DNA of 64,000 nucleotides from Planctomycetaceae bacterium (GTDB lineage: Bacteria; Planctomycetota; Planctomycetia; Planctomycetales; Planctomycetaceae): the NCBI GenBank assembly GCA_002726205.1, contig PBSL01000011.1:24499-88498 (forward strand). Direction: 5' to 3'. Below, piece after piece: positions 1 to 64,000 of the stretch. Under the pieces are notes generated by a model that worked only from the letters and a program-made list of their open reading frames with translations, was not told the origin of the DNA and searched no databases. Every line of letters begins with the position of its first letter. The first letter of the stretch is position 1. The position numbers were made by a program, and so were the translations under genes.

Positions 1-109
1 GCGCGATTCCCCTCGGACATGTAATAAGAGGTTTGTTGAGCGAACAACGCGAAATTGCGATGGAGTCGGGATGGCTCGCGTCGCCGGATAACCAAGGGAG
101 ATGAGGCTG

Positions 110-1408
110 ATGACTCGTAAACCAAGTCGACGCGATTTTCTGTACGCTGGATACCTGGGTGGTGTGGGCCTGACAATGGCCGACCTGTTCCGGATGGAAC
201 AGGCAAAGGCGGACCAGAAGTTCTACGAGAGCAAGGAAGGGACTGCCAAGTCAGTCATCTTCATCTTCTTCCCCGGTGGCCAGTGTCACCAGGAGACTTT
301 TGATCCGAAGCCGTACGCACCGCTGGAATTTCGTGGTCCGATGAGTTCGATTGCCACGAAGGTTGCCGGTGGCCGACTCAATGAGACGTTGAAGAACACG
401 GCCCAGATCGCCGACAAGATCACCGTTGTCAACTCCCACACGCACGGTGAGGCCGCTCACGAACGTGGGACTCACAACATGTTCACCGGCTACCGTCCGA
501 GCCCGGCTTTGGAGTTTCCGAGCATGGGTACGGTCGTCTCCAAGGAGTTTGGCCCGCGGAAGAACCTGCCGCCTTACGTGTGCATTCCCAGCCAGCCGAA
601 TCGTTTTGCCGGCACGGGATACCTTCCCAGTTCCTATGCTCCGTTCAGTCTGGGATCGGACCCAGCCAGCGGAAGTTTCACCGTCAAGGACCTGAAACTG
701 CCCGGTGGTGTCGATGACAAGCGGTTCACCCGCCGGCGGACGATCCTGGGTGCGGTCAACGATTACTTCGCGACCCGCGAGAAGGCCGATTCGCTCGATG
801 CGGTCGATACCTTCTATGATCGGGCCTACTCGCTGGTCAGTTCCAAGGCGGCTCGCGAGGCGTTCGACATTGCCAAGGAGCCGAAGAAACTTCGCGACGA
901 GTATGGTCGCAACTCGGCCGGACAACGGATGCTGATGGCCCGTCGTCTTGTCGAAGCCGGTGTTCGCTTCGTGACCCTGACCTATGGCGGTTGGGATATG
1001 CACGGCAACATCGCCGGTGGCATCCGTGGCCAGATGCCGCCGTTCGACCAGGCCTATGCCCGGCTGATTCGTGACCTCGACGAGCGTGGTTTGCTCGACT
1101 CGACGATGGTCTGCACGGCATCGGAGTTCGGTCGCACACCGAAGATCAACGGCAACGCCGGTCGAGACCACTGGCCGAAGGTGTTCAGTTCGCTCATGGC
1201 TGGCGGTGGCATCAAGCGTGGGTCGGTCTACGGATTGTCCAACGCCACGGCCAGCGAGCCCGAGGAAGATGCCCTGGGTGTCGAGGACTGGGCGTGCACG
1301 ATCTACAAGTGCATGGGCATCACCTCGGACAAGGAGTTGATGGCGCCCGGCGACCGTCCCATTGAAATCGTCAAGGGCGGAAAGGTTCGAAGCGAATTGC
1401 TGGCCTAG
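110..1408 (+). CDS. DUF1501 family Tat-exported protein
   Basis: Protein of 432 residues with a twin-arginine leader (SRRDFLYAG near residue 5) that predicts Tat export in a folded state. The family (DUF1501) is related to the alkaline phosphatase/sulfatase fold. The body shows conserved family blocks: FFPGGQCHQETFDPKP, a TYGGWDMHG segment and the ASEFGRTPKINGNAGRDHWP block near the C-terminus. Biochemical function is not established for the family; it nearly always travels with DUF1549/DUF1553 cytochromes, as here. I chose ATG 110 over ATG 101 because the ribosome site AAGGGAG ends at base 100, which gives 9 bases to 110 and none to 101. It is the first gene of a four-gene surface cassette on this strand. 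Confidence 0.88.
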   Translation: MTRKPSRRDFLYAGYLGGVGLTMADLFRMEQAKADQKFYESKEGTAKSVIFIFFPGGQCHQETFDPKPYAPLEFRGPMSSIATKVAGGRLNETLKNTAQIADKITVVNSHTHGEAAHERGTHNMFTGYRPSPALEFPSMGTVVSKEFGPRKNLPPYVCIPSQPNRFAGTGYLPSSYAPFSLGSDPASGSFTVKDLKLPGGVDDKRFTRRRTILGAVNDYFATREKADSLDAVDTFYDRAYSLVSSKAAREAFDIAKEPKKLRDEYGRNSAGQRMLMARRLVEAGVRFVTLTYGGWDMHGNIAGGIRGQMPPFDQAYARLIRDLDERGLLDSTMVCTASEFGRTPKINGNAGRDHWPKVFSSLMAGGGIKRGSVYGLSNATASEPEEDALGVEDWACTIYKCMGITSDKELMAPGDRPIEIVKGGKVRSELLA

Positions 1409-1444
1409 TGCCGGCGGGCCCTGCTGCTTTGATCATGAACAGTT

Positions 1445-1484
1445 GCGGGCCACGTCCGGGATCGGGCGTGGCCCGTCGTTTTAC
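1445..1484 (+). terminator. Rho-independent terminator after the first DUF1501 gene
   Basis: Arms 1445-1454 and 1467-1476 pair over 10 bp (GGGCCACG with CGTGGCCC at the core, one G-U at the end) round a 12-base loop, followed by CGTTTT. It lies 36 bases after the stop. The U run is short, so termination strength is uncertain. Confidence 0.5.
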
Positions 1485-1657
1485 ACACCGGTTGCTGTCG
1501 CGAGTCGATCCTGCCGGGATCACGCGATAGAGCCGGCAGAGTTTCCTACAAAAAAATACACGAAATTCCTTCCCCGTTCCCCACCCTTTCGGCGTTACCA
1601 TGGAGTCTCGTCACACGACGTGAACGAGACCGAATCGCCGGCCCGGAGAAACGATCC

Positions 1658-4120
1658 ATGCGACAATCCACTCCACGACTGCTTGGTGCACTGCTGCTGG
1701 CCCTGGCCATTGCCTTGCCGGTCCAGGCAGCATCTCCCTCCCTGGGTTCGATCGGTCCGCGTGGTGTGCAACGCGGCGTCGAGAACGAGATGACCTTCAA
1801 CGGAGGTCGGCTTCAGGACGCCAAGGAGATCTTCTTCTACAGTCCGGGCTTTGAAGTGGTGAAATTGGTGGCGACTGGCGGAAACGTCAAGGCCACCGTC
1901 AAGGTATTGCCCAACTGTCGACTGGGTCAGCACGTTGCCCAGGTTCGCACGGCCAGTGGAGTCAGCGAGTACAAGACGTTCTATGTCGGGCCATTCGCAA
2001 CGACCGCCGAGAAGGAACCCAACAGTGACTTCCTGTCTCCGCAACCGGTTCCGCTGAACATCACCGTGACCGGTGTCGTTCAGAACGAGGATGTCGATTA
2101 CTACGTGGTCGAGGCCAAGAAAGGGCAGAGAATCGCTGCCGAGATCGAGGGGATGCGTTTGGGGACGGCACTGTTTGATCCCTACGTCGCGATCCTCAAC
2201 GCCAAGCGATTCGAACTCGCCAGCGCCGACGACTCACCACTGGTCTTCCAGGACGCGGTTGTGTCGGCGGTCGCACCCGAAGACGGTCGTTACATGATCG
2301 AAGTCCGTGAGAGTGCCTACGGTGGCAACGGCGGCTGTCGTTACCGGCTGCACATCGGCACGTTTCCGCGACCCACGGCGGTTTATCCGGCCGGTGGCCA
2401 ACTGGGCCAGGAGGTCGAGGTGACGTTCCTGGGTGATGCCAGTGGGCCGTTCAAGCAGAAATTCAAGCTGCCCAGCGAATCCCGTGAACTGTTCGAACTC
2501 GAACCGAAAAGCGGTGCCCAGGTCGCTCCGTCGGGCAATCGGTTCCGACTGTTCCCGCACGGGAACAACCTCGAAACCGAGCCCAACGACGAAATCGCCA
2601 AGGCGACGCCCGGCGTACTGCCCAAGGCATTCAACGGTGTGATCGGGAAGGCCGGGGACATCGACTACTTCAAGTTTGCGGCGAAGAAGGGGCAGGTGTT
2701 TGACATCGAGTGCTACGCGCGGCGAGTTCGCAGTGGACTCGACCCCGTGATGAATCTCTACAAGGCCGACGGCGGTGGAATTGCCGGGAACGACGATTCC
2801 CGGGGCCCGGACAGCTTTTTCCGTGTCACGATTCCAGCCGACGGCGACTACCTGTTGCGGATCACCGACCACCTCGGCCGGGGAGCCAAAGACTTCGTGT
2901 ACCGCGTCGAGATGACTCAGCCCAAGCCTCGATTGACGACGAGTATCCCCAGGTTCAGTCGCTACGGGCAGTACCGTCAGTGGATCATCGTCCCGCGTGG
3001 TAACCGTTTCGCTACGATGATCAACTTCGGTCGCAGCAACTTCGGTGGCGCCTTGAGCTTGTCACCAACGGACTTCCCCAAGGGGATCACGATCCATGCC
3101 GAGACGTTGGCTAACGGCGCCAACACGCTGCCGGTCGTCTTCGAGGCCGCCGCCGACGCGCCTATCGCCGGATCACTAAGTCAACTCACTGCCAAGCATG
3201 CCGATCCCAAGCAGGCGATTGCCGGCGGGTACCGCAACAACGGGATCTTCATCATGGGCGGTCCCGGCCAGTCGGTCTACTGGAGCGTCAACGTCAATCG
3301 CGTACCGGTTTGCGTCGTCGACGAGGTGCCCTTCAAGCTCAGCATCGTGCAGCCGAAGGTGCCGATTGTTCGCAACGGTTCGATGCAGCTGAAACTCGTC
3401 GTGGAAAAGAAGAAGGGCTGGGACGAAGCGATCAACGTTCAGTTCCCGTTCCGACCGCCGGGGATCGGTGCCTCGAGCAGCATCACGATTCCCAAGGGCA
3501 AGAACGAAGGTTTCTACTCGCTGTCGGCCAACGGTGGGGCCGGGGTCCGCAAGTGGAAGGTTTATGCTCTGGGAAGTGCCAATGCCGGTGGGACCGCCTG
3601 GGTGTCAAGCCAGTTGGCGACGCTCGAAGTGGCGTCTCAATTCGTCACCTTCTCGATCCAGAGAGCGGCGACCGAGCAGGGCCAGTCAACCGAGATCGTG
3701 GCCAAGGTCAACCAGAACACTCCGTTCCCGGGCCAGGCGAAAGTCGAACTGCTGGGTTTGCCCAACGATACGACCACCGTGGTCAAGATGATTACCAAGG
3801 ACACCAAGGAACTGGTGTTCCCGGTCAAGACTGCTAAGAACACCCGTCCCGGCACTCACAAGAGTGTCTTTTGCCGGGTGACGATCACACGGGATGGCGA
3901 ACCCATTCTGCACTCCAACGTCGGAGGAACGCACCTGCGGGTCGACAAGCCGTTGCCCCCGAAGAAGAATGCCCCGCCGAAGCCGAAGGTCGTTGCCAAG
4001 AAGGCGCCAGCGAAAAAAGCGCCAGCCAAGAAGAAGGTTGTTCGGTTGACGCGATTGCAGAAGCTGAGGTTGGAAGCAAAGAAGAAGCAGGAAGCCGCCG
4101 GTGGTGGTGGCTCGAAGTAG
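1658..4120 (+). CDS. secreted PPC-domain protein with Lys/Ala/Pro-rich tail
   Basis: Protein of 820 residues with a Sec signal peptide (basic start, hydrophobic LLGALLLALAIALP, cut after VQA-A near residue 25). Two bacterial pre-peptidase C-terminal (PPC) type beta domains can be seen, marked by DYYVVEAKKGQ near residue 145 and DYFKFAAKKGQ near residue 335, each preceded by an EPNS/EPND block. An IPT-like fold may start the mature protein. No catalytic domain is visible, so a structural or binding role at the cell surface is likely. The last 55 residues are a basic, low-complexity tail with a repeated KAPAKK motif. RBS GGAGAA lies 8 bases before the ATG. It is the second gene of the cassette; planctomycete genomes often place such a protein next to DUF1501 and DUF1549 genes. 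Confidence 0.85.
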   Translation: MRQSTPRLLGALLLALAIALPVQAASPSLGSIGPRGVQRGVENEMTFNGGRLQDAKEIFFYSPGFEVVKLVATGGNVKATVKVLPNCRLGQHVAQVRTASGVSEYKTFYVGPFATTAEKEPNSDFLSPQPVPLNITVTGVVQNEDVDYYVVEAKKGQRIAAEIEGMRLGTALFDPYVAILNAKRFELASADDSPLVFQDAVVSAVAPEDGRYMIEVRESAYGGNGGCRYRLHIGTFPRPTAVYPAGGQLGQEVEVTFLGDASGPFKQKFKLPSESRELFELEPKSGAQVAPSGNRFRLFPHGNNLETEPNDEIAKATPGVLPKAFNGVIGKAGDIDYFKFAAKKGQVFDIECYARRVRSGLDPVMNLYKADGGGIAGNDDSRGPDSFFRVTIPADGDYLLRITDHLGRGAKDFVYRVEMTQPKPRLTTSIPRFSRYGQYRQWIIVPRGNRFATMINFGRSNFGGALSLSPTDFPKGITIHAETLANGANTLPVVFEAAADAPIAGSLSQLTAKHADPKQAIAGGYRNNGIFIMGGPGQSVYWSVNVNRVPVCVVDEVPFKLSIVQPKVPIVRNGSMQLKLVVEKKKGWDEAINVQFPFRPPGIGASSSITIPKGKNEGFYSLSANGGAGVRKWKVYALGSANAGGTAWVSSQLATLEVASQFVTFSIQRAATEQGQSTEIVAKVNQNTPFPGQAKVELLGLPNDTTTVVKMITKDTKELVFPVKTAKNTRPGTHKSVFCRVTITRDGEPILHSNVGGTHLRVDKPLPPKKNAPPKPKVVAKKAPAKKAPAKKKVVRLTRLQKLRLEAKKKQEAAGGGGSK

Positions 4121-4219
4121 ACCGGGAGACCCAGCGGTCGCCCGCGTCCTGGAAACGGAACGAAGAACCGAGATTCATCGATAAGCGAGTCGGAAGACTC
4201 CTCACGAGGACCTGAGCTC

Positions 4220-6970
4220 ATGCGATTCCCGCGCATCTTTTCGATCTTCACACTTCTGTTGGCGATGGCCCTGCCGGTTTCGGCCGCCGACTCGCCGATC
4301 ACTTCGGTCACTGTCTATCCGGCGGCGGTCAAGCTGACGACGAATCGAGACCGGCAATCGTTGATCGTGCAGGCCGTCTTTGCCAATGGCCTGACCCGGG
4401 ACGTGACCAAGGAGGCGAAGTTCACGCTGGCCAATGCGAAGCTGGCCAACGTGTCCGGAAGCACGCTGACACCCAAGGCCGACGGCAAGAGCGAACTCGC
4501 GGTCGTCTACGGCGGTCGCACGATCAAGGTGCCCGTCGAGGTCGAAAAGGCCACCGAGGATCGGCCGATCAGTTTTCGTCTGGACGTGATGCCGGTGTTC
4601 ATGAAATCCAACTGCAATACCGGCAGTTGTCATGGTGCGGCCAGTGGCAAGGATGGTTTTCGCCTGTCATTGTTCGGGTTTGATCCGGCCGGCGACCATT
4701 ACCGGTTGACACGAGAGCTTCCCGGAAGACGGTTGAACCTGGCGATTCCCGCGTCGAGCCTGATGATGGAGAAGTCGGTTGGAGCCGTTCCGCACACCGG
4801 CGGAAAGCGGTTCGCCACTGACAGCGAGCTGTATGCCACGCTGGATCGATGGTTGAAAGTCGGCGCCCCCGATGATGCGAAGGCCGTTCCGGCCGTGACC
4901 GCTCTGGAGTTGTATCCGAAAGAAGCCGTGCTCGACGGCGAAGGATCCTTGCAGCAACTCAACGTGCTGGCCCGTTACGCCGACGGGACGACGCGAGACG
5001 TTACCCCCCTGTCGGTCTTCCTGACCAGCAATGGCGTGTCGGCCGAGATGTCGCAGTCGGGCCTTGTTACCGCGCACGCCCGTGGCGAAGCCTTCGTGAT
5101 GGCCCGGTTCGAGACGAAGACCGCCGGATCGCGATTCATCGTCCTGCCCAAGGGGCTGCAGTACAAGGATCCCAAGACCCCCGAGTACAACTATGTCGAC
5201 ACGCTGATTCATCGCAAACTCGGTCAACTTCGGATCATTCCCTCGGAAGTCTGCCAGGACGAGATCTTCCTGAGGCGAGCCTACCTCGACGTCATTGGTG
5301 TTCTGCCGACATCTGACGAGTACGCCCGATTCATGAACAAGACGCCGGCCGCCGAGGCGTTGTTGGTCAAGAGAACCGCGGCGCAGGCCGAGGCCGTCAA
5401 GGCCGAAAAGGCGAAACTGGCTGCGGTCACCACGGCAGCGGCCGCCTTAGCCGCTGCGGACAAAGTGCTGGCCGCGGCGCGGGCGAAAGCAGCTGACGCC
5501 AAGGATGATGCGGCCAAGAAAGCCTTTGTCGCAGCCCACGCGGCACAAGCGGCGGCGGCGAAGGCATCCGTAGCTGCGGTCAAGGCCTCCGAGATCGCCT
5601 TGCTGGCTCGCCAGCAGGCGGGTGTCGAGGTGGCCAACGCGCAGTCGGGAATCGCCTATTCCAAGGATCCCAAGAAACGCGAGCGGCTTGTTGACGATCT
5701 GCTCAACCGCAAGGAATTTGTCGAGATGTGGGTGATGAAGTGGGCCGAGTTGCTCACGATCCGGACGTCCCGGCAGGTCAGTTACAAGGCCATGTTGCAG
5801 TACTACAACTGGCTCAACGAACGGATCGCCAACAATGTTCCGATGGACGTGATGGTCCAGGAGTTGCTCGGCGCCAATGGTGGCACGTTCACCAATGCGG
5901 CAACCAACTATTATCAGAATGAGACCAACACGCTGAAGGTCGCCGAAAACGTCGCACAGGTCTTCATGGGGATGCGAATCCAGTGCGCCCAGTGCCACAA
6001 CCATCCGTTCGACCGCTGGACGATGGACGATTACTACAGCTTCGGTGCGTTCTTTGCCCAGATCGGTCGCAAGCGTGGTGAAGATCCTCGCGAGACGATT
6101 GTCTTCAACAGTGGCGGCGGCGAGGTGCGGCACCTGGTCGGTGGCCGCGTGATGAAACCGAAATTCCTGGGGGGGGTTTACCCCGATACCGCCGGCAAGG
6201 ACCGTCGTGTGATCATGGCCAAGTGGTTGGCGTCCGATCAGAACGCCTACTTCGGCCGCAACCTGGCCAACATCGTCTGGGCTCACTTCCTGGGCAAGGG
6301 GATCATCAACGAGGTTGATGACGTGCGGGTCAGCAATCCGCCGGTCAACGAGGCCTTGATCACCGAACTGGCCAAGCGGTTCAGTGGCTACAAGTATGAT
6401 TTCAAGAAGCTGGTCCGGGATATCTGTGTCTCACGGACTTATCAGTTGGCCACTCAGACCAACAAGAGCAATGAAAAGGACGGCACCAACTTCTCGCACG
6501 CATTCCTGCGACGGATGCGAGCCGAGGTGCTTTTCGATGCAATCAGCCAGGTCACCGAGACCAAGAACAAGTTCGGGGGACTGCCGCTGGGAGCCCGGGC
6601 CGTGCAGATCTCCAACGGCAACACGAGCAACTACTTTCTGACGACCTTTGGTCGTGCCAAGCGGGAAAGCGTGTGTGCCTGTGAGGTCAAGATGGAGCCG
6701 AACCTCTCGCAGGCACTGCACCTGCTCAACGGCGACACGGTCAACAGCAAGATCAAGCAGGGTAACGTGATCGGCAAGATGACTGACCAGGGACAATCGC
6801 ACAAACAGGTCATCGAGTCCCTCTACGTCCGCTGCCTGGCCCGTATGCCCACCGCGAAAGAACTGACGACAATTGATTCCGTGTTGAAGGCCGAAAAGGA
6901 CAAGAACGGTGTCCTCGAGGATGTCTTCTGGTCGTTGTTGAATTCGCGTGAGTTCCTCTTCAATCACTAG
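4220..6970 (+). CDS. Ig-like (BIG2) / DUF1549 / DUF1553 cytochrome-type surface protein
   Basis: Protein of 916 residues with a Sec signal peptide (cut near SAA-D, residue 23). Order: Ig-like BIG2 domain (about 27-110), cysteine block CNTGSCHG at 132-139, second BIG2 domain (about 230-310), DUF1549 (about 320-600) interrupted by an Ala/Lys-rich coil at about 375-470, CAQCH at 589-593 followed by NHPFDRW, then DUF1553 (about 660-910). CAQCH fits covalent haem attachment; the first block has spacing CX4CH rather than CX2CH. The family is planctomycete-specific and presumed periplasmic or surface redox, with unknown substrate. It follows the PPC gene by 99 bases and is probably co-transcribed with it. 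The Ala/Lys coil inside DUF1549 is not a normal part of that domain. Confidence 0.85.
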   Translation: MRFPRIFSIFTLLLAMALPVSAADSPITSVTVYPAAVKLTTNRDRQSLIVQAVFANGLTRDVTKEAKFTLANAKLANVSGSTLTPKADGKSELAVVYGGRTIKVPVEVEKATEDRPISFRLDVMPVFMKSNCNTGSCHGAASGKDGFRLSLFGFDPAGDHYRLTRELPGRRLNLAIPASSLMMEKSVGAVPHTGGKRFATDSELYATLDRWLKVGAPDDAKAVPAVTALELYPKEAVLDGEGSLQQLNVLARYADGTTRDVTPLSVFLTSNGVSAEMSQSGLVTAHARGEAFVMARFETKTAGSRFIVLPKGLQYKDPKTPEYNYVDTLIHRKLGQLRIIPSEVCQDEIFLRRAYLDVIGVLPTSDEYARFMNKTPAAEALLVKRTAAQAEAVKAEKAKLAAVTTAAAALAAADKVLAAARAKAADAKDDAAKKAFVAAHAAQAAAAKASVAAVKASEIALLARQQAGVEVANAQSGIAYSKDPKKRERLVDDLLNRKEFVEMWVMKWAELLTIRTSRQVSYKAMLQYYNWLNERIANNVPMDVMVQELLGANGGTFTNAATNYYQNETNTLKVAENVAQVFMGMRIQCAQCHNHPFDRWTMDDYYSFGAFFAQIGRKRGEDPRETIVFNSGGGEVRHLVGGRVMKPKFLGGVYPDTAGKDRRVIMAKWLASDQNAYFGRNLANIVWAHFLGKGIINEVDDVRVSNPPVNEALITELAKRFSGYKYDFKKLVRDICVSRTYQLATQTNKSNEKDGTNFSHAFLRRMRAEVLFDAISQVTETKNKFGGLPLGARAVQISNGNTSNYFLTTFGRAKRESVCACEVKMEPNLSQALHLLNGDTVNSKIKQGNVIGKMTDQGQSHKQVIESLYVRCLARMPTAKELTTIDSVLKAEKDKNGVLEDVFWSLLNSREFLFNH

Positions 6971-7145
6971 ATCCGTTCCAGACCACCTGACCATCACTGC
7001 CTGCCCTGTTTTCCGGACCCGCATCGGATCCAGGTCCTGTTTTCAGGCGGTGCTGTTCTAGACTGGACCGATGACGAAGTTTGCCCACGCTGCTCCCCCC
7101 CTTTGTTCCCGCCGACTCTCACTCCCACGCTGTTGGAGCCCTGTG

Positions 7146-9866
7146 ATGACTCGTTTTCTGAGTGCGGTACTCGTTCTTGTGATGGCGTCCAGCGGTCTGT
7201 CTGCGGACAAGAAGCCGACTCCCAAGGATGTCAAGAAGGTTACTTACGACGAGCACATCCGGCCGATCCTGAAGGCGCGGTGCTTCAGTTGTCACGGGCA
7301 GAACAAGAAAGAGGGAGCGTTGGACCTGTCGTCCTACGCCGCGATGCGTGTTGGTGGAGGAAGCGGTGAAGTTGTCGAGCCGGGTGCCGCAGACGACAGC
7401 TACCTGTGGAGCCTGATCACTCACGAAGCCGAACCGTTCATGCCGCCGAAGTCGGACAAAATGCCGGCCAAGGAACTGGCCCTGTTCAAGGCCTGGATTG
7501 ATGGTGGCACGCTGGAGAATTCCGGGAGCAAGTTTGTTCGCAAGAAGCCCAAGTTCAATCTCGCCCTGGATGCCCCTTCGACCGCGCGGCCCAAAGTTCC
7601 CGCCTTTCCCGACCGATTGTTGCTGAGACCGACGGTTGTCACGCAGCGGACCACCGCGATTACCGCGTTGGCGACCAGTCCATGGGCGCCTTTGTGTGCC
7701 GTGGCCGGACAGACCCAGATCTTGCTCTACGATACCCGCTCGCTGGAACTCGTCGGTGTCTTGCCCTTCCCCGAGGGAATCGCGCACACGCTGAAGTTCA
7801 GCCGTAATGGCAGCCTGTTGCTGGCCGGTGGCGGTCGCGGTGCGGCCGCGGGAATGGCGGTGGTCTGGGACGTGAAGACCGGGAAGCGGATTTTCGAGAT
7901 CGGCGAGGAACTCGACGTGGTCTTCGGGGCCGACATCAGTTCCGACCAGACCAAGATCGTGCTGGGAAGTGCGGGCAAGGTCGTCCGTTGTTTCTCGACG
8001 GCGGATGGTGAACTGCTGTGGGAGGTGCCCAAGAAGCACAACGACTGGATTTACTGCTCGGCGTTCAGCCCCGACGGCGTGCTGGTGGCGACCAGCGATC
8101 GTGCCGGCGGACTGCTTGTCTGGGAAGCTGACAACGGCCGATTGTACCTCGACCTGCGTGGTCACGGTGGAGCCGTGACCGGGCTGAGCTGGAGAGCTGA
8201 TTCGAACATCCTCGCCTCTTGCGGCAGAGACGGCACGATTCGGTTGTGGGAGATGGAGAACGGTCGCCAGGTGAAGAGTTGGGGTGCGCACGGTGGCGGG
8301 ACCTTCATGGTGGAATTCTGCCGTGACGGCAACCTCGCCTCAGCTGGGCGTGACAAGATCACCAAGCTCTACAAGCAGGACGGCGGCCAGATCCGTGCAT
8401 TTCCTGCCCTGCCTGACCTGGCCCTGGAGGTCACCTACTGTGACGAAACCAAGCGAGTGATCGCTGGTGATTACTCGGGAGCCGTCCGCGTCTACAACGG
8501 GACCGACGGAAAACTGATCGGTGAACTGACGGTCAATCCGGCCGGACTGGAAACACGACTCGCTGACGCCGGAAAATTGCAGGTGTCGACCAAGGCTGAT
8601 AACGACAAGCAGCAAACCGCACTGAAGGCGGCCCAGGCGGCGGCGAAGAAGGTCAAAGCCGACCTGGATGCTACCAACAAGTCGATCTCGACTCTGCAGG
8701 CCAAGGAAAAGACGCTCGCGGCCAACATGAAGACGTACCAGGCCACGGCCAAGACGTTGACTGGTGAGCAAGCCGCCGCCGCAAAAATTGTCGCGGCCCT
8801 GGCCCCCGTGGTCCCGTTGCTCAAGGAAACCGAAGCCAAGGCCAAGGCCACTGCGGCCAAGGCGACCGGCGACAAGGAACTCGCCCAGGCTGCGGCCAGT
8901 CTGAAGACCCTGCTTGCCAAGCGGACGGCCACCTTGTCAACGGCCAAGAAGACCAACGAGGTCAAGACCAAGGCCTTGACCGAGACCAAGGCAGACCTGG
9001 CCAATGCCCAGAAGGAAGACAAGACCACCAAGGCCACGCTGGTTCAGTCCAAGAAGCGTGCCGTGACACTGACGAAAGCGATGAAGCCGGCAAACGAAAA
9101 AGCGACTGTTGCCGGAAAGGCCGCGGCAGCCTCGGCTGGCGCGTACGCCGCGGCGGTCAAGTCGCTTGCCCGCTGGAAAGACGAAATCGAGTTCGCGAAG
9201 GTCGTCGACGTGCTGACCCAGCGTGAGACGGCACACAACAAGGTTGCCGACGTGTTGGCGCAGGCCGAGGGAGAACTCGGCGTTCTCAAGAAAGGGCTCG
9301 CTCAACGCAATCTTGCTGCCGCCGCGGCCGAGAAGGCCTACAAGGCAGCTGTCGCCGACGTGACCAAGGCGACCAAGGGCGTCACCGACGCCGAGGCGAC
9401 GCACAAGGTTGCGGTCAAGGTCGTCGCGTCCCTGGAAGCTGCGATTCCCCTGCTCAAAGAGGCGCAGGCCAAGACCGCCGCTGCGGCCAAGGCCAGTGGT
9501 GACAAGGAACTCGTCCAGGCCGCGGCCGGACTCAAGACAGTTGTTGACAAGAAAGTGGCTGCTCTGGCGACCGGAAAGAAGACGGTAGTCACCCGCAAAA
9601 CCGAAATCGACAAGGCGAAGGTTGTGTTGACGGCGATGCAGAAGGTCGCCAGCGGAAAACAGGCCGGCGTGACCGCCGCCAAGAAACGCGTGACCGACCA
9701 GGCGGCGCTGATCAAGCCGGCCGAGACAAAAGCGGCAGCGGCCAAGACGACCGCCGCCGCCTCCAAGGCTCAGCTCGACGCCGCCCAGAAACAGGTAGAC
9801 GGTTTCAAGGCCAAGACGGCCGCGGCTGGCAAGCCCGCCCCCAAGACGGCCGCCAAAGCGGGCTGA
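7146..9866 (+). CDS. cytochrome c (PSC1-type) / WD40 / coiled-coil protein
   Basis: Protein of 906 residues: Sec signal peptide (1-20), planctomycete cytochrome c type domain with haem motif CFSCH at 46-50, a run of WD40 repeats (about 165-465, with blades such as HTLKFSRNGSLLLAGG and GLSWRADSNILASCGRDG), and a long Ala/Lys/Thr-rich coiled coil (about 495-906). The coil holds two related copies of a segment of about 75 residues, each with a VPLLKE or IPLLKE start and a GDKEL..AAA.LKT core. ATG 7146 is preferred to ATG 7071 because TTGGAG lies 7 bases before it and the signal peptide then starts correctly; the longer form would put 25 odd residues before it. Last gene of the cassette. Likely a surface redox or scaffold protein; partners unknown. 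Confidence 0.85.
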   Translation: MTRFLSAVLVLVMASSGLSADKKPTPKDVKKVTYDEHIRPILKARCFSCHGQNKKEGALDLSSYAAMRVGGGSGEVVEPGAADDSYLWSLITHEAEPFMPPKSDKMPAKELALFKAWIDGGTLENSGSKFVRKKPKFNLALDAPSTARPKVPAFPDRLLLRPTVVTQRTTAITALATSPWAPLCAVAGQTQILLYDTRSLELVGVLPFPEGIAHTLKFSRNGSLLLAGGGRGAAAGMAVVWDVKTGKRIFEIGEELDVVFGADISSDQTKIVLGSAGKVVRCFSTADGELLWEVPKKHNDWIYCSAFSPDGVLVATSDRAGGLLVWEADNGRLYLDLRGHGGAVTGLSWRADSNILASCGRDGTIRLWEMENGRQVKSWGAHGGGTFMVEFCRDGNLASAGRDKITKLYKQDGGQIRAFPALPDLALEVTYCDETKRVIAGDYSGAVRVYNGTDGKLIGELTVNPAGLETRLADAGKLQVSTKADNDKQQTALKAAQAAAKKVKADLDATNKSISTLQAKEKTLAANMKTYQATAKTLTGEQAAAAKIVAALAPVVPLLKETEAKAKATAAKATGDKELAQAAASLKTLLAKRTATLSTAKKTNEVKTKALTETKADLANAQKEDKTTKATLVQSKKRAVTLTKAMKPANEKATVAGKAAAASAGAYAAAVKSLARWKDEIEFAKVVDVLTQRETAHNKVADVLAQAEGELGVLKKGLAQRNLAAAAAEKAYKAAVADVTKATKGVTDAEATHKVAVKVVASLEAAIPLLKEAQAKTAAAAKASGDKELVQAAAGLKTVVDKKVAALATGKKTVVTRKTEIDKAKVVLTAMQKVASGKQAGVTAAKKRVTDQAALIKPAETKAAAAKTTAAASKAQLDAAQKQVDGFKAKTAAAGKPAPKTAAKAG

Positions 9867-9876
9867 CGGGACCGAG

Positions 9877-11232
9877 ATGCCCACGCGGATCCTCAGTATC
9901 TCGGGCCTGCGTGGTGTCGTCGGGGACGGTCTCGAACCCGGGTTTCTCACGCTGTATGCACGGGCGCTGGGGCGATCGGTCGCCGGTGGTGTGGTCGTGA
10001 TCAGTCGTGATGGGCGCGAGACCGGTCCGATGGTCCGGGACGCGGTCCTCGACGGACTGGTGGCCGAAGGTTGCTCGGTTCTCGATGCTGGGGTGGCCGC
10101 GACGCCAACCTGCGGCCTGCTCGTACGGCGGCTGAACGCCGCGGCGGGCCTGCAGATCACCGCCAGCCATAACCCGGCCGGATGGAACGGGCTGAAACCA
10201 TTCGATCGGTCCGGCCGCGTGTTTGATGGCGACCAGGGGGCCCGGCTGATCGCGATGATCGAATCGATCGACGACGAACCCGAAAAGCTGTGCTGCAGTT
10301 CCAGGCCCGTTCCCGAATCGATCAGCGATCCTGGTGGCCCGCATCTCGAGGCCGTGCTGGGCATTGTCGATGTCGAGGCGATCCGGGCGCGTCGACTGAA
10401 GGTCGTGCTCGATTGCAATCACGGATCCGGTGCCGTGCTGGGACCGGATCTGCTCGAAGAACTCGGTTGCGAAGTGTCCGTGCTGGGAGACACGCCCGAC
10501 GGCCGGTTTGAACATATGCCCGAGCCACTCGAGGAGCATCTTGGCGGATTGTGTCGGGCCGTCGTCGAATATCAAGCCGATGTTGGGTTTGCCCAGGATC
10601 CGGATGCCGACCGACTGGCGATCGTCGATGAAACCGGACGCTATATCGGGGAGGAATTGACGATGGCCCTGGCGACTGATCGTGTGTTGGCAACGCGGCC
10701 GGGTCCGGTTGTCGTCAACGGTTCCAGTAGCCGGGTGACGCACGATGTCGTGGCCCGTTACCCGGGAAGTTCCTTTCACCGGTCACATGTCGGTGAGGCC
10801 AACGTCGTGGCGAAGATGGACTCTGTCGATGCGGTCCTGGGCGGAGAAGGCAATGGCGGAGTGATCGATCCACGTGTCGGCTGTATCCGTGACAGTTTTG
10901 TCGCGATGGCGTTGGTGCAGGAAGGGCTGGCGATCGAGAAGTGCCGATTGTCGGAGTGGGTTGACGGATTTCCGGTCTACGCAATCGTCAAGCAGAAGGT
11001 CCCCTGCCCCGCCGAGCGTGTGGCCGACGCCGTGGCCGTGCTCGGCGAACTGTTCGACGATGCGAGAGTGACCGCCGGCGACGGATTGCGGTTGGATTGG
11101 GACGACCGATGGGTCCAGGTTCGAGGCAGCAACACCGAGCCGATTGTCCGGGTGATTGCCGAGGCACCCGAGGAAGCGGTGGCACGCGGGTTGTGTGAGA
11201 CCGCAATGAACCGGATCCGCACAATGCTCTAG
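9877..11232 (+). CDS. glmM: phosphoglucosamine mutase / phosphomannomutase family enzyme
   Basis: Alpha-D-phosphohexomutase of 451 residues. The four signature loops are present in order: the phospho-serine loop TASHNP near residue 93, the metal loop DPDADRL near residue 242, the sugar-binding loop GGEGNGG near 325, and the phosphate-binding loop RGSNTEPIVR near 413. Length fits GlmM, which turns glucosamine-6-phosphate into glucosamine-1-phosphate for UDP-GlcNAc synthesis; the exact sugar (GlcN, mannose or glucose) cannot be read from these motifs. It starts 10 bases after the WD40 gene and may be read from the same transcript, although it is cytoplasmic. The gene symbol is a best guess within the superfamily. 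Confidence 0.8.
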   Translation: MPTRILSISGLRGVVGDGLEPGFLTLYARALGRSVAGGVVVISRDGRETGPMVRDAVLDGLVAEGCSVLDAGVAATPTCGLLVRRLNAAAGLQITASHNPAGWNGLKPFDRSGRVFDGDQGARLIAMIESIDDEPEKLCCSSRPVPESISDPGGPHLEAVLGIVDVEAIRARRLKVVLDCNHGSGAVLGPDLLEELGCEVSVLGDTPDGRFEHMPEPLEEHLGGLCRAVVEYQADVGFAQDPDADRLAIVDETGRYIGEELTMALATDRVLATRPGPVVVNGSSSRVTHDVVARYPGSSFHRSHVGEANVVAKMDSVDAVLGGEGNGGVIDPRVGCIRDSFVAMALVQEGLAIEKCRLSEWVDGFPVYAIVKQKVPCPAERVADAVAVLGELFDDARVTAGDGLRLDWDDRWVQVRGSNTEPIVRVIAEAPEEAVARGLCETAMNRIRTML

Positions 11233-11306
11233 TTGTCAACAGGCGTGTCGAGACGGTCTTGAGGCACTCGAGCATCCCCGCTTTCTGGGCCCCAGCGCTT
11301 TCCACG

Positions 11307-13271
11307 TCAATCAGATGACAATGCTGCCGCCAGTGCATCGGGGTCATAAACGCAGCCACCCCACGTTCCGCCGGCCAGTTGCTGCAACAACGCCCAAAGT
11401 CGCGTTTCCGGTGGCAGATCAGGATCGGCGGCGAGTTCGGCGGATTGTTTCCGGGCGGCCAGGCGTTTGGCACCCTGCTGAGCATCGAATCGCTCTTCGC
11501 CCTCGCCGACGAAGTCGACGCGGCCGGAGAGTTGGTTGGTATCGATCGAGATCTGGATGATGTCGTCGTCACGAAGTTTGCCGATCGGGCCTCCGGCGAG
11601 TGCTTCGGGGCCGACGTGACCGATGCAGGCCCCGGTTGAAACGCCGGAAAACCTGGCATCGGTGATCACTGCAACATGCTTGCCGAAGTCCAGGTAACGC
11701 AGGGCCGCAGTGATCTGATAAGTTTCTTCCATTCCCGCACCCAGCGGGCCACGACAGATCAGGACGATGATGTCACCTGCCTGGATCGGTCGTTCGGACT
11801 GCCCCTTGATTGCAGCGATCGCGGCCTTCTCGGTGGTGAACACCCGGGCCGGGCCAATTTTGCGATAGACGCCGTCGTCATCGACGACGTCTGGGTCGAT
11901 GGCGGTGCTCTTGATCACCGAACCTTCCGGTGCGAGGTTTCCGACGGGGAATGTGACCGTACTGGTCAGGCCTCGTTGGCGGGCGTCGTCGGGCGAGAGG
12001 ATCACGTCGTCGGGGTCGACACCATCTCGGGACGCGAGCAGTTCGCGGACCTGTTGTCTCCGAGGCGAGTTCTCCCACCACTCGAGTGACTCGCCCAGAG
12101 AACGGCCGGTGACAGTGGTTGCGTCCAGATGCAACAGTTCCAGATCTCGTAGCTGAAGCATCAGTTCGGGGACGCCACCGGCGAGAAAGAAACGGATGGT
12201 GGGATGCCCGACGGGACCGTTGGGCAGGACGTCGACCAGTCGTGGGACGCGGCGGTTGATCCTGTTCCAGTCATCGACGCTGGGCCTTGAAAGGCCGGCG
12301 GCAAAGGCAACTGCCGGCAGGTGCAGCAGCAGGTTGGTCGACCCACCGCAGGCGGCATGCAGGACCATGGCGTTTTCGATTGCCTGTTCGGTGACGATCT
12401 CGCTGACACCGATGTTTCGGTCAGCCAGTTGCGCGAGCGCCCGGGCGCTACGAATGGCATTGTCGATCCAGATGGCTTGCCCGGAAGGGGCAAGGGCTGC
12501 GTGCGGCAGGGTCATGCCCAGTGCCTCGGCAATCACCTGCGAGGTGCCGGCGGTCCCCAGGAACTGGCAACCGCCTCCCGGTGACGCACAGGCGCGGCAG
12601 CCGACCTCGGCAGCGTGTTCGAGTGAAATCTCGTCGTGTGCGAAGCGTGCGCCGATCGATTGGACCTTGCCCGCATCCTCTCCCTGCTCCGGCGGCAGCG
12701 TGACGCCTCCGGGGACGATGATCGTCGGCAGCTGATGATGAGAGGCCAGAGCGATCATCATCGCTGGCAGTCCCTTGTCACAGGTCGCCACGCCGAGCAC
12801 ACCGCCGCGAGTCGGCAGCGAGCGGATCAGCCGGTTCAGGACCATGGCGGCGTCGTTGCGATACGCCAGGCTGTCCATCATCGCCGTCGTTCCCTGTGAG
12901 CGGCCATCACAGGGATCACTGACAAAAGCGGCAAACGGGAGTTTCTCGAGCCGGTCGAACTCACGGGCCGCCGACTGCATCAACAGACCGACTTCCCAAT
13001 GACCGGTGTGGTAGCCCAGGGCAATCGGCTGCCCGTCGTCACCGCGGATTCCACCGAGCGTGCCGAGGATCAGAAACTGCTGCCGTGTCAGCTGCTGGGG
13101 ATCCCATCCCATGCCGGCGTTTTGGGTCATGCCGAAGATGTCGCCGCTGGGGCGGTTCCGCAGCATATCGTCGGAAAGCGGGAGGGCGCCCTCGGGGCCG
13201 GGAGCTGCCGTACGGATGTCGAGGAGCCCCGGATCGTCTGAGTCCATCAACTCGGTCAGCGACAATGGCAT
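11307..13271 (-). CDS. YagF/YjhG-type sugar-acid dehydratase (IlvD/EDD family)
   Basis: Protein of 654 residues, the same length class as E. coli YagF/YjhG D-xylonate dehydratases and longer than typical IlvD. Visible family blocks: [18 protein letters not shown] near the N-terminus, the cysteine blocks [30 protein letters not shown] and [13 protein letters not shown] (Fe-S cluster ligands in this family), and [22 protein letters not shown] near the C-terminus. Predicted to remove water from an aldonic acid such as D-xylonate, giving the 2-keto-3-deoxy acid. Its ATG overlaps the stop of the upstream PIG-L gene as TGATG, which points to translational coupling. Substrate is inferred from the family only. 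Confidence 0.85.
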
Positions 13272-14101
13272 CAGGCCGAATCCGCCAGGAAGGGAAACAG
13301 CCGGCCGATGGCCTCGTCATCGAGAGCCGCGCCATATTCACACGGTTCGAACGCCTCGATCCACGACATCGCCCCACCCTGCTCGGCGCCGTACTGGTCG
13401 ACGAGCAGGTCACGGTGTCGATCGGCGCGGGGCGCAATCCAGTCGTGGTATTTTTGTTTCACGTAATCGCGGCGGCCGGCTTCATCGTCGGGGACCACGT
13501 CGTCGGGCCACATGTTGTGCGGCAGCCATTCGAAGAACTGGCTGGTGTGGCAACACAGCATCGAGACAACCGAGTCGATGACCGGCTCGACGTTGACGGC
13601 AATTGTCGGGGAGAACGGATAGGGCCGCGTGAATCCGTCAGCCAGGTAGGCTATCACCGGGTTGGTCGTCATCGCCGGTGTGTCGGCAGCGACGGCCGGC
13701 ACCGTCACCATGTAGGCGGCGTCGCAGACCAGGATCCCGGTGTAGCGATGGTCGGGGTGATAGTCGTTGGGGCGATGAGTGAGCACCAGGTCCGGAGATT
13801 CGCGGCGGATCAGGCGGATCAGTTGCAGGCGAGCCTCGAGTGTCGGTTCGAGCCCGCCGTCGGGATGATCGAGCACGTCATAACGAATGCCAATCGCGGC
13901 GCCGGCGGCAGCCGCCTCCTGGCGACGCACCTCTGCGAGACGGTCTCCGGCGATCTCGTGATGTCCTGAGCGTCCGTCGGTCATGCTGACGAAGGTCACC
14001 GAATGTCCCCGCTGCTGCCACAACACGGCGGATCCTCCCGCCGAGAGGTCGCAGTCGTCGGGGTGAGCGCCGATGACGAGAATTTTCAGTGGAGCAGCCA
14101 T
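13271..14101 (-). CDS. PIG-L / LmbE-type deacetylase
   Basis: Protein of 276 residues. It opens with the zinc-site motif GAHPDDCD at about 11-18 and has the second zinc ligand in [11 protein letters not shown] near residue 112, both hallmarks of PIG-L/LmbE deacetylases, which cut N-acetyl groups from sugar amines or related conjugates. No signal peptide, so cytoplasmic. The substrate is open: planctomycetes carry many such genes beside sugar catabolic genes. The overlap TGATG with the following dehydratase gene suggests the two act together, perhaps on an acetylated or amino sugar acid. Confidence 0.82.
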
Positions 14102-14138
14102 GAGGGATCGGCCAAATGTCGTGCGGGTCGAAACTCTA

Positions 14139-14167
14139 CTTTTAACGCTGCTGGCATCGATTCACAA
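14139..14167 (-). promoter_or_regulatory. candidate promoter of the PIG-L/dehydratase operon
   Basis: On the minus strand TTGTGA (14167-14162) and TAAAAG (14144-14139) are 17 bases apart, about 40 bases before the ATG. Four of six bases match consensus in each box. Confidence 0.3.
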
Positions 14168-14177
14168 ACCAGATCGG

Positions 14178-14206
14178 TTTCTGGAGGATCGGCTGGGACA
14201 TATAAT
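14178..14206 (+). promoter_or_regulatory. candidate promoter of nadA
   Basis: A perfect TATAAT box at 14201-14206, 57 bases before the nadA ATG. The -35 region 17 bases upstream (TTTCTG) is poor. It lies in the 161-base gap between two divergent genes. Confidence 0.45.
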
Positions 14207-14262
14207 CGAGATGAGGGAGTGAATGATTCTCGACAAGTGCGGCCAACGGAGATGTAGGGAGC

Positions 14263-15255
14263 ATGTCGAAGGGTGTTGCGGAAGAAACGACCGGCGTCGC
14301 TGAAGATCCCCTGGATCTGATGGACGAAATCGATGTGTTGAAACGTGAACGGGACACGTCGATCCTGGCCCATTATTACGTCGATGGTGAAATCCAGGAC
14401 GTGGCCGATTTCACCGGGGACAGTCTCAAGCTGGCCCGCGACGCCACTCGTGTCGAGACCTCGAAGATTCTCTTCAGTGGTGTCCATTTCATGGCCGAAA
14501 CGGCCAAGATGCTCAATCCAGACAAGACCGTGCTGATTCCCGACCTGCAGGCGGGGTGTTCATTGGCCGAGAGTTGCAACGCCGGGGCACTGGCGGCCCG
14601 CCAGGAGCAGCTCAGGGCCGAGGGACGGGATTTTCAGACGGTGGCTTACATCAACACGTCGGCGGCCGTGAAGGCTCTCTGTGATTGGATCGTGACCAGT
14701 GGGAATGCCCGGGAGATCATCGAAGAACGGGTGCCGGCCGACAAGGAAATTCTCTTCGTCCCCGATCAACACCTCGGACGGTATCTGCAAGAGGTGACCG
14801 GTCGCGAGCTGATTCTGTGGCCGGGGGCCTGCATGGTGCACGAGATCTTCAGTCTGCAGGATCTGAACCGGGCCCGTCGAAACAACCCCGAAGCGGTCGT
14901 GATTTCGCACCCCGAGTGTCCTCAGAACATTCTCGAGATCAGTGACATCATTGGTGGCACCGAGATGATGCGGCGGCACGTGGTCTCGGTCGAACCTCCG
15001 ACGACGTTCCTGGTGGCGACCGAGGCGAACATGATTTACGCGCTCGAGCAGTCGGCACCTCGGCATACGTTTGTTCCCGTGCCCGGCATCCTGGCGTCAA
15101 CCGGGGAAACCTGCGCCTGCAACCGGTGCCCGCACATGGCGTTGAATACGCTGACAGCGGTTCGCGATTGCCTGCGTGAATGTGAGCCCGAAATCACCTG
15201 GCAACCCTACTTTGATGTTGCCCGCGACGTGGTGGTTCGCAGCCTGCTCGACTGA
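14263..15255 (+). CDS. nadA: quinolinate synthase
   Basis: Cytoplasmic Fe-S enzyme of 330 residues that condenses iminoaspartate with dihydroxyacetone phosphate to quinolinate in de novo NAD synthesis. Seen: the [14 protein letters not shown] block near residue 37, [13 protein letters not shown] near 72, and the cysteines for the 4Fe-4S cluster in [13 protein letters not shown] (Cys99/Cys105), WPGACMVHE (Cys190) and [11 protein letters not shown] (Cys284-289), plus SHPEC near 215. RBS GTAGGGAGC lies immediately upstream with the usual gap. nadB and nadC are not in the window. nadK (26.1-27.0 kb) is the only other NAD gene here and is not linked in an operon. Confidence 0.93.
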
Positions 15256-15472
15256 TCGGCACAACCGCTACCATGCACTCTGCTGGTCCGGTGTACTCTC
15301 TGCAATCGGACGGAGTTCTCCAACCGAGCGGTCCCACCACTACGGAATGATCGGTCTCCGGCGAATTCCGAGGAACTCCAGGCCCGTTGGCGTCGATACT
15401 CGACATCGGTGCCGCCCGCTCGCAGGTGCATGACGAAAAGGCGCATCGCGACATGATCCGAGGATCAAAATC

Positions 15473-16537
15473 ATGTACAGCAGAGTCCATGTGGGCCTGA
15501 GTCGGCAGGTTGTGTTTTCGTTCGGAGTGGCATTGATCCTGATCTGCGGTTCAGCAGTCGGTCTCACCGCAGCTGATGCCCAGGAAAAGTCTCCCCAGCT
15601 CAACCTCTGGATCATCAGCAGCAGGCAGTGTCCGCTGGGGACGAAGGTGATCCAGGGGGCGACCTTTGACTACCTGAAATGCCATCGGGACCGAAAAATG
15701 TCGGTTGTGGACGAAAAGCAGTTCCACGATTCCCTGGTTCCCGGAGCCCCTGTGTGTATGGTCGTGCACGGCAGCTTCGTCAACTGGAACGACGTGGTGA
15801 CTGACGGACTGCTGACTGCCGCCTGGCTGCGAGCGGCGGAACCGAACCGCCCGCTCAACGTCGTCGTCTTTTCCTGGAAGAGCACCGGGCCGTTCACGCT
15901 GGCGACACCGCGATTGATCTTTACCGCCCTGCCGCAGATCGACGCCGGCGTGCTGGGCCGCCGCAGCGCGTTTGCCGGGCTGTACCTGGCCCGCCTGATC
16001 ACCGATCTGCCGGCCGGACACTCGGTCAGCCTGTTTGGGCACAGTCACGGGTCACGGACAGTGGTCGCGGGATTGCATGTCCTGGCCGGTGGCCAGGTCC
16101 AGGGGTACGTGCTCGCTGATCCGCCCAAACAGAAACGGAGAATGCGAGCCGTGCTGGCGGCCGCCGCGATGGATCATCACTGGTTGAATCCCGACCAGAG
16201 ATATGGTCGGGCGTTGGAATCTGCCGAAATGCTGGTCAATCTCAGAAACCACCGCGATACGGTGTTGCGGATCTATCCCTTGAGGCATCCGTTCTCCAAC
16301 CGTGCCCTGGCGATCGCTGGTTTCACCGCCCAGGATCGCATGGTGATGGGTAGGCGATCCGATCGCGCCAGCGAGATCGATGTCAGTGGCGTGGTCGGAA
16401 CGCTGCATGGCTGGGCCGCATACTACACCCGACCGGTGATCTCCCGCTCGATCGCCGATCAGGTGCACTTTCTCGAAAAGAAATCTGGTACGGCCACTTC
16501 GATCGAGGACGCGACGCGGGAGACGAGCTTCCGTTAG
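15473..16537 (+). CDS. secreted or membrane-anchored alpha/beta-hydrolase-like protein
   Basis: Protein of 354 residues with a hydrophobic leader (about 12-33, ending near TAADA). The core has a beta-strand then nucleophile elbow GHSHGSR near residue 188, which fits GXSXG of alpha/beta hydrolases. An earlier VVHGSFVNW segment looks like the HG oxyanion region, and a late HGWAAYY segment could supply the catalytic histidine. It resembles the DUF900-like esterase/lipase group in layout. Substrate unknown. RBS GAGGA lies 10 bases before the ATG. The 217 bases before it show no clear promoter or hairpin. Confidence 0.6.
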   Translation: MYSRVHVGLSRQVVFSFGVALILICGSAVGLTAADAQEKSPQLNLWIISSRQCPLGTKVIQGATFDYLKCHRDRKMSVVDEKQFHDSLVPGAPVCMVVHGSFVNWNDVVTDGLLTAAWLRAAEPNRPLNVVVFSWKSTGPFTLATPRLIFTALPQIDAGVLGRRSAFAGLYLARLITDLPAGHSVSLFGHSHGSRTVVAGLHVLAGGQVQGYVLADPPKQKRRMRAVLAAAAMDHHWLNPDQRYGRALESAEMLVNLRNHRDTVLRIYPLRHPFSNRALAIAGFTAQDRMVMGRRSDRASEIDVSGVVGTLHGWAAYYTRPVISRSIADQVHFLEKKSGTATSIEDATRETSFR

Positions 16538-16584
16538 GATGCCGGACAGTTGGGCAACATCTCGAAACCGCGAAGATCCCTGCC

Positions 16585-17655
16585 ATGACAACAGACTCTT
16601 TGCCGTCCCGGTTGCGTGGCTATGATCGCCACGAGAGTTACGAGTGGAATTACGCCAATGCTCCGGACGTGGCCGGGATCGCGTTGGCCGAGATCCCCGG
16701 TGACTGGACATTCTGTGGTCGCCCCTGTGCCTCGCCACTGGGAATGCCCGCCGGACCGCTGCTCAATGGCCGCTGGATTCTCTACTACGCGTCGCTGGGT
16801 TTCGATGTCCTGACCTACAAGACCGTTCGCAGTGTGGAACGGTCTTGTTACGACCTGCCGAACCTGCAGCCGGTCGTGAGCGGTTCGCTCCGCGGCGATG
16901 AAACCGAGGTGCCCGCCTGCGATGAGATGAGTGGGAGCTGGGCCGTTTCCTTTGGCATGCCCTCGCAGTCTCCAGAACAGTGGCGCCGTGACATCGAGTG
17001 GACCCGGCGAGAGTTGCCCGCGGAAAAACTGCTGAACGTCTCGGTCGTGGCGAGCATCGAGGACGGCTGGACGATTGATGACACGGCCGATGACTATGCC
17101 CGCTGCGCCCGCTGGGCGGTCGAAAGCGGAGCCGACAGTGTCGAGACGAATTTCAGTTGTCCAAACGTCAACACTGCCGATGGACAGCTTTACCAGGTTT
17201 CCGCAGATGCGGGGATAGTGGCGGAACGGGTGCGGGAAGCTGTCGGAACGACGCCGTTTGTGATCAAGGCCGGACACGTGACCGAGGCAGCACAGGCTGA
17301 AGAACTGCTTGCTGCCGTTGCCGGGCATGTCGATGCGATCGCGATGACCAACAGTGTTGCAGCCAGTGTCCGCCGCCCCGACGGCACCCGCGAATTCGAT
17401 GGTCAACGACGCGGGATTTGCGGCGCGGCCACGCGTGAAGCCTCGCTCGAGCAAACCCGCTTGTTTGCCGGGCTGGTCGAATCGGGGAAACACGACGTGT
17501 CGCTGATTGGAGTGGGCGGTGCGGCATCAGCTGCCGATGTCGAGGACTATCTTACCGCCGGTGCCGAATCGGTCCACATTGCAACTGCGGCGATGGTCGA
17601 TCCCCTGCTGGCCCAGACGATTCGTTCCGAGTGGGTTGACCGACAGGGTCGCTAG
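16585..17655 (+). CDS. dihydroorotate dehydrogenase-like FMN oxidoreductase
   Basis: TIM-barrel flavoprotein of 356 residues. Class motifs: PLGMPAGPL near residue 52 and TYKTVRS near 76 (FMN site with Lys), NFSCPNVNT near 192 (the cysteine is in the place of the catalytic base of class 1 DHODs), VIKAGHV near 229, and the phosphate-binding GVGGAASAADV and HIATAAM blocks near the C-terminus. It could be PyrD (dihydroorotate to orotate) or a dihydropyrimidine dehydrogenase-like homologue; the N-terminal 45 residues do not look like standard PyrD, so I leave the symbol blank. It starts 47 bases after the hydrolase gene. Confidence 0.75.
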   Translation: MTTDSLPSRLRGYDRHESYEWNYANAPDVAGIALAEIPGDWTFCGRPCASPLGMPAGPLLNGRWILYYASLGFDVLTYKTVRSVERSCYDLPNLQPVVSGSLRGDETEVPACDEMSGSWAVSFGMPSQSPEQWRRDIEWTRRELPAEKLLNVSVVASIEDGWTIDDTADDYARCARWAVESGADSVETNFSCPNVNTADGQLYQVSADAGIVAERVREAVGTTPFVIKAGHVTEAAQAEELLAAVAGHVDAIAMTNSVAASVRRPDGTREFDGQRRGICGAATREASLEQTRLFAGLVESGKHDVSLIGVGGAASAADVEDYLTAGAESVHIATAAMVDPLLAQTIRSEWVDRQGR

Positions 17656-17756
17656 AGGGGCGGCTGACTGTTCTCGGTTCGCATCGACCTGTTGAGTCCC
17701 GCGGAACGGCAATCTGTTACCGTGCGGGTTCACATCACTCACCGAAGCAAACGACC

Positions 17757-20399
17757 ATGCGAGCGTATTGCCTGTTCCTGACCCTGGCCCTGATGACCCT
17801 GCCAGCTGATGCGGCGGGTCAACCGAATGTCGTGTTTGTCCTGGCCGATGATCTCGGCTGGGGGGAACTGGGCTGCTACGGCAACGGGTTCAACCAGACA
17901 CGGCACCTGGATCGGCTGGCGCGGGACGGGATGCGGTTCACCCAGGCCTACGCCGCGGCGCCGGTCTGTTCGCCTTACCGGGCGGCGTTTCTGACCGGCC
18001 AGTACCCGGCCCGGATCGGCATCCTCGACTACTTGCGGCCCAATTCCGCCAATGCACTTTCGACACGACACGTCACGCTGCCGGAGCTGCTGGGTCGGCG
18101 TGGGTACGCCACGGGCATGATTGGCAAGTGGCACCTGACCGGCTACAGGTTTCACGGTGCCGAGTACGAGATCAAGCCCCGCGAGCACGGCTTTGCCTGG
18201 GACTTTGCCCGGGAGGTGAAAGGTGTCGGTAACGGGGCGAACTTCTGGCCGTATGTCTTCCGGAAACAACCGATCCGCTGGATCGATATTCCCGACAACC
18301 GACTGGGGAAGAACGAGTTCCTGGTCGACCGGATGAATCACGAGGCTGTCGACTTCATCGAACGCAACAAGGACCGGCCGTTCTTTCTCTACCTGAGCCA
18401 TTACGCCCCGCACTCGATACTCAACGGCAAGCCGGAGCTGGTGGACAAATATCGCCAGAAACATCGACCGGGCAAGAGTACCCGTCAACGATGTTACCTC
18501 TGCCAGGATCACGGACGTGGGGGCGATGAGCTGAATCACTGGGCCGGCGATCACAACCCGCACCTGGCTGCGATGCTGGAGAGCATCGATGACGGGGTCG
18601 GGATGATCAGGGACAGGCTGGAAAAGTTGGGTTTGTCGAAGAAGACGATCTTCGTCTTCACCAGCGACAACGGGGGAGAAACCAACGTCACCTCCAACGC
18701 TCCGTTACGCGGCGGCAAGAGTGAACTGTACGAGGGCGGGCTGCGGGTGCCACTGATCGTGCACTGGCCCGGGCAGGTTCCGATGGGGGCCGTCTCGCAC
18801 ACACCGACCGTCAACGTGGACTTCTATCCGACATTGCTCGAGGCGACCGGTACCAAGCGGGATCCGGCACACGTCGTTGATGGCCGATCGACACTGTCCA
18901 CCTGGAAAGGGGGCACGGTCAAGACGAAAGAACGAGCTCTGTATTGGCACTACCCGCTGGACCGGCCGCATTTTCTCGGCGGTCGGTCGGCCGGAGCGAT
19001 TCGCGAGGGGGACTGGAAGCTGATCGAATTCTTCGACACCGGAAAAAGTGAGTTGTACTCGCTCTCGGCCGATCCTTCCGAGCGCCACGATCGGTCGGCC
19101 GAACAGCCCGACGTTGTTGATAGTCTCAAGGGCAAGCTGGTCGCCTGGCGGGATTCGGTGGGGGTTCGCCGTGCCTCGCCGCCGCTGCTGGCCCAACCCC
19201 GGCAGCTCTACTTTGCCGACCACTTCTCGCCGGGACAGGTCAGCTCGCGCTGGGCCTTTTCGGGAGACTGGTCGGTCGAGCAAGGAGTCCTGCAACGGGG
19301 AAAGACCGCAAGCCGAACCACTCGTATCCGCCTGAAGCAGACAGAGTACCGGGACGCGGTGATCCGTTTTGACTTCCAGTTTCGCCAGGCGCGAGACATT
19401 CGCCTCGTGACCGGCGGCAATGGTTCCTACAACGCGGTGGTCCACATTCGACGTGATCACTTCTATGTTCAGACGGCCCTGGACAAGAGCGGACCGTACT
19501 TCCCGTATCGGCACGGCGAGTGTGCCTACATGTTCCAGCCTGATCGCTGGTACACGATGACCGTCGAGTTCATCGGAGATCAACTGGTGGCTCACGTCGA
19601 CCGAGATCACCTTGCGTATGCCCGGCACCCGATCCTGGACAAGCAACGACGTTACCTGGCGCTGCAGGTGGACCAGTTTCCGGCGGCCTTCGACAATATC
19701 CAGGTCTTTTCTGCGGCAAAGCATCGCGAGCAAGCCGGGAACCTGGCTCACATCCAGGCGCTCTCGGGCAAGTATCCGGTCAAGAAGACACTCGAGGAAC
19801 AACTAGCGATCCAGAAGAGAAATGCGCACGAGCGTCTCTACCGTGGTGACGCGGAATACCGCAGGCTCGTCAAACGGGTCGATGCCCTCGATGCACAGAA
19901 CAAACGGATTTACCCGGACGTATTCCGCTCACACAAGGAATTCCGGAAAGAGATCGGTTCACTACGTAAGAAGCTGCATGCCGAGGATCCCCGATACAAG
20001 GAAATGCTGTTTGCGACTTTTCGTGCCCGCCGTGCGATCGATGAGTTCCTGGTTTCCAGGAAGCCCGAGGTTGCCGATCTTCCCGACAGCCGACGTCTGC
20101 GTGAAATCCAGCAATTGAAGCGACAGTTCCAGAAGGACAAGGGATATCTGGAACTCGTTGCCCGTCGGGATGCCGCCCAGCGAAATCTGGAGCGGAGCTA
20201 TCCGAAGCTCTTTGTGACCAACCAGCAGATCACAGAGTTTCGCCGGACCCGTCGGCAGGATTTCAAGAACGATGCGAGATTCAAGAAACACGTTGATCAG
20301 CGAGCGGCTGCTTGGCGGGCACAGCAGGCCTACCTGTTCGAACATGACAAACAGCTGGCCGAACTGCAGCGACGCGTGACCGACAAGAATACGCCTTGA
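17757..20399 (+). CDS. sulfatase with jelly-roll and coiled-coil C-terminal domains
   Basis: Exported protein of 880 residues with a Sec signal peptide (cut after DAA, residue 20). The N-terminal 460 residues are a type I sulfatase: metal site LADDLGWGELG (29-39), the formylglycine motif CSPYR at 71-75 with LTGQ following, IGKWHL at 122-127, and a SDNGGET metal block near 302. The cysteine type needs a formylglycine-generating enzyme elsewhere in the genome. Residues about 475-650 look like a concanavalin-type (DUF1080/LamG-like) beta domain. Residues about 655-880 are charged and helical, likely a coiled coil, and are not part of normal sulfatases. Likely acts on sulfated polysaccharides. 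Intact, no frameshift. Confidence 0.88.
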   Translation: MRAYCLFLTLALMTLPADAAGQPNVVFVLADDLGWGELGCYGNGFNQTRHLDRLARDGMRFTQAYAAAPVCSPYRAAFLTGQYPARIGILDYLRPNSANALSTRHVTLPELLGRRGYATGMIGKWHLTGYRFHGAEYEIKPREHGFAWDFAREVKGVGNGANFWPYVFRKQPIRWIDIPDNRLGKNEFLVDRMNHEAVDFIERNKDRPFFLYLSHYAPHSILNGKPELVDKYRQKHRPGKSTRQRCYLCQDHGRGGDELNHWAGDHNPHLAAMLESIDDGVGMIRDRLEKLGLSKKTIFVFTSDNGGETNVTSNAPLRGGKSELYEGGLRVPLIVHWPGQVPMGAVSHTPTVNVDFYPTLLEATGTKRDPAHVVDGRSTLSTWKGGTVKTKERALYWHYPLDRPHFLGGRSAGAIREGDWKLIEFFDTGKSELYSLSADPSERHDRSAEQPDVVDSLKGKLVAWRDSVGVRRASPPLLAQPRQLYFADHFSPGQVSSRWAFSGDWSVEQGVLQRGKTASRTTRIRLKQTEYRDAVIRFDFQFRQARDIRLVTGGNGSYNAVVHIRRDHFYVQTALDKSGPYFPYRHGECAYMFQPDRWYTMTVEFIGDQLVAHVDRDHLAYARHPILDKQRRYLALQVDQFPAAFDNIQVFSAAKHREQAGNLAHIQALSGKYPVKKTLEEQLAIQKRNAHERLYRGDAEYRRLVKRVDALDAQNKRIYPDVFRSHKEFRKEIGSLRKKLHAEDPRYKEMLFATFRARRAIDEFLVSRKPEVADLPDSRRLREIQQLKRQFQKDKGYLELVARRDAAQRNLERSYPKLFVTNQQITEFRRTRRQDFKNDARFKKHVDQRAAAWRAQQAYLFEHDKQLAELQRRVTDKNTP

Positions 20400-20444
20400 G
20401 CTTGGCCTGCCCGTCAACGTGATTGCCACATGTGCGTTTGAGCA

Positions 20445-20485
20445 CAAAAAGACAGCCAACCGGCTGAAAAAGAGCCGGTTGGCTG
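20445..20485 (-). terminator. Rho-independent terminator of tRNA-Glu
   Basis: Perfect 13-bp stem (20453-20465 with 20473-20485) and a 7-base loop. Read on the minus strand it is followed by TCTTTTTG, so it stops transcription coming from the tRNA gene, whose 3' end is 14 bases away. It is not followed by a U run on the plus strand, so it does not serve the sulfatase gene in the same way. Confidence 0.85.
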
Positions 20486-20499
20486 AAGGTGCGGCTGAG

Positions 20500-20572
20500 T
20501 ACCCCCTAGGGGATTTGAACCCCTGTCTCAGGACTGAGAATCCTGCATCCTAGGCCACTAGACGAAGGGGGC
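20500..20572 (-). tRNA. tRNA-Glu (anticodon CUC)
   Basis: A 73-base cloverleaf: acceptor GCCCCCT with AGGGGGT (G1-U72 wobble), D-arm GTC/GAT, anticodon stem CAGGA/TCCTG round loop TTCTCAG with anticodon CTC at 20538-20536, and T-arm AGGGG-TTCAAAT-CCCCT. The discriminator is A and CCA is not encoded. It reads GAG. The 5' end lies 11 bases after the stop of the HAD gene on the same strand, so it may be cut out of a longer transcript. Confidence 0.95.
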
Positions 20573-20583
20573 CTGACCGCAAG

Positions 20584-21120
20584 TCACTGGAGTTTAGTCG
20601 TTTGCCCGGATTCGTGCGAGCGTGCCTCTGCCGCGGTCGTTGATGTGCCGACGGGAATAGCCCGGGCCTTGGCGACGGTCTCCAGGACGTGTGTCGTCCA
20701 TTGCCGGTCGTTGGGATCAACGACAAGCACGTTGAAATCGTGTTGCTTTGCTTCGATGGCCACTCCCGGCAAATCGTCGATGTGCAGGTCAATGCCGAAG
20801 ATCGGCGGCAGTTTCGTTGGAACCATCGGCAGTGACAGGCGGCTGACCGCACGCTGATGTGTTGCCTGGTTGATTACCTGCTCGATCCGGACACCGTAAC
20901 ACCTCAGCCAGCAACGAACAGCAAACCGGGAACGGTGCGATGTCGTATAGATCGCGATCTCGTGACCTGCAGACTGCAGTTGCTGCAGCAAGGCGACCGT
21001 TCCCTGTCGCAACGGGTCCGGCAGCCATCGCCGCAGCAGTCGAGGCACGCGATTGGCCTCACGCGGAACAGTGCCGTCCTGGCAGATCAGGGTATCGTCA
21101 AGATCGAACGATATCTTCAT
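20584..21120 (-). CDS. HAD-superfamily phosphatase
   Basis: Small hydrolase of 178 residues. The HAD motif I, DLDDT, is at residues 6-10 from ATG 21120, motif II is the threonine in YTTSHRS near 61, and the acidic motif near FGIDLHIDDLPG (about residue 114) fits motif IV. A reading from TTG 21177 would add 19 residues before motif I and is less likely, although no strong ribosome site is seen for either. Substrate unknown. It follows queF by 81 bases on the same strand and precedes tRNA-Glu by 11. Confidence 0.75.
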   Translation of the reverse strand: MKISFDLDDTLICQDGTVPREANRVPRLLRRWLPDPLRQGTVALLQQLQSAGHEIAIYTTSHRSRFAVRCWLRCYGVRIEQVINQATHQRAVSRLSLPMVPTKLPPIFGIDLHIDDLPGVAIEAKQHDFNVLVVDPNDRQWTTHVLETVAKARAIPVGTSTTAAEARSHESGQTTKLQ

Positions 21121-21201
21121 CGGTTCAATGCCCTGGTCCCGAAACCATGTCCGTCGATTGCTGCTGAGTGGGCCCAATCCATGGCCCGGCCCGCTGCTCC
21201 T

Positions 21202-21576
21202 CTAATCAGCAGCGTCGTCGGTCGAGCCTTCAAACTCGACAGTCACCGAGGTCGAAAGTCCGCCTCGTGGCGTGTATTCGGCGACGATCGACATCCAGCG
21301 AGGAGCCAGGGTGGCGACAAGGTCGTCGAGGATGCGGTTCGTGACATCCTCGTAGAAAGCACCGTGGTTGCGGTATTGCTGCAGGTAGAACTTCAGCGCC
21401 TTCAACTCGTAGCACTTCTGGTCGGCAACATAGCTGATCGTAAGCGTCCCGAAGTCGGGCTGGCCGGTTTTCGGGCACATCGACGTGAATTCCGGACAGA
21501 CCGTTTCGACCACGTAGTCACGGTCGGAGTACGGATTGTCGAAGGTCTCGAGGAGATCTCGTGACGGTTCGGTCAT
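21202..21576 (-). CDS. queF: 7-cyano-7-deazaguanine (preQ0) reductase
   Basis: Cytoplasmic enzyme of 124 residues, the short unimodular QueF form. It reduces preQ0 to preQ1 with NADPH in queuosine synthesis for tRNA wobble positions. Seen: the catalytic and QueF motif region [18 protein letters not shown] (27-44), [20 protein letters not shown] (about 58-77) and the C-terminal [15 protein letters not shown]-type block. The ATG overlaps the stop of the upstream DUF11 gene as ATGA (21576-21573), so the two are translationally coupled although functionally unrelated. No other queuosine gene is in the window. Confidence 0.93.
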
Positions 21577-23882
21577 GGAATCGAGTCGGCCGGAAGAGTG
21601 GTCAGGGCATCCATTCGGGTCAGCGGCCGGTTGAGTTGATCGCAGGAAAAACCGAACTGGACAACGTGCTGCCCAGAGGACTGGCCGCGAAGCGTCAGCA
21701 CGATCGTCGAGGTGGCGCCGGCAGCAATCGGCTTTCCTTCACCCGGTGTCAGTTTGAGACTGCCGGGTGTGTCGCCAGCTTCCTTGGTGGCGCCGGTGAC
21801 TTTGATCAGTTCCAGCGTCGTCGGCAGGACAAGCTCCAACCGGTTGCCGGTGATGGGTGCCGTACCCCGGTTGGGCAGTTTGACAGTAACATCGAACGTC
21901 TCCCCGGCGACCGCGGGGGATTCCAGGCCACTGATTGTCAGACCCGGAGCGGCAAAGCCAAAGGTCTTGATCGGATGCGATGACGAGGCGAGGGTCTTGC
22001 CGCTGGAGGTCAGCCGGACAAGGCTGGTCATCGTCTTGCCGAGCTGGCGAGGTTGCACGGCCACGGCAAAGGTCGTGGTGCTGCCGGCGGCCAATGTCGG
22101 TAGCAGCCAGGTGACCCGACCGTTGACGGGGTCATAGTCGGCGGTCCCGGTTGCGTTCAGGTAGTCGATCCCCGGCGGCAGTGTCTGGATGAGGGTGGCC
22201 GGACCGATTGGTTCCGTCGACGTGTTGGTGACGGCAATCTTGAATGAGGTGTTGCGGCCGACGGCCGATTCCTTGGGGATCGTCTGTTCGATCTTTACCG
22301 CGGGAGGCGCGGCCACCTCGATGGTGTCTTCATCCTGGGCGACGATTGCCTTGCCGTTTGCCAGGGTCGCGAGGTTGACCGCCTGCCCGGCGGCCTTGGC
22401 CGTGACCTTCAGGACCACGACTCTTGACTCTCCGGAAGCCAGTGTTGGCAGTGGGTATTCGAGGTCATTACCGGCGGGATGGCTGAGCTGGGCGGGGATG
22501 ACATTGCGAAGGACGATTCCCGACCGGGTCGCCTGGCCCTTGTTGGTCATCGTGAATTTCAACGTCACCACGTCGCCGATCTTGGCCTGCTTTGGTGCGG
22601 CGACGGTCAACTGCAGCGTGGGATCGATGGTCTTGGGAGAAGCGACCTCGACCTCGGCCTCGGCAGGCGCCGAGGCGTCGTCCTCGATCTGGATGACGAC
22701 CGATGTCCGGGCAGCGAAGCGTACCGTGGCCGAACTGCCAATCGGGCCGGGCACGGTGGGGATGATACGGACTTTGATGATCTTTTCGGCACCCGCTGAC
22801 AGTGATCCCAGGGACCAGCTCAGAACGTTTTCGGCGATCTCGGCCTGCGGCAAGGTTCCGGTCAAACGGGCCCCGCGTGGGATCCGGTCTTCGACGACAA
22901 TCGAATCAACGGTCGTGGTTCCGCTGTTATGAACCAGGATCGAATAGATCAGGGGCTGGCCGAGCTTGGCACTACTGGGCGCGGTCTTGGCAATCGTGAG
23001 TTGCGGTTGCTGTTTCCCGATCGGAGCACCGGCGTCGATCGTCGCAGTGCCCTGGAGAGGATGTTCAACGATGGCTGCTGGCTGTGCTGGATCGGCTGCC
23101 GCTGGTGTGGTCGACGCGGGCTTGGCGGCGTCGGGCGTGACCGCCGAGGGAGTGTCCGGAAGCACTTTCGCGGTGGGGGGAAATGATGGGATGTCAGTTA
23201 TCGCAGGTGGTTGTGGCAGGTCGATTACACGGGCCGGAGCCGATTGGGGCGGCGTTGACGATGCGGGAGGGGGAATCGTGGTGGTTGCCGGTTGAGATGC
23301 GGGAACCACAGTCGGCGGGTCGAGTGCCGGGGCCGCGACGCTCTCCTGGGGCGCAAGCCGCGGCGGAGTGATCGGTGGTGCCGCCGGGAACCCGGTGGTC
23401 GGTGGAGCTGCGAGATCGCTACCGGATTTCGGCGGCGAATCGGTTCCATTGGCGGGCTGGATCGACGGGGGAGGAACGGCTGTCAGATCAGGCGGTGTGG
23501 AGGGGAATCCGGTGGGATCCGGTGTCAGTGCCGCGGGCGGTTGATTGCGAGCGGGGAATGACTCCAGCGACGGGGGTTGGGCGATGTCGGCAATCGATGG
23601 GGAAGCCGGGGGAGCCGAAACAAGCGACGTTGTCGCGTGCGGTGAAGCTGCCGGCACGACCACGCCGGGCTCTTCCTGGAAGGCGGCTATCGTCTCGGGG
23701 GTGTCAAACCCTTCGGGTTCTCCCAGGTCGAAGTCGTCACCGGTTGTGCCCGGAACGCCGGTTTGGGTTGCGCCCTCGGCCGCGGGAGCCTCCCGCAGGC
23801 CTCGCTGGACTTGCATCACCACCAGGGTGCTGAGCAGGATGACGCAGAGCAGGCCGGTAAAAATCGAGAGGGTCTTGAGCAT
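21573..23882 (-). CDS. large exported DUF11-repeat protein
   Basis: Protein of 769 residues. It begins with a single hydrophobic helix (about 5-22, [19 protein letters not shown]) that may stay as a membrane anchor. Then come about 280 residues of Pro/Ala/Thr-rich low-complexity spacer, then four or so DUF11-type beta domains from about residue 300 to the end. Repeats carry the usual TVTNTGS-like signature ([42 protein letters not shown]). Probably an envelope or surface structural protein. ATG 23882 is preferred over the longer reading because GGGAAGGGAAT precedes it. The stop overlaps queF. Confidence 0.82.
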
Positions 23883-24039
23883 GGGATTCCCTTCCCAACT
23901 GCACGGGGAACACGCCACCACGTCAATTACGCAGGACGCCGAATTGCCTCGCTTGAGACAACGAAAAAGTAACAAATCGCGGGTCGGCAGCCTAGGCGAG
24001 TTTCACTGATATTCTCGCCGATCGTTGTGGCCGGTTCGC

Positions 24040-24972
24040 CTAATCGCCCGGCGTTGGCGGTTCGGTCTCGATGTCGTACCAGGCCATTGCCCGATCCATC
24101 GGCTCGATCCGCAGCACGACCGTTCCGTCGCGGAAAATTCGTACCGTGCCCGTTGATTCTGAGACGGCGATGGCGATTGCTCCGGTGTTCTTCGAGATCG
24201 CCGCGGCAGCCCAATGCCGCGCTCCCAGGCCCTTGGTCAGCGACAGGCCACTGGCGGGGGCGTTGAGAATCCGGCCGGCGGACTGGACGATCCCCTCGGC
24301 GGAGATGATGAAGGCCCCGTCGAGCTGGGCGATTTCCTTGATGCTCTCCCGGACCCGCGGACTGCGGATCTGCCGTTCCCTTTGAGGGTATCCCCTGAAG
24401 TTGTCATGCACGGCTTCATGGGAAAGCGGAAGAACTTTCCGGTGATTGCCGACCACGAACATCGTTCCCACCGGCTTGCCTTCTCGTCCCTCACGTCCGA
24501 TTTCCACGGCCAGGTCGACGACCGATCGCAGGGTCTCGAGCGGGACCTTGGTTTCGAGTCGTTGCAGGTCGCGGGACGTCAGTCGGGTGAGGTGGTCGGC
24601 AAGGTTGATGACACTGATCGAATCGATCCTGTCTCGCTCGTAGCCGGAATACAGGGCGACGATCGTGTCACCCGGCTGCAACAGGTCGTCGGCAATTGCC
24701 TCGAGTAACGCCTGGCTGAGCTGCACCTGGCGGGTTTCCGAGGCCGAGAGCAACGGGACGAGGGCGATGTCGTCGGCGGTTGCGGCTCGCTGAACATCGG
24801 GCTTGCTGCTGGCAACGAGCAGTCGGACCCGCTTGAGTTTCTTGCGGATCTCCTCGAAATCGTAAGGAAATTCCGCAAGCATCACGATTGCAGTCGCATC
24901 GGTCTGCATCACGACACGCCGGGCCGCTGCCAGGAGTTCGGCAACCGTGGGAGAAAGGGCCTTGCGTTGCAT
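24040..24972 (-). CDS. DAC-domain diadenylate cyclase (c-di-AMP synthase)
   Basis: Protein of 310 residues with a C-terminal DAC domain (about 165-295): GREGKPVGTMFVVG, then the DGA motif in LDGAFIISAEGIVQSAGRIL, then GLGARHWAAAAISKNTGAIAIAVSESTG, which is the RHR-motif segment with Trp in the third place. The domain makes cyclic di-AMP from two ATP. The N-terminal 160 residues are soluble alpha/beta, with no transmembrane helices (unlike CdaA) and no HhH domain (unlike DisA). That layout recalls archaeal DacZ, an assignment made from domain order only. No c-di-AMP phosphodiesterase is in the window. The start is the annotated ATG with a modest GGTGACGG upstream. Confidence 0.78.
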   Translation of the reverse strand: MQRKALSPTVAELLAAARRVVMQTDATAIVMLAEFPYDFEEIRKKLKRVRLLVASSKPDVQRAATADDIALVPLLSASETRQVQLSQALLEAIADDLLQPGDTIVALYSGYERDRIDSISVINLADHLTRLTSRDLQRLETKVPLETLRSVVDLAVEIGREGREGKPVGTMFVVGNHRKVLPLSHEAVHDNFRGYPQRERQIRSPRVRESIKEIAQLDGAFIISAEGIVQSAGRILNAPASGLSLTKGLGARHWAAAAISKNTGAIAIAVSESTGTVRIFRDGTVVLRIEPMDRAMAWYDIETEPPTPGD

Positions 24973-25053
24973 GCCGTCACCGAAACAGGCGAACCGGTGG
25001 GCGCACAGCCTGTGCTGCCCTCAACCTCCAGTGTAGACGAAAGCCGGGCGCGG

Positions 25054-25968
25054 TCAATCGCCCTCGGAGAGCACCAGTTCGTGCGTCGTCTTGGCCGTCA
25101 TCAACGTGTCGTCCCCAAACGGTCCCACCAGGGTGCTGTCGATCCGTGTCGTTTTGGAAATCAGCAGGCCGCGGCGGATATCGAACACGACAGTGCCCGA
25201 GGAGACGACCTGGATCAACTGCGCCAGGATTCGCCGATCGGTGACCGGGGTCAATTTCACGGTCTTCCAGGTGATCGTGGCCTTCGAGTCGGCGACTTCG
25301 TCCAGCGTGTAAATCCGCTTGATGGCGATTCGTCGCTGTTGACGATCCGAATCGATCGCTGTCACGTGGAATGCCTCGTCCCAGGCGGCACCCACGCCAA
25401 CGGGAACGGCCGGCAGGGGGACCAGAAAACTGCGATTCACCAGCGACTTTGACATCGAGGTGAACGTGGAACCCGGGTTGGCCTTTAGCCAGGTCTTGCT
25501 GACCGAAAGCACCTTCAGCAACTTGCCGGAGGTCCCAAAACGGCTGCGGGCAATTGGCCGACCGATCGTCTGCAGCAAAGGTCGGAAATCACTGGGACAC
25601 TTGTCGGGGTCGGCCGTGCTGTCAACGTGAATCGGAGGATCGGTTCCCTTTTGAGCGTGGATCTTCACCCGGTCGACAACCGTCTCGACCAACCCCTGTC
25701 CCCGGTCATCGACAGTGAGCACCCGGTAGTGCTTGCGCGTCTCGCGGTTGTTGAGGATCCGGACGCTCTTTTCGCCCTTGCGGACCTGGATGCTGCTGTT
25801 GAATCGATCGTCGTAGTGCACCGCCTGTTTCGCGGTGAACTTGAACGCCAGTTGCCAGACCGGAGCCGCCGATTTCGCCTTGTTGCCGTCACCTGCCGCA
25901 CGCAGCGACGGGCACAACAGCAGGGCAATGACAACGATCAGGCAGGCACGTCGGAACGGGATGAGCAC
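25054..25968 (-). CDS. secreted protein of unknown function (DUF6263-like)
   Basis: From GTG 25968 the product is 304 residues with a clean signal peptide (FRRACLIVVIALLLCPSLRAA, cut near residue 22). The longer reading to 26259 would run through the nadK gene, and AGGAG lies 11 bases before the GTG, so the short form is right. The mature part is beta-rich, with segments such as VRILNNRETRKHYRVLTVD and a C-terminal THELVLSEGD. I see a loose likeness to DUF6263 proteins but no catalytic motif. It sits between nadK and the DAC gene on the same strand (124 and 81 bases away). Confidence 0.6.
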   Translation of the reverse strand: MLIPFRRACLIVVIALLLCPSLRAAGDGNKAKSAAPVWQLAFKFTAKQAVHYDDRFNSSIQVRKGEKSVRILNNRETRKHYRVLTVDDRGQGLVETVVDRVKIHAQKGTDPPIHVDSTADPDKCPSDFRPLLQTIGRPIARSRFGTSGKLLKVLSVSKTWLKANPGSTFTSMSKSLVNRSFLVPLPAVPVGVGAAWDEAFHVTAIDSDRQQRRIAIKRIYTLDEVADSKATITWKTVKLTPVTDRRILAQLIQVVSSGTVVFDIRRGLLISKTTRIDSTLVGPFGDDTLMTAKTTHELVLSEGD

Positions 25969-26092
25969 GACCGGGGGCTCCTGGCGGGGACAATCGCGCG
26001 GAAGCCTAGCAGATCTGCTACCAGCCTGGGGAGAGCGATTCTGCGATGCGGACGAGAATCCGGCCGGATCGTTGGTTTCCAGTCCAGGGGCG

Positions 26093-26953
26093 TTATCGTG
26101 CCCTGGCTCGGGTTTGGCCGCTCCAGCCGAGCTTGTTTCGCAGCGCCGAGTAGTAGCTGTGCCCTGGCACCCGCGCCAGTTGAAAGGCGAGTTCGGAGCG
26201 GACGACGTGAATCGTGTCACCGGACACAAACCCGCGTTGAATCTGACCGTCAACAACAAGCATCACTCCATCGGGGACATTGGTCATCTTCAGCGTGTAC
26301 TTTCGATCGGCGCGGTCAACCAGCGGGCGATTGGTGAGCGTGTGCGGATTCAGAGGGGTGACAACGAAGGCCTGAAGATCCTGCCGGAGAATCGGGCCAC
26401 CCGCCGAAAGACTGTGGGCGGTCGAGCCGACCGGCGTACTGATGATCACGCCGTCGCCGCTGTAGGTCGTGACTTCCTCGCCGTCGATTTCAAGGCAGAT
26501 GTCCAGCATGCTCAGGCTCGACCCAGCACACAACGCGATTTCGTTGAGACCCGCGATGCTCTCGGTTGTCCCGTCGGCCGCCTCGTGATGGCACTCGAAC
26601 ATCAGGTGCTCGGTGACCCGGTATTGTCGGTTGCGAATAACCGGCAGGTTCTCGCGAAATTCCTCGAGCGAAAGGTCGGCGAGAAAACCCAACCGTCCCA
26701 GGTTGACACCCAGGATCGGTCGTTGGGTGGCGGCCAGTTGCCGGCAAGCCCGCAACATCGCTCCATCGCCTCCGAGTACGACGACAAGATCGGATTCCGG
26801 GGGCGGGTCGGCCAGGTCTTCGGTCACGGCCGCAGCGACAACTTCGACACCGTCCTGCTGGTCGAGAAAGGCGGAGAGTTCCGTCCAGGCGTCCTGGACA
26901 CGCGGACTCTGATCGCGGGCCAGGACGATCAACCTTAAAATGTCGTCAGCCAT
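26093..26953 (-). CDS. nadK: NAD kinase
   Basis: Cytoplasmic enzyme of 286 residues that phosphorylates NAD to NADP. Seen: the GGDGAML nucleotide-binding motif near residue 60, LGRLGFL near 85, the NEIAL block near 138, and the GDGVIISTPVGSTAHSLSAGGPI block near 165-190 that is diagnostic of the family, followed by NPHTLTNRPLV. ATG 26953 is preferred over GTG 26962 because AAGGG lies 9 bases before the ATG and overlaps the GTG. It diverges from the gene starting at 27039. Confidence 0.92.
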   Translation of the reverse strand: MADDILRLIVLARDQSPRVQDAWTELSAFLDQQDGVEVVAAAVTEDLADPPPESDLVVVLGGDGAMLRACRQLAATQRPILGVNLGRLGFLADLSLEEFRENLPVIRNRQYRVTEHLMFECHHEAADGTTESIAGLNEIALCAGSSLSMLDICLEIDGEEVTTYSGDGVIISTPVGSTAHSLSAGGPILRQDLQAFVVTPLNPHTLTNRPLVDRADRKYTLKMTNVPDGVMLVVDGQIQRGFVSGDTIHVVRSELAFQLARVPGHSYYSALRNKLGWSGQTRARAR

Positions 26954-27038
26954 TGCGGTCACCCTTGGGAAATCCCGGCGCGATTGTCCACAATGGTCCC
27001 AGCAACGGCAACGCCATCGACCTGTCCGGGTACTCCAC

Positions 27039-27728
27039 GTGAATTACTTTGCCCACGGACTGCGTTTTACCGACAGGCCCTGGTTCCTGGCCGGTACGGC
27101 CGTTCCCGACTGGCTGAGCGTGGTCAATCGCCGGGTGAGAATGAGAACCCGTCACGTCACCCCGTTTGCCGACGGGAGCGGCTCGATCCAGGCCGAGGTG
27201 GCTGCCGGCGCGTTGCAGCACCTTGAAGATGACCAGCACTTTCATGGGTGTCGCGCATTCGTGGAGATCACCGGAACGATGGCCGTGGACTTCCGGAATC
27301 GTTTGCCGTCGGGACCAGGCTACAGGCCGGGGCTGCTGGGGCACATCGCAGCGGAACTGGTGCTTGACGGCCTGTTGATCGCTCGTGATCCGGGCCGGCT
27401 GGTTCGATACTACGAGGCTCTTGAAAGGATCGATCCCGTCGCAGTCCAGGACGCGGTCAATCGCATGGCCCGTGGCGGACAGACACAGGATCTGGCCGAG
27501 TTGATCAAGCGGTTCCTGTTGCACCCTTTCCTGGGCGACTACACCGACCCCGAGCGATTGTTGTATCGCTTGAATCAAGTGATGCGGCGAATCAAACTGG
27601 CTCAACTTCCCCACGACGTGGTTGTGGTGATTGAACGGGGAACTGAATTGGTCGAGTCGAGAGTGACGGAGTTGCTGGGATGGGTGCCGCCAGTCGGGGA
27701 AGTTGGCGGCAAACGGGCGGCTGGTTGA
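27039..27728 (+). CDS. conserved hypothetical, distant ACP-phosphodiesterase-like
   Basis: From GTG 27039 the product is 229 residues beginning (M)NYFAHGLRFTDRPWFLAGTAVPDW. The start, with an aromatic-His-Gly run and a conserved GTAVPDW, resembles the opening of the AcpH/ACP phosphodiesterase-type helical fold in pattern but not closely in sequence, so function is not assigned. No signal peptide or membrane segment. I chose GTG 27039 because upstream sequence in this frame is poor in coding character and crosses the divergent promoter region; no strong RBS is visible. Confidence 0.55.
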   Translation: MNYFAHGLRFTDRPWFLAGTAVPDWLSVVNRRVRMRTRHVTPFADGSGSIQAEVAAGALQHLEDDQHFHGCRAFVEITGTMAVDFRNRLPSGPGYRPGLLGHIAAELVLDGLLIARDPGRLVRYYEALERIDPVAVQDAVNRMARGGQTQDLAELIKRFLLHPFLGDYTDPERLLYRLNQVMRRIKLAQLPHDVVVVIERGTELVESRVTELLGWVPPVGEVGGKRAAG

Positions 27729-27765
27729 ACTGGTGTCGCGAGATACTCGCTGAAAGGGGTTAACG

Positions 27766-28608
27766 ATGAAGTACGGAATGAACCTGCTGCTGTGGGCCAC
27801 CGCGGTGGATGAATCTCATGACGCGGTACTCGAACAGATCAAGGAGATCGGGTACGACGGGGTCGAAATCCCGATTTTCGACCACGATGCGGCCGCCTTC
27901 GAACGACTCGGGAACAAGCTCGACGAACTGGGATTGGAGCGGACGGCCGTGACGATTTCGGGGGAGGACGCCAATCCAATTTCTGCCGACGCCAGCGTGC
28001 GTGCCGAAGCGGTCACACGGCTGAAAAGTGCCGTCGACATGTGCCGCCTGGCAGGGTCACCGCTGTTGTGCGGTCCGTTTCATTCGGCACTGGGCTATTT
28101 CTCGGAGGCCCTGCCGACCGAAGAGGAGTGGCGGCACGGACAGGACACGCTGCGTGAAGTGGCCGACTACGCCGGTGAGAATGGTGTGACGCTGGTGCTG
28201 GAGTACCTCAACAGGTTCGAGTTGTACTTCCTGAACTGCGCGGCCGATTGTGCGCGATTCACCCGCGAGGTCGATCATCCTGCACTGAAGATGATGTACG
28301 ACACGTTTCACGCCAACATCGAGGAGAAAGACATCACCGCGGCGGTGAAGTCGTGCATCGACCAGTGCGTGCACGTGCACATCTCGGAGAATGACCGCTC
28401 GACGCCGGGAAGTGGCGGGGTCGATTGGGACACGTCGTTTGCCGCCTTGAAGGAAGTCGACTACGACGGCTGGATGGTGGTCGAGGCCTTCGGTCTTTCG
28501 TTGCCCGACCTGGCGGCGGCCACAAAGATCTGGCGGCGGATGTACGAGTCCGAAGAACAACTGGCGACCGACGCCCTGTCGTTCATGAAGAGTCGCTGGG
28601 AAGGATAG
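27766..28608 (+). CDS. sugar epimerase/isomerase TIM barrel (ketose 3-epimerase-like)
   Basis: Protein of 280 residues of the xylose isomerase-like TIM-barrel superfamily. The four metal ligands typical of D-tagatose/D-psicose 3-epimerases can be placed: Glu in VLEYLNRFE near 146, Asp in MYDTFHANIEE near 179, His in HVHISENDR near 205, and Glu in VVEAFGLS near 240. The DTFHANIEE and SENDR blocks are close to those of the ketose 3-epimerase group. Substrate is not certain. RBS GAAAGGGG lies 9 bases before the ATG. Its last 148 bases overlap the C-terminal coding end of the convergent site-2 protease gene. Confidence 0.82.
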   Translation: MKYGMNLLLWATAVDESHDAVLEQIKEIGYDGVEIPIFDHDAAAFERLGNKLDELGLERTAVTISGEDANPISADASVRAEAVTRLKSAVDMCRLAGSPLLCGPFHSALGYFSEALPTEEEWRHGQDTLREVADYAGENGVTLVLEYLNRFELYFLNCAADCARFTREVDHPALKMMYDTFHANIEEKDITAAVKSCIDQCVHVHISENDRSTPGSGGVDWDTSFAALKEVDYDGWMVVEAFGLSLPDLAAATKIWRRMYESEEQLATDALSFMKSRWEG

Positions 28609-29675
28609 CGGCGGGTCAGTTGTGTCCCGCTCGGGCGAGGCCGATGTGTGGTCGGGGCAGTCGGGGCCGACGGTTGGGCTGGTGGCTGTGGTTCGATCAC
28701 ATCGATCGGTGCCGGTGTCAACCCGATCGCCAGGAAGCCCAACGTGATCCAGCCGGCCAGGTGTCGGCCCGTTCCCAGCGGGACCGTGTCGTCGGTTGTC
28801 GGTGGGTGCTTGGGACCCATCAGCAGCAGCAGGACCAGCAGTACGCTGAACGAGGGGTCGCGGGCCAGCACCATGTAGACGGCTGCAGCGGCCATCAGCG
28901 ACAAGGCCACGACATGGGCTCGCTTGCCGATCAACGTGTAGAGGATGTGGCCACCGTCGAGCTGCCCGATCGGTAGCAGGTTCAACGCCGTGATGAAAAT
29001 TCCCACCCAGCCGGCAAAGACCAGGGGATTCAGCAGTACGGTTTGACCGTCTGCCAGTGGGCCGTGCACCCATTCGATCATCCATTGCAGCAGCAACGGG
29101 TCGCCGTAGACGAGGATCGGCATGTCCGGGTTCTTCGGCAAGGTGACGACAGTCGACGACTGCAGGCCCCACAAGGTGACCGGTATCGTGACCAGGAGTC
29201 CGGCCAGCGGGCCACTGATGGCGATGTCGAACATCGCCCGGCGGTTCGCGTAGCCGGAGGCCTGGACGATGACGGCACCCATCGTGCCAAAAGGTGATAT
29301 GGGCATCGGGATGAAAAACGGCAGTGTCGCCGGCACCTCGTACCGCTTGGCCTGCAGGAAATGGCCCATCTCGTGGGCGATCAGGATCCCCATCACCGCC
29401 GCTGTGAATTCCAGGCCGCTGGCCAGGCAGGCACGAAGGAATTCGGACCTGTTCATTTCCGGATCGATTTCGGCAAGCGCCGCCCCCGCCCATGTCGTGC
29501 TGATGCAAGTGGCGATGAACAGGCCGACGGCCAACCGTGGCCGGGTCTTGAGTCGCGGTCTCAATCGCGGCAGTCGAAGCCCGTTGTTGGGGACACCAGC
29601 GATCGGACTCACGTCGACGGTGAGTTCATCTTCAGAGGCGGAAAAGTGACCGGGATCAGGCACGAGGTCGGGCAC
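28461..29675 (-). CDS. site-2 protease family (M50) membrane metalloprotease
   Basis: Integral membrane protease of 404 residues. It shows the zinc motif HEMGH near residue 101 in ILIAHEMGHFLQAKRY, and the second catalytic block NLLPIGQLDGGH near 240 (Asp as third zinc ligand). Several hydrophobic helices surround both. Such proteases cut membrane-bound anti-sigma factors or other single-span proteins. The start is a GTG at 29675 with no clear ribosome site. The C-terminal tail of about 80 residues is Pro/Ser/Arg-rich, and its last 49 codons run antisense to the epimerase gene, an unusual overlap (see findings). Confidence 0.8.
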   Translation of the reverse strand: MPDLVPDPGHFSASEDELTVDVSPIAGVPNNGLRLPRLRPRLKTRPRLAVGLFIATCISTTWAGAALAEIDPEMNRSEFLRACLASGLEFTAAVMGILIAHEMGHFLQAKRYEVPATLPFFIPMPISPFGTMGAVIVQASGYANRRAMFDIAISGPLAGLLVTIPVTLWGLQSSTVVTLPKNPDMPILVYGDPLLLQWMIEWVHGPLADGQTVLLNPLVFAGWVGIFITALNLLPIGQLDGGHILYTLIGKRAHVVALSLMAAAAVYMVLARDPSFSVLLVLLLLMGPKHPPTTDDTVPLGTGRHLAGWITLGFLAIGLTPAPIDVIEPQPPAQPSAPTAPTTHRPRPSGTQLTRRYPSQRLFMNDRASVASCSSDSYIRRQIFVAAARSGNERPKASTTIQPS

Positions 29676-29834
29676 GGGTGAAGGTCAAAAGGGAAGAAGA
29701 CCGACTGGGGGTCATTGTAGCCGAAAGGACGCGGGCCTGCCGAGGGCCTGCGTGGTTGCCAGTGGCGGCACTTGGCAGGACAATTCCTTACCGAGACAGC
29801 CGATCAGTCCCCCCGACTCCTGGAGATCGACCCG

Positions 29835-30917
29835 ATGCGGGTGACCAATGTTGATGTGACCGTCGTCGAGGTACCGCAGGTAGCCCCGATCGCCCCCTAC
29901 CGCTCTCACGTGCGGACCAGTTCGACGACGATGAGCGCGATCGTCAGGGTCGAGACCGACGAGGGCCTTGTCGGTTGGGGAGAGCACAACGTGAACTTTC
30001 TGCCCGAAATCAGTGCCGCGAGAATGCAGTCCGATGCCCGGGCGTGGACGGTTGGACGTGATGCCACCAACCTGGTCGCGTTTCATCGTGACTGCCGACT
30101 CGAGACACGGCTGAAGTCGGGGATCGAACTGGCATTGTGGGACTTGAAAGGAAAGGCACTTGGCGTGCCGGTGGTTGACCTGCTGGGCGGCAGGATCCGC
30201 GACGAGGTGGAACTGGCCGCCTGCATGGGGATCCAGACCTACGAGCGGGCCGGAGAAATCGCGTCCCATTATGTCGAGGAAGGCTACACGACCCTGAAGA
30301 CAAAGGCCGGCAGCGACATGCAGGAGGACCTGGAAATGGTCCGCGGTGTTCGCGACGCGGTGGGTGCAAAGCTGAAACTTCGCATCGATCCCAACCGGGC
30401 CTATTCGTTGGAGGAAGCCACGCAACTGGGCCGTCGACTTGAAGAGTACGAACTGGAATATCTTGAACAACCGATTCCCGCCGAACCGTTGGCAGAAGCG
30501 GCCAGTTTGCGGGCCGCGACCAAAACCCCGATCGCTCTCAACGAGAGCGTCGTGGACCCGGCCAGTGCCTGGGAGATTCTCGACGCGGGGGCTGCCGAGT
30601 TCCTGTTGCCCGACACCCATATCGCCGGTGGCATCTGGCCTTGCATCGAGATCGGCCATCTGGCCCACGCCGCCGGCGTGCCGTGCATCATGCATTGTGG
30701 ACATGACCTGGGACCCAAGACCGCGGCCATGCTCCACGTGGCCGGTTCGTGCCCGGCCTACACCCTGGCTAACGATTCCACCTACTTCGGCCTGGAAGAT
30801 GACGTGACGCTTGTGCCCTTCGAGATCAAGGACGGCCGGATTGCCGTCCCCGCCGTGCCGGGGTTGGGATGTGATGTCGATCCGGAGAAACTGATCCGTT
30901 ATCGCGTCGAGTGCTGA
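29835..30917 (+). CDS. mandelate racemase / muconate lactonizing (enolase superfamily) enzyme
   Basis: Protein of 360 residues from ATG 29835, chosen because GGAGAT lies 7 bases before it. Enolase-superfamily residues: the KTKAG catalytic lysine block near residue 146, metal ligands in RIDPNRAY (Asp), EYLEQP (Glu) and ALNESV (Glu), then PDTHIAGG and CIMHCGHDLG, which could supply the Asp-His dyad of the mandelate racemase subgroup. Reaction not known: probably proton abstraction next to a carboxylate of a sugar acid or similar compound. It lies next to a beta-lactamase-like gene, 29 bases downstream on the same strand. Confidence 0.82.
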   Translation: MRVTNVDVTVVEVPQVAPIAPYRSHVRTSSTTMSAIVRVETDEGLVGWGEHNVNFLPEISAARMQSDARAWTVGRDATNLVAFHRDCRLETRLKSGIELALWDLKGKALGVPVVDLLGGRIRDEVELAACMGIQTYERAGEIASHYVEEGYTTLKTKAGSDMQEDLEMVRGVRDAVGAKLKLRIDPNRAYSLEEATQLGRRLEEYELEYLEQPIPAEPLAEAASLRAATKTPIALNESVVDPASAWEILDAGAAEFLLPDTHIAGGIWPCIEIGHLAHAAGVPCIMHCGHDLGPKTAAMLHVAGSCPAYTLANDSTYFGLEDDVTLVPFEIKDGRIAVPAVPGLGCDVDPEKLIRYRVEC

Positions 30918-32184
30918 AACGAATGCTGAAGAAGAGGTAAAAAACGGTGCGACTGAGAACCATCTTCCTGGGCAACATGTTGCTGTTAGCCACGCCAGTG
31001 GCCGATGCGGCCGAAATTCCGGTGACCGGTCACCACGATCGACGACTCGAATCGCTGGATCGGCTGATGACCGGCTTTCTGACTCGTCACAAGCTTCCCG
31101 GAGCCTCGCTGGCGGTGACTCGTCACGGTCGCCTGGTTTACGCTCGCGGTTTTGGCCTGGCCGACACCGCCGCTGACGATCCGGTATCGCCGACGAGCTT
31201 GTTTCGAATCGCCAGCCTCTCGAAACCGATCACCGCGGTCGCCATATTGCAGCTGGTCGAACAGGGACGGGTTAGCCTGGATGACTCGGTGAGCGCGGTA
31301 CTGGGGCTCGAACCCACCGTTGATCGCAAGCGACATCAACGTGTGACGATTCGGCAGTGCCTGCAGCATACCGGTGGCTGGGATCGAGGTGTGTCGTTCG
31401 ATCCGATGTTCCAGTCGGTACGGATCGCGACGGTGCTGGGCACGAAATCCCCGGCGGCCGCCAGCGACGTCATCCGGTTCATGCAACGCTGGCCTCTCGA
31501 TTTCGATCCGGGCACACGCTACGCGTATTCCAACTACGGCTACTGTCTGCTGGGCCGGGTGATCGAGAAACTTTCCGGCACCAGTTACGAGCGGCACGTC
31601 CGCAAACAGGTGTTCAAACCCCTGGGAGTGACACGCGTGCGGGTCGGCCGTTCACAGGCGCAGGGGCGTTTCCCGGGCGAGGTCCGCTATCACGTCGACG
31701 GAGAGAAGGTCGGTTTGAGCGTGTTTGCCTCGAACCTCGGACAGCCGGTTTCTCGTGCTTACGGCGCCTGGTATCTGGAAGCGATGGATTCCCACGGCGG
31801 CTGGATTGCCTCGGCTGTCGACCTGGTTCGATTTGCCTCGGCGATGGATCGACCGCAGAAGAGCCACCTGCTCAAGGCCGTCTCGATCAAGGAGATGATC
31901 GCAGCTCCGCCGGCACCGGTTTCCCGCGAGTCCGACGGCCGCCCTTCGGACGTGTACTATGGCCTGGGATGGTCGGTCCGACAGGTGTCGAAGGGGCGTT
32001 GGAACCTGTGGCACACGGGGTCTCTGGCGGGAACCTCCACGCTGCTGGTCCGCCGCCACGACGGCATCAACTGGGCGGTGCTCTTCAATTCCCGCAAGCC
32101 ATGCAACGGCAGCAATCCGTCCTCGGCCATCGATCCGCTGGTGCACAAGGCCGTCGATGCGGTGAAGGAGTGGCCCGAGAAGGA

Positions 32185-33930
<1,746 letters not shown>

Positions 33931-34126
33931 TGCCGTGTTGCCGTGATCGTCAACCAGTTGTTCCTCGATCGCGATGGCCGGTTCGGATTAGGGTGTCGGC
34001 AGAGCCGTGGAAAAGAAGAAGAATCATCGGAATCGCCGGTCGGGGAGTTATGGCGAAAACGGCAGGACACGTGGAGCCGTGGCTTCGAGATTCCGGGGAA
34101 GGGACAATAGCTGTTAGAATGCCCGG

Positions 34127-37066
34127 ATGATCAGCCAAATAGGTCCTGTCGTTGTGAGTCGCCTGGGCGCGGTCGTGGTTGCCGTGCTGTTCGGGGCTGC
34201 CGCGACGTCGGCGGCCGATCCCACGGCAAAGCAATTGGAAGCTCGCGTCCGCGCGATCTTCAAAAGCCATTGCCTGGTGTGCCACTCCGGAACCAAGGCC
34301 AAGGGAGAGTTGACACTCTCGAACCGGGCGGGGTTGGTCAAGGGAGGGGAATCGGGTCGAGTGATCTCACCGGGTCGGCCCGAGCAGAGTTCGCTGTTCG
34401 AGCATGTCGGAGATGGCTCGATGCCCCCGGCAAGAGACAAGCGGTTGGCCAAGGCCGACGTCGAGACGATCCGGATGTGGATTCTTCGTGGAGCCCCCTT
34501 CGGCAAGGGGGGACGTTTGCCGACGGCAGTCAGCCAGCACGACACCTATCCGATCCTCCAGCTGCGCTGCGTGGTGTGCCACGGGGGACGTGTCCGTAAT
34601 GCCGACCTGGACCTGAGAACCCGCGAGTCGATTCTCAAGGGAGGCAAGTCCGGACCAGCAGCCGTGGCAGGACGTCCCGGCGAGAGCCTGTTGCTGAAGA
34701 AGATTCACGATGGATCGATGCCGCCACGCCGCCGCGTCGTCGAGGTCAGCATCAAGGTGATCGAACCTGCCGAAACCGAGAAACTGGTGAAGTGGATTGC
34801 CGCGGGGTTGCCGATTTCCGCCGAACCACCCTCGGCCGTCGAAGTGCCGCTGGTCAATGCCGAGGATCGCAGGTTCTGGGCCTTCCAGCCGCCCAGGGCA
34901 GCCGCGCTGCCGAGAGTCAACTCGACCGCCGGGAACGGCCCGATCGATGCTTTTCTGATCAGGAAACTCGAGCAGCAGGGCCTGTCGCTGTCACCGGCTG
35001 CCAGGCGAAGCATCCTGTTGCGACGGGCGGCGTTCGACGTGACGGGGCTACCGCCGACGATCGAAGAAATCGACGCGTTCCTCGACGATCCCGATCCCCT
35101 CGCCTGGGAGCGCCAGGTCGACCGGTTGCTGGCATCACCGCATTTCGGCGAACGCTGGGCCCGCTTCTGGTTGGACCTGGTCGGGTATTCCGACTCTGAC
35201 GGTATTCAAAACGCCGACCCGATCCGACGGGCCGCTCATCGATACCGCGACTACGTGATCCGGTCCTTCAACGATGACAAGCCTTACGATCGTTTTCTGA
35301 CCGAACAGGTGGCCGGTGATGAACTGGCTGACTATCGCAATGCGAAGGTCATCACTCAGGAGCTGGAAGACAATCTCGTTGCCACGGGATTCTTGCGTTT
35401 CGTGCCCGACGCGACCTATGCCAATATCACCGGATTTGTTCCCGACCGGCTGGAGGTGATCAATGCCGAGCTGGAAGTACTGGCTTCCACGGTGCTGGGA
35501 CTGTCGCTGAAGTGTGCCCGCTGTCATTCGCACAAGTTCGACCCTCTGCCGCAACGTGACTACTACCGCCTCGCGGCGATCTTCAAGGGGGCTCTCGATG
35601 AAAACGATTGGCTGAAGCCGTATGGAACCAGTCAATTCAGTTCCGGAGCGATCGGTTTTCGTCACATGCCTGTCGTCTCGACAGCCAGGCAGAAGGCCGT
35701 CGACGAGTTCAACGCGAGCCTGGCTGAGCAGGCGGCCTCGGCTCAGCTTGCCCTGAAGAAACGGGCCGCCGCGTTGCGGAAGAAGCACATCGAGACGCGG
35801 TTGGCAAAACTGCCGGAACCGCTGCGGGCAGATCTTCGCACGATGCTGGCCACCAAGGCCGCCAGCCGAAATGCAATCCAGAAGTACCTGGCGGAAAAAT
35901 TCGAAGCAACGCTTTCGATTGACGAGGCGGCGTTGAAGAAGATCGAACCGGATTACGCGAAGGCGGTCGCGGCAACTGCCAAGCAAACCAAGGAACTGGC
36001 GAGCCAAAAGAAGGAACAGCCGTTTGTTCGGGCCCTGTGGGATCGTGGCAGCCCGTCGCCGACGTACGTCCTTCGCCGCGGTAACTACCGGACACCCGGA
36101 CGGAAGGTGGAACCGGGTGTGCCCGAGGTCCTTTCACCGGCGGGATTCCGGCTGGAGATCAAGCCGCCCTGGCCGGGCGCCAAGTCGACCGGTCGGCGGT
36201 TGGCTTTTGCTCGCTGGTTGGTGGCCGACGAACATCCATTGACGGCGAGGATCATCGTAAACCGGATCTGGAAACACTATTTCGGGCGTGGGATCGTGGC
36301 CACGTTGGATAATTTCGGCAAGGTCGGTACGCGGCCGAGCCACCCCCGGCTGCTCGATTGGCTTGCCGTCGACCTGATCGGGAAACAATGGCGGCTGAAA
36401 TCGATTCACCGGCGAATCCTGCTCTCGGCGGCCTACCGGCAGTCCTCGACGGTCACCCGAGAACATCTCCGCCTGGACCCGGAAAATAGGTTGTGGTCCC
36501 GGATGAAGCTGAAACGTCTGGATGCCGAGAGCTTGAGAGACGGGCTGCTGGCGGTCTCGGGTGAACTGGACACGCGGCAGTTCGGAACCGCCGATCCCGT
36601 GACGGCACGTGCCGACGGACTGGTGACGGCTGTGCGAGGTCAGCGAGGATGGCGACGGAGCATTTTCCTGCTGCAACGGCGTACACAGATCGCCACCCTG
36701 CTGCAGAACTTTGATCTTCCGCGAATGAACCCCAATTGTGTTGATCGGCCAGTGTCGATCGTGGCGCCCCAGGCGTTGCACCTGTTGAACAACAAGCTGG
36801 TCCGGGAACTGGCTGATCGATTCGCGGAACGGGTGACGCGAGAAGTCGGGGACGGGCTCGAGCAGCAGGTTGTCCGCGTGTACCGCATCGGTACCGGGGG
36901 CCGTCCCGGCGAAGAGGAACTGGTCGCCGCCACCGACGTGTTGCGGAAGTTGCGGAATGAATGGTCGTTGCAGATCAAGGATGACCCGGCGGCAGCGCGA
37001 CGGCGGGCGTTGGGGAATCTCTGCCACGCCGTGATGAACTCGGCGGCTTTCATCTACCTGGACTGA
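34127..37066 (+). CDS. PSC1 / DUF1549 / DUF1553 cytochrome-type protein
   Basis: Exported protein of 979 residues with a Sec signal peptide (cut near residue 30). Two planctomycete cytochrome c (PSC1) modules with CLVCH at 49-53 and CVVCH near 148-152, then DUF1549 (about 285-500) with a further CARCH at 463-467 followed by SHKFDPL, then DUF1553 (about 690-960). It has three potential haem sites, against two in the 4.2-kb homologue. The residues between about 530 and 640 form a charged helical linker. It has 24 bases to the DUF1501 gene, a typical pairing. Function unknown; likely a secreted redox protein. Confidence 0.87.
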   Translation: MISQIGPVVVSRLGAVVVAVLFGAAATSAADPTAKQLEARVRAIFKSHCLVCHSGTKAKGELTLSNRAGLVKGGESGRVISPGRPEQSSLFEHVGDGSMPPARDKRLAKADVETIRMWILRGAPFGKGGRLPTAVSQHDTYPILQLRCVVCHGGRVRNADLDLRTRESILKGGKSGPAAVAGRPGESLLLKKIHDGSMPPRRRVVEVSIKVIEPAETEKLVKWIAAGLPISAEPPSAVEVPLVNAEDRRFWAFQPPRAAALPRVNSTAGNGPIDAFLIRKLEQQGLSLSPAARRSILLRRAAFDVTGLPPTIEEIDAFLDDPDPLAWERQVDRLLASPHFGERWARFWLDLVGYSDSDGIQNADPIRRAAHRYRDYVIRSFNDDKPYDRFLTEQVAGDELADYRNAKVITQELEDNLVATGFLRFVPDATYANITGFVPDRLEVINAELEVLASTVLGLSLKCARCHSHKFDPLPQRDYYRLAAIFKGALDENDWLKPYGTSQFSSGAIGFRHMPVVSTARQKAVDEFNASLAEQAASAQLALKKRAAALRKKHIETRLAKLPEPLRADLRTMLATKAASRNAIQKYLAEKFEATLSIDEAALKKIEPDYAKAVAATAKQTKELASQKKEQPFVRALWDRGSPSPTYVLRRGNYRTPGRKVEPGVPEVLSPAGFRLEIKPPWPGAKSTGRRLAFARWLVADEHPLTARIIVNRIWKHYFGRGIVATLDNFGKVGTRPSHPRLLDWLAVDLIGKQWRLKSIHRRILLSAAYRQSSTVTREHLRLDPENRLWSRMKLKRLDAESLRDGLLAVSGELDTRQFGTADPVTARADGLVTAVRGQRGWRRSIFLLQRRTQIATLLQNFDLPRMNPNCVDRPVSIVAPQALHLLNNKLVRELADRFAERVTREVGDGLEQQVVRVYRIGTGGRPGEEELVAATDVLRKLRNEWSLQIKDDPAAARRRALGNLCHAVMNSAAFIYLD

Positions 37067-37096
37067 ACACCGTGTCGAGGAAAGAGGGTTGTGTGG

Positions 37097-38587
37097 ATGA
37101 ATGACTTTCCGGGATCGGTGGCCGAAACTTCGCTGCACCGGATGACCCGTCGTGGATTTTTTGAGTCGACCGCCAGCGGACTGGGAGCCGCCGCGCTGGC
37201 GAGCCTGCTGGGGCAGGACCTTTATGGGGGATCCGGGTTGTTGGCGGCCGAGACCGGCCAGTTAGCGGCCCCTCCTGATCAGACACCCAAGTCGACCCAC
37301 TTCGAACCCCGCGCCAGTTCGGTGATCCACCTGTTCATGAACGGTGGTCCCAGCCAGATGGATCTTTTTGATCCCAAGGAGGAACTGACCCGCAATCACG
37401 GCAAGTCGTATTTCGACAAGATCGCCGGCGAGGTTGAGAATCCGGGCGCGGCCGGTGCCTTGATGCGTTGCCCATTCAAGTTCCGTCGTCACGGCGAGAG
37501 TGGAATCGATGTTTCGGAGTTGCTGCCGCACCTGGCCGGCCAGGTCGATCGCATCTCACTGGTTCGGTCGATGTACACGACCAACCTGACCCATGAGCCG
37601 GCGCTGTTCATCGCGCATTGCGGACGGATGACTCCCGGCCTTCCCAGCCTGGGGTCATGGGTCACCTACGGGTTGGGGAGTGAAAACCGCAACCTACCGG
37701 CCTATATCGTGCTCGACGATCCGGCCGGGCTACCGGTCAACGGGGTGCAAAACTGGCAGGCTGGGTATCTGCCACCGGTCTACCAGGGCACGCGATTTCG
37801 ATCCACCGGAGACCCGGTGCTGAACCTGGCACGCGAGTACAAGGAATCCGATTCGGTCGTGAAGATCGAGCGGGACTTGATCGGGATCCTCGATCGCATT
37901 CACCGGAGGCGTCGCAACGGGCAGCCAAGACTGCAAGCCCGCATTGCCAGCTACGAATTGGCCGCGCGGATGCAGATGGCAACGACGGATGCCCTGGACC
38001 TGTCTCAGGAGACCCAGGCAACACAGAAGCGTTACGGGATCGGCGACAAGGCGACCGACTCTTACGGACGCCGCTGCTTGATTGCCCGGCGCCTGGTTGA
38101 ACGCGGTGTTCGCTTTGTTCAGTTGTTCATCAACTTCCAGATCTGGGACAACCATACGAATATCGGCACCGCGCTGCCTTCGGCCTGTCGCAAGACCGAT
38201 CAACCCTCGGCCGCGTTGCTGGAAGATCTTGACCAACGCGGCTTGCTCGACAGCACCCTGGTTGTCTGGGGAGGGGAGTTTGGACGATTGCCGATCGCCC
38301 AGTTGCCCGGCGACAAGAATGTTCTCAAGGCCGGTCGCGACCATAACCAGAATGCGATGGTGACCTGGTTGGCCGGTGGTGGGATCAAGCGGGGACACAT
38401 CCACGGGTCGACCGACGAAATCGGACTGAAGGCCGCCGATCAGAAGGTCAGTGTTCATGACTGGCACGCAACGATCCTGCAGCAGTTGGGATTGCATCAC
38501 GAGGAGCTCTATTACCGGCGCAACGGATTGAAGGAACGGCTGACATCGGTGTTTCCCGCTCGGGTGATCAACGAGATTCTCGCCTGA
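37097..38587 (+). CDS. DUF1501 family Tat-exported protein (second copy)
   Basis: Protein of 496 residues from ATG 37097; AAAGAGGG lies 8 bases before it and only 2 before GTG 37091. The twin-arginine leader reads MTRRGFFEST near residue 14. Family blocks: HLFMNGGPSQMDLFDPK, the DNHTNI segment and VWGGEFGRLP...GRDHNQNAM near the C-terminus. It is longer than the 0.1-kb homologue by about 60 residues. It is paired with the upstream cytochrome gene. The radical SAM gene begins 13 bases downstream, so a single transcript may carry both cassettes. Confidence 0.87.
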   Translation: MNDFPGSVAETSLHRMTRRGFFESTASGLGAAALASLLGQDLYGGSGLLAAETGQLAAPPDQTPKSTHFEPRASSVIHLFMNGGPSQMDLFDPKEELTRNHGKSYFDKIAGEVENPGAAGALMRCPFKFRRHGESGIDVSELLPHLAGQVDRISLVRSMYTTNLTHEPALFIAHCGRMTPGLPSLGSWVTYGLGSENRNLPAYIVLDDPAGLPVNGVQNWQAGYLPPVYQGTRFRSTGDPVLNLAREYKESDSVVKIERDLIGILDRIHRRRRNGQPRLQARIASYELAARMQMATTDALDLSQETQATQKRYGIGDKATDSYGRRCLIARRLVERGVRFVQLFINFQIWDNHTNIGTALPSACRKTDQPSAALLEDLDQRGLLDSTLVVWGGEFGRLPIAQLPGDKNVLKAGRDHNQNAMVTWLAGGGIKRGHIHGSTDEIGLKAADQKVSVHDWHATILQQLGLHHEELYYRRNGLKERLTSVFPARVINEILA

Positions 38588-38600
38588 GAGGCGCGACGTG

Positions 38601-40028
38601 ATGACCAGCGGTGAAAACGACCCGAAGGCTCGCGGCGGTGTGTTGCTGGTGTCGTGTTATGAACTGGGACGTCAGCCGCTGGGAGTGGCCTGGCCGGCGG
38701 GATTCCTGCGCGAGGCCGGTTTCGATCCCGTTTGCCGTGATGTCTCGGTGCGACCACTGACACGCGTCGAAATCCGTCACGCGGCGGTTGCTGTGATTTC
38801 CGTTCCGATGCACACGGCAATGCGTATGGGTGTCAGTGTGGCCGAGGCAATTCGTGCGGTCCAGCCGCGGTGCCGTGTTGTGTTTTTCGGGCTTTATGCC
38901 GTGCTCAACTCCGCGGCCCTGATGGCAGACGGTGCCGCGGCGTGCCTGGGTGGCGAAAGCGAAGAGGAACTGGTGTCGCTGATCCGTGGATGGGACAACG
39001 AAGACGCTCTCGATCGATCCCCGGATACCGGCAAGAGGCACCAGCGGTTTCGTGTGCCGGACCGGTCGACCTTGCCTGATTTGGAACGCTACGCGAAGTT
39101 CGAGGCGAGCGGTCGCAGCGAAGCCGTGCTCGTGGGAAGTGTGGAGGCCAGTCGGGGCTGCCGTCACCTGTGCACGCACTGCCCGATTCCGCCCGTGTAC
39201 CGGGGCAGGTTTGTTGCCGTGCCGGAGGATGTTGTACTGGCCGACATCGCGCAGCAGGTGGCTGCCGGAGCACGTCACATCACCTTCACCGATCCAGATT
39301 TCCTGAACGGACCCGGGCACGCCCTGCGTCTGGCCCGGGGACTGCACGCCGCCCATCGCCATGTCTCATTTGATTTCACCGCGAAGATCGAACATCTGGT
39401 TGAGAGAGGGGACGTGCTTCCCGAACTGGTGGACTGCGGCGCGGCCTTCGTGGTGACGGCGGTGGAGTCGCTCAATGCCAAGGTGCTGGAGATTCTTCAC
39501 AAGGGGCACACTCCCGCTGACGTCTTGACGGCGTTGGAGCGAACGCGGATGGCGGGATTGCCGATGCGGCCGACCTGGATGCCGTTTACGCCCTGGGCGA
39601 CCATCGACGACTTTCGTGAGATAATCGGTTTCGTGGAATCCGCGGGGCTGGTGACACATGTCGATCCGGTGCAGTTTTCCATCCGCTTGCTGGTGCCGCC
39701 GGGATCATTGCTCGAGGATCACCCCGAATTTCTTGCGTTTCGTGGCGACCTGGACCGACAGGCGTTTTCGTGGACATGGAGATACGCCGACCCGCGGATG
39801 GAAGGTCTGCAGCGGGAAGTGGCGGCCCGGGTCGAAGCCGATGCCCGCGATCAATTCGGTGAGGAAACGACGTTTGCCCGGATCCGGGATCTGGCCGGAG
39901 GTTCGTTGACCTGCCACGCCGCGGTCGCCACCATCGACTCGCCGCCCGCACCGCGATTGACCGAAGACTGGTTTTGTTGAGCGGAACCGACCGGGGCTCA
40001 GTTCGAGTCTCTCGTGATCGGGGAATGA
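38601..40028 (+). CDS. CUAEP-tail radical SAM selenoprotein (in-frame UGA read as Sec)
   Basis: As an ordinary gene it stops at TGA 39978-39980, but the frame continues as Cys-UGA-Ala-Glu-Pro and on to TGA 40026-40028 (475 residues from ATG 38601). A radical SAM family whose tail reads CUAEP or CCAEP is known to carry selenocysteine at this place, and this gene matches that tail. The N-terminal 110 residues look like a B12-binding-type Rossmann domain (VLLVSCYELG, then SVPMHTAM). The radical SAM core has the cluster motif CRHLCTHC (CX3CX2C) near residue 186. Later blocks include TFTDPDFLNG and TPWATIDDF. A bacterial SECIS-like hairpin follows the UGA. The start could also be GTG 38598. It shares a transcript with five following genes. 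Sec insertion is inferred, not proven. Confidence 0.75.
39978..40011 (+). promoter_or_regulatory. UGA selenocysteine codon with bacterial SECIS-like hairpin
   Basis: TGA at 39978-39980 sits in frame between TGT (Cys) and GCG GAA CCG (Ala-Glu-Pro). Bases 39993-39999 pair with 40005-40011 over 7 bp (two G-U) round loop AGTTC; the loop G at 40001 is 20 bases after the UGA. Bacterial SECIS elements are short hairpins with a G near the start of the loop at about 16-37 bases, so the geometry fits. Confidence 0.65.
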
Positions 40029-40050
40029 TTCCGCAAGGGGAGATGGTTGG

Positions 40051-40761
40051 ATGGATGTCGCACCGGGTTTGCAGCAACTGTTGGGGTTGGACGTCACCCC
40101 GGTGGCCGTGGCCGTGGTTGATGAGTTGCCAGCGGATGTGGCTCGTGTCGACGAGTCGGCAGCCGCGGGCTGTGGCTACTGGAAACGGGCGGCGCAGGGC
40201 GAGGTGTTTGCCACGGTTGCTGTGGATCATTTTGGCTGCCCCATCGGGGCTTACACGCATGGCGTGGAATTGCCGGTGGCCGAGGCCGAGCAACAGCAGA
40301 CGATGATCGACATGATGGTGGAACTGGAGTACGTGCGACGGGATGAGGTTCCCGAGATCCCTCACCACAGTGAAGGATTTGGTGCAGTGGTCTATTCACC
40401 CATCGACCAGGCCCCCTGCCCCATCGACGCGGTGGTCGTGCAGGGGACCCCCAGACAGATGATGATCCTGGTCGAAGCCGCGAATGCCGCCGGCCTTGTT
40501 GCGGGCCAAGCCGCGGGGCGTCCGACTTGTGCAGCGATTCCTGAGGTGATGCAAGAGGGTCGCTTCGTCACGAACCTGGGGTGTATCGGCAATCGCGTCT
40601 ACACCGGGATTGCCGATGATCAACTGTATGTCGTCCTGCCCGGTGATCGGGTCAACGACGTCCACGACAAGTTGTCGGTCATTGTGAATGCCAATTCCCG
40701 CCTGGAGGCATATCACGGGGACCGCCTGCAGTGTTGCCGCGATAGCACAAACGACGATTGA
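40051..40761 (+). CDS. DUF169 family protein
   Basis: Cytoplasmic protein of 236 residues of the DUF169 group, a cysteine-rich family of unknown role. Seen: the conserved block CGYWKRAAQGEVFATVAVDHFGCPIG near 40-65, and CAAIPE...LGCIGNRVYTGIADD near 165-195. The regular cysteines suggest metal or Fe-S binding. RBS AAGGGGAG lies 8 bases before the ATG. If the upstream UGA is read through, the radical SAM product ends 22 bases before this gene, so the two are almost certainly in one operon. Confidence 0.8.
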   Translation: MDVAPGLQQLLGLDVTPVAVAVVDELPADVARVDESAAAGCGYWKRAAQGEVFATVAVDHFGCPIGAYTHGVELPVAEAEQQQTMIDMMVELEYVRRDEVPEIPHHSEGFGAVVYSPIDQAPCPIDAVVVQGTPRQMMILVEAANAAGLVAGQAAGRPTCAAIPEVMQEGRFVTNLGCIGNRVYTGIADDQLYVVLPGDRVNDVHDKLSVIVNANSRLEAYHGDRLQCCRDSTNDD

Positions 40762-40855
40762 GACGGCCGGCGATGTGGGTTACAGTTCGCGACACATCGG
40801 TTGACTGGCTTGCGCTGTACGACTCCCAGAACCGGAACCGAAGGGAAGGCAAACG

Positions 40856-41455
40856 ATGTCTGACGAGATCCTGATCCAGGGTGAACCGATGAAGGTTCCC
40901 ACGATGTGCCGGTTCACCATGAGCCAGCCGGTGTACCCCGACCAGTCGTATTATTTCGGCAGTGCCGAGGCGGCCGAGTTGTCACCACTGGCGACCCGGT
41001 TGTTCGAGATCGAGGGGATTTCGGCGGTCCTGGTGACACACGACCGGATCACTATCACGAAACAGGGTTCGAAGCCGTGGCCTGAAGTTGGCAAACAGGT
41101 CGGTACGGCAATTCGCGACCACGTGGCCTCGGGACAGCCCGCTGTCGATTCCGACCTCCGGGAAAGAATTCCCACGGCCGAGGTATTGAAGGATCGAGTT
41201 CAGGGCGTGCTGGACAGAGAGGTCAACCCATCGGTGGCCAGCCATGGCGGTGTGGTCAGGTTGCTCGATGTTCGCGACAACCAGGTCTACCTCCAGATGG
41301 GAGGCGGATGCCAGGGCTGTGGTCAGGCTGATGTGACCTTGAAGCAGGGGGTGGAAGTCGCGATCCGGGCCGAGGTTCCGGAGGTGGGAGAGATCCTGGA
41401 TACCACCGATCACGCCGCCGGAAACAACCCGTATTACTCCCCGTCCAAGAAGTAG
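40856..41455 (+). CDS. Nfu-type Fe-S cluster scaffold/carrier
   Basis: Protein of 199 residues with an N-terminal Nfu_N-type domain (about 10-95, ending DHVASG) and a C-terminal NifU-like domain (about 110-185) with the cluster motif CQGCG in GGGCQGCGQADVTLKQGVE. Such proteins bind a 4Fe-4S cluster at the CXXC motif and pass it to client proteins. Here the client could be the radical SAM enzyme encoded 0.8 kb upstream, whose cluster motif needs a donor. GAAGGGAAGG lies a short way before the ATG. Located in the CUAEP operon, not with other isc/suf genes. Confidence 0.85.
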   Translation: MSDEILIQGEPMKVPTMCRFTMSQPVYPDQSYYFGSAEAAELSPLATRLFEIEGISAVLVTHDRITITKQGSKPWPEVGKQVGTAIRDHVASGQPAVDSDLRERIPTAEVLKDRVQGVLDREVNPSVASHGGVVRLLDVRDNQVYLQMGGGCQGCGQADVTLKQGVEVAIRAEVPEVGEILDTTDHAAGNNPYYSPSKK

Positions 41456-41479
41456 CCCGCCGGCTACCCACGAACTGGC

Positions 41480-42745
41480 ATGGCCCGCGTGCTGTTGATG
41501 CTGCCGACGCGGACGTACCGGACGCCGGCATTGCTGGCGGCGGCGGCGCGTAGTGGTGTCGAGTTGACCGTCGCTTGCGAGGAAACCAGCTCGTTGGCCC
41601 ATCTGAATCCCACGGGCCTGCTGACGCTACCCTTCTCCTCGCCGGAACAGGTTGCCGAGCCGGTACTGGCATTCCATCGGGATCATCCGATTGATGCGGT
41701 GATTGGCGTTGATGACACGGTCGTCGAGGCGGTGGCTGTTGCGGCACGGGTCCTGGGGTTGCCTCACAACGATCCCCAATCCGTGGCCCTGGCTCGTGAC
41801 AAGAGGCTGTCACGAGAGGCCTTCGCCGCCGCCGACGTCAGGTCTCCTGAGTTTTCGTGGAGAAGTTTTGACGATTCCGATCGGGCTGCTCGGCCCGGCT
41901 TCGGCTTCCCGGCGATCGTCAAGCCATTGCAACTCTCGGCAGGCCGAGGCGTGATTCGCGCTGACTCGCCCGGCGAACTTGCAGCCGCCATCGAGCGACT
42001 CGAGAGCATTCTTGAATCCGAGCCAGATTGTACGACGGAGACGGGGTTCCTGGTCGAATCATTCGTCCCGGGACCCGAGGTGGCCCTCGAGGGCTTGTTG
42101 AGAGGTTCGGAGCTGGAAGTGCTGGCGATCTTCGACAAGCCCGAACCTCTGGAGGGTCCCTATTTCGAAGAGACGATCTACCTGACACCGTCACGGCAGG
42201 ATGAGGATTGGCAGCAGTTGCTGGCGGAGACGGCCGCAGAGGCCTGTCGCGCGGTGCGACTCGAGGAAGGAAGCGTTCACGTGGAAATGCGGGTGACGCC
42301 AGAGGGCCCGGTTGTGATCGAGGTCAACCCTCGGGCGATTGGCGGTTTGTGTTCGGAAGTTTTGCGTTTCGGGACCGGCCTGTCGCTGGAGGACCTGCTG
42401 CTGAATCACGCGTTGGGAGACCGTGCGCCGTTGCCGCCGCGGGCGGACACGGCTGCGGGGGTGATGATGCTGCCGGTCCCAGTCGCGGGTCGGCTGGTTC
42501 GTGTTGATGGCCTGCAAGCCGCCGGCGAAGTGCCGGGGATCCAACGAGTGGCGATCACCGCCCATCCCGGACAACTGCTGCAACCCTGGCCCGAAGGGAG
42601 TCCGTATCCCGGGTTCCTGTTCGCCCGGGGTAAAACTTGCGAGGATGTGCAACGGGCATTGCACGAGGCCCACGGGAAGTTGACACTGGTGCTGGATGAG
42701 TCGCCTCGTTGCAGCAGAACAGGTGAAGGGGATGCAAGACACTGA
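41480..42745 (+). CDS. ATP-grasp enzyme
   Basis: Protein of 421 residues with an ATP-grasp core: PAIVKPLQLSAGRGV near 140 (nucleotide-binding Lys and Gly-rich loop), VESFVPGPEVALEG near 195, and metal-binding EVNPRAIGGLC near 275. These enzymes join a carboxylate, through an acyl phosphate, to an amine or thiol. Substrate unknown. It lies 24 bases after the Nfu gene and its end overlaps the next gene, which argues for one operon. In the context of a radical SAM protein it could ligate a modified residue or build a small molecule; that is inference. Confidence 0.78.
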   Translation: MARVLLMLPTRTYRTPALLAAAARSGVELTVACEETSSLAHLNPTGLLTLPFSSPEQVAEPVLAFHRDHPIDAVIGVDDTVVEAVAVAARVLGLPHNDPQSVALARDKRLSREAFAAADVRSPEFSWRSFDDSDRAARPGFGFPAIVKPLQLSAGRGVIRADSPGELAAAIERLESILESEPDCTTETGFLVESFVPGPEVALEGLLRGSELEVLAIFDKPEPLEGPYFEETIYLTPSRQDEDWQQLLAETAAEACRAVRLEEGSVHVEMRVTPEGPVVIEVNPRAIGGLCSEVLRFGTGLSLEDLLLNHALGDRAPLPPRADTAAGVMMLPVPVAGRLVRVDGLQAAGEVPGIQRVAITAHPGQLLQPWPEGSPYPGFLFARGKTCEDVQRALHEAHGKLTLVLDESPRCSRTGEGDARH

Positions 42746-43259
42746 CGTCCTGGCTTCGATCGGTTGCCTGGTCCGCTACGGACGGTTGGGATGGGTTGGC
42801 CTGTTTACCGCCCCTGTTGGCGTCGTCGCGGAACGGGGTGATCGGGTCGTGGTTCGTACGCCGCGCGGCCTGGAACTGGGTGAGACGCTCTCGGCAGCCG
42901 GCGAGACCCACGTGGGAGAGGCGACGGCCGGGGGTGAGATTATTCGTGTGGCGACCGAGGAGGATCGGTCGGCAAGGGTCCACGTGCCGGGTGAGCTGGA
43001 CGAATTGCTGAACCTGGTCCGGGAATGTGACGAGAGGCTCGAGCCGGTTGATGCCGAGATTCTCCTGGATGGGCGGACAGCCATCGTCTACTGCCTGGGC
43101 GATGTCGGGGCCGGTTCCGAGCGGGTTGCCATCGATCTCTCGACGCGAACCGGACATGACGTTCGGCTTTCTCCGGTGTTCGATCCACCGCCGCGAGGGT
43201 GTGGGAGTGGAGAGGGCTGTGGCAACGGTGGGTGTGGAACCGGCGGTGAATTGCCTTAG
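42696..43259 (+). CDS. PSP1-like protein with Cys/Gly-rich tail
   Basis: Protein of 187 residues. The N-terminal half has the PSP1-type signature GLFTAPVGVVAERGDRVVVRTPRGLELGE (a beta fold known from YaaT-related proteins). The last 20 residues are a Cys/Gly-rich tail with four cysteines spaced like metal or thiol ligands. Start unclear: ATG 42696 overlaps the end of the ATP-grasp gene by 50 bases, while ATG 42732 sits directly after a GAAGGGG that is too close to work as its ribosome site. It ends 11 bases before the cyclase-like gene. No enzymatic function can be assigned. Place in the operon suggests a partner of the ATP-grasp and radical SAM proteins. Confidence 0.6.
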   Translation: MSRLVAAEQVKGMQDTDVLASIGCLVRYGRLGWVGLFTAPVGVVAERGDRVVVRTPRGLELGETLSAAGETHVGEATAGGEIIRVATEEDRSARVHVPGELDELLNLVRECDERLEPVDAEILLDGRTAIVYCLGDVGAGSERVAIDLSTRTGHDVRLSPVFDPPPRGCGSGEGCGNGGCGTGGELP

Positions 43260-43270
43260 GAGCGTCGGTC

Positions 43271-44308
43271 ATGCGGGCTGGACATTTCTGGACCATGACG
43301 GTGACGATGGCCTGGGCCATCGGCGGATTGGCAGTATCCGGCCCTGTTGGTGCTGACGAACCACGGCTCACGCCCGTTGCCGTTCAAAACGCCCTGGCCA
43401 AGACGATTCCGCTGCTGCAGCTCAGTGGAGCCGCCTACAGAGAGCAGCGCGAGTGCTTCAGTTGTCATCACCAGGGATTGGTGGCAGTGACCGTTGCCAG
43501 GGCACGGCATTTTGGAGTTGCCGTGGATCGCAAGCAGGCCAGGGACCAGTCGAAATTTGCGCACGCCTATTTCAAGGGCCGGGAGAAACGGATCCGGGCC
43601 GGGGAAGGGGTTCCCGGCGGCGCATACAACGGGGGGTATGCACTGTGGGGGCTGCATGCCGACGGCTGGACCCCCGATTCCGTCACCAGGGACCTGGTGA
43701 AATATCTCAAGACCAAACATCGCCATGATGGCAGCTGGCGGATCCGCACTCATCGGCCACCGCTGGAAGACAGTCATTTCACGGCCACGGCGTTGTCGCT
43801 GCGCGGGTTGCAGTTGTATGCGGGGCCGGACGAGGCGAAGGATCTTGGCGAACGGATTCCACGAGTCCGGGCCTGGTTGCTCAAGGCCAAAGCCAAGACG
43901 AATGAAGATCGCGCGTTTCGCCTGCTGGGCCTGGCCTGGGCCGGTGTCGAAATCGGAGAGGTGCGGAAGATCGGCAAGAAACTGGTCAAGCGACAACGCA
44001 CCGATGGTGGCTGGTCGCAGATCAAGGACCTGGAAAGCGACTCGTATGCGACCGGACAGGCCCTGGTCGCTTTGAAGACCGCCGGTGTCCTGAAGAGCAG
44101 CGATGCCGCTTATCAACGTGGATGCAGATTTCTGCTGAAGACGCAAAATCCCGACGGGTCCTGGTTGGTCAGGTCACGGAGCAAGCCGTTCCAGACATAT
44201 TTCGAGAGCAAATTTCCACACGGAAAGTCACAGTTCATCTCCATCTGTGGGACTTGCTGGGCGACGATGGCCCTGCTGGAAACTCTGCCCGCGAGCAAGG
44301 CCCGGTGA
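43271..44308 (+). CDS. squalene-cyclase-like repeat protein with CXXCH
   Basis: Exported protein of 345 residues with a signal peptide (about 1-28). A CFSCHHQ motif near residue 62 looks like a haem or metal site. The rest is alpha-toroid (terpene-cyclase/prenyltransferase-like) with QW-type motifs DGSWRI near 156, DGGWSQ near 242 and DGSWLV near 296. The DXDD catalytic motif of squalene-hopene cyclase is not seen, so it is likely not a cyclase by activity. RBS TAGGAG, which shares bases with the stop of the PSP1-like gene, gives the start. Last gene of the + strand run. Planctomycetes often have such secreted proteins next to surface cytochromes. Confidence 0.75.
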   Translation: MRAGHFWTMTVTMAWAIGGLAVSGPVGADEPRLTPVAVQNALAKTIPLLQLSGAAYREQRECFSCHHQGLVAVTVARARHFGVAVDRKQARDQSKFAHAYFKGREKRIRAGEGVPGGAYNGGYALWGLHADGWTPDSVTRDLVKYLKTKHRHDGSWRIRTHRPPLEDSHFTATALSLRGLQLYAGPDEAKDLGERIPRVRAWLLKAKAKTNEDRAFRLLGLAWAGVEIGEVRKIGKKLVKRQRTDGGWSQIKDLESDSYATGQALVALKTAGVLKSSDAAYQRGCRFLLKTQNPDGSWLVRSRSKPFQTYFESKFPHGKSQFISICGTCWATMALLETLPASKAR

Positions 44309-44331
44309 TCGCGGTTTTGCAGCCAGGATGG

Positions 44332-45351
44332 CTAGCTGCGGTACTCGTCACCGCAGTCACCGATGCTTGCCAGCAGGTCGTTGTGGCCCTGTGTGGCCTC
44401 GTCAAGCAGTTGCCAGTCGTCGGAATCGAGGTTGAAGTCAAAGACGCGGGCATTGGCTGTACGGTGCTCACTGAGGCCCAGGCGACAACCGATGATCACG
44501 CCGGCAACCTGGGTTTGGTCGAGAATGGCCCGGGTCGCCACGTTGGCGATGTCGAGTTCGTAGCGGCGGGCCACGTTCGCCAGTGCGTTCAGCAGTCGTT
44601 GGAAGATGCCCCAGCCACCCCAGGCGTCGATCATCCGCTTGTATTTCTTCTTCGAATTGGTTTCCAGCTGTGAGGGACCTGGTTCCTCGCAGTCGAGATA
44701 CTCTTCACACAGCAGTCCGCCACAAAGGGTTCCGTAGGTCAGGAAGCGGATGTCGTGTTCGCGGCAGAGAGCCAGTTGCTCTCTTTCAGGACGTCGATCG
44801 ACAAGCGAGTACTGGACCTGGTTGGAGATGACGCGGATGCCGGCGTTGACGATCCTCGCGAGGTTGCCGGTGTCGAAGTTGGTGAGGGCCAGGTGCCGGA
44901 TCAGTCCCTCGGATTGCAGGTCGGCGAGGTGAGCAAGTGCGTCGAGAAACCTGGCATCGTCGTAGTCCCACCAGTGGAACTGGAGGACATCCAGGCAGGA
45001 AACATCCATCCGTTGCAACGAGATGCCAACGGCTTCAGCGACCACCTCCCGCGTCATCGGACCCGGCGAGGGACACCACTTGGTCATCGCCTGAATGGTC
45101 TCCACGGCCGCTTCGCCTCGTCGCTGCCGAAGTCGCCGTCGAAATTCCCCGTAAACGTCCTCGGCGGGTCCGTAGTGGTCTGCCATGTCCAGAGTCGTGT
45201 AGCCGTCGTCGAGGTAGCCGAAAAGTGCTTCGGTTGCGGCCTCGTTGTCGATGAGTCCGTGACCACCGGAGAGTTGCCACAATCCGATCGGCAGCGGACA
45301 AATCTGGAACCCGTCGCCGAGTTCACGTCGGCTCGATTCGGGAAGTGGCAT
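44332..45351 (-). CDS. aldo/keto reductase
   Basis: NADP-type TIM-barrel oxidoreductase of 339 residues. The catalytic tetrad can be placed: Asp and Tyr in TLDMADHYG near 53-60, Lys in AMTKWCPS near 90, and His in QFHWWDYDD near 125. The cofactor end of the barrel appears as VIIGCRLGLSEHR near 300. Reduces a carbonyl compound of unknown nature. Convergent with the cyclase-like gene, with a 23-base gap and no terminator seen there. Confidence 0.85.
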   Translation of the reverse strand: MPLPESSRRELGDGFQICPLPIGLWQLSGGHGLIDNEAATEALFGYLDDGYTTLDMADHYGPAEDVYGEFRRRLRQRRGEAAVETIQAMTKWCPSPGPMTREVVAEAVGISLQRMDVSCLDVLQFHWWDYDDARFLDALAHLADLQSEGLIRHLALTNFDTGNLARIVNAGIRVISNQVQYSLVDRRPEREQLALCREHDIRFLTYGTLCGGLLCEEYLDCEEPGPSQLETNSKKKYKRMIDAWGGWGIFQRLLNALANVARRYELDIANVATRAILDQTQVAGVIIGCRLGLSEHRTANARVFDFNLDSDDWQLLDEATQGHNDLLASIGDCGDEYRS

Positions 45352-45562
45352 GGCGAGAACCTCATCGAGTCAGCAGTGTCTGCTGGGCTTGCAATGGCTG
45401 ATGACGGGTTTCGGCGACGGCCGTCGCTACCGCTCGTCAACCGGGGCGATACAATGACGACATTCGGGACCGCATTGCAGTCATCGGTGCCGAGGAGGTC
45501 AAGTCTGCTCCGATTGCAGGTCTTGTGTGCCCGGAAACAAACGACGGCCGAAGGAGTGACAG

Positions 45563-47149
45563 GTGAGACAAGCAGCAAACGTGGCGATGATGTTGACCCT
45601 GTCGTTTCTGGCTTCGACAGGGCGTCCTGCCAAACCGGTCGAAGCGGACGTGGTCCTGGTTGGTGGAACCATCCATGACGGGTCGGGAAAGCCGGGCGTG
45701 GTCGGTGATCTGGCAATCAAGGGCGATCGGATCGTGGCGGTAGGGAAGGCCCAGGTCAAGCCAGGCGCCTGGAAGCTGGATTGCCGTGGCCTGGTGGTGA
45801 TGCCCGGTGCCATCGACCTGCACAATCACAGCGATCGTCAGGTCGTAGCCCCAGGAACCCGGTCGGTCATAAATTATCTCTTGCAGGGTTGTACAACGGT
45901 GGTCACCGGCAACTGCGGGAGCGGTCCGGTCGATGTGGCCGACTATTACCAGAAGATTGGGGCCGCCGGAGCAGGGACCAATGTGGTCCATCTGCTTCCC
46001 CAGGGATCCTTACGACGCCAGGTGATGGGAACCGATCGCCGCGCCGCGACCAAAGAAGAAATGAAAGAGATGCGGGGACTCGTCGAGAAGGCGATGAAGG
46101 ACGGGGCCTGGGGCATGTCGACAGGGTTGATCTATGTGCCGGGCACTTATGCCAATACCGCCGAACTGGTGGCGTTGGCCAAGGTGGTCGCTCGGCATCA
46201 CGGGATCTACGCCAGCCATATCAGGAACGAAAACGTGAGGTTGCTGCTGGCCGTGGAGGAAGCACTCGAAATTGGCCGTCGGGGTGGGTTGCCGATCCAC
46301 GTGTCGCACTTCAAGTCCAGTGGACGCGACTCCTGGGGCGTGGTCCGCCAGGCGGCGCTGATCATCGCAAAGGCCAGGCGAGCCGGTCAGGTGGCCACGG
46401 CAGACCAGTATCCCTACATCGCCTCGAGCACCTCGCTGGATGCGACAGTGATTCCGACCTGGGCCCGGGCCGGCGGTCGCGCCGAGTTGGTTCGCCGATT
46501 GGAGGACCCGGCGATCGGGAAACGAATCCGCGTGGCAATTGCCGAGAATCTCAGCCGCAAGGAAGATGGCCGCGTGCTGAAGATTGCGAGGTATGGTCCA
46601 CGGCAGGACTGGGTCGGCCGCAGCGTGGCCGAGATTGCCGAGATCGAAAAGCTGACGACTGTTGAAGTGGCCGTCCGTGTCGCGCGAACCGGTGGCGCTG
46701 CCATCGTCAATTTCAGCATGAGTGAAGATGATGTGCGTCACATCATGCAGGTGCCGTGGGTCGCGACCGCTTCGGATGGACGAGCCTACCTCCCGGGGGC
46801 CGACCGTCCTCATCCTCGTAGCTACGGCACGTTTGCTCGCAAACTGGGCCATTACGCGATCCGAGAGAAAGTGCTGAAACTGGCGGTGGCCATTCGCAGT
46901 ATGACCAGTCTGCCCGCTGAAATTCTGGGGATGAAGGACCGGGGACAGCTGCGTGCAGGGATGTTTGCCGACGTCGCCGTGTTTGATCCTGGAGCGATCC
47001 GGGATGCCGCGACATTCCAGGATCCTCACCAATACTCCGAGGGATTCCGGTACGTGTTCGTCAACGGCCGACCGGCCGTCTACGCCGGAAAATCGACCGG
47101 GGCGTTGGCCGGCAAGCCGCTGGTGCATCCCGGGGGAGGATCGAAGTGA
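45563..47149 (+). CDS. N-acyl-D-amino-acid deacylase (amidohydrolase)
   Basis: Exported or periplasmic protein of 528 residues with a short hydrophobic leader (about 5-20). Amidohydrolase fold: DLHNHSD near residue 91 (metal His pair), TGNCGSG near 118, ASHIRNE near 215 and HVSHFKSSG near 245 (metal His), and ATASDGRAYLP near 405 (metal Asp). These blocks match the D-aminoacylase/N-acyl-D-amino-acid deacylase type. GTG 45563 has GGAG about 9 bases before it. The stop overlaps the mfnB start as GTGA (47146-47149), so the two are coupled. Confidence 0.85.
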   Translation: MRQAANVAMMLTLSFLASTGRPAKPVEADVVLVGGTIHDGSGKPGVVGDLAIKGDRIVAVGKAQVKPGAWKLDCRGLVVMPGAIDLHNHSDRQVVAPGTRSVINYLLQGCTTVVTGNCGSGPVDVADYYQKIGAAGAGTNVVHLLPQGSLRRQVMGTDRRAATKEEMKEMRGLVEKAMKDGAWGMSTGLIYVPGTYANTAELVALAKVVARHHGIYASHIRNENVRLLLAVEEALEIGRRGGLPIHVSHFKSSGRDSWGVVRQAALIIAKARRAGQVATADQYPYIASSTSLDATVIPTWARAGGRAELVRRLEDPAIGKRIRVAIAENLSRKEDGRVLKIARYGPRQDWVGRSVAEIAEIEKLTTVEVAVRVARTGGAAIVNFSMSEDDVRHIMQVPWVATASDGRAYLPGADRPHPRSYGTFARKLGHYAIREKVLKLAVAIRSMTSLPAEILGMKDRGQLRAGMFADVAVFDPGAIRDAATFQDPHQYSEGFRYVFVNGRPAVYAGKSTGALAGKPLVHPGGGSK

Positions 47150-47889
47150 CCGCCGATGGGATGAGATTGCTGGTCAGTGTCCGTTCGCTCGACGAGGCGG
47201 TCGAGGCGATCAGCGGCGGTTGTGACATCCTCGACGTCAAGGAACCAGGTCGTGGTTCACTGGGAATGGCTGATCTGAGAGAGATTGTCGCGGTGGCCGA
47301 GTTCGCAGGTTCGGTTGGTCGCGCCAGTAGCGCCGCGCTGGGTGAATTGGAGGAATGGCCGCGGCCGGGACTCAGGAACACGGCCTGGCCACGGCTGGAT
47401 TATGCCAAGCTGGGCCTTTCGGGAATGGCTGTGGATCGAGGCTGGCAGCGGAAGTGGTGTGATGTTCGCGAAGAGTTGAACGTGACCTCGCAATGGATCG
47501 CCGTGGCCTACGCCGATGCCGAGTCCTGCGAAGCTCCTTCGGTCGAGGCTGTGGTCGAAGCGGCTGTGGCCACGCGCTGTGCCGGAGTGTTGATCGACAC
47601 CTGGAACAAGTCCCGCGGCGACCTGCTCGAGCAAATCGACGTGACCCGGCTGGAATGGGTCCGTCGCAGGACGCGGCAGGCGGGATTGTTGCTCGGCCTT
47701 GCCGGTCGGGTGTCGGTCGAGGGCCTGCCGCGAGTGGTTGCCCTGAAACCCGACGTGGTGGCAATTCGGTCGGCGGCCTGCCTGGAGGGGCAGCGGGAGC
47801 AGGCGGTCGATTCCGGCCGGGTGGCCCTGTTTGCCGAGAGGCTCAGGAAAGCCAGGGTGTCGCTCGAGGCGATGCCGACCGCAGGTTGA
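47146..47889 (+). CDS. mfnB: (5-formylfuran-3-yl)methyl phosphate synthase-like protein
   Basis: TIM-barrel protein of 247 residues of the DUF556/MfnB family. The family makes the furan precursor of methanofuran from two glyceraldehyde-3-phosphate. The expected active-site residues are present: Lys32 in ILDVKEPGRGSLG, Lys88 in DYAKLGLSG, and Asp151 plus Lys155 in LIDTWNKSRG. Planctomycetes are among the bacteria known to keep methanofuran/tetrahydromethanopterin-linked formaldehyde metabolism. GTG 47146 has GGAGG 6 bases before it. Coupled to the D-aminoacylase gene upstream; overlaps the convergent kinase gene by 47 bases. Confidence 0.82.
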   Translation: MTADGMRLLVSVRSLDEAVEAISGGCDILDVKEPGRGSLGMADLREIVAVAEFAGSVGRASSAALGELEEWPRPGLRNTAWPRLDYAKLGLSGMAVDRGWQRKWCDVREELNVTSQWIAVAYADAESCEAPSVEAVVEAAVATRCAGVLIDTWNKSRGDLLEQIDVTRLEWVRRRTRQAGLLLGLAGRVSVEGLPRVVALKPDVVAIRSAACLEGQREQAVDSGRVALFAERLRKARVSLEAMPTAG

Positions 47890-48442
47890 CCCAGTCGACT
47901 CGTGGCAGTTGATCGGACCAGGTGGCCAGGCACGGGTCGATCAGGCCCGCTGCGGCCAGCGTGTCGGGAGTCGCCGGGGTTGGCTTGTCGGTGGACTTGA
48001 AGAGGACGAGACGATCGGCCGGCCAGGCGATCGTGACCCAGGCAGCGATCGCGTCGCTGGTGGCCTGCCAGGTGTGAGGTAACGACAGCGATTGGTGAGG
48101 CTCTTCGGTCGACAGGAAGCGGTTGGCATCCAGAAGTCCCCATTGCCCGTCACGCCATGCCCGCTCGGCCTGGCCGCGGTCGGCAACCAGCGTGGTTGCT
48201 GGAAGCAGTTCGGCGACGAGTTGGGCGTTGAGTGCCATCGCCTGCAGGGCGAGATCGTGTGAAGTGTTTTCGTCGAGCCGATGGGTGGACTGCCAGCTGC
48301 GAACAATGTCGGCGGCTGGCCCACCGCCGATGAGCAGCAGCGGCGATGCCGACTCGAACGACGTGATCACGCCGGTCAGTCGCTCCGGGAGGTCGGGCAA
48401 CGAGAGCAGGCTGCCGCCGACCTTGAGGACGATGATCGACAT
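47843..48442 (-). CDS. amino-acid kinase family protein, possible MfnE
   Basis: Protein of 199 residues: VLKVGGSLLS at the start and IGGGPAADIVR near 38 are the phosphate loops of the amino acid kinase (aspartokinase/UMP kinase) fold. It is short for the fold. In methanogens, MfnE of this fold phosphorylates 5-(aminomethyl)-3-furanmethanol phosphate, and bacteria with mfnB often carry a homologue. Convergence with mfnB and 47 bases of overlap favour that role. It follows hisG by 18 bases, so it is transcribed with the histidine genes. Function beyond the fold is inference. Confidence 0.65.
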   Translation of the reverse strand: MSIIVLKVGGSLLSLPDLPERLTGVITSFESASPLLLIGGGPAADIVRSWQSTHRLDENTSHDLALQAMALNAQLVAELLPATTLVADRGQAERAWRDGQWGLLDANRFLSTEEPHQSLSLPHTWQATSDAIAAWVTIAWPADRLVLFKSTDKPTPATPDTLAAAGLIDPCLATWSDQLPRVDWVNLRSASPRATPWLS

Positions 48443-48460
48443 GGTCGTTTGCAGAAAAGG

Positions 48461-49348
48461 TCAGTCGATGATCTTGTTGATCGGGTACTCGACGATTCCG
48501 CGGGCTCCGGCAGCCTTGAGCCGAGGAACGATAGTGCGAATGACGGTTTCTTCCAGGATCGTGTTGACCGCAACCCAATCGGGGTCGGACAACGAGGAAA
48601 CAGTCGGTTGTTGCAGTGCCGGGAGCTGTTCGAGAATCGTGGGGAGATCGGTGCGGCGGACGTTCATCATCAGGCCGGCCTTGCCCTCGGCTTCCAGGCA
48701 GGACTGCAGCATCAAGGCGATGTTGTCGAGCTTGCCTCGCTTCCAGTCGTCGGCATAGGCCTCGGAGTTGGCGATCAGGCGGGTCGAGCTTTCAAGGACC
48801 GTGTCGACGATCCTGAGGTTGTTGGCTCGCAGCGAACTGCCCGTCTCTGTGACCTCGACAATCGCATCGGCGAGCTTGGGTGGCTTGACCTCGGTGGCTC
48901 CCCAGGAGAACTCGACGTCTGCTTCGACGCCGTGTTGTGCGAGGTAGTTGCGGGTCAAACCGACGGCCTCGGTGGCAATCCGCTTGCCGGCGAGGTCGGC
49001 GACCGACTGCACCGGAGAATTCTCGGGGACGCACAGCACCCAGCGGACCTTGCGGCGGCTGACCTTGGAAAAGACCATTTCGCAGACCTCGACCACGTCG
49101 GCCTGGGTTTCGAGCACCCAGTCGTGGCCGGTGATGCCCGCATCGAGAATGCCCTGCTCGACATACCTCGCCATTTCCTGGGCCCGGATCAACAGGCATT
49201 CGATTTCCGGGTCGTCGATCGACGGGTAGTAGGAACGGGAGGAGAAGCGGATGTTGTAACCGGCCTTCTGGAAGAGCGCGGCGGTGGCCTCCTGCAGGCT
49301 GCCGGCTGGAATGCCAAGTTTCAAGATGGCTTCGGGGGAGTCGGTCAT
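48461..49348 (-). CDS. hisG: ATP phosphoribosyltransferase (long form)
   Basis: Protein of 295 residues; the long HisG with a C-terminal regulatory domain. First step of histidine synthesis. Visible: [24 protein letters not shown] at the N-terminus, [10 protein letters not shown] near 75, and the phosphoribosyl-binding block [18 protein letters not shown] near 170. ATG 49348 is preferred over upstream readings that would cross hisI. It lies 4 bases after the hisI stop, so hisI and hisG are one operon. The rest of the his pathway is not here. Confidence 0.9.
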
Positions 49349-49352
49349 GGCT

Positions 49353-49739
49353 TCAGTTCTTCGTCTTGTAGACCTCGGCAGGATCAAAGACCCGCTCGCC
49401 GACAACCGTCGCGTCGCCACTGGCCGGATCGACCTCGCGGAAAAAACAGCTGCGATAACCCTCGTGGCAGGCGGCTCCGCCGTGCTGAACCACCTTCACC
49501 AGCAGAGTGTCGGCATCGCAGTCGTAGAAGACGGACTTCATCTCCTGGAAGTTGCCGCTTTCTTCTCCCTTCCGCCACAACTTGTCACGACTGCGACTGT
49601 AGTAGCAGACACGTCCGGTTCGACAGGTCTCTTCCCAGGCCTCCCGGTTCATGTAGGCCAACATCAGCACGACACCGTCGTCGGCATCCTGGGCAATGAC
49701 GGGGATCAGTTCGGATTTCGAAAAATCAGGGCCGCTCAC
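49353..49739 (-). CDS. hisI: phosphoribosyl-AMP cyclohydrolase
   Basis: Single-domain HisI of 128 residues (no HisE fusion). It opens the purine ring of phosphoribosyl-AMP, the third step of histidine synthesis. Seen: [12 protein letters not shown] near 25, the [21 protein letters not shown] block with metal-binding Asp and Cys near 60-80, and the zinc cysteines in [11 protein letters not shown] near 92-102. First gene of the hisI-hisG-kinase operon on this strand. Confidence 0.93.
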
Positions 49740-49869
49740 GACGAATGGACCTCCAGAGGGTGCCGGGACCGGGAAGCGTCCAACCTAGCAACTTGCCGGA
49801 GGTGACACCAGTGGAGTCGTTTGGTGCAAAAATGTCCCGGCGGAACCCGCCCAAGGTGCTCCCGCGGCT

Positions 49870-49897
49870 TTTCACTGCGGCTGATGTGCCGTAGTAT
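49870..49897 (+). promoter_or_regulatory. candidate cysC promoter
   Basis: TTTCAC (49870-49875) and TAGTAT (49892-49897), 16 bases apart, about 93 bases before the cysC ATG, in the 251-base gap shared with hisI. Match to sigma-70 consensus is partial. Confidence 0.3.
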
Positions 49898-49990
49898 CGA
49901 GACTCGCGTCGGGAAGGTCCGAGCGAAGAGACGATCCGCGGGATCCAACCGAATACCCCAGAGACACGTGTTATCGGAGCCAACAGCGTC

Positions 49991-50602
49991 ATGTCCGAAC
50001 AGAAAGCCACGAACATCACCTGGCACGAGGCACGTGTCGGCCGTAATGAGCGAGAAGAATTGTCCGGTCACCGCGGCATCGTCGTGTGGTTTACCGGGCT
50101 GAGCGCATCGGGAAAGAGCACCGTGGCCAACGAAGTCGATCATCGCCTGCACGCGATGGGAAAACGGACCTACGTCCTGGACGGAGACAACGTTCGGCAC
50201 GGACTGAACAAGAATCTCGGCTTCAGCGCCGAAGATCGCGCCGAGAATATTCGTCGGATCGGCGAAGTGGCCGGACTGTTTGTCGACGCCGGCACGATTG
50301 TCCTGACCGCGTTCATTTCCCCCTACACGGCTGATCGGCAGCAGGCCCGCGAGTTGCTGGGCGAAGGCGAGTTTATCGAGGTCTATGTCAACGCGTCCCT
50401 GGCGACCTGTGAGGCACGGGATCCGAAGGGGCTGTATGCCAAGGCGCGGGCCGGTGAGATCAAGGGATTCACCGGAATCGACGACCCCTACGAAGCACCT
50501 GAACAGGCAGAACTGGTACTCGACGCCGATTCCAAGGGCATCAGCGAATTGGCAGCAGAGGTTGTCGAGTTCCTCGAGACCAGTGGTTGCCTGTCGGTAT
50601 AG
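49991..50602 (+). CDS. cysC: adenylylsulfate kinase
   Basis: Protein of 203 residues that phosphorylates APS to PAPS. P-loop GLSASGKST at 36-44, then [32 protein letters not shown] (APS-binding block), and a late YEAPEQAEL block. No ATP sulfurylase (cysD/cysN/sat) is in the window, so it stands alone. PAPS could serve sulfate assimilation or sulfotransferases; the latter would fit an organism with many sulfatases. Confidence 0.92.
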
Positions 50603-50743
50603 CGACGACTGGTTTGGCCTCGCAACGGCTGCCGTCGCTGGGAATCTTAGCGTTTCTCTGAATTGGCGCTTGCAATTGCACCCGAGAGGTGTTAAGTAGA
50701 ATACAACTGTTTACATTCACTCTGTTTTATGATCAGGAGGAAC

Positions 50744-50760
50744 GAGTCTCGGAGAGACTC
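50744..50760. repeat. small hairpin in a low-GC leader region
   Basis: GAGTCTC and GAGACTC form a perfect 7-bp stem with a 3-base loop. An 8-base direct repeat ACAACTGT stands at 50703-50710 and 50761-50768, on either side. The 266 bases between cysC and the next gene are much richer in A+T than their surroundings around 50,694-50,730 and may hold a promoter and leader for the gene at 50,869. An AGGAGG at about 50,735 has no start codon at the right distance. Confidence 0.4.
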
Positions 50761-50868
50761 ACAACTGTCCGCTGCGGTGTGTGTAACTTGCCCGTCGGTG
50801 TTGCGATTCGACGACACGGCGTGAGGCGAGGCGGAAAATGAGGATTTGTGCGATGAAAGGAATAACGC

Positions 50869-51456
50869 ATGAACAAGATCACACACCCACCACTGAAAAA
50901 TGCGACAGTGACCAGCCGAAACCGCCAGCGAAGGCGAAAGGGTTCGGCATTGGAGGTGCTGTTGGGGAGCCTGGGCCTGGCATTGCTGGCGACGGCAGTG
51001 ATGTGGCCGGGGACGACGACGGCGCAGGTTTCGACGGAGAACTCGTCGAAGAAACCTCGACCGACGGCACGGTCTTCTGCTTCGGCCAAGACGGTGACTT
51101 CGGTTGCACCCGACCGTCCCAACCAGCCGTCAGCCACAGCGAGGTCGAGGAAGTCGACGAAGAAGCCACGTGGACGTCTTCCGAGATACTTTGGCAAGAT
51201 TGGCTTGAGTGGGAAGCAGCGGGAGAGGATCTACGCGATCCAGGCGATGCATCGGACACGGGCCGAGGTGCTGATTCGCCAGCTAAAGCTTCTGAGGATG
51301 AAGCAGGATCGTGAGGTGCGAGAGGTGTTGACGCCGCTTCAGCAGGATCGCGTGGCGGAATTGATCCGGATGGCCGAAGCGGCTCGTGAAGCACGATCAC
51401 GAGCGCGGCGTTCACCGGGTGTCTCGCCGGCAACGAAGAGGAAAAGGCGACAGTGA
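50869..51456 (+). CDS. small exported Spy/CpxP-like basic protein
   Basis: Protein of 195 residues, very basic. A hydrophobic segment at about 27-46 (LEVLLGSLGLALLATAVMW) is a signal or anchor. Then a Ser/Lys/Arg-rich linker, then a helical region PRYFGKIGLSGKQRERIYAIQAMHRTRAEV...REVLTPLQQDRV, which has the LTPEQ-like pattern of Spy/CpxP periplasmic chaperones. RBS AAAGGAAT lies 7 bases before the ATG. An overlapping +2-frame reading (50838-51314) is acidic and Pro-rich and lacks this support. Function not proven. Confidence 0.55.
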   Translation: MNKITHPPLKNATVTSRNRQRRRKGSALEVLLGSLGLALLATAVMWPGTTTAQVSTENSSKKPRPTARSSASAKTVTSVAPDRPNQPSATARSRKSTKKPRGRLPRYFGKIGLSGKQRERIYAIQAMHRTRAEVLIRQLKLLRMKQDREVREVLTPLQQDRVAELIRMAEAAREARSRARRSPGVSPATKRKRRQ

Positions 51457-51744
51457 TTGATGTTCCATGGCATCACCGGCATCCGTGTCCTGAGACTGGC
51501 CCCTGTGCCTCCCCTGCCCCGGGAAGCGGGTGTCGGTGTTGCCTGGTTTTTCTGATGTGACCGAGGCGAGTGGTGTTCTGGTGATCGACAGCGGTTATGT
51601 CGCTGGTGACCAGAAATCGAGAACAAGGATGCTCGAACACCGCAGCCGCACCACCGGTTCGGGATCTCTTGTCAGGGAAACACGCGATAGAACGGCTTCT
51701 TTCGAGTGTCCCGGACAATGGATCTCGGCCGGTGGTGTTGTTGT

Positions 51745-52536
51745 TCACGTGCCGTCGTCACGACGGCAGTCTCGAAAGACGAATCCTCCATCGACACGCA
51801 GGATTGTCCCGGTGACGTAGTCGGCTTCGTCTGAGCACAGGAAGGCGGCGGCACGACCGATGTCTTCAGGGGTGCCCAGTCGTCCCCAGGGCAGCAGCTT
51901 CCCCTCAGTTTCGATACGCTCCTCGCCAAACGTGGCATGTTCGCCCGGCGTGTCGATCCATCCGGGTTCGATCGCATTGACGTTGATACGGTGCTGGGAA
52001 AGCTCGACGGCGATCGTTCGCATCATGTGGTTCAATCCGGCCTTGGCGGCACCATAAGCGACGCAGGCGGCGATCGGGAGGTAAGCCTGGACGCTGGAAA
52101 TGAACACGATCTTGCCTGTTCCGCCACGAGCAACCATGTGTCGGGCGGTCAGTTGACCGATATGAAAACCGGCCGTCAATGTGCCTCGTAGCGTCTGCTC
52201 GAAGACGTCGGGTGGGTAATCCAGGAACGCGCACCGCTGGCTGTAGGCCGGGTTGCTGACCAGAATGTCGATGCGGCCGGCCTGCTCGACCGCAGTCTCG
52301 ACCAGCTGTTCACAGCCGTTGCGATCGAAAGCGTCGGCCTCGATTGGAATGCAGCGGCGTCCCATGGCTTGGATTTCAGCGACGGTTTCTGACAGGTCGG
52401 GACTTTCCGGGCGGTCGTTGACCACGACATCGGCACCCCGCCTGGCCAGTTGCAGGGCGCAGCCCTTCCCGATTCCCCGTCCCGCACCGGTGACGATTGC
52501 CCATTGACCCTCAAGGCTCATGCTCTGGTCCCTCAT
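51745..52536 (-). CDS. short-chain dehydrogenase/reductase
   Basis: Classical SDR of 263 residues from ATG 52536 (AGGAAA upstream). Cofactor loop TGAGRGIG near residue 16-23, NDRP acidic turn near 38 that favours NAD, NAG-equivalent VSNPAY near 94, and active-site Ser in FISSVQAY (about 144) with YGAAKAG (YXXXK, about 158). Oxidises or reduces an alcohol/ketone; substrate unknown. The long N-terminal extension in the reading to 52764 has no support. Diverges from the following plus-strand gene by 88 bases. Confidence 0.88.
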   Translation of the reverse strand: MRDQSMSLEGQWAIVTGAGRGIGKGCALQLARRGADVVVNDRPESPDLSETVAEIQAMGRRCIPIEADAFDRNGCEQLVETAVEQAGRIDILVSNPAYSQRCAFLDYPPDVFEQTLRGTLTAGFHIGQLTARHMVARGGTGKIVFISSVQAYLPIAACVAYGAAKAGLNHMMRTIAVELSQHRINVNAIEPGWIDTPGEHATFGEERIETEGKLLPWGRLGTPEDIGRAAAFLCSDEADYVTGTILRVDGGFVFRDCRRDDGT

Positions 52537-52624
52537 TGTTGTTTCCTGATCGCTGGTCAGAAGCATACAGCTTACAATGTGTTGGTGTCGTGATGGAACT
52601 GATGGGATTTCGGGGGCGATCATA

Positions 52625-53770
52625 ATGGATTGGTTACGAGGCGTGTTGTTGTGCATGTGCATCGGCGTTTCGGGGAACAGCCTCGAGGCGGCTGCACCGG
52701 TGGACGTGCAGTTGAAGAACGACCAGGCCGTGGTTCGGATCACCCTGGCAGGTGGCGGGATCACGGAATTCCGTTTGACCGACAGCAGGTTGAACCCTCT
52801 GAATTGGACGATCGAAGGACTCGAACCGATCGTGGACGGCCAGCCTTTTCTGCAGGGACACTTCCTGTGCCTGGATCGGTGGGGAGCACCGTCGGAGGCC
52901 GAAGCGAAACGAGGCGTGCCATTTCATGGCGAAGCCCCTCGAACCCGCTGGAAACTTACCAGGCCAGTGAAGTCATCCGATGTCGAACCGTTTGCGGAAA
53001 TGCAGGTCCGATTGCAGCTGGCCGGTCTCAGTGTGCGCCGCAAGCTTGTGATGGATCGGAAGTCGTCAGTGGTTCTTGTTCGCGAAGCGGTGACGAATGA
53101 CCGCAAGCTGGGACGGATCTACAACATGGTCCAGCATCCTTCGATTGCACCCCCGTTTCTTGATGCGACGACGGTTGTTGATTCCAACGCGATCCATGGT
53201 TTCCTGCAGGAAGCCGAAGTGCCGGCGACTTCCGCCCAGGCCGCGCGATGGCCACGGATGAAGATCAACGGAAAGTGGGTCGACCTCCGACACCTGCGCC
53301 CGGGTAAGAAGAACGAGACCGGTCACGACGTGTCGTCGTTCGTGTTCGATGACACGTCCGGACATGGTTGGGTGACGGCCGTGCATCCGGGATCCGGGTT
53401 ATTGTTGGGTTACGTCTGGAAGACCAGGGACTACCCCTGGCTGAATATCTGGCGTTACCGGCGTGAGGGTAAGGTGATGGCCCGGGGGCTGGAATTTGGG
53501 ACCACCGGGCTACATCAACCCTTCCAGGCGTTGGTTGCCCGGGGACGAATTCTTGATCGTCCGCTGATGAGCTTCATCGATGCCGGAAAGACGGTGACAC
53601 GAGAATACCTGATGTTCCTGATGAAAGTGCCAACCGGCTATACCGGTGTCTCGCGACTCGAGTTGACCAGGGACGCGGTGACGCTGGTTGAACGAAAACC
53701 GGGCGGTCGGACGCTGCAGCTCACACTGGACTTGTCGCTGGGAGCAGGCGGGACCGCCGATGGGCGTTGA
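52625..53770 (+). CDS. secreted mutarotase-fold protein of unknown function
   Basis: Protein of 381 residues with a signal peptide (WLRGVLLCMCIGVSG, cut near AAA, residue 25). Beta-rich body with a pattern close to galactose mutarotase-like carbohydrate folds: GGGITEFRLTDSRLNPLNW near residue 45, FLCLDRWG near 80 and a late VRHPGSGLLLGYVWKTRDYPWLN-type block near 260. No epimerase catalytic His/Glu pair was located. Likely binds a sugar; function unknown. Its stop TGA abuts the convergent stop of the M24 gene with no base between. Confidence 0.6.
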   Translation: MDWLRGVLLCMCIGVSGNSLEAAAPVDVQLKNDQAVVRITLAGGGITEFRLTDSRLNPLNWTIEGLEPIVDGQPFLQGHFLCLDRWGAPSEAEAKRGVPFHGEAPRTRWKLTRPVKSSDVEPFAEMQVRLQLAGLSVRRKLVMDRKSSVVLVREAVTNDRKLGRIYNMVQHPSIAPPFLDATTVVDSNAIHGFLQEAEVPATSAQAARWPRMKINGKWVDLRHLRPGKKNETGHDVSSFVFDDTSGHGWVTAVHPGSGLLLGYVWKTRDYPWLNIWRYRREGKVMARGLEFGTTGLHQPFQALVARGRILDRPLMSFIDAGKTVTREYLMFLMKVPTGYTGVSRLELTRDAVTLVERKPGGRTLQLTLDLSLGAGGTADGR

Positions 53771-54913
53771 TCACACCAGCGCCAGATCCAGCGGATGTGA
53801 GGTCAATCGTTCGACGCCGCCGGCCGTGACACGGTAGTTCTGCTCGAGCCGGATGCCGGCCGCCAGTTCCGGTCCGTACAAGCCCGGTTCCGCGGTGAAG
53901 ACATCCCCTTCCTCGAAGGTGTCGTCCCAGTTGGGATTGAGGTGAGGTCCCTCGTGCGGAAACAGCCCGAAGGCGTGGCCGAGGTGATGACCGAAGGCAC
54001 CGGGACGGTAATCATCCAGCATCGCCTGCGCGGAGTGGAACAATTCGCGGCAACTGACACCCGGTCGGACGGTGTCTTCTACCATGTCCAGCGTGGCCAC
54101 GATTGCTGACCAGGCACGCAACTGGTCCTCCGACGGTCGGCCATCCACGGAGATCGTGCGGCAGTTGTCGGCGTAATAGCCACGGTAGCCGGGGCCGAGG
54201 TCAAGGACAAACAGTTCTCCGGGTTGTGCTTGCCGTGTGCGGGGTGGACCGCCCGGCGAGTTGCACTGGTAATCGTTGCCGCAGGCCGTCAGGGGTTCGC
54301 CGGCCACGCCGACTGCTGCCGCGTGCAACTGGGTGAAGACCTCGAGTTCGGTGATTCCGGGCGCGATGATCTCACGCGCCCGCTGATACATGGCCTCGGT
54401 GCAGGCGATCGCCCGGCCAATCATTGCCAGTTCGTCGGGGTCCTTGTTTCTACGCAACTGCCACAACGCCGATTCCAGGTCCACCAATTCCGATGGGGAG
54501 TTCAGGATCGCCTGCAGGTGTGGTCCACAGTTGGCAAACTCGACCCCGACACGGGCCATCGGCCCGGAATCTTCCAGGGCATCGGCGAGGGCTCGGGCGC
54601 TTTCGCGAGGCTGTTCCTGCCGGAGCGTCGCGTGCCATTGTGCTTCGAAGGTCACGATACGGTCAGCGGCCACGTGGTCCGGTTCGGAGTTTGGCGCTGC
54701 GAGGATGCAGTGGCCATCGACGGACAGGCTGACGGCTGATTTCAGCAGGACGTGAGGTGTCCGGAATCCGGTCAGGTACTGGACATGCTCGGGCTGCGAG
54801 AGTACGGCGAGTTCGAGGTCCAGCGACTGCATGACATCGCAGAGCCGCTGCTGCCGACGGCGGCAGAGCTGGGGGTCAAGCCGCAGGGGGTCGGCTTTGG
54901 CTGGGACGGTCAC
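53771..54913 (-). CDS. M24 family Xaa-Pro aminopeptidase-like enzyme
   Basis: Protein of 380 residues with the creatinase/aminopeptidase P (pita-bread) fold. All five metal ligands are visible: Asp in FVLDLGPG, Asp in YYADNCRT, His in FGHHLGHAFG, Glu in FTAEPGLYG, and Glu in IRLEQNYRV. The N-terminal domain is creatinase-like. It cuts N-terminal Xaa-Pro bonds or is a relative. The start is GTG 54913: it overlaps the stop of the upstream DUF1501 gene as GTGA, and AAGGA is 6 bases before. The reading upstream of that is the antisense of other genes and not real. Confidence 0.85.
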   Translation of the reverse strand: MTVPAKADPLRLDPQLCRRRQQRLCDVMQSLDLELAVLSQPEHVQYLTGFRTPHVLLKSAVSLSVDGHCILAAPNSEPDHVAADRIVTFEAQWHATLRQEQPRESARALADALEDSGPMARVGVEFANCGPHLQAILNSPSELVDLESALWQLRRNKDPDELAMIGRAIACTEAMYQRAREIIAPGITELEVFTQLHAAAVGVAGEPLTACGNDYQCNSPGGPPRTRQAQPGELFVLDLGPGYRGYYADNCRTISVDGRPSEDQLRAWSAIVATLDMVEDTVRPGVSCRELFHSAQAMLDDYRPGAFGHHLGHAFGLFPHEGPHLNPNWDDTFEEGDVFTAEPGLYGPELAAGIRLEQNYRVTAGGVERLTSHPLDLALV

Positions 54914-56235
54914 ACGAGTTCCTTGATCAACTCGCGACGTTCGAGCACGGGGCGCGGACGACCGGTGAAGTCGGCAAATGACGTTGCCGGGTCGATTCCG
55001 AGATGTCGATAGAGCATGGCGAGTACATTTTCCGGCCGGTAGGCGTTGCGAATTGGTACTTCGCCACGCGAGTTCGACGCACCCAGGACTCCAGTCCTCA
55101 ATCGACCGCCCGACAGCAGTACGCTCATGACCGAACCCCAGTGATCTCGGCCGGCGTTCTTGTTGACACGCGGCGTACGGCCGAACTCGCCCATGGCAAT
55201 CACCAGGACATCGTCGGTCATCCCGCGATCGTGAAGGTCGGCGACAAGTGCCGCGAGCCCCTGGTCGTAGGACGGGCACTTCTTTTTCAGCCCCTGGGCG
55301 ATCTTGCTGTGGTCGTCCCAACCGGTCACGCGAACGGTGACACAGCTGACACCATGCTCGACGAGTCGTCGTGCCAGCAGCAGGCTTTGGCCGGTTGTGT
55401 TGCGGCCGTAGGTGTCGCGTAGTGCGTGGGATTCGCGCCCGATGTCGAAGGCGATCTTTGCGGCGGGCCCGGTGATCATGTCGAAGGCCTGGTACGTGAA
55501 GTCATCGACCGCCTCGGAGGCTCCCTGGAGGTCTGCAAGTCGACGACGCGCGTCGAGGGCCCCGAGCAGTCCACGGCGGTCGTCGAGCCTGCGGAGGTCG
55601 AGGGATGCTTCGAGCGCGAGGTTCTGGACCTTGAAATCGGACCGGGACGGGTCGCCGAGGGTTTCAAAGGGATTGTAGCTCTTGCCGAGATGGGCCGGTC
55701 CGCCGTTTCGCATGGCCCGAGGGACAGCGACGTAGGTCGGCAGAGCGGCTTTGTCCGGAGCACGCAGTTTTGCCACGACACACCCGAAGGCGGGCATCTG
55801 GTTGGGCCCTCCCTTGGGACCGCGTTTGTAGTACCCGGTCTGTGTGAGATGGCTGGAGGGGTCGTGGCTGTTGCTGGGATGGTAAATCGAGCGGATGATG
55901 GTCAACTTGTCGGCGATGGCCGCCTGTCGTGGCATCCACTCACTGAAGAGGACTCCCGGCAACCTGGTGTCGAGGACCCCGAAGGCGCCGCGGTACTCTT
56001 GCGGTGCGTCGGGCTTGGGGTCGTATGTTTCGAATTGCGTCGGTCCCCCGGCCAGTTCAACGAAGATCACCGAGGAGTGTCGTCGCGCCGATCGCGGTGC
56101 GGCAGCGCGGGCTCTGATGATCTGGTCGAGGCCGAGGTCGGCGAAACCGGCCAGTCCGAGGGTTCCCACTCGCAGGGCACTGCGGCGAGAGACTCCGTCA
56201 CAGAATGTCGAAGCGTGTCCGTTGATGTTGAGCAT
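54910..56235 (-). CDS. DUF1501 family Tat-exported protein (third copy)
   Basis: Protein of 441 residues; twin-arginine leader VSRRSALRVGT near residue 15. Family blocks: IFVELAGGPTQFETYDPK, the VTGWDDHSKIAQGLK segment and AMGEFGRTPRVNKNAGRDHWGSV. It is closest in length and wording to the 0.1-kb homologue. The stop overlaps the GTG start of the M24 peptidase gene, so they are translated together. It lies 52 bases after another DUF1501 gene on the same strand. Confidence 0.87.
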   Translation of the reverse strand: MLNINGHASTFCDGVSRRSALRVGTLGLAGFADLGLDQIIRARAAAPRSARRHSSVIFVELAGGPTQFETYDPKPDAPQEYRGAFGVLDTRLPGVLFSEWMPRQAAIADKLTIIRSIYHPSNSHDPSSHLTQTGYYKRGPKGGPNQMPAFGCVVAKLRAPDKAALPTYVAVPRAMRNGGPAHLGKSYNPFETLGDPSRSDFKVQNLALEASLDLRRLDDRRGLLGALDARRRLADLQGASEAVDDFTYQAFDMITGPAAKIAFDIGRESHALRDTYGRNTTGQSLLLARRLVEHGVSCVTVRVTGWDDHSKIAQGLKKKCPSYDQGLAALVADLHDRGMTDDVLVIAMGEFGRTPRVNKNAGRDHWGSVMSVLLSGGRLRTGVLGASNSRGEVPIRNAYRPENVLAMLYRHLGIDPATSFADFTGRPRPVLERRELIKELV

Positions 56236-56287
56236 GGGACGGAGGTCCTTGTCTCGGTCAGGCAGTCAGTCGAGAATCGCGAGGCGA

Positions 56288-57721
56288 CTAGGCGATGATG
56301 TCATCGACGAGTTCGCCGTGGATGTCGGTCAGCCGGAAATCACGTCCGGAGTAGCGGTAGGTGAGCCGTTTGTGGTCGAGTCCCATCAGGTGGAGCATTG
56401 TCGCGTGCAGGTCGTGGAAGTGGACCTTGTTCTCGACGGAGTAATATCCGTACTCGTCGGTGGCCCCGTGACTGATGCCCGCCTTGACGCCTCCGCCGGC
56501 CAGGAACATGGTCAGCGCGTGCGGGTTGTGGTCGCGGCCATCGTTGCCCTGGGCCACTGGCGTCCGCCCGAATTCGCCGCCCCAGAGAACCAACGTGTCT
56601 TCGAGCAGGCCTCGCTGTTTCAGGTCGGTGATCAGGCCATGGATGGGTTGATCCACTTCGAGAGCGTTCCTGGGGAGCGACTTCTTCAACCCTCCGTGCT
56701 GGTCCCACTTGTAGCTATGTGAAACCTGAATGAAGCGGACACCTCTTTCGGCAAAACGCCGTGCCATCAGGCATTGCCGTCCGAAATCCTTGGTGGCGTC
56801 CTTGTCCAGGCCGTAGAGCTTGTGGATCGTTCTGGATTCGCCGCTGATGTCCTGGACCTCCGGTGCCTGCGCCTGCATTCGGAAGGCGAGTTCGAAGGAG
56901 GCGATGCGGCTTTCGAGGTCCGAGTCGGGACCGGTGTCGTCGAATCTCTGGCGATTGATGCGGTTGAGCAGATCGAGTTCAAGGCGTTGCAGGTCGCGGG
57001 CTCCGCCACCGGTCTTCTTGCCGATGAACGGGAAGCGCGCCCGCTCTGACGGCGTCGAGGCATCGCCCATCGGTGTGCCCTGGTAGACCGCCGGCAGGAA
57101 GGCCGAACTCCAGTTGTTGACACCGCCGTGTGTCAGGCTGGGGCAGATCGTGATGTAGCCGGGCAGATTCTGGTTTTCGGTGCCAAGACCGTAGGTGACC
57201 CATGACCCCATGCTTGGACGGACGAAGGTGTCGCTGCCTGTGTGCAATTCCAGCAGCGCGCCGCCATGCCGAGAGTTGGAACCGTACATCGACTTGATGA
57301 AGCACAGGTCATCGGTGATCTCGGCGATTTTCGGAAAGACCTGGCTGACCCAGGCGCCACTTTCGCCGTACTGCTTGAACGACCAGGGCGATTTCAGCAG
57401 GTTGCCGGTGCCGCCGGAGACAATCCGCGGTTTTGGGAACGGAAGTGGTTTGCCACTGTCGCGGATGAGGTCGGGCTTGTGGTCGAAGGTGTCGACATGC
57501 GAGGGGCCACCGTGCATGAACAGGAAAATGACCCGCTTGGCCTTGGCCGGAAAATGCGGCTCCCGTGCCGTCAGGGGATTGTGCCTGGGGTTGGGGCGAT
57601 CGGCTCGCACGCCTTGTTGCATCAGGTCGGCCAGGGCCAGCAGCCCAAACCCGGTGGCCGACGTCTTCAGCAGGTCGCGACGATTGAAGACGGGCGTGAA
57701 TTGGTTGCAGCAACTGCTCAT
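56288..57721 (-). CDS. DUF1501 family Tat-exported protein (fourth copy)
   Basis: Protein of 477 residues from ATG 57721, with AGGACA about 6 bases before it. Leader FNRRDLLKTSATG near residue 12 (twin-Arg). Family blocks: FLFMHGGPSHVDTFDHKPDL, SHSYKWDQHGGLKK and LWGGEFGRTPVAQGNDGRDHNPHA. The longer reading to 58003 runs into the upstream cytochrome gene and is rejected. It begins 16 bases after that gene, the usual pairing. Confidence 0.87.
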   Translation of the reverse strand: MSSCCNQFTPVFNRRDLLKTSATGFGLLALADLMQQGVRADRPNPRHNPLTAREPHFPAKAKRVIFLFMHGGPSHVDTFDHKPDLIRDSGKPLPFPKPRIVSGGTGNLLKSPWSFKQYGESGAWVSQVFPKIAEITDDLCFIKSMYGSNSRHGGALLELHTGSDTFVRPSMGSWVTYGLGTENQNLPGYITICPSLTHGGVNNWSSAFLPAVYQGTPMGDASTPSERARFPFIGKKTGGGARDLQRLELDLLNRINRQRFDDTGPDSDLESRIASFELAFRMQAQAPEVQDISGESRTIHKLYGLDKDATKDFGRQCLMARRFAERGVRFIQVSHSYKWDQHGGLKKSLPRNALEVDQPIHGLITDLKQRGLLEDTLVLWGGEFGRTPVAQGNDGRDHNPHALTMFLAGGGVKAGISHGATDEYGYYSVENKVHFHDLHATMLHLMGLDHKRLTYRYSGRDFRLTDIHGELVDDIIA

Positions 57722-57737
57722 CGGGTGTCCTGTCGAA

Positions 57738-60700
57738 TCATTCGCTGTAAACAAATTCGGTGGCTGCCAACAGGACTCGGCACAATGCCTGCCAGGCCCG
57801 TTGCTCGGATGTTCCGGAGTCCTTGTTCTTATCGTCATCCCCGGCCGCGCGACGGTAACTGGAAAGAAAAGCAGAGGCCTGGCCGGTTTCCACGTCGGTC
57901 GGGCGTCGCCCGAGGATGTGTCGGTACAAGGTGTCGAGTCGAGAGGCTTCGTCAGGCTCGGTGGTGATGAACCGTACCGCCAGCGCGGCCGATTGGTTGG
58001 CAACCAGTTTGCTGTTCATCAGGAACAACGCCTGGGGTGCTACGGTCGTTGTCACGCGGTTGCCGTTGGGAAGGCTGGGGTCGGCAAAGTCGAATGCCTG
58101 GAACACGTCGAACACCGCACTGCGGACGACGGGCTGATAAACACTGCGACGGTTGTTGCTGTAGACATCGGTCTTCATATTGTGGCCGGTGCCGGTCACA
58201 TAGGCGCGATTCTTGACCGTCATCAGCGACCCGCCCATTCGGCGATCCAGCGAGCCACCAACGAACAGGACCGCGTCGCGAATCTCCTCGGCCGAGAGTC
58301 GTCGACGGTCCATACGCCACTGTAGCCGGTTCTCCGGATCCCGGGCGGCAGCCGATTCGTTGAACCGAGTACTCATGCGGTACGTCGATGAGAGGACAAT
58401 CAAGCGGTGCAGATCCTTAAGTGACCAGTTACGGTGAACCAACTCCGAGGCCAGCCAGTCCAGCAGTCCGGGATGCGTGGGGCGTTCGCCCAGCGACCCG
58501 AAGTTGTCGGTTGACCGGACAAGTCCGTGGCCGAAGTGCCAACGCCAGAGCCGATTGACCAGGACGCGCGGAACCAGCGGGTTCTTCGGGCTCGTCAACC
58601 AACGGGCGAGTTCGAGCCGACCGCTGGCGGACTTGGGCAATGGAGATTGTTTTTCGCCCGCGATAATCGTGGGAAATCGGCGGGGGGCCAAAGATCCGAG
58701 GGTGAGATAGTTGCCCCGGATGTGAATCTTGAGATCGGTGATCTTCCCCTCGCCGACAGCCATTGCCAGGGGCAACTGTGGTTTGGAGGATTCGAGAGTC
58801 TTTGACGCCTTGCGCTGCTTGGCGAGTCGCTCGTTGGTGGATTTGTCGAACGCTGATTCAAGTTCCTTGCTCGCCTTGAAGGGACCTTTGGTTCCGTAAA
58901 GCAGTTGGCGGAAACTTTCGTGTTCGGGATCTGCCAGCGGCTTGGGTTTTCCGGCAGCCGCGTCTTTGCGACAGAGGTCGTCCACCTCGGTGAACAGTGA
59001 GGCGTAGGCGGCAGCGAGTTCTGCAGGTGGCCGGCCGACGAACTTGCCCAGCCGAGGGCCAGTCGTTGGTGGAGTGGTGGAGACGCCAGCGATGACGTGA
59101 TGCCAGAGGGCCAGCGGGGACTTCTTGTCGGACCGGGTCGCCTCGAGGTGAGCGACCCACTGCTGCTGCAGGGCGGCGTGCAGTGCGTCGCGTTGAGGGA
59201 TTGCCGTGGCCAATCGCGTCAGGGTGGCCAGGGGACCTGTCGCTTTGCCGGTGGCCGGGACGATCAGGAATTTGTCGATGTGGGGAAAGGGGCCCTGGCG
59301 TTCGATGCGGATGGTGTTCTTGCCGGTCTTGAACTCGCCGAGTGTCTCAATCGCCCATTTCTGCGTGTCGGGGAACCAGCTGCCGGTGGTCCGACCCAGG
59401 GCCGCCGGCTGCACCAATCCGCCATTGACGAGGATTCGACAGGGTCGGCTGTCGGCGGCGGCGAGGCGAAATTCGAGTCGGGCAGTGCCGGCCTTCTTGA
59501 TCATCACGTCGTACTCGACGTGGCTGAGCCCGGAGGAACTGGCGATGATCCCGATCCCCTGGCCGTAGCCCGTCGTCAGTCGGGCGGCGTTGCCCCGGTC
59601 ATAGGACTCGGCCTCGCGAAGGAGCAGGTCCGGTCGTTTGGCGGCTTGGGGTGTTCCACCGAGTGGCTTTTTCCCTGCCAGCAGTTGCGACTTCAGCCAC
59701 GTGGCGGTGGCGGTCAGCAGGTAGTCCCCGGCACGGCGGCGGGAGACCTTCAGCACGGCTCGCTTGGCCTTTTCAATGGTGGAGGCGATTGCCTGCTTGG
59801 ATGCGTCGATCGTCTGCTGGTGCCGCTTCTGGGTAGCGATGACGTCGCTGTCGGCCAGGGCGCGTTCGTTCCACTTGGCAACGACGCGGAAGTTCTGCAT
59901 CGTCTTGGTGCTCTTGAAGATCCCGGCCAGCGAGTAGTAGTCGGCCATGCGGATCGGATCGAACTTGTGGTCGTGGCATCGCGCACAGCCAAGAGTCAGC
60001 CCAAGAAAGGTCTTGCCGATGGTGTCGATCTGCTCATCGATGATGTCCATTTCCATTTTTTGCGGATCGTCTTCGGCGAGCATTTTGGCGCCGAGGACAA
60101 GGAATCCGGTGGCAATGATCTGGCGAAGATTGACCGCCGGGTCGTCGGTACGTGGCAGGAGATCCCCGGCGATCTGTTCACGGACGAATTGATCGTAGGG
60201 ATGGTCGTCATTGAAGGCCGCGATGACGTAATCGCGGTAACGATAGGCGTTGCCGTAGCAGAGGTTTTCATCGAGTCCGTTCGAGTCGGCATAACGGGCG
60301 ACATCCAGCCAGTGACGAGCCCAGCGTTCGCCGTAGGCGGGGCTGCCCAGCAGTCGTTCAACCACATTGGCGGCGGCCAGCGGTGAGTTGTCGGCCAAGA
60401 ACGATCCGATCTCGTCGGGACTTGGCGGAAGTCCGGAAAGGTCAAGCGTGATGCGACGTAGCCAGGACAGGCGTGTGGCCGGTGGAGCCGGGGTAAGCCC
60501 GGCAGCTTCCAGTCGCGCGAGGATGAAGTGATCGATGGGGTTTTTTGCCCAGTCTGTTGCTTGGATTGTCGGCAACGGATGTCGGCGAGGCGGCTGGAAG
60601 GCCCAGTATTTCTTCTGCTTGTCGGTGAATCGCGGTCCCGCCTGGCCGGGTTTTCGGGCTGCGGGCCGTGGCTTGACCTTGGAATTTGGCCAGGGGGCGC

Positions 60701-61082
60701 CGCGTTTGACCCATTCGGTCAGGATGGCGCGTTCCCGCGTAGGCAGTTTTCGCTTCGGCGGCATCTTGAGTTCTTCGTTGTGTCGGATCGCGGTGATCAG
60801 CAGGCTCGCGTTAGGTTTTCCGGGAACCAGAGACGGCCCCCGAAGACCACCGGTGAGAATTGATCCGAGTGACTCCATATCCAGTTTTCCCTCGGGATCG
60901 TCTCCCGAATGGCATTCCAGACAGTGGGCAGCGAGCAAGGGCCGCACCTTCTTTTCGAAGAACTCGAAGTCCTTCGGGGTGGGCGCGGCGTGAGTCGTCG
61001 AGGTTGGTGGCAACAAACCCAACGAAACGACCAGTGCCAGGACGGTGCGAAGTTCGCGGCGGAGGGACGAATGTGCGTTCAT
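57738..61082 (-). CDS. PSC1 / DUF1549 / DUF1553 cytochrome-type protein with CBM6-like insert
   Basis: Exported protein of 1114 residues from ATG 61082 (signal peptide, cut near HAA, residue 33). Order: PSC1-type cytochrome with CLECH at 54-58, DUF1549 (about 175-400) with CARCHDHKFDP near 378, a beta-rich insert at about 480-620 with a galactose-binding/CBM6-like look (LLREAESYDRG, HVEYDVMIKKAGTARLEFRLAAAD, FKTGKNTIRIERQG), then DUF1553 (about 810-1090). The insert is the extra part compared with the 34-kb homologue. Paired with the DUF1501 gene downstream. Confidence 0.86.
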   Translation of the reverse strand: MNAHSSLRRELRTVLALVVSLGLLPPTSTTHAAPTPKDFEFFEKKVRPLLAAHCLECHSGDDPEGKLDMESLGSILTGGLRGPSLVPGKPNASLLITAIRHNEELKMPPKRKLPTRERAILTEWVKRGAPWPNSKVKPRPAARKPGQAGPRFTDKQKKYWAFQPPRRHPLPTIQATDWAKNPIDHFILARLEAAGLTPAPPATRLSWLRRITLDLSGLPPSPDEIGSFLADNSPLAAANVVERLLGSPAYGERWARHWLDVARYADSNGLDENLCYGNAYRYRDYVIAAFNDDHPYDQFVREQIAGDLLPRTDDPAVNLRQIIATGFLVLGAKMLAEDDPQKMEMDIIDEQIDTIGKTFLGLTLGCARCHDHKFDPIRMADYYSLAGIFKSTKTMQNFRVVAKWNERALADSDVIATQKRHQQTIDASKQAIASTIEKAKRAVLKVSRRRAGDYLLTATATWLKSQLLAGKKPLGGTPQAAKRPDLLLREAESYDRGNAARLTTGYGQGIGIIASSSGLSHVEYDVMIKKAGTARLEFRLAAADSRPCRILVNGGLVQPAALGRTTGSWFPDTQKWAIETLGEFKTGKNTIRIERQGPFPHIDKFLIVPATGKATGPLATLTRLATAIPQRDALHAALQQQWVAHLEATRSDKKSPLALWHHVIAGVSTTPPTTGPRLGKFVGRPPAELAAAYASLFTEVDDLCRKDAAAGKPKPLADPEHESFRQLLYGTKGPFKASKELESAFDKSTNERLAKQRKASKTLESSKPQLPLAMAVGEGKITDLKIHIRGNYLTLGSLAPRRFPTIIAGEKQSPLPKSASGRLELARWLTSPKNPLVPRVLVNRLWRWHFGHGLVRSTDNFGSLGERPTHPGLLDWLASELVHRNWSLKDLHRLIVLSSTYRMSTRFNESAAARDPENRLQWRMDRRRLSAEEIRDAVLFVGGSLDRRMGGSLMTVKNRAYVTGTGHNMKTDVYSNNRRSVYQPVVRSAVFDVFQAFDFADPSLPNGNRVTTTVAPQALFLMNSKLVANQSAALAVRFITTEPDEASRLDTLYRHILGRRPTDVETGQASAFLSSYRRAAGDDDKNKDSGTSEQRAWQALCRVLLAATEFVYSE

Positions 61083-61090
61083 CGAGGGAT

Positions 61091-61117
61091 AGTATAACAG
61101 CGCCACGGTCGGCTCAA
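61091..61117 (-). promoter_or_regulatory. candidate promoter close to the start of the large cytochrome gene
   Basis: TTGAGC (61117-61112) and TATACT (61096-61091), 15 bases apart. If used, transcription would start within a few bases of ATG 61082, giving a leaderless or nearly leaderless mRNA. No Shine-Dalgarno sequence is seen there. Confidence 0.3.
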
Positions 61118-61157
61118 CGTGGAAGTTCCGTCCTGTGAACGGCCCCGAACGATGCCA

Positions 61158-62294
61158 TCACTTGCCGAACGCCTTGCGGAATTGTCCGTACGTCGGGTCT
61201 CCGGGACGGTTGGGCAAAGCGACGGGAGCCTGCCAGTCGGGTGGCACATCGGCGAGTCGCACGGGGCGACCCTGTTCAGTCAGATGACTTCTCCAGCCGG
61301 CCATGAAAGCCTGATTCTTGGCCAGAATTTGTTCGTAAGTCTGCGGCATCGTCTGCCCTTGTGCCACCTGCTGGAATGCCCAGAGCGTCGGCGCCCAGAA
61401 TTCCGTCTGGTTGAAGGGTGCGCCGGTGCCGATAGTGAGTTCGAAGGTCCGCCCGTGTCCGGTCTTCTCGGTGTGGATGTGCAGGGCACCCACCCCGAAG
61501 TTCCCGGTGTGCAGCGTGCCGAAGAACCTTCGGTCGTCCTTTCCCCTGTGTTCGTATGTCAGGAGCCCGGGCGGAGCGTGCCAGTTCTTTGCCCGGAAGG
61601 AGACCGATTCGATCGGGTAGCCCGAATCGGCGATCACCCGGCTGAGAAAATACAGGCCGTGAATCCCATGTGTCGGGTAGTCCTCGGCTCCGGCGGCGGC
61701 GTGGTATCCGACGACCGGTGACGAGGCCACGAATTGGCGGGCCTTGGCCACCACGTCGTTGTGTCCGAGTGCCGAAGGGACCAGCAGCGGAGCCTTGTGC
61801 TTGCTGGCCAACTCGATCATCTGCCGGGCCTTGCCCACGGAGTTGGCGAATGGCCGGTTGATGAGGTTTGGGATGCCAGCTTCGAGATAGGGGGCGTGCA
61901 GAATGTGGTTCCAGGCATGGTTGTAGTATCCCCCGCTGATGATTGCGTCGACCTTGCCGAGCATGCCATCGAACGTCTTGACCGCCTGGCACCCGTACTG
62001 CCTGGCGAATCCCTCCGAACGCGCCGGATCGACATCCCAGCAATGAGTGATCTGCATTCCGGTGTAGGACATGTCGCCGTTGATTAACTGGGCCCACATC
62101 GCCGCCAGGTGCGAGTAGACTCCGATATTCAACGCACCGACGGTCAGCGGTTTCTTCCTGGCTTCACGCTGATCGGCACTCGGGGCCGCGGCGGTTGCAG
62201 TGGCTGCAGTGGCTGCAGTGGCTGCAGTGGCTGCAGTGGCTGCGGGAGCATCGCGCAGGAAGCGTCGTCGTGAGATGAAAGGTGAATTGCTCAT
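61158..62294 (-). CDS. Tat-exported Gfo/Idh/MocA-type oxidoreductase
   Basis: Protein of 378 residues: ISRRRFLRDAP twin-Arg leader, whose hydrophobic part is a repeated Ala-Ala-Thr run, then a Rossmann domain (about 50-165) with ISGGYYNHAWNHILHAPYLEAGIPNLINRPFANS and the C-terminal domain of the family. The normal GXGXXG start is changed to ALNIGVYSH, so cofactor binding may differ. Family members in planctomycetes are often exported, with NAD-type cofactor and carbohydrate substrates. Real activity unknown. A 9-base tandem repeat encodes the leader. Confidence 0.78.
   Translation of the reverse strand: MSNSPFISRRRFLRDAPAATAATAATAATAATATAAAPSADQREARKKPLTVGALNIGVYSHLAAMWAQLINGDMSYTGMQITHCWDVDPARSEGFARQYGCQAVKTFDGMLGKVDAIISGGYYNHAWNHILHAPYLEAGIPNLINRPFANSVGKARQMIELASKHKAPLLVPSALGHNDVVAKARQFVASSPVVGYHAAAGAEDYPTHGIHGLYFLSRVIADSGYPIESVSFRAKNWHAPPGLLTYEHRGKDDRRFFGTLHTGNFGVGALHIHTEKTGHGRTFELTIGTGAPFNQTEFWAPTLWAFQQVAQGQTMPQTYEQILAKNQAFMAGWRSHLTEQGRPVRLADVPPDWQAPVALPNRPGDPTYGQFRKAFGK
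62197..62241. repeat. 9-base tandem repeat (5 copies) in a Tat leader
   Basis: Five perfect copies of GCAGTGGCT in a row. On the minus strand they encode Ala-Ala-Thr repeats of the leader of the oxidoreductase gene. Each unit is three codons, so length change would not shift the frame. Confidence 0.95.
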
Positions 62295-62421
62295 CGTTGA
62301 TCTCGAGGACGTTGGGGTGAAGAAAATGCCGCGGCATCATAGGCGATTCACGTGCAATGATGCTGCGCTGCGGTGGTGCCGGGTAGCAGAGTGAAGAGAC
62401 ATCTGGCACAGTGGGGAGACG

Positions 62422-63903
62422 ATGACCAGCAGGTCCCCTCACGAGTTGCCGGAGATGACGGGGAGTTCCCTGTATCCCGAGTTGCCTGAAGAACTGGGCG
62501 GGTTTCGTCCACGGCGACTGATCCGTCTGGTGGGGCCAGGCGTGATCATCGCCTCGGTGACGATCGGCAGTGGCGAGTTGGTCTGGGCGTCGCGCAGCGG
62601 TGCGATCTTTGCCTACGGGATGCTCTGGTGCTTCTTCTACGGTGGAATCTTCAAGGCGGTACAAGTCTACACTGCCTCGCGACATTTCACCCTGACCGGA
62701 GAGCATCCCCTGGAGAGCTGGAAAGGGCTGCCCGGACCGGGAAGGTGTTTCCCGCTGCTGGTGGTTTTGCCGGCGCTGGGACTGATGCCGATTGCCTTCT
62801 CGACCATTCCCGAAACCCTGGCCGGGTACATCCACCGATTGTCCGGTGTGTCGCTCGAAGGCGATCCGGTGGGGCCGTGGGAGTGGTTCGAGTTCTGCTC
62901 CAACGGCTGGGCCACGCTGGTGCTGGTCGCCTGCCTGTTGCTGGCGGTGTTTTCCAGCTACACGGTCGTCGAACGGATTTCGTTGATCGTGCTGGCACTG
63001 CTGGTCGGCCTGGTGACCCTGGCCGTGCTTGTGCTGGGTCCGGATCTGAGTGAAGTGCTGAGAGGACTGTTGATCCCTCGGGTGGACGAGTATCCCGAGT
63101 GGTGCCGGGGGACCGACGAGTTCAGGGACCGCAGTCCCTGGCTGGAGGTCTCGTTGTACCTGACGGCAGTTGGCGGTGGTGCGTACGATTACATCGGCTA
63201 CATCGGCATGTCCCGGGAAAAGGGCTGGGGCCTGGCCGGCCGAGGGAGCGTGTCGCGGGAGGACCTGGAGAAGGTCTCGGCCGACAGAGATGAGGTCCGT
63301 CGGGCGAGACGTTGGACCCGGGCACCGCTGATTGACGCGATTGGCTCATTTGCCTGTGTGATTCTTGTCACGCTGCTGTTCGCGATGCTCGGGGCGATGG
63401 TCCTGTATTCCCAGCAGGCGGTCCCGGTCGAAAACGACCTGCTGGGTCAACAGGAGAAGTTCCTCACCACGCTGCACCCTCAGTTGAAATGGGTCTATCG
63501 TGGTGGGGTGTTCCTGGCCTTCATTGGCACGTTGTACGGAGCGTTCGAGGTGTATCAGCACACCTGTCGCGAGTCGCTCTCGGTGGTGGCGCCTCGCACG
63601 TTCACACGCATCGGTTCCGGGCGATTGAAGGTCCTGGTGATTGGCTACTGTGCCGTCGGTGGCCTGACCCTGACGTGGTTGCCTGCCAACATGGCCGGCG
63701 ACATCGTGGGGCGGTTGACGTTGGGCAGCCTGGTCAGCGGTGCCGCGACGTGTGGTCTGTGGTGTTTCGCGATGCTCTGGGTGGATCAGACCCGGTTGCC
63801 GCAACCGCTGCGGATGCGTTGGCCGTTAAGGGCCTTGACCATGTTGGCCGGAACCGCGATGACCGTGTTGGGGGCGATCAGCATCTACAAGTACTTCGCC
63901 TGA
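62422..63903 (+). CDS. Nramp-fold membrane transporter with altered TM1 motif
   Basis: Polytopic protein of 493 residues with about eleven hydrophobic segments. The opening GPGVIIASVTIGSGELVWASRSG aligns with TM1 of Nramp/LeuT-fold carriers, but the metal-binding DPGN motif of true Nramps is replaced by TIGSGE, and no MPH motif is clear at TM6. So the ligand is likely not Mn or Fe and is unknown. GGGGAG lies 4 bases before the ATG. Probably followed by an enolase-type gene, as next to sugar-acid genes in other regions, which hints at an organic substrate. Confidence 0.7.
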   Translation: MTSRSPHELPEMTGSSLYPELPEELGGFRPRRLIRLVGPGVIIASVTIGSGELVWASRSGAIFAYGMLWCFFYGGIFKAVQVYTASRHFTLTGEHPLESWKGLPGPGRCFPLLVVLPALGLMPIAFSTIPETLAGYIHRLSGVSLEGDPVGPWEWFEFCSNGWATLVLVACLLLAVFSSYTVVERISLIVLALLVGLVTLAVLVLGPDLSEVLRGLLIPRVDEYPEWCRGTDEFRDRSPWLEVSLYLTAVGGGAYDYIGYIGMSREKGWGLAGRGSVSREDLEKVSADRDEVRRARRWTRAPLIDAIGSFACVILVTLLFAMLGAMVLYSQQAVPVENDLLGQQEKFLTTLHPQLKWVYRGGVFLAFIGTLYGAFEVYQHTCRESLSVVAPRTFTRIGSGRLKVLVIGYCAVGGLTLTWLPANMAGDIVGRLTLGSLVSGAATCGLWCFAMLWVDQTRLPQPLRMRWPLRALTMLAGTAMTVLGAISIYKYFA

Positions 63904-63944
63904 CATCGCCCTGCCCTGTTCGCACAAACGAGGACGCCGCCAAG

Positions 63945-64000
63945 ATGAAGATCACCGATTTCTCTGTGCACCGTTGTCGAATTCCTCTCGATCGCCCGAT
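63945..64000 (+). CDS. N-terminal start of a probable enolase-superfamily (mandelate racemase-like) gene, cut by the window
   Basis: The last 56 bases start at ATG 63945 and read MKITDFSVHRCRIPLDRP, the typical opening strand of the capping domain of mandelate racemase/muconate lactonizing enzymes (compare MRVTNVDVTVVEVPQ at 29835). Only 18 codons are present, so this is a guess from the pattern. A CCAAG lies just before the ATG. Confidence 0.45.
   Translation, partial: MKITDFSVHRCRIPLDRP

Follow-up and report, generated by a model that had tools for sequence, protein, structure and literature searches.

The closest sequence family of known activity to the protein described here is ArsL, for which a transfer of the 3-amino-3-carboxypropyl group from SAM to As(III) (arsenite) has been proposed, and when arsL is expressed in E. 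coli, As(III) is converted into the product of this transfer (PMC8552651). Genes of RCCLKC/ArsL proteins on plasmids of Pantoea, Priestia and Alicyclobacillus are found near ATP-grasp genes, together with ArsR, ArsM or aquaporin genes. Regarding selenoproteins, vicinal Cys-Sec pairs are present in the CU-motif proteins SaoL, SaoC, HgcA and MbdU, and several CU-motif selenoproteins bear names tied to organomercury, organometals or metal binding (PMC13188914); the parallel to the present protein lies in the motif only. TIGR04167 (GxxU) and TrsS (NF045646) are likewise radical SAM proteins with a predicted Sec (PMC13188914), but are different families, neither of which was among the NCBIfam matches of the present protein. 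The family to which the protein belongs is already curated as NCBIfam model NF040546, “CUAEP/CCAEP-tail radical SAM (seleno)protein”. In the literature searched, no paper naming this family, or a function for it, was found, and NF040546 is not among the 119 selenoprotein families tabulated in PMC13188914.

The window, i.e., the whole stretch of 64,000 nucleotides that was analysed, stems from a planctomycete whose assembly comprises 4.86 Mb and is 96% complete. It very probably contains the gene of a genuine radical SAM selenoprotein of the CUAEP family (Table 1); the chemistry of the enzyme is a separate and much more tentative matter. The frame reads Thr-Glu-Asp-Trp-Phe-Cys, TGA (39978-39980), GCG GAA CCG and then remains open up to the TGA at 40026-40028, in agreement with the initial annotation, in which both the in-frame UGA and the 16-codon extension had been reported. 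Translation might equally well start from a GTG at 38598 as from the codon at 38601. As the downstream DUF169 gene begins at ATG 40051, read-through reduces the gap between the two genes from 70 to 22 bases, as had also been noted. Termination at UGA 39978 would cost the protein 16 residues (460-475), Sec and the AEP motif among them. The calculated mass with Sec is approximately 52.0 kDa, which replaces the earlier figure of about 51 kDa.

Table 1. Features of the predicted selenoprotein gene and its downstream neighbours (positions within the window)
Feature	Position	Strand	Basis or description
CUAEP-tail radical SAM selenoprotein gene (predicted)	38601..40028	+	475 residues, Sec at 460; NF040546 590 bits
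CxxxCxxC motif for the radical SAM [4Fe-4S] cluster, CRHLCTHC, codons 187-194	39159..39182	+	invariant Cys
UGA almost certainly read as Sec, residue 460, second of the vicinal Cys-Sec pair	39978..39980	+	aligned UGA/Cys codons; sel machinery
SECIS-type hairpin	39993..40011	+	7-bp stem, 5-nt loop AGUUC, loop starting 19 nt past the UGA
UGA as real stop codon	40026..40028	+	homology with relatives ends there
DUF169 (COG2043) protein	40051..40761	+	PF02596, 93 bits; next gene, 22 bases downstream
Nfu-type Fe-S scaffold/carrier protein	40856..41455	+	PF08712 and PF01106
ATP-grasp ligase, L-amino acid ligase C-terminal domain	41480..42745	+	PF13535, PF18130, PF18603

The read-through protein matched NF040546 with 590.4 bits (cut-off 500) over profile positions 1-467 of 468, and the C-[U/C]-A-E-P tail that gives the family its name is present as WFC-UGA-AEP, so that the initial assignment to this family holds. 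The full-length match, the WFC-[UC]-AEP tail, the UGA in register and the SECIS hairpin are all shared with the family and no distinguishing feature was seen; since the family has already been curated, the gene is an added member and not a new kind. Within the protein, the Pfam domain Radical_SAM (PF04055) was found at residues 182-340 (48.8 bits, cut-off 29.5), and the three cysteines of the cluster motif (C187, C191 and C194) are invariant in the 47 aligned relatives. A B12-binding domain (PF02310, residues 16-126) scored 25.2 bits, which is under the gathering score of 32.1. A PHROGs search gave no match.

Three sets of homologues were used, namely 149 related genomes, a contig scan with 80 loci, and five further genomes of the phylum. 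Among the 149 related genomes, matches to NF040546 above the cut-off were obtained in the genome of origin and in four others, one of which has two copies, and every one of these genes holds exactly one in-frame TGA. One additional relative (G006:C245, L022) matched only profile positions 1-315, i.e., the first two thirds, with no contig end nearby, and is probably a broken or frameshifted copy. The 80 loci are from Planctomycetota, Rokubacteria, Nitrospirota, Acidobacteriota, Chloroflexota, Gemmatimonadota, KSB1, Elusimicrobiota, Dormibacterota and others. Between WFC and AEP, 57 of them (including the window) carry TGA and the other 23 carry TGC or TGT, and the UGA loci span about ten phylum-level groups. 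TGA was also found at this site in the five further genomes of Planctomycetota and in Thermomicrobium roseum. Because the identical UGA recurs so widely, chance, which had already been considered unlikely, is excluded as an explanation. The AEP motif follows the UGA or Cys codon invariantly in 79 aligned relatives (including the window); close homologues thus extend beyond the first Cys. Variants of the tail were seen as CUSEP in one planctomycetotal genome (L133) and as CCSEP in two Acidimicrobiaceae (L119, L124), so the Ala after Sec or Cys is not absolute. A tree of 87 proteins requires five changes between Sec and Cys, at least three of them being forced by well-supported branches.

In the cultured strain T. 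roseum DSM 5159 (NC_011961.1, L138:7968-9404), a CDS titled CUAEP/CCAEP-tail stops at WFC, and the codons that follow are TGA GCG GAG CCG and then hairpin-forming sequence; the annotated protein of this strain is therefore cut at the Sec codon. Reading with the standard code strips such genes of their last residues including Sec. The expectation that automatic annotation would end the protein early was thus borne out at the UGA, but the loss amounts to the 16 residues given above and not to a single one.

Genes for the complete selenocysteine machinery, which the initial annotation had proposed to look for, are present in the host assembly. Genes selB (353.9 bits) and selA (510.4 bits) adjoin on contig 76; selD (347 bits) is located at G000:C13:116990-117913 (L130); and the tRNA-Sec (69.6 bits) has the anticodon TCA according to ARAGORN, i.e., UCA. 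The selD gene itself contains one in-frame TGA, for which reason SelD is probably a selenoprotein, too. Of 17 genomes carrying the UGA form, 14 had a selB above the cut-off, compared with four of 16 carrying the Cys form (Fisher p = 0.0016, many of the assemblies being incomplete and metagenomic and related genomes being non-independent). No selB was found in the tested genomes of Nitrospirota and Elusimicrobia with the Cys form. Three Dormibacterota (L098, L114, L125) and one member of the Dehalococcoidia (L117) have kept selB despite a Cys-form CUAEP gene.

The hairpin downstream of the UGA has an energy of -7.9 kcal/mol (hairpin alone) and fits the bSECIS constraints of PMC13188914 (loop of 5 nt, G in second position, 19 nt from the UGA). 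In the 56-nt stretch 39975-40030, which starts just before the UGA, another fold is preferred and no special stability is apparent (z = +1.12), and an Rfam search of 39900-40100 matched no family; as the hairpin of the window is unexceptional by itself, the case for a SECIS rests on comparison. The pattern in the family is a hairpin 13-31 nt past the UGA, with a stem of about seven pairs and an AGUU-type loop of 4 or 5 nt. Of the 53 distinct UGA sequences, 52 formed at least six of the seven pairs, whereas two of the 23 Cys sequences did so. The mean number of pairs in UGA genes was 6.3 of 7, compared with 4.8 in synonymous shuffles encoding the same protein; in Cys genes the respective values were 2.8 and 3.0. 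This excess over synonymous recoding indicates that the hairpin is no mere by-product of the protein sequence. Regarding the 19 sequences (mostly in one register) that were used for covariation, 96.2% of the cells were paired and 30 changes affected both sides of a pair (shuffled mean 8.5); the covariation score was 0.698 vs. 0.240 for shuffled sequences and was reached by none of 500 shuffles. Sliding the partner by one base lowered the pairing to about 50%, a control that somewhat favours the structure because the 19 sequences were picked for a fitting register; the contrast between UGA and Cys genes and the recoded shuffles are independent of that choice. Five members of the phylum outside the first hairpin count all conform (5/5).

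That the UGA is an ordinary stop, with the protein ending at Cys459 and the AEP codons being a remnant, would agree with the standard-code reading, with the listed CDS of T. roseum and with a window hairpin that alone is no better than shuffles, but is extremely improbable in view of the conservation of AEP after the UGA or Cys codon, of a SECIS that covaries and is absent from nearly all Cys-codon genes, of the complete Sec machinery and of the co-occurrence with selB, and was rejected. The reading of UGA 39978 as selenocysteine, as put forward in the initial annotation, is almost certainly correct, and the identity of the product as a selenoprotein with Sec inserted at this codon is strongly supported by the compared sequences. 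In the proposed mechanism, SelB carrying Sec-tRNA(UCA) would bind the hairpin, whereupon the ribosome would insert Sec at the UGA. The product would combine a cobalamin-binding-like N-terminal domain with a radical SAM core, in which CxxxCxxC holds the [4Fe-4S] cluster, and with a C-terminal arm whose vicinal Cys459-Sec460 pair may be the working end of the enzyme.

The members of the family are widespread radical SAM selenoproteins with a conserved neighbourhood and are kin to ArsL, the enzyme making the arsenic antibiotic arsinothricin; natural Cys versions, e.g., that of Nitrospira (L058), would make expression and testing practical. Among 86 loci (a count that takes in the window's own locus), matches near the CUAEP gene were found for the window's ATP-grasp in 38, for its Nfu protein in 33 and for its DUF169 protein in 24, many loci being too short to show these neighbours. 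These neighbours recur in distant phyla (Rokubacteria, Nitrospirota, Acidobacteriota). In Caldilineaceae the conserved neighbours of the CUAEP gene look unrelated. A gene for a YggX-type Fe(2+) trafficking protein is situated directly upstream in three loci of Chloroflexota and one of Anaeromyxobacter. The frequency of Nfu and these four upstream YggX-type genes would be in line with an enzyme that serves Fe-S metabolism (repair, modification or delivery with Nfu/YggX-type proteins) and whose resemblance to metalloid enzymes is ancestral. Nfu may, however, merely mature the radical SAM cluster, and an ATP-grasp ligase and DUF169 misfit simple Fe-S repair, which leaves this role improbable.

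A structure predicted with AlphaFold2 using 47 relatives had a mean pLDDT of 89.4 and a pTM of 0.90. Residues 437-444 form a disordered linker, and residues 451-460, ending in the Cys-Sec pair, average a pLDDT of 85; this good confidence suggests that in the model the C-terminal arm docks on the fold. The solved folds closest to the model were AprD4, TsrM, MgmA and OxsB, with MiaB also among them. The highest-scoring one, the radical SAM diol dehydratase AprD4 (PDB 6fd2), aligned over 399 residues with Z 26.4, an rmsd of 3.8 and an identity of 21%; the alignment ends at residue 436, the Cys-Sec arm lying outside of it. No solved structure is near in sequence, the best again being 6fd2 (E 3.8e-6). 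The substrates of these folds are organic compounds or RNA, the majority of prokaryotic selenoproteins that lack characterisation are considered redox proteins (PMC13188914), and ars genes were not recognised near the annotated loci. These points speak for a selenoprotein that works without a metalloid and uses Cys-Sec for redox chemistry or as a leaving group, its substrate being organic, a peptide or RNA. This reading has close to an even chance of being correct, even though the nearest sequence family of known activity is ArsL and both share a pair of vicinal Cys at the C-terminus.

Regarding ArsL itself, the protein has the CxxxCxxC motif, near full-length similarity, the vicinal Cys near the C-terminus (RCCLKC in ArsL) and a nearby ATP-grasp gene in common with it. 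It differs in that CUAEP is borne on a longer C-terminal extension, in that ArsL proteins form a separate clade in the tree of 87 proteins, and in that no ArsM, ArsR or aquaporin was recognised in the annotated neighbourhoods; no ars genes were recognised among the annotated CUAEP neighbour proteins or in the neighbourhood of T. roseum. The ArsL model NF040542 yielded 268.7 bits, which is under its cut-off of 450, the identity to RCCLKC proteins is about 30%, and the protein ends in WFCUAEP, not in the RCCLKC tail. Five matches to the ArsL model within the phylum proved to be CUAEP genes truncated at their UGA codon. The ATP-grasp_4 domain is common to the ATP-grasps of both sides, and LAL_C2, a domain of the window's ATP-grasp, was found under its Pfam cut-off in two of three on the ArsL side. 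As their identity is about 22%, a level general to the superfamily, orthology of the two groups of ATP-grasps is not claimed.

By analogy, it is tentatively possible that the enzyme resembles ArsL and binds a soft metal or metalloid through its Cys-Sec pair. Such an enzyme would cleave SAM as proposed for ArsL and join the SAM-derived fragment to a soft element, e.g., As(III), bound by this pair; the adjacent Nfu protein might supply Fe-S clusters, and the adjacent ATP-grasp might couple the product to an amino acid. Near full-length similarity, vicinal Cys at both tails, ATP-grasps beside both genes and the confident model of the tail argue for this chemistry; the score under the ArsL cut-off, the lack of recognised ars genes nearby and the low identity of the ATP-grasps argue against it. 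The wider proposal, in which the CUAEP family would be a Se-dependent ArsL-like branch making a Cys-Sec-held carbon-metalloid or carbon-metal bond and, together with ATP-grasp, Nfu and DUF169, would constitute a widespread pathway to an organometalloid amino acid or peptide, is rather unlikely.

Elsewhere in the window (47146-48442), a gene resembling (5-formylfuran-3-yl)methyl phosphate synthase (MfnB type) and, on the opposite strand, a gene for an MfnE-like kinase were observed. Both score under the NCBIfam equivalog cut-offs; their presence suggests biosynthesis of a methanofuran-type cofactor in this planctomycete.
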